From Nanobdellati archaeon (GTDB taxonomy: Archaea > EX4484-52 > WAPT01), in NCBI GenBank assembly GCA_027038505.1, contig JALVWC010000015.1, positions 1-46,975 of the forward strand: DNA of 46,975 bases, written 5' to 3'. The notes below the pieces were generated by a model. That model saw only the letters and a list, made by a program, of their open reading frames with translations, was not told where the DNA came from and ran no database searches. The first letter of the stretch is position 1. The number at the start of each line of letters is the position of its first letter. A program made the translations under genes and the position numbers. This document shows positions 1-46,975 of the stretch, piece by piece.

Positions 1-261
1 TAAATAAACTGCAAAAAAACTTACAAGAAGACTCATCGCCATTTCTTCGGATTCAATGCACAAGAAATAAAGTATTGTAACCACCACCACAAGATCAATC
101 AGCTTAAATAGAACGAAATCTTCCTTGCTGTGTTTCAACAAAAATCGCGCGAATGGGTTTAGTTCAGCCCCGCACCCCAATTTACGCACCACGATAAGTG
201 TCTCTACAGCATCTACGATCCACAATACCACTATCAAAATGAATAAAAAACCAAACAACAT
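1..261 (-). CDS. Small integral membrane protein, 3' truncated by window edge (DUF5658-like, tentative)
   Basis: Own translation from ATG at 261: MLFGFLFILIVVLWIVDAVETLIVVRKLGCGAELNPFARFLLKHSKEDFVLFKLIDLVVVVTILYFLCIESEEMAMSLLVSFFAVYL..., open to base 1; not in ORF track because it lacks a stop. Confidence 0.6.
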   Translation of the reverse strand, partial: MLFGFLFILIVVLWIVDAVETLIVVRKLGCGAELNPFARFLLKHSKEDFVLFKLIDLVVVVTILYFLCIESEEMAMSLLVSFFAVYL

Positions 262-311
262 TGTGATTTATATACAAGTTTTCAATTAAATACTTTCTGC
301 TTTATGTTGTT

Positions 312-443
312 TTAAGTAAGATTGTAGTATCCTGCCACGATCACAAGCAGAATCAATGTGAGGAATAGAACCACCGCAATCTCAATGTAATCGCCTTTTT
401 TAAGACCCTTTTGATGCGAGTCTTTATCGTCCTCATCACTCAT
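312..443 (-). CDS. 43-aa single-TM hypothetical protein
   Basis: Own translation MSDEDDKDSHQKGLKKGDYIEIAVVLFLTLILLVIVAGYYNLT*; charged N-terminus plus one hydrophobic helix. Confidence 0.5.
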   Translation of the reverse strand: MSDEDDKDSHQKGLKKGDYIEIAVVLFLTLILLVIVAGYYNLT

Positions 444-480
444 ATCTAAATTTCACCTTTTAAATTATTTAAATATATAA

Positions 481-552
481 TAGCCCCGCCAGGATTCGAA
501 CCTGGGTCAGCGGGTCCAAAGCCCGCCATGCTTACCACTACACCACGGGGCT
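481..552 (-). tRNA. tRNA-Gln (anticodon TTG)
   Basis: Reverse strand AGCCCCG...GGTTCGAATCC...CGGGGCTA; acceptor AGCCCCG/CGGGGCT; anticodon loop CTTTGGA between GCGGG/CCCGC; no encoded CCA. Confidence 0.95.
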
Positions 553-591
553 ACCAAATATATATATCTTTTCCTTCCCCGAGAAATTTTT

Positions 592-1437
592 ATGGTTTAC
601 GTAGTTAAAATGAACGGTGAACGCGAGGAGTTCCGAGAGGACAAAATAATCTCCACCGCCATAAGAGCGGGGGCTCCAGAATCCCTGGCGGAAGAAATAG
701 CAAGAGTGATCAAAAAGAGAGCTTATGACGGGATCACTACAAAGGAAATTTTGAAGATGGTCAAGGAAGAACTCAAGAAACACGACCCTCACCTTGCGAG
801 GATCTACACGCTAAAGGATGCTATTGCTTCTCTTAACCCCGATATTCACGAATTTGAGTATTATGTGGCTTCCCTTTTCAGGTTGCGCGGCTACAGGGTT
901 AAGAGAAGCCCGGAACCGAAACCCGAGGGAAAGTGTGTGGAACATGAAATAGATGTCCTGGCCGAAAAAAATAATAAAATTATCATTGTGGAGTGCAAGC
1001 ATCACTACAGGGAGAGAACATTTACGGGCCTTGATGTGGTGATGCGACAGCACGCCAGATTAATAGATCTGAGAGAGGGATGGGATCTGGGGAAGAAAAA
1101 CGCCATAAATCCATCTGAAGCTTGGGTGACGACGAACACAAAATTTTCGGATCACGCTATTAGATACGCGAAGTGCAGAGGCATCAAACTTCTGAGTTGG
1201 AGATTTCCTGAAGGACATAGTTTTGCGGACTGGGCAAATGAAATGAAGGCATATCCACTCACAGTGATCAGCATGCCTTTGAGAGATAGGGAAGCGCTTA
1301 TCCCTTTCGGGATATGGAACGTTGTTGACTTTATGAACGCTGACGACGATACCTTGAAGAGAGCAGGCCTTAAAGAGTCCGCAATAAAAAATTACAGAAA
1401 ACGGGTGTTGGCGATCTCTCAACTGTTGAATGGTTGA
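592..1437 (+). CDS. ATP-cone domain protein with PD-(D/E)XK (Mrr/restriction-endonuclease-like) nuclease domain
   Basis: N-term VVKMNGEREEFREDKI...ITTKEILKMVKEEL resembles ATP-cone; EIDVLAEKNNKIIIVECKHHY fits the nuclease D...ExK motif; possible HhH-like C-term. Confidence 0.75.
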   Translation: MVYVVKMNGEREEFREDKIISTAIRAGAPESLAEEIARVIKKRAYDGITTKEILKMVKEELKKHDPHLARIYTLKDAIASLNPDIHEFEYYVASLFRLRGYRVKRSPEPKPEGKCVEHEIDVLAEKNNKIIIVECKHHYRERTFTGLDVVMRQHARLIDLREGWDLGKKNAINPSEAWVTTNTKFSDHAIRYAKCRGIKLLSWRFPEGHSFADWANEMKAYPLTVISMPLRDREALIPFGIWNVVDFMNADDDTLKRAGLKESAIKNYRKRVLAISQLLNG

Positions 1438-1442
1438 GCATT

Positions 1443-1982
1443 ATGGCCAAACCAAGACCCACCAAAAGGAGGAGAGGAGGGAAGGAAGCGGATAAGAACG
1501 AAAGGAAGGATTTGTATTTTTCCATACTCATTGCATTCATGCTGACATTTTCGGTTTTTGCCGCAGTTTATAGCGGTGGGATGTTTGCACACTCAAAAAA
1601 ACAAAAACTTCCATCAAACTTAGAGATGAACAGACCACTTTCGGCTGAGGAGATCAATTACATTCTTTCGAATGGCAAAGCTGTGCTTGAAGTTATCTTG
1701 CCAAAGAATTGCAGCGAGGAATGCATGTCCACATATAATCAGTCCGTGCAGCTCATTAGGGTATTCTACCCCCTCCTATATCTTTCCACCTACAGAGGTA
1801 ACGTCTCCAACATAGTCCTAAATCTCTATACTCCATTAGAAACAATAAAAAACGCATCCAACATCACCGTTATTGAAAACTACCTGTGTAGCATAGTTAA
1901 TCCAAAACCAACTATGTGTGTTCTAAATGAGATAATCGGGAATTCAACTGAAGAAACAATAAAAAACGCATCCAACAAATGA
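1443..1982 (+). CDS. Membrane-anchored hypothetical protein
   Basis: Basic N-terminus, one TM (FSILIAFMLTFSVFAAVYSGG), extracytoplasmic region; ORF track starts at TTG 1434, ATG at 1443 preferred. Confidence 0.6.
   Translation: MAKPRPTKRRRGGKEADKNERKDLYFSILIAFMLTFSVFAAVYSGGMFAHSKKQKLPSNLEMNRPLSAEEINYILSNGKAVLEVILPKNCSEECMSTYNQSVQLIRVFYPLLYLSTYRGNVSNIVLNLYTPLETIKNASNITVIENYLCSIVNPKPTMCVLNEIIGNSTEETIKNASNK
1838..1977 (+). repeat. 26-bp perfect in-frame direct repeat (1838-1863 and 1952-1977)
   Basis: agaaacaataaaaaacgcatccaaca present twice, 114 bp apart; both copies encode ETIKNASN. Confidence 0.95.
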
Positions 1983-2035
1983 AAAACCATAGAAAGAATT
2001 AATTAAAAAATAAAAAAAGGGTTTGCTGTCCTCCT

Positions 2036-2365
2036 TTAAAATCCTCCGAACAGCGCACCAAGACCTGCTGCAGCTTCCTCCTCCTTTTTGCCCTCGTCTT
2101 CCTTCTTCTCCTCTTCCTTTACTGGGGCCTCACCACCTGCTGCTGCCTCGCCAGCCGGAGCAGCGGCAGCAGGAGCTCCCACAGCGATGGTCGGTGCTTT
2201 GCTTATCGCTTCCTCAATGTCCACTTCCTCCAACGCTGCCACGAGCGCTTTTATCTTTGCCTCATCTGGCTGTATCCCTGCAGCCTCCACAACTTTCTTT
2301 ATATTATCCTCGTTTATTTCCTTCCCTGCTTTGTGCAGGAGTAGAGCCGCGTATATATACTCCAT
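2036..2365 (-). CDS. rpl12: Archaeal ribosomal protein L12/P1
   Basis: [21 protein letters not shown]..., Ala/Glu hinge, C-term GLGALFGGF. Confidence 0.97.
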
Positions 2366-2367
2366 GT

Positions 2368-3225
2368 TTAACTACCCCCCTTATCATTTTTATTTTCAAC
2401 CGCTTCATTTAAAGCCACGGCTTCAAACTGCGCCTTCTGAAGGAGCATTTCGATGACTTCCTTTTCGTATATCACGGCGTTGTAAGCAAGGTTGAACGCG
2501 TGCTGTGCAGCCTCAACAAGCTTAAGCTCAACGACCTCTCTTGCCGGATAGTCTGTATTGTAAGCAAGATTGAAGGCCTTCTGCACAGCCTCGATGATCT
2601 CATTCTCATACTCCTCAGCGCTGACATCAAGCACATCCTGTGTGTACACAACTCCGTCCTCCCATGCTCCTACAAGCTTAAGCCCTATGGATGATGCCTT
2701 TATTCCGAGCTTCATGAGCACGTTTGCAACCTTTTCGTCTATAACGTCTCCTGGATCGAGTAGCTTACAATCCTCTTGTACAACTATGTCTTGCCCTTGA
2801 ATTGATGCTTTTATGCCAACCGATTTGAGATCACTGATTATGGGCCCTGGCGGGAGTCCAGTTGGGCCTGCAGGAACGACAATTTCCCTTTCAGCCCTTT
2901 CTCCCGGCTTTGCGAAAGTTGGGGTTCTCTTTTTCTTGAGCAATTTAAACAGACGGAAAGGATTATCATCCGTGAGAAGTATTGCTGGCATTTTAACCTC
3001 CAGCTCGAGGAGCTTTTCGAGATTGGACTTATTGGCTCCTCTGATTGCACGTTCAAGTATGCTTTTCTTCTCTACCTTTATTATGGCTTTTCCTCTCAGT
3101 TCCTTCCTTATCTGCTGGAAGGGATCTGACGGCAAACCGTAAATATCTATGATTCCCACAACTCTATACTTCTTTATGAGGTCGGCAAGTTCCTTGACCC
3201 TCTTTATTTTTTCCTCCTTTACCAT
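2368..3225 (-). CDS. rpl10: Ribosomal protein L10/P0
   Basis: Acidic ribosomal P0-type sequence; synteny between L1 and L12. Confidence 0.95.
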
Positions 3226-3237
3226 AGGGCAACGACC

Positions 3238-3879
3238 TTAAAACTCATCCACTTTAATCGGAGACCCCATCGTGGTCTTGATGTATATGCTCTTTATATT
3301 TTGTTTTCCAGCCGGCAACTTCTGAATAACAGCATTAATCACAGCTTCGAAGTTCTTTTTGAGATCCTCATCGCTCATGTCTTCAGTCCCTATTGGACAC
3401 TGGATAAGCGGGCTATCTTTAAGCACAACTCTTATACTTCTTTTCAGCCTCTCAATTATGGTTTTTATGTCTGCTTGAGGCGGAACGGGTTTTGGCATCT
3501 TGTTACGTGGACCCATGAACCTACCCATAGCCTTACCTATCCTTGCCATCAGCTGCGGTTCAGCAAGGAAAAAATCGTTTCTTTTGACGAGTTTCTTTAT
3601 GGCCTTCTTGTCCCCCTCTATTTTCTCCAGCGTTTTCTCATCCACAACTTCGTCCGCGAGCTCCTTGGCAACCTCGGCCAAACTCTTCCCGATAACACAG
3701 ACTCTCACGTTTTTACCTCTGCCCGCTGGTAGGGGGATCTCCAGCACGAATCTGTTGGACGGGTTTTTGACATCAACATCTCTTAAATTTATTATAAGGT
3801 CTACCGTCTGCACGAATTTCCTCTTCTTGCTGTTCTCCCTCATTTTTTTCAGAGCTTCGTCAATATTCATTGGCATCAC
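3238..3879 (-). CDS. rpl1: Ribosomal protein L1
   Basis: [26 protein letters not shown]...[14 protein letters not shown]. Confidence 0.97.
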
Positions 3880-4367
3880 TCCTTCAGGAGGTGATCATAT
3901 TTACCCTCTTCTATTTCTTTCAGCACTTCCTTTGGATGTTTACCCTCAACAGTAACGCCGCATGATACACATGCTCCGACTATGCATTTCACAGCTCCCT
4001 TAAGCGTCTTAGCAAGCATGCTATCCCTCTTCATCCTCGCTATCTTGACAACCTGTTCCATGGCTAGGTTTCCTACCCACTCCTTACCCGGCTCCTTGGC
4101 GAGTTTCTCAACTCCCAACTCTTTCTTTATGAGCTGAGAGACTGGAGGTGACCCCACTTCCACTCTGAACTCCTTTGTGTCGGTATCAACTATGATCTTG
4201 ACGGGCACTTTCATTCCCGCAAAGTCCCCGGTTTTGCGATTTATCTCATCTATAACCTCCTTTATGTTTACCTTCAGCTGGCCCAAAGCCGGGCCGAGAG
4301 GTGGAGCTGGCGTTGCTTTTCCTCCTTCCACCAGCGCTTCAACGATTTTCTCCGGCATAACCCTCAC
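3876..4367 (-). CDS. rpl11: Ribosomal protein L11
   Basis: [24 protein letters not shown] motif. Confidence 0.97.
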
Positions 4368-4804
4368 TCTTCCTTTATGACCTTAAGCAGATCAGCCTTT
4401 ATGGTTATTGGGATTGGAACGGCGGAATCTATAAGTTCTATCTTCGCCTCTCTTTTTTCCTCATCAATTTTTATCACCTTGGCTTTCTCCCTCTTGAATG
4501 GACCGCCGATTATCTCGACTATGTCTCCCTCCTTTATCTTTATCTCAGGAGCTTTGGCTTCAAGGAAGTTCTCGATATCCTCTATTTTGACCTCTTTTTC
4601 TATGAGTCCTCTAACGTGCGGTACACCCGTAACGAGCTTTCTTATTTCATCGATATTATCTCCCTCGATGAATATGTACCCCTTGAGTTCCGCAGGCGCG
4701 AGTATCGCCTTTATTCCCAGTTTGTTAGCTTTAACTTTCGCTTCAAGAGATTCCATAACTATTTTCTCCCTTCCTATAGTGATCCTGGCAGTAAGTATGA
4801 CCAT
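4364..4804 (-). CDS. spt5: Transcription elongation factor Spt5/NusG (archaeal)
   Basis: NGN region ([17 protein letters not shown]...VPHVRGLI) and KOW region ([21 protein letters not shown]). Confidence 0.95.
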
Positions 4805-4821
4805 CTTCTCACCCAGACAGA

Positions 4822-5019
4822 CTACATTCTTATGATCCCATAATTTGAGAGGAGCACGAAGATCGCAAATATTAAATATCCTATTGCACCTATGATGGTC
4901 ATTCCGAGAAGTGTTATTTTGATGGTGAGCTTGATCTCCTCCAAACTGGGTTTTTTCATTATTTTAAGCACTCTGATACACTGGTTTACGAACGATATTA
5001 TTTTCTCCTTCATCTTCAT
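4822..5019 (-). CDS. secE: Preprotein translocase subunit SecE
   Basis: MKMKEKIISFVNQCIRVLKIMKKPSLEEIKLTIKITLLGMTIIGAIGYLIFAIFVLL; synteny with spt5; ATG 5019 preceded by SD-like GGGGAG, preferred over the track's TTG 5097. Confidence 0.9.
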   Translation of the reverse strand: MKMKEKIISFVNQCIRVLKIMKKPSLEEIKLTIKITLLGMTIIGAIGYLIFAIFVLLSNYGIIRM

Positions 5020-5053
5020 GATTTCTCCCCGATGCCATTTACGTCCCAAGAAT

Positions 5054-5086
5054 CCGCCCCTCCTGCCCCGACGGGCAGTACGGCGG
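5054..5086 (-). promoter_or_regulatory. Stable stem-loop in putative 5' leader of the secE-spt5-L11-L1-L10-L12 transcript
   Basis: CCGCC-GUA-CUGCCC-GUCG-GGGCAG-GAGG-GGCGG on the minus strand; TATA-like TTTTTAAATTTT at about 5112-5123. Confidence 0.45.
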
Positions 5087-5187
5087 GCGACAGGCAAGTT
5101 TATTTGGACTAAAATTTAAAAATATTTATGAAAGGCAAGAACACGCAGCTTGTTTTCAATATCTTGATACTGTACACGAGAGACACA

Positions 5188-5196
5188 CTTAAAAAT
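5188..5196 (+). promoter_or_regulatory. Archaeal TATA-box-like element for the FAD-oxidoreductase gene (near-leaderless start)
   Basis: cttaaaaat about 30 bp upstream of ATG 5223. Confidence 0.4.
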
Positions 5197-5222
5197 GTTG
5201 TTACCCAAATTCATCCAATGGC

Positions 5223-6626
5223 ATGCCTCCAAAGAGTTACGATGTCATCGTTATAGGTAATGGTTTCTCGGGATTAACCGCGGTTTTGGAGCTTGAAAAT
5301 AAGGATAATTGCTCCATCTGTGTTATCGGTCCGGAAAAATATCCAAGACCGAACAACGGAAAGTTTATCCTTTCTTTAAAGGATGAAATTCGCGCAAACC
5401 CCGGTTACAGGAGGCCAGGTGGGGAACTGCAGGATCATTTTTACAGAAACGGCAGGGTTGATGAGTTTCTGAAGCTGGAGGAAAAAGCCAGGGATTTGCT
5501 TTACGACTGGTCGGAGTACACTGGAATCGATTATTGTGAGTATCCGAATTCGGAAAAACGTGAGGAAATAGAAAGGTTTGTGAGAAATGCAAATAAAAAG
5601 GGAATAAGCGTTACCATCTCTGATGTTATATTTATAGGTGGGGTCAACAGCACGCGTGACCTTTTGAATCGCCTTTATGACCATCTAAAGAACGAGTGTT
5701 CTAATGTTGATGTTGTGAACGGGCTTGTCGGAAGAGTGTCTCCTGAGGAGAAATGTGCTGTGCTTGAGAACGGTGATAGAGTGAGGTACCGAGATGCGGT
5801 TTTTCTCGCGTGCGGGAGGGAGGGCATAGCAAAGGGCATATTCGATGAACTCAAAGCGCAGGGCTATATAAGGGAGGAGAACGGGGAAAAGAACCTGCTC
5901 GGCGGTGTGGTTCTCGAGGCCCCAGAAACAATTTTCCCCGAGGTTATGAATTACATGTGCGAGCCTAAACTCACCCTGATAAGCGGAAGAAGGGACGATG
6001 TCGTTCGTACCTATGGTTATTATCCTCACGGAAGGGTTGCGGTGGTGGATTACGGAAATGGAATCAGATGCGTAAACGGCATAATGGATGAGAACAGGAG
6101 GAGCGACAACACGGTATTGGGGATCGTGACAGAAATCAGGTTCACCGAACCGTTCAACGACACACACCTTTACGGAAAGAGGCTCAGCGAGAACACGCTT
6201 ATGCTTGGTGGTGGTAAGCCAATAATACAGAGGCTGGGCGATTATGAGAAAGGCAGGAGAAGCACGGAAAAAAGAATAAAAAACAACAGACTCGTCCAAC
6301 CCACCCTCACGTTAAATGATGTGACTCCTGGGGACATAAGTTTTGCATATCCCGATAGGGTTATGGACAACATATACGACGGCATAAAGAAGCTGGATGC
6401 TGTTATCTGCGGGCTTGCGGAACCATCAACTTTGATGTACGCCCCCCTCATAATCCTGAAGCCGTCCAGAATTAATGTTGATCCCTTCACGATGAGGCTT
6501 AAAACAGATAGAACTGAAAGCGAAATCTATGTGCTCGGTGACATGAACGGAATATGCAGGGGTAATGCGGATGCCATTATTTCAGGCATGATTGCTGCTG
6601 ATTCTTTCACAAAAAATAGGGAATGA
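5223..6626 (+). CDS. FAD-dependent dehydrogenase/oxidoreductase (COG2509-like)
   Basis: N-term Rossmann DVIVIGNGFSGLTAVLELE; C-term EIYVLGDMNGICRGNADAIISGMIAAD. Confidence 0.75.
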   Translation: MPPKSYDVIVIGNGFSGLTAVLELENKDNCSICVIGPEKYPRPNNGKFILSLKDEIRANPGYRRPGGELQDHFYRNGRVDEFLKLEEKARDLLYDWSEYTGIDYCEYPNSEKREEIERFVRNANKKGISVTISDVIFIGGVNSTRDLLNRLYDHLKNECSNVDVVNGLVGRVSPEEKCAVLENGDRVRYRDAVFLACGREGIAKGIFDELKAQGYIREENGEKNLLGGVVLEAPETIFPEVMNYMCEPKLTLISGRRDDVVRTYGYYPHGRVAVVDYGNGIRCVNGIMDENRRSDNTVLGIVTEIRFTEPFNDTHLYGKRLSENTLMLGGGKPIIQRLGDYEKGRRSTEKRIKNNRLVQPTLTLNDVTPGDISFAYPDRVMDNIYDGIKKLDAVICGLAEPSTLMYAPLIILKPSRINVDPFTMRLKTDRTESEIYVLGDMNGICRGNADAIISGMIAADSFTKNRE

Positions 6627-6646
6627 GAGGGGTGTTAACTAGGAAA

Positions 6647-7759
6647 TCAGATAAAGTCTATGCCGAGCTTCCTTTCTATGTCCTTCTTTTTCTCCTCGCT
6701 GAACGGCCTCTCAGGCCCGTAGATCTGTGGGCTCTGCACACCGGTCACTATGACCATAACCCTCAATGATTCTCCCAGGCTCCTGTCGATCTGCGCACCC
6801 CATATGACCTTCGCGTCAGGAGAGAGTCTTGAGGTAACGGCGTTAACAACCTCCTTCGCCTCTCTAAGCGTCAGGTCCTGCCCACCAACAACGTTGATGA
6901 GAGCACCTCTCGCACCCTCTATGTCAACATCAAGCAACGGGTTGTTCAGAGCTTTTTGCACAGCTTCATATGCCCTGTTTTCGGTGTCACTCTGACCCAT
7001 ACCGATGAGGGCAAGACCCCCGCTATCCATCACAGCCTTTATATCGGCAAAATCAAGGTTGATCAGTCCCGGCTTGGTAACAAGCTCGGCTATACCCTTC
7101 ACAGCATTTACCAGTATCTCGTCAGCAACCTTAAAGGCTGTATTTATGGAGACGTCAGGCACAATCTCGAGTAGCTTGTCGTTGGGTATGACTATAAGAG
7201 TGTCAACAACCCCCTCCAGCTGCTCAAGTCCCGTTTTCGCATTTGCAGCTCTGTGTGCTCCCTCCATGGAGAACGGGAGGGTCACTATTGCAACCGTGAG
7301 CGCACCAAGCTTCTTGGCTATTTCAGCTATGATCGGCGCTGAACCAGTTCCGGTACCCCCACCAAGACCGCAGGTTATGAAAACCATGTCGGCTCCTTCA
7401 AGGGATTTCTTTATTGTCTCTTTGGATTCTTTCGCTGCAGCTTCTCCTATCTTTGGATTGGCCCCGGCGCCAAGACCTCTTGTGATCTCCTTTCCGATGA
7501 GTATCTTGACATCCGCATCGGTGTACAGAAGATCCTGCGCATCGGTGTTTATCGCTATGGTTTTCACACCCTCAACCCCGACCTGCACGAGCCTTGAGAT
7601 CGTGTTGCATCCGGCTCCACCAGCTCCAACAACGACAATCTCAGCCTTTCTGGTCTTCAAGAGTTCTTCAAGCTCGCCATTCGCCTCCGTTTTTTGTCGA
7701 GCATGAGCCTCAACTTCAGGTTCAGGAGATCCTTCAACATCCTTAACATCCTGCACCAT
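6647..7759 (-). CDS. ftsZ: Cell division GTPase FtsZ
   Basis: VVGAGGAGCNTI, CGLGGGTGTGSAPIIAE tubulin signature. Confidence 0.98.
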   Translation of the reverse strand: MVQDVKDVEGSPEPEVEAHARQKTEANGELEELLKTRKAEIVVVGAGGAGCNTISRLVQVGVEGVKTIAINTDAQDLLYTDADVKILIGKEITRGLGAGANPKIGEAAAKESKETIKKSLEGADMVFITCGLGGGTGTGSAPIIAEIAKKLGALTVAIVTLPFSMEGAHRAANAKTGLEQLEGVVDTLIVIPNDKLLEIVPDVSINTAFKVADEILVNAVKGIAELVTKPGLINLDFADIKAVMDSGGLALIGMGQSDTENRAYEAVQKALNNPLLDVDIEGARGALINVVGGQDLTLREAKEVVNAVTSRLSPDAKVIWGAQIDRSLGESLRVMVIVTGVQSPQIYGPERPFSEEKKKDIERKLGIDFI

Positions 7760-7814
7760 CTTGCATCACTCCCCGGTGAGTATTGATTATGTCTTATAAT
7801 CATGTCTTAAATTT

Positions 7815-8591
7815 TTAAGTTTTAGGTTGTTCCTTTTCGTTTTTCGATTTTTCATCATCCTTTGATTCAGAATCCTCACGCATCTCGGCGCTTCTCCCAT
7901 CTGCTCGATTTTCTTTATTTTCACCTTTTTTCTCTTTTTCACCACCCATTATGATTTCAACACTTTCAACCTCTTTCACGTATTTTGTTATTTCTTCCTT
8001 TATCCTGTCCGCTATCTGTTCTGCAATGATCATCTTAACCGTAATTGTAGCTTTCTTATCCTCAATTTTAACATCAAATCCATCATCCGGCATGAGGGTG
8101 TGATACTTAAAGATGGCCTTAACTTTTTCGGCAGGATCCGTAACTTTCCTTATTATCTTTAGTTGGTACTCAACGCTCTTTCCAGCAAGAGGGTGATTGA
8201 AATCGACCACAACTCTCCCAGAAGAGACGCCCACAACTCTGCCTTCAACGTTGTTAAAGTAAATAACCTCCCCCACCCTAGGTGTTATGCCCTTTTTCCT
8301 GAACATTGTAAGGGAAAAAACCCTAACAAGTTTCTGATTCCTCTTACCGAATGCCTTCTCGGGCGGAAGCTCTATGACTTTTTTATCGCCCTCCTTCATT
8401 GTGAGAAGAGCTTCATCCAACCCATTTATAACGTGTCCGGCCCCCACCACCACAGTTATGGGGCCGTAGATAGTGTGTTCAGAATATATTCCTGCTTTTT
8501 TTGCAACTTCTTCATCGGTTGTGTCAAACACTTCCCCGGAACTCTTAACCCTTCCGGTGTATTCTATTTCCACAAAGTCCCCTTTTTCCAT
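7815..8591 (-). CDS. FKBP-type (SlyD-like) peptidyl-prolyl isomerase
   Basis: GDFVEIEYTGRVKSSGEVFDTT...VVVGAGHVINGLDEALLTMKEGDKKVIELPPEKAFG; charged low-complexity C-tail. Confidence 0.92.
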   Translation of the reverse strand: MEKGDFVEIEYTGRVKSSGEVFDTTDEEVAKKAGIYSEHTIYGPITVVVGAGHVINGLDEALLTMKEGDKKVIELPPEKAFGKRNQKLVRVFSLTMFRKKGITPRVGEVIYFNNVEGRVVGVSSGRVVVDFNHPLAGKSVEYQLKIIRKVTDPAEKVKAIFKYHTLMPDDGFDVKIEDKKATITVKMIIAEQIADRIKEEITKYVKEVESVEIIMGGEKEKKGENKENRADGRSAEMREDSESKDDEKSKNEKEQPKT

Positions 8592-8657
8592 AGAGCATCA
8601 CGTTGCAAATGAAAGCGAAGGTGAATAATTTAAAAGATGAGTAAAATTTAAATAAGC

Positions 8658-8903
8658 ATGTCGGACTGGATCGCTGAGCTCGATGTTGAGAAAAAGAAGC
8701 AGCTCGTATCTCTTCTCTCAAGAATTCAGAGATATGAGGGTGTTTACCAGCATGCCGAGGAACCGGCAATAGCGCAGATCTGGATGGCCCTGCTCGATCT
8801 TTCCAGCAGACTCGAAAGGCTGGAAAAAAAGGTCAGAAAACTTGAAATAAAGCTCGCATCCGTTTCCTCAGGAAGTCTGTTGGAAGACCTCAAAAATTAC
8901 TGA
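8658..8903 (+). CDS. Small coiled-coil hypothetical protein (81 aa)
   Basis: MSDWIAELDVEKKKQLVSLLSRIQ...SSRLERLEKKVRKLEIKLAS; heptad-like; converges on and overlaps the pgi gene. Confidence 0.6.
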   Translation: MSDWIAELDVEKKKQLVSLLSRIQRYEGVYQHAEEPAIAQIWMALLDLSSRLERLEKKVRKLEIKLASVSSGSLLEDLKNY

Positions 8904-9701
8904 AGGGTCAAAGTGCGCGGGATGGTCCTGTGGATGGTTGAGGAAATCCAGCTTCTCAAGCTCTTTGGCCAGTCGGTACATGGATTCGTTCCTTCCGATA
9001 TTTAAAGATTCGTGAGCTCTGCTTCTAACGATTTTTGGTTCAGGTACGTTGTCGTAAGCCTCGTTTTTGATTATCTTGGGCTGAAGATACTCCTCAAGAA
9101 TGTAGTAGCATGCGCCCTTCATCTCCCGGTAGGGTTCATAAATGCTGGAGAACGCTGAGGAGACCCAGTTGGCGGTGATCAAAAGCCCCCTTCCGCTGTT
9201 CACCATAACGTGTCCATAGTCTGGAGGTATTATGATCTTGTCACCCCTCTCAGCTTTTATGATCAGCGCGTCCACAACTTCATATTTGTTGCGCACCTTC
9301 TGGATTATGAAGTAGCACTCCCCATGGATAACCTCATATAGCTCTGGATAGCTGATCCTCGTACCCGGGACTATGGGGTGATAATGTCCGACCGTCTTGT
9401 TGTATTCCTTTGGCCCGGAACCAAAACGGAGGGGAAGCATTATGGTGATGTCATACCTCAGCTTGTGATCAGCGATGTTAGCGCGATCCTCCTCCCTGCA
9501 CACGTTCCTGAACATGTAGTAAAGGGGTGTGTTGAAGTCCATGCCGTCCACCCAGCCCCCCATGTTGTCGTAGTAAAGCGTTGCCATATCCTTGAATCTC
9601 CTCACATCACCGACAATCTCCCTTCCCTCCACAGAGATTTTTTCAGGAGACTCACCATCAATTTCCACAAACTCCAGATGTTTCGGCATCCGAATTTTCA
9701 A
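8868..9701 (-). CDS. pgiA: Glucose-6-phosphate isomerase, archaeal cupin type
   Basis: VGHYHPIVPGTRISYPELYEVIHGECYFIIQK cupin motif and family context. Confidence 0.9.
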   Translation of the reverse strand: MKIRMPKHLEFVEIDGESPEKISVEGREIVGDVRRFKDMATLYYDNMGGWVDGMDFNTPLYYMFRNVCREEDRANIADHKLRYDITIMLPLRFGSGPKEYNKTVGHYHPIVPGTRISYPELYEVIHGECYFIIQKVRNKYEVVDALIIKAERGDKIIIPPDYGHVMVNSGRGLLITANWVSSAFSSIYEPYREMKGACYYILEEYLQPKIIKNEAYDNVPEPKIVRSRAHESLNIGRNESMYRLAKELEKLDFLNHPQDHPAHFDPSVIFEVFQQTS

Positions 9702-9702
9702 A

Positions 9703-12549
9703 TCACATCACCTCTATACCCGGTTTCATAGGCATTGCCTTTGATGCTCTTGTTGAGCTAGCATCTTCCTCTTTCATAACCTCAAGTTCATATCCAAGCT
9801 CCCTTTCAAGGAATTCTTTCGCTTCCTCGAGTATCGCGAGTTCATCTTCCTGCGATAATATTGTTCTTTCAAGTTCATAATATTTTTTGAGAAGATTTTT
9901 AGCGAGTTCAATTGCTTTTGTTCTTACATCAGCAAACCTATCATCGTTCCCTATTATTTTCACCGCTTCTTCCTTCTTTTGGAGAACAAGCGCGTAAACA
10001 TCACGTTTCCATTGAGATGCAACGTATATATTGACTTTATTGGGTTTTGCACCGACAAGCCTCACAACACTGTTGATGTCAGCCATCAGCGATTCGAGAT
10101 AATTTTCAAGCGCTTCAGCTTTCTCGTTAATCAAGCTCTCGTCCGCCTCCGGCCAGCTCTCCCTGACCACAAGCGTGCTCCCCCCCAACCTGTGCCACAT
10201 CTCTTCGGAAAAGTGAGGTGCTATCGGAGAGAGCATTTTTATCACAGCTTTGAGGAATCTCTCCACAACTTCTCTGTTTGCCCTCTCTATGCATCCCGCT
10301 CTCCTGAAGTACCATTTGAGATAGTTCACACCATAGAAGAGCACATGTGTTATTGCGGTTCTGAATTTCATTTCCTCGTAAGCGTTTGTTACTTCGATTA
10401 TCATCTTCTGAAGCTTGCTGTTCAGATATCTTTCGGCATTTGTAACGCCCTTACCCTTCATGGTGTTTAATGATTCCACAAGGCTCTCCAGATATTCAAG
10501 CCTGGATACATAACCCTTGATGTTTTCAGCTCTCCAGTCAGCTTCCTCCATCCCTTCAGCGGAGCAAACTATGTTGAGCCTGACGGGATCGGCACCGAAT
10601 TCTTCCACAAGGTTTCTGAGCGGGATAATGTTGCCCTTACTCTTGCTCATCTTCTCCCCTTCAACCATGACCCTGCCATTAACGCTTATGGCAACAGGCC
10701 ACTTTTCGGGCATACCATTCCATATCGCTATGTGGTGCATCAGATAGAATGTGAGGTGATTCTGCACGAGATCCTTACCGCTGTTCCTCAGATCAACGGG
10801 GTAGAAGTACTCAAACTCCCTTCTCATTTCTTCCAGAGTCTCAGCATCAAGTCCCGAGTTTTTTGCCACCTCGTCGGCATTTCCCCTCCCCAGAAAGATG
10901 TAGTCGAACACCTCATCTGTGAGCTTTTCCGCCTCTATTTTCCTTTCATTTATTATTCTCGCTATGGTGTAGTATGCCATGTAGATCGTTGAATCTGAAA
11001 GGGTCTCCACTATCCACTCCTTATCCCAGGGAAGGGGCGTGCCGAGGCCCGTTTTTCTGACACATGCCTTGTCTTTCAACCACTCCACGGTGTTTATGAA
11101 CTGCTGCCTGACATCCTCCGGGTAGAATTTCATCCGCTTTATGTGTTCTATAACTTTTCTCTTCCATTCCTCATCAGAGTACGCGAGGAACCACTGATCC
11201 TTGAGGATCTTGACGTGGCATGTGGTCCCGCATCTGCACACAACTCTACCAGTGCACTCCCACATGACGTCAGCATAGCCCCTTTCTTTCAACCACTCGG
11301 CTATTTTTTCCTTGACCTCCGAGACCTTCATTCCCGCAAATTCGCCGCATGTTTCCTTCAGTTTTCCGAGATGGAACTCCTTTTTGTAGAGTTTTCTTGT
11401 TGCCTCCTCCAGTTTCTCTTTTTCGGTCTGGGATCTTATTCCCATCTTTTCAACGATCTCTTCAGCGGGAAACTCCCCGAAGCCCTTCACATCTATCAAG
11501 CTTATAGGTTCCAGCTCGTCAGCCGAAACACCGTATCTCACAAGCTTATCTTTTTCCTTCAGGAGATCCATAACCGCAGCATAATCAAACGGCGCATGTG
11601 CGGGAACTGACATTACAACCCCGGTTGCATTGGACGGATCGACAAAATCCGCTGGAAGGATTGGTACATGTTTACCGTTGATGGGATTGATGCACCTCTT
11701 TCCGAGCAGATCCCTACCCTTGATCTCTTCAAGCACCTCAACCTCCTTCAGCTGGTCGGCAAGCTTTGGAACAGCATCTTTACTAATGATCCACACCTCA
11801 CCGTTAACCCTCGCTTTGACGTAATCAGCATCTTCCTTGACCCAGAGGTTAACCACTCCAAACACAGTCTCTGACCTCAGGGTTGCCGCAACGAGAAAAG
11901 CATCCTCACCCACAAGCCTGAACTTTATTAGCACATAGTCCACGGGACTTTCTCCCTCTCCCTCCAGCCTGTCGTGATCACCTGTAGGGCTTTCACAGTG
12001 CGGACACCAGATGACGGGATGGGTGCCCTTCTTTATGTAGCCCCTCTTTCTCAGGGTGTTGTACTGCCACTCTATGAAGCGGGAGTACTGGGGTGTCATG
12101 GTTGTTGTGACAAATTTTCTCCTCCAGTCGATTGAAGCGCCCACCATTTTGAGGTCTTCCATCCACCTCTTCATCCAGAACCGCACGATGTTCTCGGGAG
12201 TTTCCCTAAAGCGCTCTATATCCTCATCAGTCGCTCCGCTCTTCTTTAACGTGGCTATCTGTTTCTCATCATTATTCCTGAGCCTTTCCCACACACCGAC
12301 TATCGGCTCACCGGTTGCATGAAAGCCCTGCGGGAAGAGAACGTTGAAGCCCCTCAACCTTTTGTATCTCGCATATGCATCGGTTCTCAGAAACGAGTAT
12401 CCGTGCCCTATGTGTGGAGCACCGTTTACATACGGATACGGGAACGTTATGAAGAACTTGGGCTTTGAGCTATCAATATCAGCTTCAAACACTTTTTCTT
12501 TTTCCCATACCTTCTGCCACTTCTTCTCTATTTCCCTGAAATTCACCAT
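9703..12549 (-). CDS. leuS: Leucyl-tRNA synthetase (archaeal type)
   Basis: PYVNGAPHIGHGYSFLRTDAYARYKRL and KMSKSKGN signatures; ATG at 12549 preferred over 12579. Confidence 0.97.
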   Translation of the reverse strand: MVNFREIEKKWQKVWEKEKVFEADIDSSKPKFFITFPYPYVNGAPHIGHGYSFLRTDAYARYKRLRGFNVLFPQGFHATGEPIVGVWERLRNNDEKQIATLKKSGATDEDIERFRETPENIVRFWMKRWMEDLKMVGASIDWRRKFVTTTMTPQYSRFIEWQYNTLRKRGYIKKGTHPVIWCPHCESPTGDHDRLEGEGESPVDYVLIKFRLVGEDAFLVAATLRSETVFGVVNLWVKEDADYVKARVNGEVWIISKDAVPKLADQLKEVEVLEEIKGRDLLGKRCINPINGKHVPILPADFVDPSNATGVVMSVPAHAPFDYAAVMDLLKEKDKLVRYGVSADELEPISLIDVKGFGEFPAEEIVEKMGIRSQTEKEKLEEATRKLYKKEFHLGKLKETCGEFAGMKVSEVKEKIAEWLKERGYADVMWECTGRVVCRCGTTCHVKILKDQWFLAYSDEEWKRKVIEHIKRMKFYPEDVRQQFINTVEWLKDKACVRKTGLGTPLPWDKEWIVETLSDSTIYMAYYTIARIINERKIEAEKLTDEVFDYIFLGRGNADEVAKNSGLDAETLEEMRREFEYFYPVDLRNSGKDLVQNHLTFYLMHHIAIWNGMPEKWPVAISVNGRVMVEGEKMSKSKGNIIPLRNLVEEFGADPVRLNIVCSAEGMEEADWRAENIKGYVSRLEYLESLVESLNTMKGKGVTNAERYLNSKLQKMIIEVTNAYEEMKFRTAITHVLFYGVNYLKWYFRRAGCIERANREVVERFLKAVIKMLSPIAPHFSEEMWHRLGGSTLVVRESWPEADESLINEKAEALENYLESLMADINSVVRLVGAKPNKVNIYVASQWKRDVYALVLQKKEEAVKIIGNDDRFADVRTKAIELAKNLLKKYYELERTILSQEDELAILEEAKEFLERELGYELEVMKEEDASSTRASKAMPMKPGIEVM

Positions 12550-12595
12550 CTTCACCACCCCGGCACCACTTTTACACACTCCGCTACCAATTAAT

Positions 12596-12967
12596 TTAAA
12601 TCATGTTGCCGTTTTCCCTTTCAAACACCATCTGCTTCTGCCCCTCTGCAACCCGAATGGTAAGACTGTTACCGCATGCATAAACATCGCTTATGGGCTT
12701 TTTGTAGTTTCCGAACCTCATCGCCTCGCTGAACGCCTCTTCAAAAACACGGTAACATTGGCTGGCAACTTCTTCCACACTTTTATGACTTCTATCATTT
12801 GAATATCCCCAAAAGCCTGCTATGGTCTTCAGCTGCCATTCCGGAAGAGCTTCCCTCATCTCCTCCTCATTCATGTACGGGTCAATCTTCGCCATCTCCC
12901 TGTAAATCTCATCCAGCCGGCCATCGGTCCTTTCCTCTTCCACCGCAGAGGTGTGTTGAGAGGACAT
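12596..12967 (-). CDS. Hypothetical protein
   Basis: ATG 12967 preceded by GGAGG; no recognised family. Confidence 0.6.
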   Translation of the reverse strand: MSSQHTSAVEEERTDGRLDEIYREMAKIDPYMNEEEMREALPEWQLKTIAGFWGYSNDRSHKSVEEVASQCYRVFEEAFSEAMRFGNYKKPISDVYACGNSLTIRVAEGQKQMVFERENGNMI

Positions 12968-13207
12968 CACAATCCCCTCCGAAAGTTTTTTGAGAAAAAT
13001 CAAACAAATGGGGTGAAAAGAAAGGTCAGCAGGGATGAACCCATGTGATGCTTACTGCAGTAGTACAACTAGCCTCAGAAGAAGAAGCTCGAGATCTTTC
13101 TCAGCCTTCTCTCTACCGTTCCTTACGCAGAACCTGTTGAGCATTTCCATAATACCGTAATTATGAGAGTCAACACTTATTTAAAATTTACTTTAACCCT
13201 TGTCTGA

Positions 13208-14170
13208 ATGAACATGCGCATATTGTTTGTTATCGTCGCTGTCTCTCTCCTTTATCTTTTTCTTTCGGTCTGGTCAAACTGGGATGAGACATCCATGCTG
13301 ATAATGAACATAGAACTTCCTGTGGTGCTTCTCGTGTGTGCGCTCAGCATGACCAACTATCTGTTGAGGAGTGTTAAGTGGCACTACTACACAAGGCTTG
13401 CCGGAGCGAAAGTACGGCTATCCGACAATACCAAAATATTCCTAGCGGGATTATCCTTAACCCTAAGCCCCGGAAAGTTCGGTGAGATTGTCAAGGCATA
13501 CCTTTTAAAGGAGAGGCACGGTGTGGAAATGAGGAAGGGTGTTCTTGCCATCCTTGCGGAGAGGGTGACGGATGTTCTGGCCATGGCAATGCTTCTGGGA
13601 ATCGGATCCATTGGAATAGAATTTTCCAGAGGAAATCTTATTTATCTTACTATAGGGAATGGTAAAAGCTTACCGTCTTCAGTTCTGATGCCTTGTACAA
13701 TTGTTGTCCTTTTCTCCTTGATCTTTGCCCTGATTATAAGGAGGAAAGCGTTTGTCAGTGTTCTCCTGAGCAGAGTTCCCGCTCGTGTGAGAAAAGGTAT
13801 AAAACACAATGATTTTGCCGGGGATGTTCAGAGGATGTTTGGCTTGAAGCCTTTGCTGCTGATGAGTTTGTTGAGCGCGGGATCATGGTTCACGGAATGC
13901 ATCGGTTTTTACATCATCCTGAAAGCGCTGTCATTTAAAGCTTCCCTCAGCTTGGCCGTTTTTATCTTTGCATTGTCAACGCTTGCAGGGGTGATCAGCA
14001 TGCTTCCGGGAGGGATCGGAGTGGTGGAGCTTTCAATGCTCTCTCTGCTCACGCTTTCCGGGATGGAAAGGGCAAGCGCGACAGCAGCAACGATAGTTTT
14101 CAGGGCATTGACTCTCTGGTTCGCAGTTCTGGTCGGGGTAATTGCCATGGGTGTGTTCTTCCGGGAATGA
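13208..14170 (+). CDS. Flippase-like (UPF0104/LPG synthase TM domain) membrane protein
   Basis: LRSVKWHYYTRLAG...SLTLSPGKFGEIVKAYLLKERHGVEMRKG...AERVTDVLAM; multi-TM. Confidence 0.8.
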   Translation: MNMRILFVIVAVSLLYLFLSVWSNWDETSMLIMNIELPVVLLVCALSMTNYLLRSVKWHYYTRLAGAKVRLSDNTKIFLAGLSLTLSPGKFGEIVKAYLLKERHGVEMRKGVLAILAERVTDVLAMAMLLGIGSIGIEFSRGNLIYLTIGNGKSLPSSVLMPCTIVVLFSLIFALIIRRKAFVSVLLSRVPARVRKGIKHNDFAGDVQRMFGLKPLLLMSLLSAGSWFTECIGFYIILKALSFKASLSLAVFIFALSTLAGVISMLPGGIGVVELSMLSLLTLSGMERASATAATIVFRALTLWFAVLVGVIAMGVFFRE

Positions 14171-14433
14171 GACGGTGTGGTGTGAAGTCGGAAAGGTGCT
14201 GGATGAATGCCGTTCCTGCGGTAAAGGTTAACTAGAAAGTTTCTGTGCTACGATATGACATTCGTTGTTATCGAAAAACCCTTGATGGCGGGGTCGGGCT
14301 GCTACTTACTCAGGTAAAATCTTTGAATACTTTCCTGAATGGTTCTCAAAGTTTTCTTTCGACCCGTGCGGGAACTTTTACTTTTAAATTACTTTCTCTC
14401 GATATATTAAACAATTTGCAAAATTGGTGATGT

Positions 14434-15210
14434 GTGATGACCAGACTCATATGTGTTACTTCAGGAAAGGGTGGTGTGGGAAAAACCACCGTGGCCGCAA
14501 ACCTCGGAGCGGCGCTAAATGAATTTGGCATGAACACTCTTATCATAGACGGTAACTTTACGACCCCCCACCTGGGTTTTCATTTAGGCGTGCCCCTATA
14601 CCCGAAGACCATACACGATATTCTGAGGGGGGAAGCCAACATCGAGGAAGCGATATACGTGCATCCTTCTGGACTGAAAGTGATTCCCGGGAGCATATCC
14701 ATATCGGATCTCAAGTCAACAAAGCCAGAAAAACTAACCGAGATACTCCTTGAGCTTTTGGGGACCCACGACTTTGTCATTCTCGACGGAGCTGCGGGGC
14801 TTGGAAGGGAACCGCTCACCGGAATGGAAGCCACGGATGAAGTGCTGGTGGTAACCAACCCAGATTTGCCCTCAGTTACCGACGCTCTCAAGGTTATCAA
14901 GCTTGCCGAGGAGTTTGGATCACACATTTTGGGGGTTGTGCTCAACAGGGTAAAGAACACACAACACGAGCTTACGGTGGACGATGTTGAATCTTTACTT
15001 GGATATCCCGTAATCTCAACGGTTCCGGAAGAACCCAAGGTCGATGAGTCCATAGCAGCGAAAACACCTCTTGTTTTGTACGCTCCGGATTCGAGGGCAG
15101 CCATTGAAATAAAAGCGCTTGCAGCGAAGCTTGCGGGTATTGAATGGACACCTCCGTCGGTTGAGAGAAAAGGGTTGCTCACTAGGATTTTTGGTTTCCT
15201 GAGAAGATGA
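14434..15210 (+). CDS. minD: MinD/ParA-like P-loop ATPase
   Basis: CVTSGKGGVGKTTVAANLGAAL deviant Walker A; DGAAGLGREPLTGMEATDEVLVVTNPDLPSVTDALK. Confidence 0.93.
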   Translation: MMTRLICVTSGKGGVGKTTVAANLGAALNEFGMNTLIIDGNFTTPHLGFHLGVPLYPKTIHDILRGEANIEEAIYVHPSGLKVIPGSISISDLKSTKPEKLTEILLELLGTHDFVILDGAAGLGREPLTGMEATDEVLVVTNPDLPSVTDALKVIKLAEEFGSHILGVVLNRVKNTQHELTVDDVESLLGYPVISTVPEEPKVDESIAAKTPLVLYAPDSRAAIEIKALAAKLAGIEWTPPSVERKGLLTRIFGFLRR

Positions 15211-15295
15211 TCCGGTGGTGTGCAAAACACATTCGTGCACAAAATATGTTTCGCGAAATTATAACAGAGTACACGATTGTGAAAGCGTGGGTAGG

Positions 15296-16360
15296 ATGGG
15301 AGGGCTAAAAGCTGAAGATGAGGGCACTCCCGGGTCCGCATTCCCCACTTTTCTGGATCTGAGGGGCATAAGGGAAAACACAACTAAAGACATAGCCAAA
15401 AGGGAGGTTGTGATATCTTCTGAAAATGTTGTGATAGAAAACTTTCCCGTCTCCAGACCCGCAGCGATATTCAACCCATCCGTAGCTCTTGTGGATGATA
15501 CCCTCAAAATCTATGCGAGGGTTGTTATTGGCTACTACAGATACGTCAGCGGGATTGTTGAGCTAGACCAAAAAGAAAAGAACGGAAATAAATGGAGGGC
15601 AAAAATCGTAATCTACCCGGACACCAAGTACGATGTGACGGGTGCCGAGGATCCAAGGGTTTACTGGATGGACAACAAACTCCTGATGACCTACACGGGC
15701 AGGACTCATAATTATTTTATTCGTGGGGCTCTCAGAAGAACAATACCGGTTACCGCAGTACTCGAAAAAGGTGAGTGGGTGAAAAAATTCGCAACCGATT
15801 TTGGGAAGGAAGTGACGAGAAAGCTCGGTATCGTGTCCAACAAAGATGCGTTTTTTGTGAGAAGTAAAGATGGTGTGATGTTTTTTCACAGATCCCACGA
15901 TCTTAGGGATAGATTTTCCATGCTGGTAAGCAGTGTTGATGGAATCGATTTCAACTCTTCAGGGCTAAATGAGGTTAGTATTAAGAACACTCGAGAGATC
16001 CTGCTGCAGGAGAGGTTTGAGGACAAGGTCGGGTGGGGGACACCCCCTCTTGAAATTGACGGAAAGCTTCTGCTCTTTCTTCATGCGGTGGAAAGGGAGT
16101 TGGAGAGCTACAGTGTGTTCGCGATGTTAATAAACAAGAATAATATGGAAGTGGAGGCCATCACACCTTTCTACATAATGAGTCCACGAGAGCCTTACGA
16201 ACTATTCGGCGATAACTCCCTCACAATCTTCCCTTGCGGAGCTGTTAAAGTTGATGACAGTGTTCTGATTTCCTATGGAGCGGCGGATTACTTTGCGTGT
16301 CTTGCAAGAATACACCTCGATGAGCTTATGCATATCCTAGACAAGGGAATGGTAGGGTAG
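15296..16360 (+). CDS. GH130-like beta-mannoside/oligosaccharide phosphorylase
   Basis: FNPSVALVDDTLKIYARV..., GAEDPRVYWMDNKLLMTYTGR, VGWGTPPLEIDGKLLLFLHAVE, ISYGAADYFACLARI; ATG 15296 preferred over 15215. Confidence 0.8.
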   Translation: MGGLKAEDEGTPGSAFPTFLDLRGIRENTTKDIAKREVVISSENVVIENFPVSRPAAIFNPSVALVDDTLKIYARVVIGYYRYVSGIVELDQKEKNGNKWRAKIVIYPDTKYDVTGAEDPRVYWMDNKLLMTYTGRTHNYFIRGALRRTIPVTAVLEKGEWVKKFATDFGKEVTRKLGIVSNKDAFFVRSKDGVMFFHRSHDLRDRFSMLVSSVDGIDFNSSGLNEVSIKNTREILLQERFEDKVGWGTPPLEIDGKLLLFLHAVERELESYSVFAMLINKNNMEVEAITPFYIMSPREPYELFGDNSLTIFPCGAVKVDDSVLISYGAADYFACLARIHLDELMHILDKGMVG

Positions 16361-16446
16361 GACACAATAACCACACAAGCGTGGCACATGACCTGAAGGA
16401 ATCTTTAATAATTTTTGCACGCTTCCTTCTAACTGCGGGGAACTCT

Positions 16447-16653
16447 ATGTTCAGAGGTTCGGTGCTTCTCGACAGCGTTGATAAGGTTGTGGTTAGAAAA
16501 TATAACGGTATGAGGTATGATTATGTGATCCAGTTCGGAGATTCCTGCAAAATATTTCTGGATATTCATCAGGCCGAGGAGCTTCTGAAAGCGCTTCAGG
16601 ATGTGCTTCCGAATGGTAAGCGCTCTTCTAATCCCCCAGGAAAAAAGGAATGA
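16447..16653 (+). CDS. Small hypothetical protein
   Basis: MFRGSVLLDSVDKVVVRKYNGMRYDYVIQFGDSCKIFLDIHQAEELLKALQ; internal ATG chosen. Confidence 0.5.
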   Translation: MFRGSVLLDSVDKVVVRKYNGMRYDYVIQFGDSCKIFLDIHQAEELLKALQDVLPNGKRSSNPPGKKE

Positions 16654-16664
16654 TAAGATCCCAA

Positions 16665-18341
16665 CTACGTCAGAGCCCTGAAGATCTCCTCCAGATCAAT
16701 CTCAGCTGCTACAACCGGCATTTCGATGTCCCAGTTGTTCAGCACGGCGGGATGCACCTCACCCATAACTCCTATCCTTTTTCCCTCAAGCATTATGGCC
16801 GCGCGTCTCCCTTCCAGGAGAGCACCATCTTCAGTTTCCTCGTAATCGAACGAGAGTTTGAGCTGCTTTGCGAATGAATCAACGATCTCCTTTATTTCGG
16901 TGAAGGATGCCGTACTTGAGGCTATGGCTATCGCAAGATGTCTTTTGGTTCTCGTGCCGCTTTCCTCATTGCCCGGATCTATCACAACAACCTCTCCCAC
17001 CTCAAATACACGCTGGGGATACTCAACATGGGTGTTTCGTGATAAAAATTCAATGAGACATGGCAGTATTGCGTTCCTGATTGTTGTCCAGCTGGAAGAT
17101 ACGGGGTTTGCGATCTCCACCACATCATCTTCCTTTCTGTTCATCTTTTTGAAGAGCACATCCTTGTTGGTGAGGGTGAAGGTCATCACCTCCTGCAGCC
17201 CGTAGCCTATCATCAGCTCCCTTATCTTGTCAGATAGAAGTTCCCTTCTGCTCAGCTCGCCCGTTGTTCCTATTCTGACCTCTTCCGGCAGGAAGTCGTT
17301 GTAACCAAAGCTTATCGCAACATCCTCTGCAACATCCCTCCAGTGAAGAATGTCGCTCCTTGTGGGGAGGTACCTCGCAACAATTCTGCCATCCGTAGCA
17401 ACTTCCGCATCATACCTCGCATCCTTGAGGAGCTCAACTATTTCATGATTCGAAATCTCAATACCCAGTATCTCCCTAATTTTGTTAGCATCCACCACCA
17501 CCTCTCTTGGGGTGAGGTCTGGAGTTGGTATATCTCCGTCCGGAGTGTGAATAGCCACAGAACATGTCTTGCCGCCTCTGTCAGCGAGCACGGTCACCAT
17601 AACATTGAGAGCCGTGAGAACATCCTCATGCCTAAGCCCTGTAACATCTATGAACAGATTTTTGGTATGCTCATCAACTTTCCCTATCGTGTTTGAGTTT
17701 ATTATCGGAGGCATCGAGATAACTTCTCCCTTTGAATCAACAAGTATTGGATAGCGCGAAAATTCGTTTATGAGGTGGCCGTATTCCTGCCCCTTAGGAT
17801 GTTTTTCCAGAATCTCCGCAGGTGTCATTTCTTCATCATACCCCAGCGGAGGGAATTTTATCTCCTTCGGCTTTACAGCCTTATAATATACGGGCGGACT
17901 TATCTTGTCGAAATTAGAAACGCCAATCGCCACATACTCCCTTCTTCTCCCGAAGGTGTGGTGTATCTTTTCCTGAAGCTGCATGAGTTGCCTTATGGCC
18001 TCATCATCGAGATCCACACCCTTAACTATGGCACATGCTATGGCTGGCCTGATGTCCTTAAGCTTCTTATCCACAAAAACCTCAACATCACCACTTTCAA
18101 CTCTGTACTGCGGGAGACCTCTCTCTATTTTCAGCCTTCCCTTTATCTCCCTCGCTATACCCTCCACACTCCACAAATCCGGGCGGTTCGTGTCCTTCAC
18201 ATCAACCTTGAGAATGTTGTTCTCCACACCATCAAGTTCTGCCTTCGCCCACATCAGCCACTCTTCAAGCTCGTCGATGCTTGAAGCTTTCTTACCTATA
18301 AGGCCTTCAAGATCATCTCTCCTTACCTCTATTGTAGGCAT
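16665..18341 (-). CDS. pheT: Phenylalanyl-tRNA synthetase beta subunit
   Basis: MPTIEVRRDDLEGLIGKKAS...VKDTNRPDLWSVEGIAREI; adjacent to pheS; start moved to 18341. Confidence 0.96.
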   Translation of the reverse strand: MPTIEVRRDDLEGLIGKKASSIDELEEWLMWAKAELDGVENNILKVDVKDTNRPDLWSVEGIAREIKGRLKIERGLPQYRVESGDVEVFVDKKLKDIRPAIACAIVKGVDLDDEAIRQLMQLQEKIHHTFGRRREYVAIGVSNFDKISPPVYYKAVKPKEIKFPPLGYDEEMTPAEILEKHPKGQEYGHLINEFSRYPILVDSKGEVISMPPIINSNTIGKVDEHTKNLFIDVTGLRHEDVLTALNVMVTVLADRGGKTCSVAIHTPDGDIPTPDLTPREVVVDANKIREILGIEISNHEIVELLKDARYDAEVATDGRIVARYLPTRSDILHWRDVAEDVAISFGYNDFLPEEVRIGTTGELSRRELLSDKIRELMIGYGLQEVMTFTLTNKDVLFKKMNRKEDDVVEIANPVSSSWTTIRNAILPCLIEFLSRNTHVEYPQRVFEVGEVVVIDPGNEESGTRTKRHLAIAIASSTASFTEIKEIVDSFAKQLKLSFDYEETEDGALLEGRRAAIMLEGKRIGVMGEVHPAVLNNWDIEMPVVAAEIDLEEIFRALT

Positions 18342-18361
18342 AGACCAACCACCCTTCAAGC

Positions 18362-19849
18362 TCAAAGGGTTATGATCGAGCTGTGTTTTCTTATCCATTC
18401 GAGGTCGTAGCTGAAAAGGTACCTTATGTCTCTTATGCCAAGTTTGAACATTGCGAGCCTGTCAATACCCAACCCCCAGGCGATTACCGGCACATCAATT
18501 CCGAGAGGCTTTGTGACCTCCTCCCTGAAGATTCCCGCTCCTCCCAGCTCGACCCATCCCAGCTCGGGATGCTTGGCTGAGAGCTGAACGGACGGCTCGG
18601 TGAAGGGATAATAATCGGGATAAAACCTCACGTCTTCAGCCCTTGCCACCTCCACAGCAAACTTTTTCAGGATGCCGAGAAGGTGCCTGAAGTTCAGACC
18701 CTCCCCTATAACTATCCCCTCCACCTGATTGAACTCGATCAGATGGGTGGCATCAAGCTTATCCGGCCTGTAACACCTTGCTATCGCAAAATACTTGCCG
18801 GGAATTTCTGGCAGGGAAGCGAGGGTTCTTGCAGAAAGCGCTGTACCTTGTGCTCTCGGCATCAGCCTGCTCGCTACTTCCTCACTCCATCTGTATCCCC
18901 ACCCTTTCGAGCCGGTCTTCCAGCCATTTTCGTGAGTTTTTTTGACCCTCTCCACCAGTTTCTTGGATGGAAGCCTCCCGTGGCCGGGATATTTCAGCCT
19001 GTAAGTATCAGTCCACGTTCTTGCTGGGTGATTCTGAGGCTGGAAAAGCGCATCGAAATTCCAGAATTCAAGCTCTATGAGGGGGCCTTCCATCTCCTTG
19101 AAACCCATCGATACGAGCTTTCTTTTTACCTCATCAAGAAAAGCCCTATAAGGTTGCTTTTTGGCAGGATAAATTTCACGGACGGGATCTTTAACATCGT
19201 ACCTCTTTATTTCAGCGTGCTTCCACTTGCCTGTCCTTATTATTTCGGGAGTTAAGGCGGTGATCTCTTCCTTAATTTCCTTTATTTCCCTCGCTTTTTC
19301 CGCACCACTCTCTGTTATCCTGACGAACCTCTCCACCTTTTCCTCCAGCTTTACAAGCCCTCTTTTTCTAAGCACTTCCAAAATTTTTCTATCAACACTC
19401 TCACCATTCCTCACTTTTTCAAGTGCAAGCTCCATTTCATCCGGAGTTTCGGCATGCTCCTTGCCCCTGTCGGTGAGAACAACACTTTTCTCTTTTCCCT
19501 CGCCTTCAATTCTCACCCACCCCTTCCTCATCGCCCATCCGATCGCCACTTCCTTCGGCTGGGTTTTGACATCTTCCAACTTCTTGCTACCTCCAGCGTT
19601 AAGAAGCTCCCTGACAAGTTTTCTTTCAACGAGCCCCTCCCTCAGGGAGAGTTCTCCCTCGTCCGTGAGAACATACTCAGATCTTTTTTCCTCCCTCACG
19701 CTCACAAGTCCATACTTTTTCAGACCCTCGATGGCTTTAACCACCGCGGGCAAAGCGAGGTGGGTCTTCTCAACAAGCTCTCCAAGAGTGTATTCGTGTC
19801 CATCCACTACGGCTTTCAGCACCAGCGCTTCATTCCTCTCAAGTTCCAT
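18362..19849 (-). CDS. pheS: Phenylalanyl-tRNA synthetase alpha subunit
   Basis: Class II core (FDALFQPQNHPARTWTDTYRL, WGLGIDRLAMFKLGIRDIRYL) with N-terminal winged-helix repeats. Confidence 0.96.
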   Translation of the reverse strand: MELERNEALVLKAVVDGHEYTLGELVEKTHLALPAVVKAIEGLKKYGLVSVREEKRSEYVLTDEGELSLREGLVERKLVRELLNAGGSKKLEDVKTQPKEVAIGWAMRKGWVRIEGEGKEKSVVLTDRGKEHAETPDEMELALEKVRNGESVDRKILEVLRKRGLVKLEEKVERFVRITESGAEKAREIKEIKEEITALTPEIIRTGKWKHAEIKRYDVKDPVREIYPAKKQPYRAFLDEVKRKLVSMGFKEMEGPLIELEFWNFDALFQPQNHPARTWTDTYRLKYPGHGRLPSKKLVERVKKTHENGWKTGSKGWGYRWSEEVASRLMPRAQGTALSARTLASLPEIPGKYFAIARCYRPDKLDATHLIEFNQVEGIVIGEGLNFRHLLGILKKFAVEVARAEDVRFYPDYYPFTEPSVQLSAKHPELGWVELGGAGIFREEVTKPLGIDVPVIAWGLGIDRLAMFKLGIRDIRYLFSYDLEWIRKHSSIITL

Positions 19850-20939
19850 CTGGCAGCACCACAAACTCCTTTACTCTTTCCATCGCTTCCTCCTTTTTCT
19901 CGTTGAGGTTGTGGAGCATCTCAACGAGCTTTTCTACACATTCTCTTTTACACGGGCCGCAGAGCCTCCTGCCCTCTTTACACGACCTGTAGATTTCCCC
20001 CAAAGCCTTATCGTCCATTTCAAGATGGTAGGCAAAGAGCTCGAAGACCGTGCAGATGTCAGGATTGCCTCCAAGCCTTTTTTGCTCCTCAAGCGTTACT
20101 CTCCCTCCGGTAAAAGCATTCATGACCTTCTTCCTTATCTCCTCCTCGCGCTCATCCAGAGCTATGTAGGATGATGGCTTTGAGGAGCTCATCTTCCCTC
20201 CATCAAGTCCCGTCTGGAACTTGTGGTATGTGGATGATGGCAAGATGAACCGATGCTCTGCTTTAAAGCGGGACGCTATGTCCCTTGTGAGCCTTATGTG
20301 CGGATCCTGATCCGAACCTACGGGCACGACTGTGGGCATCGGCCCGTGCTCAAGCTGCGGGAGCAGGATGTCAGCAACTTGAGTTAAGGATGAGACTATC
20401 TTGCCCGGAGTTAGCGTTCCGTATATCGCTTCAAGCTCGTTGAACGTCACCTTTCTCGCGGCGAGCTTGCTGAAGGCGTGATAACCAGCAACATTTTTCG
20501 CGCTCTGGAAGTAAAGGACAGTGTTATCATTAAGCTCAAGCCCGCTCGCCGCAAGATAAGAAAGATATTCGAGGCCGAAGTCAACACACTTTTTCCTGTC
20601 AATCCTTCTTACCGTGTACGCTTCTATGTCCGCCACACAAACATAAAGTATGGCTTTGCGCTTCTGGTACCACACTATCTGGTTCATCACCATCTTATGT
20701 CCAAGATGGGGATTGCCAGAAGGCATGAATCCCGTCATCATCGCATAGTCCTTACCTTTTTTCATGGCCTCGAGAACCCTCTCAAAGTCCCTGTGACCGT
20801 AAATTATGCCCCTTCTCATATAAGGGTGCGGGTCAACAACTTTTTTCAACACCTCGCTGAACGGCAGTATGCCAAACTCCTTCATCAGCCTTTCATAGCT
20901 TTCTATCTGCGCTGACCCCCAAGGATCAAGCTTTACCAT
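19839..20939 (-). CDS. trpS: Tryptophanyl-tRNA synthetase (archaeal type)
   Basis: GFMPSGNPHLGHKMVMNQIVWYQ; KMSSSKPSSYIAL. Confidence 0.95.
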   Translation of the reverse strand: MVKLDPWGSAQIESYERLMKEFGILPFSEVLKKVVDPHPYMRRGIIYGHRDFERVLEAMKKGKDYAMMTGFMPSGNPHLGHKMVMNQIVWYQKRKAILYVCVADIEAYTVRRIDRKKCVDFGLEYLSYLAASGLELNDNTVLYFQSAKNVAGYHAFSKLAARKVTFNELEAIYGTLTPGKIVSSLTQVADILLPQLEHGPMPTVVPVGSDQDPHIRLTRDIASRFKAEHRFILPSSTYHKFQTGLDGGKMSSSKPSSYIALDEREEEIRKKVMNAFTGGRVTLEEQKRLGGNPDICTVFELFAYHLEMDDKALGEIYRSCKEGRRLCGPCKRECVEKLVEMLHNLNEKKEEAMERVKEFVVLPDGT

Positions 20940-21003
20940 TCAGCAGCACCACAATTGAACTTGTCACTCTGAAAGATAGGTCTGGCACGTTTTTAAATTG
21001 TTA

Positions 21004-21732
21004 TCATTCCCTTGCCTTGAGGATTCCCCCGAGCAATCCGAGGGCGATCGCGGATTTTCCACTATCCTTCTGGATGCGCGTGGCAATGTAGTCAAGGAAG
21101 GAATCCAACGTTCTTGTCTGAATCCAGATGCTGCCCACTCCCCTGAACCTCGCCACAAGCCCCTCCCCGCTGAAGAGGAAGGATTTGAGATTTCCGGCTT
21201 TTCCAACGCTCCACTCCAGCCCGTCCGTGAATGCAACGATATGCCCCGTGTCAACCGTTATTTCATCTCCCTGCAGATCGATCTTCTCTATCCCGCCAAA
21301 AGATGATAGAAAGATCCCTCCATTTCCGGTGATTTTCAGAAGGAAAAGCCCCTCCCCGCTGAAGAATCCTTTCGCCCCGCTCCATTTTGTGTCGATGTTG
21401 ATCGTTGGCGCACCAGCAAGAAAGGAGCCGCTCTGAACGTAGAGCGTGTTGTTGTTCATCTCCACGAGCTCAACATCCCCCGGGAAGCGCGGAGCGAGCC
21501 CAACAAGTCCCGTGGAAGCATTACACCTGAATCTGTTCAGAAAGAAGCTCTCCCCACCGAGCAGACTCCTTTTTAAAGCACCACCGATCCCTCGGGTTTC
21601 AGTTATTATATCCACGTTCTTCATGTATGCCATAACCCCGGCTTCCGCTATAATTTCCTCTCCTCCATCCAGACATACCTCAACAAGGCTGTATGACGGT
21701 TTCGAGATTATCCTGTACTGCATGATCAACAC
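21004..21732 (-). CDS. TIGR00266/AIM24-family protein
   Basis: EIIAEAGVMAYMKNVDIITETRG...SLLGGESFFLNRF...SGEGLFLLKITGNGGIFLSSFG. Confidence 0.85.
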   Translation of the reverse strand: MLIMQYRIISKPSYSLVEVCLDGGEEIIAEAGVMAYMKNVDIITETRGIGGALKRSLLGGESFFLNRFRCNASTGLVGLAPRFPGDVELVEMNNNTLYVQSGSFLAGAPTINIDTKWSGAKGFFSGEGLFLLKITGNGGIFLSSFGGIEKIDLQGDEITVDTGHIVAFTDGLEWSVGKAGNLKSFLFSGEGLVARFRGVGSIWIQTRTLDSFLDYIATRIQKDSGKSAIALGLLGGILKARE

Positions 21733-21824
21733 GCTCCTTCAGACCTTCCCAGCAATTATTTGCAGTTTTTTAAATTTAAAGATTTCAATATGATGAATTC
21801 CCGCAGAAAATCAGGAGGGGAAAT

Positions 21825-23384
21825 ATGCCGGACATCAACGAAAAAGAGATGAAATCGTTTGTACAGAAGATAGCAACCTTCTGCAAGAGGAAGGGTTTTG
21901 TTTATCCCTCCTGTGAGATCTACGGGGGGTTTGCCGGTTTTTACGACTATGGCCCGCTTGGAGCGGAGCTTAAAAAGAACATAAAGGATGAGTGGTGGAA
22001 CAGGTTTGTCAGGCAGCGTGATGACGTCGTTGGAATAGATGCGTGCACCATCAACCATCCGATGGTGTGGAGGGCTTCGGGCCACGTCGAATGTTTCGTT
22101 GATCCTCTTGTTGAGTGCAAAAAATGCCATACAAGACACAGGGCAGACCACCTGATTGAGGATGCTCTCGGAATTGCGGCTGATGGCATAAGCCTTGGGA
22201 GGATAAACCAGCTGATCAGAGAACACAACCTAAAGTGCCCGAAATGCGGAGGTGAATTGACCCAGGCAAGAACCTTTAATCTCATGTTCAAGACCTTTGT
22301 CGGTCCGACCGAGGATGAGAGCAGCATAGCGTATCTGAGACCAGAGACGGCCCAGCTTATATTCGTTAACTTCAAGTTGATCCTTGAAACCACGAGGGTT
22401 AAGCTACCGTTTGGTATAGCGCAGATCGGTAGGGCTTACAGAAACGAGATAAGCCCGAGAAACTTCCTGTTCAGGATGAGGGAGTTTGAGCAGATGGAAA
22501 TGGAGTACTTTGTACATCCTGATAAAATAAATGAATGCCCCTATCTGACGGACGAGATCCTTGACTTTGAGATGAACGTGCTCTCCGCTGAAATGCAAAA
22601 AAAAGGTGAGCAGCACAGAAAAATGAAGCTTGGGGAAGCGCTCGAGAAGGGGATAATTAAAACGAAGTGGCATGTCTACTGGCTTTATGAAATGTACAAG
22701 TGGTTCATAGATCTTGGTGTCAATCCGGAAAAGTTGAGGATAAGGCAGCACTTACCCGAAGAAAGGAGTCATTACGCCCTCGATACCTGGGATATAGAAT
22801 ACCACTTCCCATTTGGATGGAAGGAAATACACGGCATGGCTAACAGAACGACCTTCGACCTTGAGCAACATATGAAGTTTAGCGGGAAGGACCTGACCTA
22901 TTTTGACGAGGAAAGCAAAAAGAAAGTTGTTCCGTATGTTGTTGTTGAGCCGTCACAGGGGGTTGATAGAGCATTCCTCGTTTTCATAATAGATGCGTAT
23001 CATGAAGAGGAAGATGGAAGGGTTGTGCTGAAGCTTCATCCTAAACTTGCACCCTACAAGGTGGCGGTGTTTCCGCTCGTGACCAAGGATGGTTTGCCGG
23101 AGAAGGCAAGGGAAGTGTACGGAATGGTGAAGAGGAAGTTCGCGGCTTTCTATGACGAAAAGGGAAGTATAGGGCGGAGATATGCAAGGCAGGATGAGGT
23201 AGGCACACCATACTGCGTGACCATAGACTATGATACTCTGCAAGATGATACTGTGACCATCAGGGACAGGGATACGAGAGAGCAGGTGCGCGTTAAAATT
23301 GATGAGCTTACAGGCATTTTGGAAAAGCTGATTGAAGGAAAGGTGAGTTTTGAAGAGCTGAAAGGTGAGAACAATAAACCGTAA
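21825..23384 (+). CDS. glyS: Glycyl-tRNA synthetase (eukaryote/archaeal alpha2 type)
   Basis: FVYPSCEIYGGFAGFYDYGPLGAELKKNIKDEWW; EIHGMANRTTFDLEQHMKFSGKDL. Confidence 0.97.
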   Translation: MPDINEKEMKSFVQKIATFCKRKGFVYPSCEIYGGFAGFYDYGPLGAELKKNIKDEWWNRFVRQRDDVVGIDACTINHPMVWRASGHVECFVDPLVECKKCHTRHRADHLIEDALGIAADGISLGRINQLIREHNLKCPKCGGELTQARTFNLMFKTFVGPTEDESSIAYLRPETAQLIFVNFKLILETTRVKLPFGIAQIGRAYRNEISPRNFLFRMREFEQMEMEYFVHPDKINECPYLTDEILDFEMNVLSAEMQKKGEQHRKMKLGEALEKGIIKTKWHVYWLYEMYKWFIDLGVNPEKLRIRQHLPEERSHYALDTWDIEYHFPFGWKEIHGMANRTTFDLEQHMKFSGKDLTYFDEESKKKVVPYVVVEPSQGVDRAFLVFIIDAYHEEEDGRVVLKLHPKLAPYKVAVFPLVTKDGLPEKAREVYGMVKRKFAAFYDEKGSIGRRYARQDEVGTPYCVTIDYDTLQDDTVTIRDRDTREQVRVKIDELTGILEKLIEGKVSFEELKGENNKP

Positions 23385-23480
23385 CAATCATTTTGATAAT
23401 CTCGTTACGGCTGCATGATTCTTTATCTCTAAGGCTTGAACGTCATAAGAATTTGATTTCTATGGCTATAGAACCCCATT

Positions 23481-24071
23481 TTACGGGCTCACATGCTTTA
23501 TGATGTAATATGTTACGCTTCCCTCCTCATCCACAACTGCAAGCAATGGTTTTGCCCTTATGTTCTGGCTGAGCCTCACGAATCTCGACAGATCGGCCAG
23601 GCTCCAGTCTATGTTTTCAGGCACAGCGTGAACGTTGTACTTCGTGTGCTCCCTTGAACTTTTCTCACCTCTTTTGTAGGGATTTACACCTCTCTCGTAC
23701 ACTCTGAAGTGGGTGCCGAACTTAAAGCCAGATTTGACTATGAACCCTCTGTTTCTGAGATCCCTGTATACTATATATTTGAATGGGAATTCCGGATCAA
23801 TCTCGCAGCATCTCCTGTAAAATTCACTGACATCAAGAACTTTCCCACTCTCCTTTATTTCGATGAAACCCCTTTCAAGCAGGAGCATCGCTTCCTCCAG
23901 CATCAATTGAAGGAACTTAACCTTTTCTTCCTCTACCCACTTTCCGAAGTATTTTTCACTGTAAATTTTATTTCCTTCTTCTTCATCCCACACGACCACT
24001 CTTGTTCCGAGAAGTTCAGCATGTGCGATTTTTTTGCTGTTTTCTTTTCTGTTTTTATTCTCGACCATCAA
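23481..24071 (-). CDS. endA: tRNA-splicing endonuclease (single-repeat length)
   Basis: FKYIVYRDLRNRGFIVKSGFKFGTHFRVYERG; about 196 aa, consistent with alpha4 class. Confidence 0.92.
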   Translation of the reverse strand: MMVENKNRKENSKKIAHAELLGTRVVVWDEEEGNKIYSEKYFGKWVEEEKVKFLQLMLEEAMLLLERGFIEIKESGKVLDVSEFYRRCCEIDPEFPFKYIVYRDLRNRGFIVKSGFKFGTHFRVYERGVNPYKRGEKSSREHTKYNVHAVPENIDWSLADLSRFVRLSQNIRAKPLLAVVDEEGSVTYYIIKHVSP

Positions 24072-24104
24072 ACTATAGAGAATGAAAGAAATTTTTTAAA
24101 GTCA

Positions 24105-24181
24105 TGGTGGGGCGGCGGGGATTCGAACCCCGGACACCGCGGTCTTCAGCCGCGCGCTCTCCCAGGCTGAGCTACCGCCCC
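24105..24181 (-). tRNA. tRNA-Phe (anticodon GAA), 3' CCA encoded
   Basis: Reverse strand GGGGCGGTAGCTCAGCCTGGGAGAGCGCGCGGCTGAAGACCGCGGTGTCCGGGGTTCGAATCCCCGCCGCCCCACCA. Confidence 0.95.
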
Positions 24182-24306
24182 ATTAGGGATGATTTTTTCT
24201 CTGATTATTTTTAAAATTTATAGGAAATCAGTCAACTGAATACTTCATGTGTCGCTTTGTTCATTATAATTTAAACTATCGTGGAGGTAAATTGAAAAAA
24301 GGACGG

Positions 24307-24324
24307 CATCGCCTCACGGCGGTG
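24307..24324 (-). terminator. Candidate hairpin with GUGA (GNRA) loop followed by T-run
   Basis: Minus strand CACCGCC-GTGA-GGCGATG-CCGTCC-TTTTTT, downstream of the pyruvate-kinase-like gene. Confidence 0.4.
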
Positions 24325-24425
24325 AATAGTTTTATAGCTTGATGCAGCACTTACCAAGAAAGAATATTTACTGGTATAAAACTAATTGATATCCTGTCAT
24401 CGATCAAAAATTTTTTGTAATTCCG

Positions 24426-25121
24426 TTATCCTGTGGAATATCCTGTAGAAGGTCTCGTTGGCAAACTCAAAGCTAAACTCCCACTTTCCTTATGGGTTTC
24501 GGCAGCTCTTATAAGAACGTCGAGCCATCTAGCCGCCTCAACAGGATAATTTCCTATTGCGGTCTCTTCAGCCAGCATTATTCCCCATGCGCCCGCGTTC
24601 ACAGCATTGAAAACATCCACCGCCTCAGCCCTTGTTGGCTCAGCGTTATTAACCATAGATTTAAGCACTTCCGTTGCGACTATGAACGGCTTGTCGTAGC
24701 GGTTGCAGACCTCTATTATTCTCTGCTGCAGCATCGGCACCATGTGAATTCCGAACTCTTTGCCGAGATCACCTCTGGCAATCATGACCATGTCACTTCC
24801 CTTCACGATATCCTCCAAGTTCTGAATAGCCTCCATTGTTTCTATCTTCGCACAAATTGGAAGATCGGCAAGCCTTCTTGCGTTTTCAAGGCAAGATCTC
24901 TTCCTGACAAAGGAGAGAGCAACGGTAGCACTTTCTGGAAGTTCCAGCCTCTCGAGAACGCTCCAGTGCCTTACATCAATCAGCACATCCCTGAAGCCTA
25001 TATCTACCTCATCGGTGTATGCGGTATTTATCCTTGCAACATCCATCCCGGCTTGTTTTAACTCTTCTATGAGATGTTTGGATGCCGGGCCTATCGTACA
25101 TATTATCTTTGTCCTGCGCAT
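24426..25121 (-). CDS. Pyruvate-kinase-like protein, truncated/minimal (possible frameshift near 3' end)
   Basis: RRTKIICTIGPAS, VALSFVRKRS, CAKIETMEAIQNLEDIV, MVMIARGDLGKEFG, PFIVATEVLKSM...EPTRAEAVDVFNAV; far shorter than canonical enzyme. Confidence 0.8.
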   Translation of the reverse strand: MRRTKIICTIGPASKHLIEELKQAGMDVARINTAYTDEVDIGFRDVLIDVRHWSVLERLELPESATVALSFVRKRSCLENARRLADLPICAKIETMEAIQNLEDIVKGSDMVMIARGDLGKEFGIHMVPMLQQRIIEVCNRYDKPFIVATEVLKSMVNNAEPTRAEAVDVFNAVNAGAWGIMLAEETAIGNYPVEAARWLDVLIRAAETHKESGSLALSLPTRPSTGYSTG

Positions 25122-25251
25122 AAGACAATTACTTTTCCACATAAATATATAAATTTTTCGTTATTTAACGAGAAATTATTTCGGCAAGTGACGTTGATAA
25201 CTTTCGAAAAAAATTTGCACAATTCTTTAATCATTTTTAGAAGTAGCAAAA

Positions 25252-25327
25252 TGGCGCCCCCGCCAGGACTCGAACCTGGGACAACGCGGTTAACAGCCGC
25301 GCGCTCTACCTGCTGAGCTACGGGGGC
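25252..25327 (-). tRNA. tRNA-Asn (anticodon GTT), 3' CCA encoded
   Basis: Reverse strand GCCCCCGTAGCTCAGCAGGTAGAGCGCGCGGCTGTTAACCGCGTTGTCCCAGGTTCGAGTCCTGGCGGGGGCGCCA. Confidence 0.95.
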
Positions 25328-25369
25328 ACAGAAGCCTAAACTTTATCTATTTCCAAAATGTTTAAAAAT

Positions 25370-26563
25370 TTAAACTGACTCGCCATGCGAGGTAGCAACT
25401 TCTCTGTACACCTCAACAACCTTTTTGCTGATAACGTTCCAGCTGTAATATTTTTCAGCAGCATGTCTCCCTTTCTTTCCCATTTTCGCGGCCATATCTG
25501 GATTTCCAAGCAGCCTGAGCATAGCTCCTGTAAGTTCAGCCTCGCTAAGAGGCTCAACAAGCACACCACACTTTGATTTCTTTAAGATCTCCGGTATCCC
25601 TCCAACTCTGGTCGCCACCACGGGAACGCCGGAAGCCATGGCTTCCAGTATCACCATCCCGAAAGCTTCAGCTGTTATCGAAGGCAGCACAAAAATATCA
25701 GCGATTTTAAAAAGTTTGGGTACAAGCTCGTCACCGACCTTTCCGGTAAACATGACGTTTTTCTCAATACCAAGTATTTTTGCCTGGGTTTTAAGGGCAG
25801 GGAGCATTTCGCCGCTTCCGGCCATAATGAGGAGGGTTGTTTTTCTCATCTCGCTGTCAAGCTCATCGAGAAGGGAGCTGAACGCCTTGAGCAGGATGTT
25901 GGGACCCTTTCTTATACTCATCCTGCTCAGGTAGAGCACAATTTTTTCAGACTCTATACCCAACTCCGACTTAATTTTTTCCCTTTCCTCCGGAGAAGGC
26001 GGTGTGAACCTTGCCGTATCCACACCGTTGGGGATGATGTCAACTTTATCCCTGTTTTCCTCCTCGAGAAAGTGCTCTATGAATTTTGCGGCAGCATTAC
26101 TCACAGCAATTATCCGGTTTGCGCGGTTTATGCTGCCCTTGATTATGGACAACCTTCCTCCTATCACCTTCCATAGCCTGAAATCGTACATGAAGGAGAT
26201 GGTGTGGGTGGTGAGAACCGCTGGCAGGTCCAGCGAGGATGCACATCCGAGAGCCTTGAATGAAAGGGGCACAAAAGCATGGTGTGCGTGCACCACATCA
26301 AAATCCCTTAGAACTCTGGAAAGCGGATCGGAATTCAGCATGATTGAGAGGTTAATCCTTACGATAGGGCTCGTCTTTCCGCCTATTTTCACGAGAGTTA
26401 TGCCCTTATCTTCAAGTTCCTCCTCCTTTCCTGTGTCCCAGTCGTTGGTTATGATCGCAACTTCCAGTCCTTTTTCTTTAAGCTTCAAAGCGAGAGCATG
26501 CATGTGGCTTGCAACCCCTCCTATTACGGGGTAGTACCAGTCACTGACCAGAGCAACTTTCAT
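25370..26563 (-). CDS. Glycosyltransferase family 4
   Basis: SDWYYPVIGGVASHMHALA...VDIIPNGVDTARF...ADIFVLPSITAEAFGMVILEAMASGVPVVATRVGGIPEIL. Confidence 0.93.
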   Translation of the reverse strand: MKVALVSDWYYPVIGGVASHMHALALKLKEKGLEVAIITNDWDTGKEEELEDKGITLVKIGGKTSPIVRINLSIMLNSDPLSRVLRDFDVVHAHHAFVPLSFKALGCASSLDLPAVLTTHTISFMYDFRLWKVIGGRLSIIKGSINRANRIIAVSNAAAKFIEHFLEEENRDKVDIIPNGVDTARFTPPSPEEREKIKSELGIESEKIVLYLSRMSIRKGPNILLKAFSSLLDELDSEMRKTTLLIMAGSGEMLPALKTQAKILGIEKNVMFTGKVGDELVPKLFKIADIFVLPSITAEAFGMVILEAMASGVPVVATRVGGIPEILKKSKCGVLVEPLSEAELTGAMLRLLGNPDMAAKMGKKGRHAAEKYYSWNVISKKVVEVYREVATSHGESV

Positions 26564-27456
26564 GCACGCACACCTTTCTTGACCCCTTCCCTAATGAACA
26601 GCAGAGATCCCAGCGCAGAATATACATACTGAAAAATAAACCGATAAATGAAAGCAGCAATAACCGCGTTGGTCTCCTGACCCGTGGCGAGCACTATCCC
26701 CATCTCACCCACAGCAATTCCCGCGGGAAATGGAGAGATAGCTCCGAATACATGACAGAGCACGACCGCGAGGATTGCATTACCCATTCCCACATTCAGG
26801 CCAGTTGCTCTAAAAGCCAATATGATACCCGCTGCCTGCACAAGAAGGGTCATGAGCCCGAGGATGAATCCGCTCACCAAAACTTTATTGTGTGGGATTC
26901 GCGATCTTTCGAGAAACCTGTTAAACAGTTTCACCGGCAGGGTTTTTTCTCTCAGTTTCCTCAGAGTCAGTATGGCAACACAGGCAGCAACGGGCAAAAC
27001 CAGACCCTTCATTCCGAACTTCCAGAAGAGAAACACAGCGAGCAGGGCATTTATCTCCATGACCTGGCTCAAAACCAGGGAAAGAAGGTTGTCTCTGTAA
27101 TTACCCGGTATGAGCTTGGGCTTTATGAGATGTCCCGTGACGCCAAACGGCATGGAGAAAATTATGGAGTATCCCTTAAGGTTGGCCTTGATAACCTGAG
27201 AATAGCGCAGTCTCTTATGTTTGTGCGGGAGCAAAAAAATGTACCACCTCAGAGAAGAAAGGAGAAGGTGTGCCACCGAGAGCACGCCGCACAGAAACAG
27301 ATACTTCAGTTCCATATTTCTCATCGCCACCACAACTTCGTTATATTCCATCAGTTTCAGGAGATAAAACACCGCAAAAACTCCGAACATCATCTGAAGA
27401 AATCTAAGTGGCTTAAGCTCGCTTAGAGGTTTACGCTCAGAATTATGAGCAAACAT
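26560..27456 (-). CDS. Flippase-like (UPF0104/LPG synthase TM) membrane protein
   Basis: Multi-TM; SSLRWYIFLLPH...IKANLKGYSIIFSMPFGVTGHLIKPKLIPG; similar organisation to 13208-14170. Confidence 0.65.
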   Translation of the reverse strand: MFAHNSERKPLSELKPLRFLQMMFGVFAVFYLLKLMEYNEVVVAMRNMELKYLFLCGVLSVAHLLLSSLRWYIFLLPHKHKRLRYSQVIKANLKGYSIIFSMPFGVTGHLIKPKLIPGNYRDNLLSLVLSQVMEINALLAVFLFWKFGMKGLVLPVAACVAILTLRKLREKTLPVKLFNRFLERSRIPHNKVLVSGFILGLMTLLVQAAGIILAFRATGLNVGMGNAILAVVLCHVFGAISPFPAGIAVGEMGIVLATGQETNAVIAAFIYRFIFQYVYSALGSLLFIREGVKKGVRA

Positions 27457-28250
27457 AACAGTGTCATGATGAAGTCCAAGATTTTATTAATCTTTTCCTT
27501 CTCAAAGAACAGAAACAATAGTGCAGTTACGATTGGAAAAATCAGAAGCAATGGACAAAATTTTAGGAGTATCCAGGCAAGAAGCATGCTGCTCAATGTA
27601 CCACTCGTTAATGTGAGGATGGTGGCGTTCCTTACTCCTATTATGCTGGGTGTCGTACGCAACCCGGCTTTCAAATCACTCTCATAGTCTTCCAGCAGGT
27701 TCCTCAGCTGGAGGAAGCAGGAATAGACGAAAAACGCAATCCTCGACATCATCTCTGTGTGGGTGAGTGTGCCGTCAAAGAAAGCCCCAAAATAAACGGG
27801 AAGCGTCCCGAAGAACAGACCGTGTGAGAGCACATCCAAAAAGGGCCTTGCCTTAAGTCTTGGCGGAGCGGAATAGAGGGTTGCGAGTACACACATCATA
27901 ATGTAAGTGACGAGCATGTCCGTGTTGAAGGCAAGAGCAACGATCAGGATACCCGCGATGATGAGACATGCGGAAAATATCAACGCAAGTTTTCTGGATA
28001 TCTTCCCGCTCACGACGGGGTTCTTAGATTTCTTGCGCGTATTCAAGGAATCGGTGTCCGTATCAAAACAGTTGTTTATGCTGAACGCATAGCCAACATA
28101 AATTACTGACGCAAGCGTGAAAGCCACAAGTTGTCCTGGGCGTATGGTGCTTAGGTTTCCGTTCAGCAAAAGCCCAAAGAGCATCATGGCTATGTAGCCC
28201 TTTCCGTCCCATAGGCGCAGATTTTTCAGGAGATAGCGTGCACCCCCCAT
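27423..28250 (-). CDS. UbiA-family prenyltransferase
   Basis: INNCFDTDTDSLNTRKKSKNPVVSGKIS Asp-rich motif; multi-TM; second motif LLEDYESDLKAGLRTTP. Confidence 0.9.
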   Translation of the reverse strand: MGGARYLLKNLRLWDGKGYIAMMLFGLLLNGNLSTIRPGQLVAFTLASVIYVGYAFSINNCFDTDTDSLNTRKKSKNPVVSGKISRKLALIFSACLIIAGILIVALAFNTDMLVTYIMMCVLATLYSAPPRLKARPFLDVLSHGLFFGTLPVYFGAFFDGTLTHTEMMSRIAFFVYSCFLQLRNLLEDYESDLKAGLRTTPSIIGVRNATILTLTSGTLSSMLLAWILLKFCPLLLIFPIVTALLFLFFEKEKINKILDFIMTLLCLLIILSVNL

Positions 28251-28265
28251 AAATTGTTCACCGCT

Positions 28266-29381
28266 CTATGGCAGGAACATGTTGTTTTCTATTTTCGTTG
28301 GCAGGTATTCTTTGGCGGTGAATTCAAGACCCTTCATGACCAGAGCATCCTGCTCTATCTTGTAACCGAACTTGCGCAGGCTGTCCAGCTCTTTCTGCCA
28401 TTCTCTGTTTTTGAACCACTCGTAATTCTTGAGCTCCTTAATCCTCTTGAAATCTATGTCCTTCATCTTTATGAACGCATCGCTTGGCATGTTGAATTCC
28501 TTAACGTCGGAGGTGCAGAACCCTATGAACTTTGCTTCAGGCACACCGCACTTCATGGAAAAATGCGCGAGGTTTATGGAACCCTGCTTGTAAACCGAGT
28601 AGATGTAATATCCCCATGGATCCATGTCCGTGAAAACATAAACGGGCAGGCCGAGCTCCTTATGGAGGCGGTGAACCATCCTTCTTTCAGCCCTTGATGG
28701 CTGGCCTTTACCCGTTATCAGTATGCAGTTCTCCTTCTCCCAGTACCTGTCCTCATTGAGCAGGTTCCACACAGCAGCTTTCTCCACAACCAAGACATAC
28801 TCTGCTGAGCACTCTTTAAATTTAACGACGTCCGGTTCAACTATCCCGGGAACAGCGTAGCCGGCACTACCCATTCTGGTGAGATCTATTATGTCGCCCT
28901 TGTCCTCCACCACAAGCGGTCCAGCCATAACACCTTTCGAATCAGCTATTATGTTAAACCTCTCCACAAGCACATCTATGGTCACCTCAAGATCCTCCAG
29001 GATTTCGTCACTCTCATTCTGCTCGTCAAACGTGTTCTCCTTTGTGCCCGGGATGGTGTGCTTCAGCGTGTAGAACAGCTGCCTCTTGCTAAGACTTCTG
29101 TTCCGTTCAAGCAACCACTTTATGCGCTCAGCAACGAGCAGAGTTTGCATGAACTTTTTGGCCTGCCCCGCGTTCAGGAAATATCTCCTCTGCTTCATGT
29201 CACCGAGTTTTATTATCCTCTCTTTCTCGTCAAAATAAACATTGGAAAGGGTTCTGACCTTCATCTCGATGTATGGGTTATCGCCTTCCATCATCTGTAT
29301 GAGCACTTTTCTTCCAATTTCGCTAAGCGCCTCTGTTATTTCCTCGTCGGGAACGTCATCTCTCATTCTATCACCATCCAC
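28266..29381 (-). CDS. top6A: DNA topoisomerase VI subunit A
   Basis: SKRQLFYTLKHTIP; TGKGQPSRAERRMVHRL; VFTDMDPWGYYIYSVYKQGSI Toprim. Confidence 0.97.
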   Translation of the reverse strand: MDGDRMRDDVPDEEITEALSEIGRKVLIQMMEGDNPYIEMKVRTLSNVYFDEKERIIKLGDMKQRRYFLNAGQAKKFMQTLLVAERIKWLLERNRSLSKRQLFYTLKHTIPGTKENTFDEQNESDEILEDLEVTIDVLVERFNIIADSKGVMAGPLVVEDKGDIIDLTRMGSAGYAVPGIVEPDVVKFKECSAEYVLVVEKAAVWNLLNEDRYWEKENCILITGKGQPSRAERRMVHRLHKELGLPVYVFTDMDPWGYYIYSVYKQGSINLAHFSMKCGVPEAKFIGFCTSDVKEFNMPSDAFIKMKDIDFKRIKELKNYEWFKNREWQKELDSLRKFGYKIEQDALVMKGLEFTAKEYLPTKIENNMFLP

Positions 29382-31207
29382 TTCTTGAGGGTTGATGGCG
29401 TGGGTGTGTCTTCATCATTATCGTTATTTTTGTTTTTACCCTTCCGGAATTGCATGGTTGGGTCATTTTCAGTGGTATCAGCATTCGGGTCTGACTGGAG
29501 CTTATCGCTCCCGTTATAATTTTGGTTTTTCTCACCTGAACTTCCGATCTCCCGCCCCGAGTCAACATCCTTACCCTCTACACCTTCGGTGATGTCTTCT
29601 ACACCTTTAGCTTCCCGTACAACATCTTCAGCCACAGCCTCCGCTTCTTCCCTGTTGTGAAGACCTTTCATCCTGAGAAGGTTAATGATGGCTTCCTCTA
29701 CGGTTTTCTCATCAACACCCGTAAGCTTATGAATGGCAGCCACAACTTCAGGAGAGTATCTCATAAATATGCTTATTCTTCTCTGCCTCATCTTTTCTCT
29801 TCTCTTTGCAGAGAGATATGTGCTTAGTTTCCTCCCGACCTCCTGCAGTGCGAGCTTTATCTCTTTCATGATCTCCGGATAAGCTGCTATTGCTTCTTTC
29901 CCCTCAGAAGTGTACGGAACCCAGACGGAGGCGAAATGCACAGCTATGGCGAGAGGCCCGTAAGGAAGGGATCCGGATGGTTGATTCAGCCCATACCTTC
30001 TCCAGTCCACGTCCGCTATCGCCCTTGTTATGACGCATGCGGACTGTTCGTAAAGCAGAGGCATCTTGTTCGCAAAACGGTAGATGGTAACCGGACCCTC
30101 AGGGTCGAGATCCCCACCGTAGGCTATGCCGACTTCCACCAGAAACGGATTTCCTCTATAGACAGATGGTTTTCTGCTGACCGCAGCCACGAACTCCGGG
30201 TTAAACTCCGCACTCAAGCTCTTTTCTATTGCTTCGCTTCCAACCGGGGAGAGACAATTTGTTGGGGGAGCGTAAAACTTCATCTTCTGCACAACATCCC
30301 ATATCCTTTCAGCTTCTTCCCTCGTTATCCTCTGCGGTGTCCTGTCCGGGCTTATTTCCGCTAACGCGCATATTTCCATGGCGGTATCTTTCCCCACCCT
30401 CGAGAACTCATTGACAAAGAAATTCACGAGGGTTTTTGCCTTCGTATCCTTTAACATCCTGAGAAACATCCCGAACTCTATGCCGTGAGGATGGGGTTTT
30501 ATTTCCTTGGCTTCAGGGGGAAGTTCATCGATCTTTCTCTCAAAAACAACCTCATTTCCGTTCGGTTCAACAAACACGATCTGGGCAAATGGGTTCATTA
30601 AGGAGACGGCCCTTAGATACTCAAGTACGGACTGCCTTCCCCTCACGTACCTTCCCCTCACTTCCATCTCTATCCTGACGCCGTGTCCTTCGCCATCAAG
30701 CTCCATATAATTCAGAATTCTCGGTTCGTTTTTCCGGGTGTCTATCATCACATCAAACACATGCACCTTGCCATCTCCCACCCGTGAATACACTCTCGTG
30801 GGCTTTCCGGTTGTGAGCTGCGCGTAAAGCACGGCTCCGCTTATTCCTATGCCCTGCTGACCTCTGCTCTGCTTCAGCCTGTGAAATTTCGAGCCAAAAA
30901 GAAGCTTTCCAAATACGTAAGGAACCTTGCTCTTGATTATCCCCGGGCCGTTATCTTCAACAACGATCAGGTAATGATCCTCTGAACCGTTAACACCTTT
31001 TATCTCCACATAGATTTCTGGCAGAATCTTCGCTTCTTCACACGCATCAAGAGAGTTATCAACAGCTTCCCTCACACAAGTAAGCATCGCCTTTGTGGGG
31101 TTTTCAAAACCCAGGAGGTGGCGGTTTTTCTCAAAAAACTCCGCGACGCTGATTTCCCTCTGAAACCTCGACATATCCCTTGCATACTCGTTTGGGCCGG
31201 CGCTCAT
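29363..31207 (-). CDS. top6B: DNA topoisomerase VI subunit B
   Basis: GHKL motifs CVREAVDNSLDACEEA, VVEDNGPGI, SRGQQGIGISGAVLYAQLTTGKP. Confidence 0.97.
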   Translation of the reverse strand: MSAGPNEYARDMSRFQREISVAEFFEKNRHLLGFENPTKAMLTCVREAVDNSLDACEEAKILPEIYVEIKGVNGSEDHYLIVVEDNGPGIIKSKVPYVFGKLLFGSKFHRLKQSRGQQGIGISGAVLYAQLTTGKPTRVYSRVGDGKVHVFDVMIDTRKNEPRILNYMELDGEGHGVRIEMEVRGRYVRGRQSVLEYLRAVSLMNPFAQIVFVEPNGNEVVFERKIDELPPEAKEIKPHPHGIEFGMFLRMLKDTKAKTLVNFFVNEFSRVGKDTAMEICALAEISPDRTPQRITREEAERIWDVVQKMKFYAPPTNCLSPVGSEAIEKSLSAEFNPEFVAAVSRKPSVYRGNPFLVEVGIAYGGDLDPEGPVTIYRFANKMPLLYEQSACVITRAIADVDWRRYGLNQPSGSLPYGPLAIAVHFASVWVPYTSEGKEAIAAYPEIMKEIKLALQEVGRKLSTYLSAKRREKMRQRRISIFMRYSPEVVAAIHKLTGVDEKTVEEAIINLLRMKGLHNREEAEAVAEDVVREAKGVEDITEGVEGKDVDSGREIGSSGEKNQNYNGSDKLQSDPNADTTENDPTMQFRKGKNKNNDNDEDTPTPSTLKKWMVIE

Positions 31208-31286
31208 CTCTCACACCCCAAAACACGGCCTGCCTCCTCATACTCCATACTTTCTGTTGAGAAATTCTCCATTAATAAAAAATTCG

Positions 31287-31850
31287 CTACTTGAATGGAT
31301 AGTCATCTATGGCATGAGCGTTCCTCTTTATGTAATTATAAACGGTGGTGTGCTTGGCACCTTCTGCAAGCATCATTATTGCCTCTCTTGCAATCCTCAC
31401 ATTCGATGGCGGACCGATTATGGCTACGGTCTTTCCATAAACGGAGATGATGGTGTTCGTCATGTTTTCTATTTGTTTTTTTGCGCTGCCTTTCGTGCCG
31501 ATTATCCTTGCTCTCTGCCGTATCAGCCTGTTTTGATTTCTGCCAAGCAGCTCGTTGAGATCAATGATATCAAGCATTACTCTGATGTCAAGGAGTTTCA
31601 TCGCATTTTCGGGAGAGAAACCCCTGCCTATCGCGAGAACAATTTCCCGTGCTTTCATGAGGTTGATTGGTGTGCCTCTTATCACGATTTCTCCGTCGGA
31701 CGAAACCTTTATCTCGCACTCAAGCTTCTTTTCAATTTCTCTTTTTGTTTGACCCTTCCTGCCGATAAGCACAGGCACCCTCTCTTCCGGAATTCTCAAG
31801 CTTTCCGCGAGTATCTGAAAGTTATCCTGCACGTTATTTTCCTCCTTCAT
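31287..31850 (-). CDS. KH-domain RNA-binding protein (Pno1/Krr1-like)
   Basis: VPVLIGRKGQTKREIEKKLECEIKVS and ARIIGTKGSAKKQIENMTNTIISVYG; synteny. Confidence 0.9.
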   Translation of the reverse strand: MKEENNVQDNFQILAESLRIPEERVPVLIGRKGQTKREIEKKLECEIKVSSDGEIVIRGTPINLMKAREIVLAIGRGFSPENAMKLLDIRVMLDIIDLNELLGRNQNRLIRQRARIIGTKGSAKKQIENMTNTIISVYGKTVAIIGPPSNVRIAREAIMMLAEGAKHTTVYNYIKRNAHAIDDYPFK

Positions 31851-31869
31851 AATGGTATCCCTTTTGTGC

Positions 31870-32610
31870 TCAATTTTTTATGTATTGAAGCACGTCGTTG
31901 CAGGAAAAATTGAGCCGGTAACCTCTCTTGAAGAACCTTATAAGGTTGTTCACATCCCTCTCCAGAAACATATCGGCCATCGGGTGTGTTTCAAGAACAG
32001 ACTGCGCGAAATCTATTAGCACAGGTCTGTTGTCACTCTTCAATATGTTGAACTCGCTTACATCGGCATGGATGAGCTTTGCATTCTTGTAAAGCTTTCT
32101 CAGCTCTTCAACGATTTTCCAGAAAAACTCCTCCGGATCATCTAGTTCATCCTTCTCCATCTCATCCAGGGATCTCGCTATGTCATCTCCGTCCATCACG
32201 CATTCCATGATAAGTATGTTTCTCATGAAGGCATACGGCTCTGGAGCTGAAACTCCCGCTTTCTGAGCTTTTTTCAGGTTGGAGAATTCCTTTCTGCACC
32301 ATTGGTAAACAAGATCCCTCTTCTTCTTTCTCACAGATTTAAAGCGGGGATCCCCAATTATGTATTCCTCCATTCTCTTAAAGTCTGAAGTTTCTATCTT
32401 GTAAATTTTAAGGATGCGATAGTCCTCTTCGGGACCCTCGCACAGGACGATGACGGACTCTTTACCCTCTTTTATAATTCCCAAGGCTCTTTTTATGACC
32501 CGTCTTATTTCAAACGTTCTTATCGCATCAAGCGTGAAGAAATCAAAGACCTTTGAGAAGTACTTGTAATCGTTCTCATCAAATATCTTTTCCTCCCTGA
32601 ACTCCGGCAT
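31870..32610 (-). CDS. rio1: RIO1-type serine protein kinase
   Basis: KESVIVLCEG...RILKIYKIETSDFKRM; LIHADVSEFNILKSDNRPVLIDFAQSV. Confidence 0.95.
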   Translation of the reverse strand: MPEFREEKIFDENDYKYFSKVFDFFTLDAIRTFEIRRVIKRALGIIKEGKESVIVLCEGPEEDYRILKIYKIETSDFKRMEEYIIGDPRFKSVRKKKRDLVYQWCRKEFSNLKKAQKAGVSAPEPYAFMRNILIMECVMDGDDIARSLDEMEKDELDDPEEFFWKIVEELRKLYKNAKLIHADVSEFNILKSDNRPVLIDFAQSVLETHPMADMFLERDVNNLIRFFKRGYRLNFSCNDVLQYIKN

Positions 32611-32620
32611 AAAATTCCCT

Positions 32621-35600
32621 TTATTTCCGGAAATTTAAATAGGAGAGGAACGCAGCCATCAGTGCGATCACCCATACATTGTAAAGCTCAATCCCCGGTA
32701 GTGAACTTTTTGCCCCGTTGCTTCCCTGTGCCACAACATCCACTTTCATGGTTTGTGTTGAATTTCCTCCAGAGATCAAACCTTCAGCGGTGATGTTCAC
32801 GGTTATCGGCGAAATGGTTACCATGTTGGGTTCTATTACAAACACGACTCTTTTTTCTTCTCCGCCCTTCAGGTTGATAACGAGCTGATCACCGTTCTTG
32901 GAGAATTTTTCACCCTCAAAATACACCCAGTGTTTCCATGGATATTCTGGATTTGTATTTATGTGTAGCACAACCGTGTCCATGAAGTTATTGTTGTTCT
33001 TTACATCTACAATTCCCCGATAAACTTCTCCAACCATCAACCGAAGGGACGTGTGTGAAATATTTACTTCGATCGGGTTGGATGGAGGTCGTTTTGGTTG
33101 AACAACATGTCCTCCCTGCGTTACGTTAATAACTCCCTCACATCTACCATCAACACAAGAACCGCTATAACATTCCTTGCCTGTGTAACAACTACATCCC
33201 GTGTTAAATTTGATTTCATATTCATAAGTATGTGAAATTGAATTGTGAACCAAGTCTTCACTTTCCACAGAATAGGTCTGTGTTCTGCTGATTAAACCAG
33301 TACAATCAGGAGCGATAAATTCGCATATGTCCTCGCCGTCTCCTTGCAACTCACATGGTTTGGAGGAGAAAAGTGCTGTGTTGGAGATTTTAGTTATAGC
33401 GCATCCGCTCCCGTCACCATCATCGCATCTTAAAATGATGAAGACTTTTTCCTTCTTTGGGCCGAACGATGAGAGCACGGGAGATGGTAGAACCGTGGCG
33501 TTGATGACCGGTGGCTGTTTATCAATCCTGAACTCATCGCTTGCGGTTATCGGACTTCTGTACCCGAATCTGTCTTCCGCCGCATAGCAGACCTTCTTTT
33601 TGCAAACTGTTCCTTCGGGGCATGTTACTTTGCCCAAAAACGTTAGCGTCTCCTGAGGGTTAGACGAGTATACTTTATAACTGTTCAGATTCTGCGGACA
33701 TTTCTGAGACGAATTCACAACCAGATAATATATTTTATTGCATCCACCATAAGTTCCGTAGCTGGTGTATGGGTTGTCATCGCAGGTTATTTTGAATGGC
33801 AGATCCGAAGCGCTCCAGCCATATCCCGAAGGTGCGCTGAACCTCACGACCGGGGGCCGATTATCTAGGATGAGCATTACGGAATTTCCTGTTCTTTTTT
33901 CTGGATAGAGTCCATAAGAATCTGAATAACTTATGTTTATCCCAACCGGGATCCGGTTGGCATTTACCATTGCTGGTGGCTTTTTGTTGTGGATCGTGAG
34001 TGTAATTATAACACTGTTGTTTTCCTTCACATTTCTGACACGGGTTGGGTTAACCACGCATTTCCACCCCGCCGGACACACGGGAGCTACTTTAATGTCG
34101 ATATCACCAATGCCTATATTCCTGATTTTCCATGTCAAGGTTAGTGATGGAGACCCATCCAGTTTGATGGGGCTACTAGGGGTGCTTATAAACTTAAGCT
34201 CTGGATCAACTACCACAATTTTGTATTTTCCAAGGTTCTGGAACCCCCACTGATCACCTCTCATAGTTCCTATGTAACATAAACACCTTGATCCGCGACA
34301 GTTGGTCGGACAGATGTAATCTGGAGAATCGCACACAGCGTTTATCAAATCAACGTAAAGCGTGTATTTGCCAGGTTTGTTAAACGTGTATATGTTGTTT
34401 ATATGGTTGTATTTCGCACCGCTTGCCCATCTGATGTTGCACGCCCACCTAAACCCAACTTTTAGGCTGAATAAATATCTCCTGTTGTTAACTGAGGGAT
34501 TCCACAGCGAACATCCCGCATACTTGTTGTCTTTTTCAGCTAAAAATACGTTACTGGAATACACCCATGCAAGCAATCCGGGAGGTCTTGCTGAGGCGCG
34601 TGCACCATCACTACAGTGCGGGACAACTCTGGATATTGAAGTTAGTGAAACTGTGGCCCCGTTCTTACAATAATAGATGCCTCCGGACACCTTACACTGG
34701 CCGTTAGAGAATACGATGTTGTACGTGGGGTTGGATTCCATGTGCCCTCCATGGCTACATCGGGTTCTCGTGGAACACGAACTTTTTACCACGAACCTAG
34801 ACTCCACGACATCCTTGTAGGTTCTCCCTCCAAGCTCATACTCTGCATATAACGTGTACTTCCCGGGTTTTATACTTTCAGGAATTGGAAATTCGCAATA
34901 ATTTCTTCCATCTTCTACATCATGCCACCCCTCAGTACCATACAGAGGATCACAGTAAGGCTCAGAGTTTGCAAGCACAGTCCCAACATAAAATTTGATC
35001 TTTGGGTCTTGAGATGTGCTCAGACAGTAGTGCTCGGGATCTACCGGTATGGAAGATCCGGGGCATGATGAGGATATATCATTTTTTATATGATATTTGA
35101 ACGGCACTTTCGGACATCCATTTGCATACACTTCACACCCCGCGGGAGTTCCTGGACACAGATCGTACTTATCCGGAACACCATCCCCATCACTATCTTT
35201 CAATAGACATTTTCCGCTCTTACACACGCTCCACCTGCCACAATTGAATTCCTGCCATATTCCAGCAGAACATTTCCAAGTGGAGGTCTTGGATAAACAC
35301 TCCGGTGCATAGCTACCGTCCTTATACTCTATACCATTATGGGCACAGGATGTTTTGGGCATGCACCATGCTCCGCTCCCATCATAATCGACAGCGCAGT
35401 GCCCGGTTTCACATTCGTCGTCCTTTGTACATGGTTCACCAACGGCTTTGAGATGCTTTTCTATCGCACCGACGGTGTATTCCGGTTGGGGGAATGCGTA
35501 CTGTGTGAAATACAACGTCATGGGCTCTTCTGGCAGAACCACACCACGATTAGTCGAAAGCAGCCTTATCGCACTCTGGGACAAGGACGTGTTGAAAATA

Positions 35601-36631
35601 TAGAGTTCGTCAATCTTATAAGAATAGCTGTTATTTCTAGGTATCCTTCCGATATCTAATTGATTCTGATTATTATTTGTTATTATTCCTGAAATATTGT
35701 TTTTTATGTAAGTATAATTAACCATGTTGCCGTTTATCCACAGCTCAACCCTGTAATGAGTAGAGTTATAGGGCCTTACAACACCTGCGACACCAACCCA
35801 TGTGTGTATCGATATTGGAATGTTGACTTCCGTGCTGGAGTTTGTATCTGTCAGATAAAAAACAAGATTCCTGAGGTTGTTATCGGTTGTGCCCGTTGTA
35901 TAAAATCCGAGTCTTATGGGCGGCAGATATGTTAGATTGTTTATGATCCATTCCGTGCTTCCTACAACCGACATATTGTCCATCAACCAGAAGGAAATCG
36001 TTATCCCTCTATTTTTCTGGATGTTGATCCCGTGAAGGTCAGAATATGCATACGAATTAACACCATTTAAAGTAAGGGCATACCCGTATTTTCCCACACT
36101 TAAATAGGCATTATTCAAAAATATCGAATTTCCTAATCCAGAACAGTCCATTATGATGTTATTTGTCTCATTATCGAAGTGCCAGCACCCAACAGTATTG
36201 CTTACGTTTCCTGCGAACACCTCGCTGCTGGAACTCTTTGAGGAAGCATCAGAGTTTCCGAAATAAAGGTACACTTTATTTTCTCCGGGGATCAATTCCG
36301 GCATTTTGATCCAGACAAACGCCTTTTGACAGTTCGTGTAATTTTCAATAAAATATGGTATCTCAATCTCTTTGCCATTAACAATTTCCGTGAACCGTAT
36401 ATCCCGGAAATCACACTGCATGCCCTCATGGTAATTGATAATCAATCTGAGCTGATAATTATCGATTTTTAATGATCCTTCGTAACTTACGTTTATGGGC
36501 ATTCTGTATTTCCAATCATTATTCCACCATCCAAAAGAAATTTTCGGATTGATTATCATTCCGAAAAACACGCTTATCAAAATAATTATTCCAATTCTAG
36601 TTATATTTTTTGATTCATGCATTTTCACCAC
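32621..36631 (-). CDS. Large secreted/anchored surface protein (DUF2341 + LamG-like + Cys-rich modules + TSP3-like repeat + C-terminal TM)
   Basis: Signal segment; WWNNDWKYRMPINV (DUF2341-like); VGCWHFDNETNN...GKYGYALTLNGVNSYA (LamG-like); KDSDGDGVPDKYDLCPGTPAGCEVYANGCP (TSP3-like); C-term WVIALMAAFLSYLNFRK. Confidence 0.85.
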   Translation of the reverse strand: MVKMHESKNITRIGIIILISVFFGMIINPKISFGWWNNDWKYRMPINVSYEGSLKIDNYQLRLIINYHEGMQCDFRDIRFTEIVNGKEIEIPYFIENYTNCQKAFVWIKMPELIPGENKVYLYFGNSDASSKSSSSEVFAGNVSNTVGCWHFDNETNNIIMDCSGLGNSIFLNNAYLSVGKYGYALTLNGVNSYAYSDLHGINIQKNRGITISFWLMDNMSVVGSTEWIINNLTYLPPIRLGFYTTGTTDNNLRNLVFYLTDTNSSTEVNIPISIHTWVGVAGVVRPYNSTHYRVELWINGNMVNYTYIKNNISGIITNNNQNQLDIGRIPRNNSYSYKIDELYIFNTSLSQSAIRLLSTNRGVVLPEEPMTLYFTQYAFPQPEYTVGAIEKHLKAVGEPCTKDDECETGHCAVDYDGSGAWCMPKTSCAHNGIEYKDGSYAPECLSKTSTWKCSAGIWQEFNCGRWSVCKSGKCLLKDSDGDGVPDKYDLCPGTPAGCEVYANGCPKVPFKYHIKNDISSSCPGSSIPVDPEHYCLSTSQDPKIKFYVGTVLANSEPYCDPLYGTEGWHDVEDGRNYCEFPIPESIKPGKYTLYAEYELGGRTYKDVVESRFVVKSSCSTRTRCSHGGHMESNPTYNIVFSNGQCKVSGGIYYCKNGATVSLTSISRVVPHCSDGARASARPPGLLAWVYSSNVFLAEKDNKYAGCSLWNPSVNNRRYLFSLKVGFRWACNIRWASGAKYNHINNIYTFNKPGKYTLYVDLINAVCDSPDYICPTNCRGSRCLCYIGTMRGDQWGFQNLGKYKIVVVDPELKFISTPSSPIKLDGSPSLTLTWKIRNIGIGDIDIKVAPVCPAGWKCVVNPTRVRNVKENNSVIITLTIHNKKPPAMVNANRIPVGINISYSDSYGLYPEKRTGNSVMLILDNRPPVVRFSAPSGYGWSASDLPFKITCDDNPYTSYGTYGGCNKIYYLVVNSSQKCPQNLNSYKVYSSNPQETLTFLGKVTCPEGTVCKKKVCYAAEDRFGYRSPITASDEFRIDKQPPVINATVLPSPVLSSFGPKKEKVFIILRCDDGDGSGCAITKISNTALFSSKPCELQGDGEDICEFIAPDCTGLISRTQTYSVESEDLVHNSISHTYEYEIKFNTGCSCYTGKECYSGSCVDGRCEGVINVTQGGHVVQPKRPPSNPIEVNISHTSLRLMVGEVYRGIVDVKNNNNFMDTVVLHINTNPEYPWKHWVYFEGEKFSKNGDQLVINLKGGEEKRVVFVIEPNMVTISPITVNITAEGLISGGNSTQTMKVDVVAQGSNGAKSSLPGIELYNVWVIALMAAFLSYLNFRK

Positions 36632-36632
36632 C

Positions 36633-38267
36633 CTACAAATTTTTCATAATAAAAATAATAATAACCGCAACGGCGACAATGAATATTGTGTATAACACAA
36701 TCTTGTCTTTACCACTTGTTCCATGCTTTTGGGTTGCCGGCGCTGTCGTGGATCTACGTGGTGAAAAACTAAACACATACTGCAAATCATTCACTTTATC
36801 GTTTAAAACCAGCGTGTAATTAGTACTGGGTTCTCCTGCAATTTCACCGAAGGAAAACAACTTACATCCGTCTATTCTGACATTGCGGATAGTTTTTAAA
36901 ATCCGATTGTTTCTGTAAAGAAGAAGATCGGCCATTATGCTGGCATCCGTATCAATAGTACGATACCTAGCACAGACCTCAAGCACCGCTGTGCGGTTGT
37001 TCTCAAAGTATTTCAAAAGCTTGACACTATAATCAGGTAGAAGGACATCCTTATAGTCGTTGGCGTTCACATCAAAACAATATTTATCAAAAAGTTTTCC
37101 CGCTTCAGAACGTAACTCGACACACACCCTGAAATTTTTAGTATCCATGCTGGGGATTATCGAGAAGTTCAGAGGAACGAAAATTATGTTGTCTTTTGAA
37201 GAGAGTTTTTCTATGGTCTTTTTACCAGTAAACACAAGTTTTCCGGATGGTTTATCGGTGATTTTCACCGCACAAACAACATTTCTGACCACGGGTTCGG
37301 TATAATGATCCGGAGATGTACCCACAAGCACGTTGAGTTCCGTTGGTGTGCCTTTCCTCAACACCACTGAAGCGAGCTGAACCTTCCTTATCTTGGCCGT
37401 TACCCCGGTCACGATTATCCTGCTTCTGTAAAGGGACTGCAACCTCCCGTTTTCATCCACTATCTCAATTCTTATGGCATAGGCATCCGGTTTGGTCGGA
37501 GCTTTCATTTTCACTTCCACGCTCTGCACCCTCGAGTCCAGATAAAACCCTTTCGTTAAGTTATAACCATTGCAGTTGGTGTCATCCCACGAACACAAAC
37601 GTATTTTCAGCATGTAATTCTTACCTATCGCGCTATCATCAAGAGCTTCAACCCACACGGTTCCGTTGATCACACCGCCCGGCTGGACCGGAGCAGCGAC
37701 CTGTCCTAATTCACCATTAAAAACTGTTTTTGTCCTCAATATCTTCAGAGATGGGTAATTTCCTGCTGCGTTCTCCACCCGGAAGTCCTGATAAGCTCCC
37801 GGCAGAAAGATGAAGTGAATCCCCTTTACCGGTGCTCTGTTCGCGGTGAAGTATGCGTCAATCCTGTAGGTGCCTTCTCGCAGATCCTGCGGTAACGAAT
37901 AGCTGAAATTTATCTCCCTGTTTCCTTTCGGAGGAATGTGTATGCCCCTAAGCACCTTTTCGTAAATAACATCGTCGCAATCGGAAACCTGCGCAGGATA
38001 TGTGGGTGTGTCACATCCGTATACAATTTCAATAACAAGTTTTCCGTCCGTGATAAAATAATTCTCACCATTAGACATTCTGATTGTCGCTTTTAGATTC
38101 TCTCCGGCAGAATAGACATTTTTGTTCAAGAATATTTGCACGTCACCCTTCCAGAACATCAAATTGTGGCTCCCAAGTGCGAACGCGGTGGAAGAGCAAA
38201 AAATGATAGACAAAGCAATAATTATGATCATTACTTTACTATAAATCCCTCTCGCACAAAACACCAT
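36633..38267 (-). CDS. Secreted beta-rich protein with signal peptide and C-terminal TM anchor
   Basis: N-term VMIIIIALSIIFCSSTAFALG; C-term IVLYTIFIVAVAVIIIFIMKNL; Ig/CARDB-like character inferred. Confidence 0.8.
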   Translation of the reverse strand: MVFCARGIYSKVMIIIIALSIIFCSSTAFALGSHNLMFWKGDVQIFLNKNVYSAGENLKATIRMSNGENYFITDGKLVIEIVYGCDTPTYPAQVSDCDDVIYEKVLRGIHIPPKGNREINFSYSLPQDLREGTYRIDAYFTANRAPVKGIHFIFLPGAYQDFRVENAAGNYPSLKILRTKTVFNGELGQVAAPVQPGGVINGTVWVEALDDSAIGKNYMLKIRLCSWDDTNCNGYNLTKGFYLDSRVQSVEVKMKAPTKPDAYAIRIEIVDENGRLQSLYRSRIIVTGVTAKIRKVQLASVVLRKGTPTELNVLVGTSPDHYTEPVVRNVVCAVKITDKPSGKLVFTGKKTIEKLSSKDNIIFVPLNFSIIPSMDTKNFRVCVELRSEAGKLFDKYCFDVNANDYKDVLLPDYSVKLLKYFENNRTAVLEVCARYRTIDTDASIMADLLLYRNNRILKTIRNVRIDGCKLFSFGEIAGEPSTNYTLVLNDKVNDLQYVFSFSPRRSTTAPATQKHGTSGKDKIVLYTIFIVAVAVIIIFIMKNL

Positions 38268-38330
38268 GTTGAATATAGAGCATTCCTTAATATATATACT
38301 TTTCCATTATTTTTGAAGAACCAAAACAAA

Positions 38331-38681
38331 TCAAATTATGAATTCTTCCAAACCCTTCAGAAAGCCCTTCCTTCTGAGCCAGTCAATCTCCACCGGCCTG
38401 TACTTGTGAATTATGTCTCCTTTTTTGTCGCCCTGGATGGACCAAGGTTCAACGATAACAACATCACCTTCCCTGATCCATATCCTCCTCGCGTATCTTC
38501 CGGGTACGCGGCAAACTCTTATTTTTTTGTCGGAGCAGATTACATTCATCCTCCCATACCCAAGCCTTGACTCCACAACTCCGAAGACTTGTTTGCCTTT
38601 GGGCAGTATTACCTTCTTTTCTATTTCCTCATCTGTCAGGATACCTTTATTACCGTCCCTTTCTTGTCCTCTTTTTCCCAT
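38331..38681 (-). CDS. eif1A: Translation initiation factor aIF1A
   Basis: KQVFGVVESRLGYGRMNVICSDKKIRVCRVPGRYARRIWIREGDVVIVEPW. Confidence 0.95.
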   Translation of the reverse strand: MGKRGQERDGNKGILTDEEIEKKVILPKGKQVFGVVESRLGYGRMNVICSDKKIRVCRVPGRYARRIWIREGDVVIVEPWSIQGDKKGDIIHKYRPVEIDWLRRKGFLKGLEEFII

Positions 38682-39390
38682 AATCATCAACCTTTACCGC
38701 AAACGTGTACCTGTAAATTTTTTTCCCGTCTTTCACAGTTTTTAACTTTTTTGAACATTTTATAACGATATCTTTTTTATATTTTTTAGCTTGGCTAACG
38801 ATTTTCTTGGCGAGACTTTTTGATCCCAGTTTCACATCTATCCCGCCTCTAACTCCTTCCATGGAGGTTATGAAAGATTTTTTGTCGAACGCTCTCCATT
38901 TATCCGTCATCTTCTCGACAAGCTCCAGCATATCGGCAAGAAAGTCTTCATCACCTCTTAACTGCAGTGTCGCTTCATAATACCCGCCGGATCTGTAGCT
39001 GCAGCTCTCACAGAGTTTGCGGGTTAACTTGATTTCAACCACCACTCTATCATTTCCATTGAGGACGCCCACCACCCTATACACATTCCTGCCCGTGTTC
39101 TGGACCTCCTCAACCTCAAAGGTGAGGTCAGCATCTCGAGCTTTTTTTTCCATAATGTGGGAGAGCACGAGTTCCAGCAACTCCTCGAATGTTGAAGCAA
39201 AACCGAGTTCTTTTTTGAAAGCTGAAACCGAACCACACCTACACCAGTTAACCTCGACCATTTCCTGTTTTTGGGGTCCCCTCAAACTTTTTTTCATAAC
39301 GGAGAAACACTCCTCGCACAGACCTTCATGCAACTCCTCAACCCGCTTTCCACACTTAGCACAGACCCTGACGAGCTTTTTCTTTCTCAT
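38650..39390 (-). CDS. nmd3: NMD3-family protein
   Basis: CxxC motifs CAKCGKRVEELHEGLCEECF; synteny with aIF1A/aIF2beta. Confidence 0.85.
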   Translation of the reverse strand: MRKKKLVRVCAKCGKRVEELHEGLCEECFSVMKKSLRGPQKQEMVEVNWCRCGSVSAFKKELGFASTFEELLELVLSHIMEKKARDADLTFEVEEVQNTGRNVYRVVGVLNGNDRVVVEIKLTRKLCESCSYRSGGYYEATLQLRGDEDFLADMLELVEKMTDKWRAFDKKSFITSMEGVRGGIDVKLGSKSLAKKIVSQAKKYKKDIVIKCSKKLKTVKDGKKIYRYTFAVKVDDYGKKRTRKGR

Positions 39391-39408
39391 AGACGACAGT
39401 GATGTATT

Positions 39409-39723
39409 CTATATTTTAAATGTCATGGCATATTTAACTCCGGCTATGCTCTTCACACCGCTTCTCTTTATGATTCCTCTTTCCAGAAGCGCATCAACAA
39501 TACTGTTACCCACTATGTTTGAGGTAAAGGCTTCTCTTACTTTCTCCACGATCAGCTCAACATCCCCGGTTTCGATGGTTTTTCCCTCTTCAAAATAGAA
39601 GGCGGTCGTGAGATCGAGAACCAGATCCCCTTCTTCGAATTTCTTTCCGAAAATCTCCTTCTCACATACAGCAACCACACTGCCGTGCGTGCTATCCCTT
39701 ACAGTGAGATAGAACTTTCCCAT
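39409..39723 (-). CDS. DUF424-like protein
   Basis: FYLTVRDSTHGSVVAVCEKEIFGKKFEEGDLVLDL; synteny. Confidence 0.75.
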   Translation of the reverse strand: MGKFYLTVRDSTHGSVVAVCEKEIFGKKFEEGDLVLDLTTAFYFEEGKTIETGDVELIVEKVREAFTSNIVGNSIVDALLERGIIKRSGVKSIAGVKYAMTFKI

Positions 39724-39733
39724 AGGCCTGCCC

Positions 39734-40156
39734 TTATATTTTCTCCACAGGTCTTATGGCCCCGCACGCCTCACACTTGAGCATCATTATCCTGCCCTCC
39801 TTGAAGAGCTTTGTGTCCGGTTTGCCGCACTCGTGGCACAGCACATAGTCCTTAACATATCTTTCAAACTTCTTGTTTATTACGGCATTGCTGAATTTGC
39901 CCTGGAAAACAGCATCGCTGCCATCAATCTCACCCTGGGTACCCAGTTCCTTTGCCAAGAATTTCAGGAGATGTTTCGGATCCCTTCTTATATAATCGCA
40001 CACATCCGTGAACTTTTTTATGAAAGTTCTGTTACCCACTATTATGGACCTGAGTACGGGAATCTCGAACCTTTCCTTAACGAGAACGGATTCCGGAAGC
40101 TGTTTCTTTGCCCTTTCCAGCAGAGCATCATAATCCATTATGTTCGTTTCGGCCAT
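39734..40156 (-). CDS. eif2B: Translation initiation factor aIF2 subunit beta
   Basis: VVGNRTFIKKFTDVCDYIRRDPKHLLKFLAKELGTQGEID; C-terminal CHECG...CEACG zinc ribbon. Confidence 0.96.
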   Translation of the reverse strand: MAETNIMDYDALLERAKKQLPESVLVKERFEIPVLRSIIVGNRTFIKKFTDVCDYIRRDPKHLLKFLAKELGTQGEIDGSDAVFQGKFSNAVINKKFERYVKDYVLCHECGKPDTKLFKEGRIMMLKCEACGAIRPVEKI

Positions 40157-40167
40157 CTCTCACCACC

Positions 40168-40917
40168 TCAAACCATCTTTATCTTCCCCGGCTTCGGTTC
40201 GTAGCATGATCCTTCTTCGAGCAACTCATTTATCACCCTTTCGACCACACTCTCTGGAAGGCCCGCAAGCTGTATTATCTTGACGTAGTCCACACCGTCC
40301 CCCTCATCATTATCCCTTATAATATTTAATATGATTTCCTTCAGATCCTTCTCATCGGCGCTCCTGCTCTCGGTGGCACTTTTCTCTTCCACAAACCTCT
40401 CGAGCTCGTAAACTCCTGCAACAAGATACTCCGGATGATGTCCGCACAGCTTCAGAGCCTCATCCAAACTCTCGGCGCTTTTTATGGCTTCAGCTATGCT
40501 CCTTGCAGCATCAAGCATTCTGATCAGCTTAACCACCATATCGAGTCTGAACACAGCTTCTTCCTCTGGAGTTTGCAGTTTTCTAACACCCGTAACGGCA
40601 AGATACCTCTCCTCATTGTACTCCCTGATCCTTCCAACAATAGCGACGCTATCCCCCCGGTTGATGTTTTCAAGCATTTTTATCCCACTGAAGAACTTGG
40701 CTCTTATTCTTCCTGTGCCATCCTCCAGCACGAGGAAACCATAAGTTCTTGACTCATTGACATAGGTCTGGGTGACCACACCGTGGAGCATGACTTTATA
40801 AACTCTCACACCGATGGGCAGGAGGACATACCCCGGAGTAAGATCGGTTGCGGGTACATATTTTCCTTTGAGGATGTCCCTTATCCTGCACCTGACAGCC
40901 GGAGCTTTTTTCTTCAT
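40168..40917 (-). CDS. OB-fold RPA-like/RPA-associated protein with predicted C-terminal winged helix
   Basis: YKVMLHGVVTQTYVNESRTYGFLVLEDGTGRIRAKFF...RGDSVAIVGRIREYNEERYLAV; adjacent to MCM. Confidence 0.8.
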   Translation of the reverse strand: MKKKAPAVRCRIRDILKGKYVPATDLTPGYVLLPIGVRVYKVMLHGVVTQTYVNESRTYGFLVLEDGTGRIRAKFFSGIKMLENINRGDSVAIVGRIREYNEERYLAVTGVRKLQTPEEEAVFRLDMVVKLIRMLDAARSIAEAIKSAESLDEALKLCGHHPEYLVAGVYELERFVEEKSATESRSADEKDLKEIILNIIRDNDEGDGVDYVKIIQLAGLPESVVERVINELLEEGSCYEPKPGKIKMV

Positions 40918-40930
40918 GTTTCATTACCTT

Positions 40931-42946
40931 TCATACCTTCTTTATGTAGCCTGCGCGCGGTTCAAATATTTCCCCGTTTCTCTTCAGCTTGTCCAGTATT
41001 TCCGCGGCATCGCTTATCCCGCTGCTCTCCGCTGCCGCGAGGAGATCCGAGATGTTGACCATGCCTTCGGGACTTTCGTTCTGGAGGTTCTCTATCAATG
41101 CAAGGAGCAGCTTTATCTTGTTGCGCTGGCTTGAGGAGATTCCCGTCTCTATCCTGTCTATGTCCAGGTGGCCCGTTTCGGGGTCGAGCCCGAGCTTCAT
41201 GAGATAGTTCTTCATTATTCTCACGGCTCTTTCAGCATCTTTTTTCGTGACTTTTTTGGAAAGCCGCACCCTTGCGGAAGCTTCAGCCAACCTTATTATG
41301 GCTTCAAGCTGCCTCGTGGTTATGGGGACACCCCCGGTATTTTCCTGGGAGTATTTATTCCTCAAGCTAACATAGAAATTCTCTATGTACTTTTCAGCAG
41401 CCTTCGTAAGCCCGGGAAACACGTTGTTTCTTGCATAGGCTATGTACTTTCTGAGGAGCTGTGGGTCTATGGGCGGCTCCTCACTTTCGGGATCCTCGTG
41501 CAGCTTGAGAATGTGCCTCACGAGCTGTTTATCCCTTTCCGGATCGGGAACATCTCTTATTGCAAAGATAAGGTCAAACCTGGAAAGCAAGGTTTCAGGC
41601 AGTCCTATCTGTTCCGGGAGGGGTGTGAACGGGTCAAACCTTCCGAATTTTGGATTTGCCGCAGCGAGTATTGTGGTCTGCGCCTGAAGCGTTGCCTGCA
41701 CGTTTGCTTTGGCCACAGTACACGTCTGCTGCTCCATAATCTCGTGCATGGCAACTCTGTCCTCAGCGCTCATCTTGTCTATCTCATCCACCACAGCTAT
41801 ACCCTTGTTAGCCAGCACGAGCGCTCCTGCTTCGAGAGCCCAGCCCTTGAGGAACTCATCCCTCACCACCGTTGCTGTAAGACCGGAAGCTGTGGCTGCC
41901 CTGCCAACAACATACCTCGCCTTTGGTGCCAATTTGGCCACATATTTTAGCAGGGCTGATTTACCCGCACCGGGATCTCCCACCAGCAAGATGTGAATGT
42001 CCCCCCTCGTTACAGTGCCGTCCTTTCTCTCCTTCCTGACGCCACCGAACAACTGCAGTGCTATCGCTTCCTTCACATCCTCATAACCATAAATCGACGG
42101 GGCTATTGATTTTATCAGCAACTCGTAAATGTCCGGCCTTTTGGCAAGTTTTTTTATTTCCTTTTCGTCCTCCTCCGTTATCTCTATGTCCTCATACTCA
42201 AGCTCGAGCGGTTCTATGTAGTTGGCCTCGATGTAAAGATCTCTCCTTTTGGTTTCCTTCTCCGTCCCGAACCCGAGAGGTTTGTCCCTCAATATCCCGC
42301 TCATCCTTACCTTAGCTCCGGGGACCACTCTTTTCTGGAACTTCGGATCAACGAGGTCATCCCTCAGGAACACCGATATCTTGGATGGCTGGGCTCCCTC
42401 AACCTTCTCGGGTATTTCCTCCACGACCACGTGCTGAATATCAACAAGCCTCCTATCCACAAGCTCAAAATGCTTCTTGTTCCCGCAATCACACATGGCC
42501 GGCTTTTTAAGCGTTGGCTTCTCCTGCAGGAGGGTTATTCTCTGACCGCAGTACCCACACTCAAACGTGGCTGCGGTTATCTCCGGCCTCACTTCCGATG
42601 CGAGTTTTATCACACCCTCAATTCCTATGAACTTGTTGATGTGCTTACTTCTTATGTGCTTGATGGGAATAACGTAATCCTCGGGCAGATTGGAAAATCT
42701 GACGTTCAGCTTACCCTCAAACTCCTCACCAAGATCAATCGCGAGGAGGGCTTCATCAACAGCTTTGAAGAACTCGTCCGGGTTCTCAACAAGAAAGTCA
42801 GCCAAGTCGGGGTCAAAAAGTTCAAGCTTCTGAAAATCTATGATCGCGCTCGTTTTCTTTTGAGCTGCTTCGAGAATTTCCTTGTAGGCTGCTTCAGAGA
42901 AGAACAGCTCCAGTCTTTGAACAAGTTCATCATATTCCAGATCCAT
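40931..42946 (-). CDS. mcm: Replicative helicase MCM
   Basis: LLVGDPGAGKSALLKYVAKLAPKARYVVG, VVDEIDKMSAEDRVAMHEIMEQQT, LLSRFDLIFAIRD. Confidence 0.98.
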   Translation of the reverse strand: MDLEYDELVQRLELFFSEAAYKEILEAAQKKTSAIIDFQKLELFDPDLADFLVENPDEFFKAVDEALLAIDLGEEFEGKLNVRFSNLPEDYVIPIKHIRSKHINKFIGIEGVIKLASEVRPEITAATFECGYCGQRITLLQEKPTLKKPAMCDCGNKKHFELVDRRLVDIQHVVVEEIPEKVEGAQPSKISVFLRDDLVDPKFQKRVVPGAKVRMSGILRDKPLGFGTEKETKRRDLYIEANYIEPLELEYEDIEITEEDEKEIKKLAKRPDIYELLIKSIAPSIYGYEDVKEAIALQLFGGVRKERKDGTVTRGDIHILLVGDPGAGKSALLKYVAKLAPKARYVVGRAATASGLTATVVRDEFLKGWALEAGALVLANKGIAVVDEIDKMSAEDRVAMHEIMEQQTCTVAKANVQATLQAQTTILAAANPKFGRFDPFTPLPEQIGLPETLLSRFDLIFAIRDVPDPERDKQLVRHILKLHEDPESEEPPIDPQLLRKYIAYARNNVFPGLTKAAEKYIENFYVSLRNKYSQENTGGVPITTRQLEAIIRLAEASARVRLSKKVTKKDAERAVRIMKNYLMKLGLDPETGHLDIDRIETGISSSQRNKIKLLLALIENLQNESPEGMVNISDLLAAAESSGISDAAEILDKLKRNGEIFEPRAGYIKKV

Positions 42947-43047
42947 GGGGAGAGATTCCCGTCCAACATTTTAATTTGTTTGGAAGCATGGGGAGAACTA
43001 TTTGAAGTTTGGCCATCCGAAAAATTCAAAAAGCCTGATGATTCCGG

Positions 43048-43593
43048 TTAAAGAGCGCCTATTGCCTTCAGTTTCTGCTTGAGTTTTTCTATGCTCCTTT
43101 CTATCTGTTCTACGCTCTTCCCTCCGGTACATATGATCTTGCCCGAAGTGAAAATGAGGAACACAACGTTCTCTTCATCCATCCTGTGCACAAGCCCGGG
43201 AAACTGCTCCGGCTCGTACTCGCAGTCATCAAGCTCGTAGGCTATCTTGTTGAGATTGACCTCTTTGCCCAGATACGATGATGCCACTATGTTCTGGATG
43301 TCCACCGCCTTGATCTCGTTGATGTTTATTCCCACCTTCCGCATGAGCTCAACCAGAGCGTTAACGGCTTTCTTTGCCTCTTCCGGGGATTTCGTGCCCG
43401 TGCATACGATTTTGCCCGAACTGAAAATGAGCGCTGCGGCCTTCGGTTCGTTCAGTCTGAGAACCAGCCCGGGAAACTGCTCCGGCTCGTACTCTATGCC
43501 TTCAATCTCGTTGGCAAGCTTTGCCAGCGGAATTTTAGAATCAGTCTGGCATGACGCCACGACATTGTGAATTGAGGTAGGGTGTTCCCCCAT
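43048..43593 (-). CDS. tbp: TATA-box binding protein
   Basis: Two-fold repeat YEPEQFPGLVLRLNEPKAAALIFSSGKIVCTGTKS / YEPEQFPGLVHRMDEENVVFLIFTSGKIICTGGKS. Confidence 0.98.
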   Translation of the reverse strand: MGEHPTSIHNVVASCQTDSKIPLAKLANEIEGIEYEPEQFPGLVLRLNEPKAAALIFSSGKIVCTGTKSPEEAKKAVNALVELMRKVGININEIKAVDIQNIVASSYLGKEVNLNKIAYELDDCEYEPEQFPGLVHRMDEENVVFLIFTSGKIICTGGKSVEQIERSIEKLKQKLKAIGAL

Positions 43594-43693
43594 CTTAACA
43601 CCTCTTTATCTTAATATCCTTTGAGGGTATAATGTGATGAAAAGATTTTTATTTTTAAAACGGGCCAGCCAGAAGGACATTCAAATGCAAACA

Positions 43694-44365
43694 CTAATTC
43701 ATACTCTTCATCCTGATTTCCGTGGATTTTCCATACTTTATCACCTCAAACTCTCCGATTCTAAGCTCTTCCGAAAATAGCGGCATATAAAGCACGAGAG
43801 TCTCGTACTCTCCTCCCTCTCCTATCGGATTTGCCCTCGCCTTTTCCAGATCGTTCAGGAAGCTATCAAAATTCCGGTTGTCAACAATCCTTCCTATCCA
43901 ATTCTCCAATCCCTCGGCGGCAACCCTCACCACAATGAATCTGAAGCTCGCATCTCTCACTATCTCCTCCAGAAGGTTGCGCTCATCCTTCTTCCATAAT
44001 GGGGCATAGCTAACCAGTCCAAGCTCTTCGGCGATGAACTCCACGCGCATTTTCTGATACTCGCTCTGGACGGCGCCACAAACCAAGGCCTCTATGTCAT
44101 GCTCCTCCACCAATTTTCTGAGATGGGATATCATTTCCTCAACCTCCTTCTCCTTCACTCCGGACACACCAAAACTGAGGTGAGGTATGCGGGCAAGTTT
44201 ACACTGAAGAGGGACGAGGTCAAGAGCAGGGTAATGCAGCATGTAAGAGTCCTTGCTTTCCGGGATGAAGGTCACAGCAAGCCTTAACTCCATACCCATG
44301 AGTAATGTCAGGTGGGCGGCATACCAGCTGTCCTTTCCCCCGGAAAGAAGAGCAAGAGCTCTCAT
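43694..44365 (-). CDS. dph6: Diphthine--ammonia ligase (Dph6 family)
   Basis: ALLSGGKDSWYAAHLT PP-loop; VCGAVQSEYQKMRVE; GEGGEYETLVLYMPLF. Confidence 0.92.
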   Translation of the reverse strand: MRALALLSGGKDSWYAAHLTLLMGMELRLAVTFIPESKDSYMLHYPALDLVPLQCKLARIPHLSFGVSGVKEKEVEEMISHLRKLVEEHDIEALVCGAVQSEYQKMRVEFIAEELGLVSYAPLWKKDERNLLEEIVRDASFRFIVVRVAAEGLENWIGRIVDNRNFDSFLNDLEKARANPIGEGGEYETLVLYMPLFSEELRIGEFEVIKYGKSTEIRMKSMN

Positions 44366-45687
44366 TACTCATCATCCCCCGTCTCGGCTCTTTCCATCAG
44401 GCTTTCGACCCTCTTAAGGAATATGCTCATAACCCCCTCTTCACCTAAAGCGGTGTGCTTCCCCTGCTCTATCACAACATCACCATCAATCAACACGTGC
44501 TCAACGGTAAAGTAGGAAGAAGCGTAAACGATGTTTGAAACCATATTGTGATGGGGGAGCATGAAGCATGAACCTGCATTCAGAACGAGGAGATCCGCAT
44601 CTTTTTCGGGTTCGACACTGCCGTTATTGAGCCGGAACAATTTTGACGCGTTCACGGTTGCCATGTCCAGAGCTTGCTGCGCGCTCATTTCCCTCGCGTT
44701 CCATCTGAACCACTTCTGGAGGAGCGCGGCAAATTTCATCTCCTCAAGCATGTTCAGGCTGTTGTTTGAGCAAGCCCCATCCGTACCAAGTGCCGTGAGC
44801 ACTCCCGCTTTGATGTACTCTCTGAACGGAAAAGCACCGCCCGTCGCCAGCTTCATGTTGGACACAGGGCAGTGCACAACTCCCCCACCTTTTCTCGCAA
44901 GGAGGGATATCTCGTTTCTTGTGAGCCAGGCCGCATGAAACCCAACAAACCTGTCATTGAGCACTCCGAGATCATCAAGATACTCAACGGGATACTTTCT
45001 GTGGGTTCTGAAGCACTCGTGCACCTCTTTTCTTGTTTCGGAAAGGTGAATCGTGTAAAGCACATCGTAACTTTTTGCTATTTCCATGGATTCCTGCAGC
45101 AGCTCAGCGGAGCATGTATAAATTGCATGGGGGGCCACAACACCCCTTAATCTTTTGTTGCCCTTTTTCTTGAGAAGCTCGAGGAGCTTTTTACACTCCC
45201 TGAGCTCTTCCTTCCTCTTTTCCTCATTACCAAAATCAAGCATGCCGTAGCCGAGCAGGGCCTTCATCCCGGCCTTTTCAACAGCTTTTGCAGCATCCTC
45301 CATGAAAAAGTACATGTCCACGAAGCAGCACGTTCCGGTTTTAAGCATTTCGAGACAGGCAAGCAACGTACCGGCTTCAACATCCCTTCCTGTCAGCTTC
45401 GCCTCGACCCTCCATACTGAGTTCAGCCAGTCGTGAAGCTCCGTATCGTCGTTGTAACCTCTCAGAAGGGTCATTGCGGCATGCGTGTGTCCGTTTATCA
45501 GTGCGGGAAGAACAACCTTGCCCTTGCAATCTATGACCCTGTCAAATCTTTTGCTCCTTTCAATATGACCCGTAATCGCCTTTACCTTACCGTCCTCGAT
45601 GATTATGTGCTTATCTCTCAGAACATCCCGATTTCGGTTCTGAGTCACTACCCACGAACAGTTCTCAAGCAGTACATTCCCACCCAT
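44365..45687 (-). CDS. Amidohydrolase, MTA/SAH deaminase type
   Basis: LPALINGHTHAAMTLLRGYNDDTELHDWLNSVWRVEAKLT; GTDGACSNNSLNMLEEMK; TAATG overlap with dph6. Confidence 0.88.
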   Translation of the reverse strand: MGGNVLLENCSWVVTQNRNRDVLRDKHIIIEDGKVKAITGHIERSKRFDRVIDCKGKVVLPALINGHTHAAMTLLRGYNDDTELHDWLNSVWRVEAKLTGRDVEAGTLLACLEMLKTGTCCFVDMYFFMEDAAKAVEKAGMKALLGYGMLDFGNEEKRKEELRECKKLLELLKKKGNKRLRGVVAPHAIYTCSAELLQESMEIAKSYDVLYTIHLSETRKEVHECFRTHRKYPVEYLDDLGVLNDRFVGFHAAWLTRNEISLLARKGGGVVHCPVSNMKLATGGAFPFREYIKAGVLTALGTDGACSNNSLNMLEEMKFAALLQKWFRWNAREMSAQQALDMATVNASKLFRLNNGSVEPEKDADLLVLNAGSCFMLPHHNMVSNIVYASSYFTVEHVLIDGDVVIEQGKHTALGEEGVMSIFLKRVESLMERAETGDDE

Positions 45688-45754
45688 TCCCGTAACACCA
45701 AATAAAGCATGTAGATGTCAAACTTTTTATTGTTCCGAATCCATTTACCTCCTC

Positions 45755-46315
45755 ATGAAACCTGTTAGGGCTCCAGCGTTTTTCATCTCATTCACGCTTA
45801 TCGTAATCGGAGCTGTGCTTCTCACGCTCTCATCCGTCTTTGTTAAGGCGCAGAACATCTCAGCACGGTCGCTTTCAGTTGAAATTTCGAGCAACTTCAC
45901 CGAAACCCACAGGAGCGATGAGGTGCCTTTAGTTTACGGAAGCACCGCCCGTTATTCCGCCGGAATCCTGCTTTTCTCCACCTATAATTCCAGCTGGCAG
46001 AACACATCAACAGGTGTTATCGTTGTTACCCCACTGGAGTCCAAGATGTACATTTTTTTTACAGCCAAAGATAACTCAAAGATAGAAAGGAGAAGCAAGT
46101 CCATTTACTTTGGCGAGGTTCCGGATAATGCCGTCCCGACCTTCGGATACGGCCAGGACTGGCTATCGAAGGACTTTTTAGTCAGGATCATGATACCGTG
46201 CGAATCTTGTTCATTCGAAAGAAATCTGTTTTTATCAGAGGGGTCCACAACGCTCGTGCTGAGAAATGAAGGGAGAGCGTATAATTCAACCCTAATAAGC
46301 ATAAAAATAAGATGA
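45755..46315 (+). CDS. Membrane-anchored extracytoplasmic hypothetical protein
   Basis: Single N-terminal TM FFISFTLIVIGAVLLTLSSVFV; beta-rich remainder. Confidence 0.65.
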   Translation: MKPVRAPAFFISFTLIVIGAVLLTLSSVFVKAQNISARSLSVEISSNFTETHRSDEVPLVYGSTARYSAGILLFSTYNSSWQNTSTGVIVVTPLESKMYIFFTAKDNSKIERRSKSIYFGEVPDNAVPTFGYGQDWLSKDFLVRIMIPCESCSFERNLFLSEGSTTLVLRNEGRAYNSTLISIKIR

Positions 46316-46336
46316 CTGCGGGTGGGTTTTGGTATC

Positions 46337-46975
46337 ATGGAAGGAAAAACTGGAAGAGAGCAGGGAAAGGCCACAACATATTTCGAATGGACTCTGGCGA
46401 TGGTAATCTTTCTAATGATATTCGCAATCTCATTGAAATTCCTCAACGCCAAGTATCTGGTTGCATTTCATAGGCACGATCCGGAGGTGGCGGCAGCCCA
46501 GATAGTAAGGGTTGCCGAAGCTTTCAGCACGGACACGGAGGCATACATGGGGATCGTAAACGGATGTCATGTGGAGCATTACCCTGTTGAGTTCACAGCC
46601 GCCAACTCGTCCATAACCACATGCTTTCAGAAAAACAGAACGCTTCCCGTAGGTGTGCATGACGGGAAAATAAGAAGTGTGGTAACTACAGGACTGCCGT
46701 TTCTTTGCGTATCTTCCCGAGATATAAAAACATATGGATGCGTGTCCGACCTCAGGGAAGGAGCGAATAGCATACTGAACACGTATCTGGAAGTGGGATA
46801 CGGCACAACTTTCATAACCTACTTGGACTTCAATGGCACAGATTATCTATTTCAACCCGTGCTCATGCCCTCAAGCTTCCAGCGCTCTATCTACGGGTGC
46901 TCGTTCATCGAGCTGGACTTCAACACAACAGAACTCATCATGGATGCCTACTCGCCGAGACTGTGGCTGATATCT
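46337..46975 (+). CDS. N-terminally anchored extracytoplasmic protein, 3' truncated by window edge
   Basis: Own translation MEGKTGREQGKATTYFEWTLAMVIFLMIFAISLKFLNAKYLVAFHRHDPEVAAAQIVRVAEAFSTDTEAYMGIVNG...; open to the last base. Confidence 0.65.
   Translation, partial: MEGKTGREQGKATTYFEWTLAMVIFLMIFAISLKFLNAKYLVAFHRHDPEVAAAQIVRVAEAFSTDTEAYMGIVNGCHVEHYPVEFTAANSSITTCFQKNRTLPVGVHDGKIRSVVTTGLPFLCVSSRDIKTYGCVSDLREGANSILNTYLEVGYGTTFITYLDFNGTDYLFQPVLMPSSFQRSIYGCSFIELDFNTTELIMDAYSPRLWLIS

Follow-up and report, generated by a model that had tools for sequence, protein, structure and literature searches.

Introduction

Pyruvate kinase (PK) is the textbook case of an enzyme that owes its kinase function to a mobile lid, and ordinary pyruvate kinases also decarboxylate oxaloacetate as a side activity. 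The archaeal-type pyruvate kinases, among them those of Sulfolobales (L034) and Micrarchaeota (L036), are about 475 aa long and possess the lid (B) domain, the C domain, helix alpha2, the GPxIR hinge, and the EKD motif. The HpcH/HpaI aldolase and citrate lyase family belongs to the same PEP/pyruvate barrel superfamily and handles enolates in a lidless barrel with its metal at Glu/Asp. A third point of reference is engineered: PDB entry 7qdn is a human liver PK from which the B domain was deliberately deleted while the C domain was retained, and it indicates that the A domain can fold without the lid; no paper text on its activity was found. Our literature search, which covered sources outside the subscription journals, likewise returned no published description of natural lidless pyruvate kinases. 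Such proteins, if kept by selection, would reveal what a barrel on its own is capable of, and they bear on the question of whether an older enolate-handling barrel acquired kinase activity or whether that activity can be taken away from it.

Here we describe a PK-like protein of 231–238 aa encoded by a small-genome, DPANN-type Nanobdellati archaeon (assembly GCA_027038505.1) on a 46,975-nt stretch of contig JALVWC010000015.1, referred to below as the window. It shares the whole PEP/Mg site with the archaeal-type enzymes L034 and L036, to which it is 45–49% identical over residues 74–226, but it is without their lid, C domain, alpha2, GPxIR hinge, and EKD motif. The HpcH/HpaI family differs from it in sequence, the match falling under the cut-off, and in the Lys of PK, which our protein keeps.

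Gene, Product, and Missing Domains

The gene lies in an open reading frame on the minus strand (24426–25142, 238 aa), which contains all the motifs quoted in an earlier sequence-only reading of this DNA. That reading had given the extent as 24397–25121. Its upper limit is the second ATG of the frame (MRRTKII) and is likely the true start, for a product of 231 aa, because a TTTATATA box ends 24 nt ahead of it, a spacing that fits a leaderless archaeal mRNA, and because similarity to pyruvate kinases begins there; its lower limit is too generous, since the stop codon sits at 24426–24428 and leaves 24397–24425 non-coding. The features of the locus are collected in Table 1.

Table 1. Features of the PK-like locus, in window coordinates
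Feature	Positions	Strand	Basis
PK-like gene with its probable extent (231 aa + stop)	24426..25121	-	ORF, Pfam PK, TATA-to-ATG distance, dN/dS; longer ORF from 25142 (238 aa)
N-terminal PK segment beta1-alpha1-beta2 (TKIICTIGPAS...ARIN), with R37 and N39	25014..25121	-	PF00224 profile 1-38, residue table
Collapsed segment without alpha2 and B (lid) domain; beta3 VLIDV (53-57, D56) and short alpha3 (60-65) kept	24927..25013	-	AF2 models, alignment
C-terminal barrel segment beta4-beta8: K99, E101 (AKIE), D125 (ARGDLG), T157 (VAT), E193 (MLAEET)	24534..24926	-	PF00224 profile 192-327, residue table
tRNA-Asn (gtt), upstream neighbour	25252..25327	-	
tRNA-Phe (gaa), downstream neighbour	24105..24181	-	
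TATA-box-like TTTATATA, BRE-like purine stretch ahead	25146..25153	-	sequence; identical in sister species G002
Palindrome of 14 bp without mismatches (TCGTTA-N2-TAACGA), immediately ahead of the TATA-like box	25158..25171	.	repeat search; conserved in sister species G002

Membership of the PK family is clear: the Pfam PK profile (PF00224) matches the protein with 167.4 bits against a curated cut-off of 30 (E 5.6e-49), and the best PDB sequence matches are pyruvate kinases (E 2.3e-40). The pyruvate kinase equivalog TIGR01064 scores 207.3 bits, below its cut-off of 306.4, and the HpcH/HpaI aldolase profile PF03328 scores 14.9 bits, below its cut-off of 25. PF00224 aligns only over profile positions 1–38 and 192–327, with a gap at 39–191, so that neither the lid stretch nor the C domain is present, and the frame ends after the last barrel helix (alpha8); the earlier description of a minimal PK-like protein lacking the B and C domains is thus borne out. 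A tblastn search with eight full-length pyruvate kinases found no further PK pieces in the roughly 1 kb of flanking DNA on each side, and a second species of the genus, represented by an independently named MAG, has the same form; a sequencing or frameshift artefact with lost pieces nearby was rejected on these grounds. In a profile search, the protein was the sole PK match in the genome (G000).

Predicted Fold and Active Site

Two AlphaFold2 (AF2) runs were made with different alignments built from window and locus proteins, one of full-length pyruvate kinases and one of fragments, in which the lid was unable to bias the middle of the protein. The models agree (mean pLDDT 89.1, pTM 0.84) and both show eight strands, at residues 12–17, 35–39, 53–57, 72–76, 96–100, 118–122, 153–156, and 187–190; the predicted barrel is therefore complete, and the lid and helix alpha2, whose place is taken by a loop (40–52), are all that is missing from the barrel part, alpha3 being short. 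The AlphaFold check that the sequence-only reading had proposed accordingly returns a full barrel, contrary to its own claim that part of the barrel had been removed. Foldseek searches of the PDB with either model returned only pyruvate kinases among the top 50, and both models matched the lid-deleted 7qdn (TMq 0.77–0.78).

An alignment of 36 full-length pyruvate kinases has 22 invariant columns outside the C domain, and the protein keeps 19 of them, including R37, N39, D56, K99, E101, R123-G124-D125, T157, and E193, so that the reported retention of the K and E of AKIE and the D of ARGDLG (K99, E101, and D125) is confirmed. By motif, we equate R37, N39, D56, K99, E101, D125, and T157 with rabbit R72, N74, D112, K269, E271, D295, and T327, D56 being placed by MAFFT in agreement with strand 3 of the AF2 models, and we take the kept residues to be those that serve PEP, Mg2+, and proton transfer in PK. 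The three lost columns, namely the G and R of the GPxIR hinge (here H59 and L63) and the D of the lid-ending EKD motif, all fall at or beside the lid position; the lid Asp and EKD positions are gapped, the lid's nearly invariant D-G is absent, and the nearly invariant His after RxNFS is a Tyr. In pyruvate kinases, MgADP binding or hydrolysis-free transfer is served by this His together with alpha2, the Arg of the hinge, and the Asp residues of the lid. Judged from this residue pattern, the PEP/pyruvate–Mg half of the site is intact and the nucleotide (ADP) half gone.

Two motif changes had been taken as signs of altered chemistry. The replacement of RxNFSH by RINTAY is no such sign, since the full-length PK of Bathycorpusculum (L045) also has RINTAYG; in the change from MLSGET to MLAEET only the S-to-A substitution is unusual, because MLSEET is common in ordinary pyruvate kinases. 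A protein that keeps its PEP/Mg residues but has lost the nucleotide side is nonetheless read most economically as having a changed chemistry or a role other than that of a kinase, and this proposal of the sequence-only reading stands on a protein under selection and on that residue pattern, its arguments from barrel loss and from RINTAY having fallen away.

The explanation we favour, and hold tentatively, is that of a functional single-domain PK-family enzyme that performs enolate chemistry on PEP, pyruvate, or oxaloacetate without phosphorylating ADP. From the removal of the ADP-binding half (lid, GPxIR hinge, and alpha2) we infer that phosphoryl transfer to ADP would be lost. PEP, pyruvate, or oxaloacetate would still be bound through Mg2+ at the Lys/Glu/Asp/Thr site, and the reaction, on which we are less certain, would be metal-dependent enolate chemistry, most likely the decarboxylation of oxaloacetate or a related C–C lyase reaction, because ordinary pyruvate kinases already have the former as a side activity; net PEP–pyruvate conversion in the cell would be left to PEP synthase. 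Counted against this explanation are the altered barrel mouth (S76 to A, SxET to AEET, and W186-G187), the position of the gene, which stands alone between two tRNA genes with no operon context, and its narrow distribution, two species having the gene and a third of the genus being without it.

Distribution, Selection, and Upstream Region

G002, a sister species in the same genus, carries an ortholog of 234 aa that is 92% identical and lies in the same gene order, and comparison of the two genes gives a dN/dS of 0.11 at a dS of 0.34, neighbouring genes ranging from 0.04 to 0.18. The gene has no stop or frameshift, and its length and catalytic residues are conserved in both species. An isolated pseudogene, the outcome that the sequence-only reading had set against itself, is ruled out by this dN/dS and the intact ortholog. 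A decaying relic of PK would account for the loss of two domains, the long branch in the tree (1.3–1.5 changes per site), and the patchy presence, but the same selection, the intact frame with its conserved residues and length, and a promoter region nearly identical between the two species make it very unlikely.

Among 61 related genomes, the lidless single-domain form is found only in G000 and G002. The third species of the genus, G001 (96% complete), is without any PK, and elsewhere in the order there are, depending on the family, full-length pyruvate kinases, a 370-aa PK without the C domain (family f2), or none, the last including complete genomes of another family; the two f2 proteins (L023 and L024) are 368–370 aa long, with the lid present and the C domain absent. 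In G001, the same two tRNA genes and conserved flanking genes enclose other open reading frames (L066 7844–9182), by eye membrane phosphatidyltransferase-like and YdjM-like, so that the slot between the tRNA genes is variable. The family phylogeny that had been called for places the PK-like protein with archaeal pyruvate kinases, a grouping whose support (90/58) is not firm; descent from the full-length pyruvate kinases of the same order is not supported by this best tree, though its deep branches are weak.

Between the tRNA-Asn gene and the longer reading frame lie 109 bp (25143–25251) that match those of the sister species except for two substitutions and a single 2-base gap; they are far more conserved than the synonymous sites of the gene, at which the difference is 0.27 per site. 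They contain the palindrome of Table 1 (in the window, one inverted repeat found against 0.08 expected, with up to one mismatch allowed), which may be an operator; it occurs in a single copy in the genome, which led us to reject a regulon. Rfam recognized no upstream RNA element apart from the tRNAs. The conserved upstream DNA and the unique palindrome fit a regulated gene, without being proof of one.

Lidless Pyruvate Kinases in Chloroflexota

A second natural form was found on a Dehalococcoidales chromosome (L035, 6001–6720), which encodes a PK that lacks the B domain and retains the C domain. Of 121 sampled genomes of this order, 46 have PK matches, and in 15 of these the match skips profile positions of about 79–179. 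Fourteen of the 15 lidless reading frames are intact, 59–69% identical to L035 over their length, and about 385 aa long, and all 14 (L035 and L101–L113) keep the PEP/Mg residues, which we count in favour of the explanation preferred for the archaeal protein; in the remaining one (L114, G077:C52), the gene is split into three reading frames by frameshifts, reflecting either assembly error or decay. In most of the genomes concerned, the lidless copy is the only PK match. In one, G182, it exists beside a full-length PK, a hint that the two differ in role, although contamination of this MAG is possible. Gene neighbours are conserved among close relatives only.

These proteins resemble the archaeal one in the absence of the B domain, in the same PEP/Mg residues, and in a relaxed S/H of RxNFSH (RLNLAYG), and differ from it in retaining alpha2 and the C domain. 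They form a firm clade (100/99) that is sister to a full-length Chloroflexota PK (98/92), and the lid was therefore probably lost independently in this phylum. In the best tree, the archaeal and Chloroflexota lidless proteins do not form one clade, but a constraint joining them is not rejected (p-AU 0.216); taken together, the trees suggest that the lid was probably lost at least twice. The existence of lidless pyruvate kinases in at least two natural forms is more interesting than a single archaeal protein would be. It is conceivable, though we regard it as doubtful, that nature has repeatedly arrived at a new enolate enzyme (a decarboxylase or aldolase-type lyase) by removing the lid, once as a bare barrel in a DPANN archaeon and once with the C domain in Chloroflexota.

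Metabolic Setting and Competing Functions

The G000 assembly, which is 94% complete, encodes enolase, a canonical PEP synthase of 815 aa, and a POR_N protein; neither PGK nor GTP-type PEP carboxykinase (PF00821) was found in it, and the latter result lends no pathway support to an oxaloacetate role. The sequence-only reading had suggested looking for a second PK or a PEP synthase, of which only the PEP synthase is there. This enzyme is present in 32 of the 34 genomes searched in the order and in every genome of the genus; the PEP–pyruvate step is covered by PEP synthase and independent of the PK-like protein.

Two other functions have to be weighed against this background. The protein might still be a pyruvate kinase, slow and lidless, that makes ATP from PEP: it keeps the whole PEP/Mg site, it is the only PK homologue in a genome in which PGK was not found, so that the PK step would be the obvious glycolytic source of ATP, and most of the Chloroflexota genomes just described have no PK match besides the lidless one. 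We consider this rather improbable, since the elements named above for MgADP binding or transfer are gone, PEP synthase is present, and neither G001 nor the complete genomes of a different family in the order have any PK. The protein could instead be without catalytic activity and be kept for its binding of PEP or pyruvate, as a sensor or as a partner subunit (of PEP synthase, for example). The missing nucleotide half beside an intact PEP site, the private and apparently regulated transcription unit with its conserved palindrome at the promoter, and the presence of PEP synthase throughout the genus are consistent with such a binder; the catalytic Lys and Thr are kept, which a pure binder would need less, and G001 has PEP synthase without the PK-like protein. 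On balance, we judge an idle binder unlikely, if slightly less so than a slow kinase, and the reading as an enolate enzyme without kinase activity remains the one we prefer.

The distinction matters for annotation, which would label lidless proteins as pyruvate kinase and credit the cell with an ATP-making glycolysis that is possibly absent. For DPANN archaea of deep-sea vents, modified EMP pathways have been reported, and 75% of the MAGs had calls for PGK and PYK (PMC8091004); this figure counts annotated genes, and a lidless protein like the present one would be called PYK.

Two further observations concern the same genome. Another PPDK_N/PEP-synthase-like protein, strongly diverged and about 800 aa long, is encoded at G000:C19:12205-13110 (L065 6095–8497) and occurs in all three genomes of the genus. 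Within the window, an ATP-cone domain is fused to an Mrr-type nuclease domain at 592–1437 on the plus strand.
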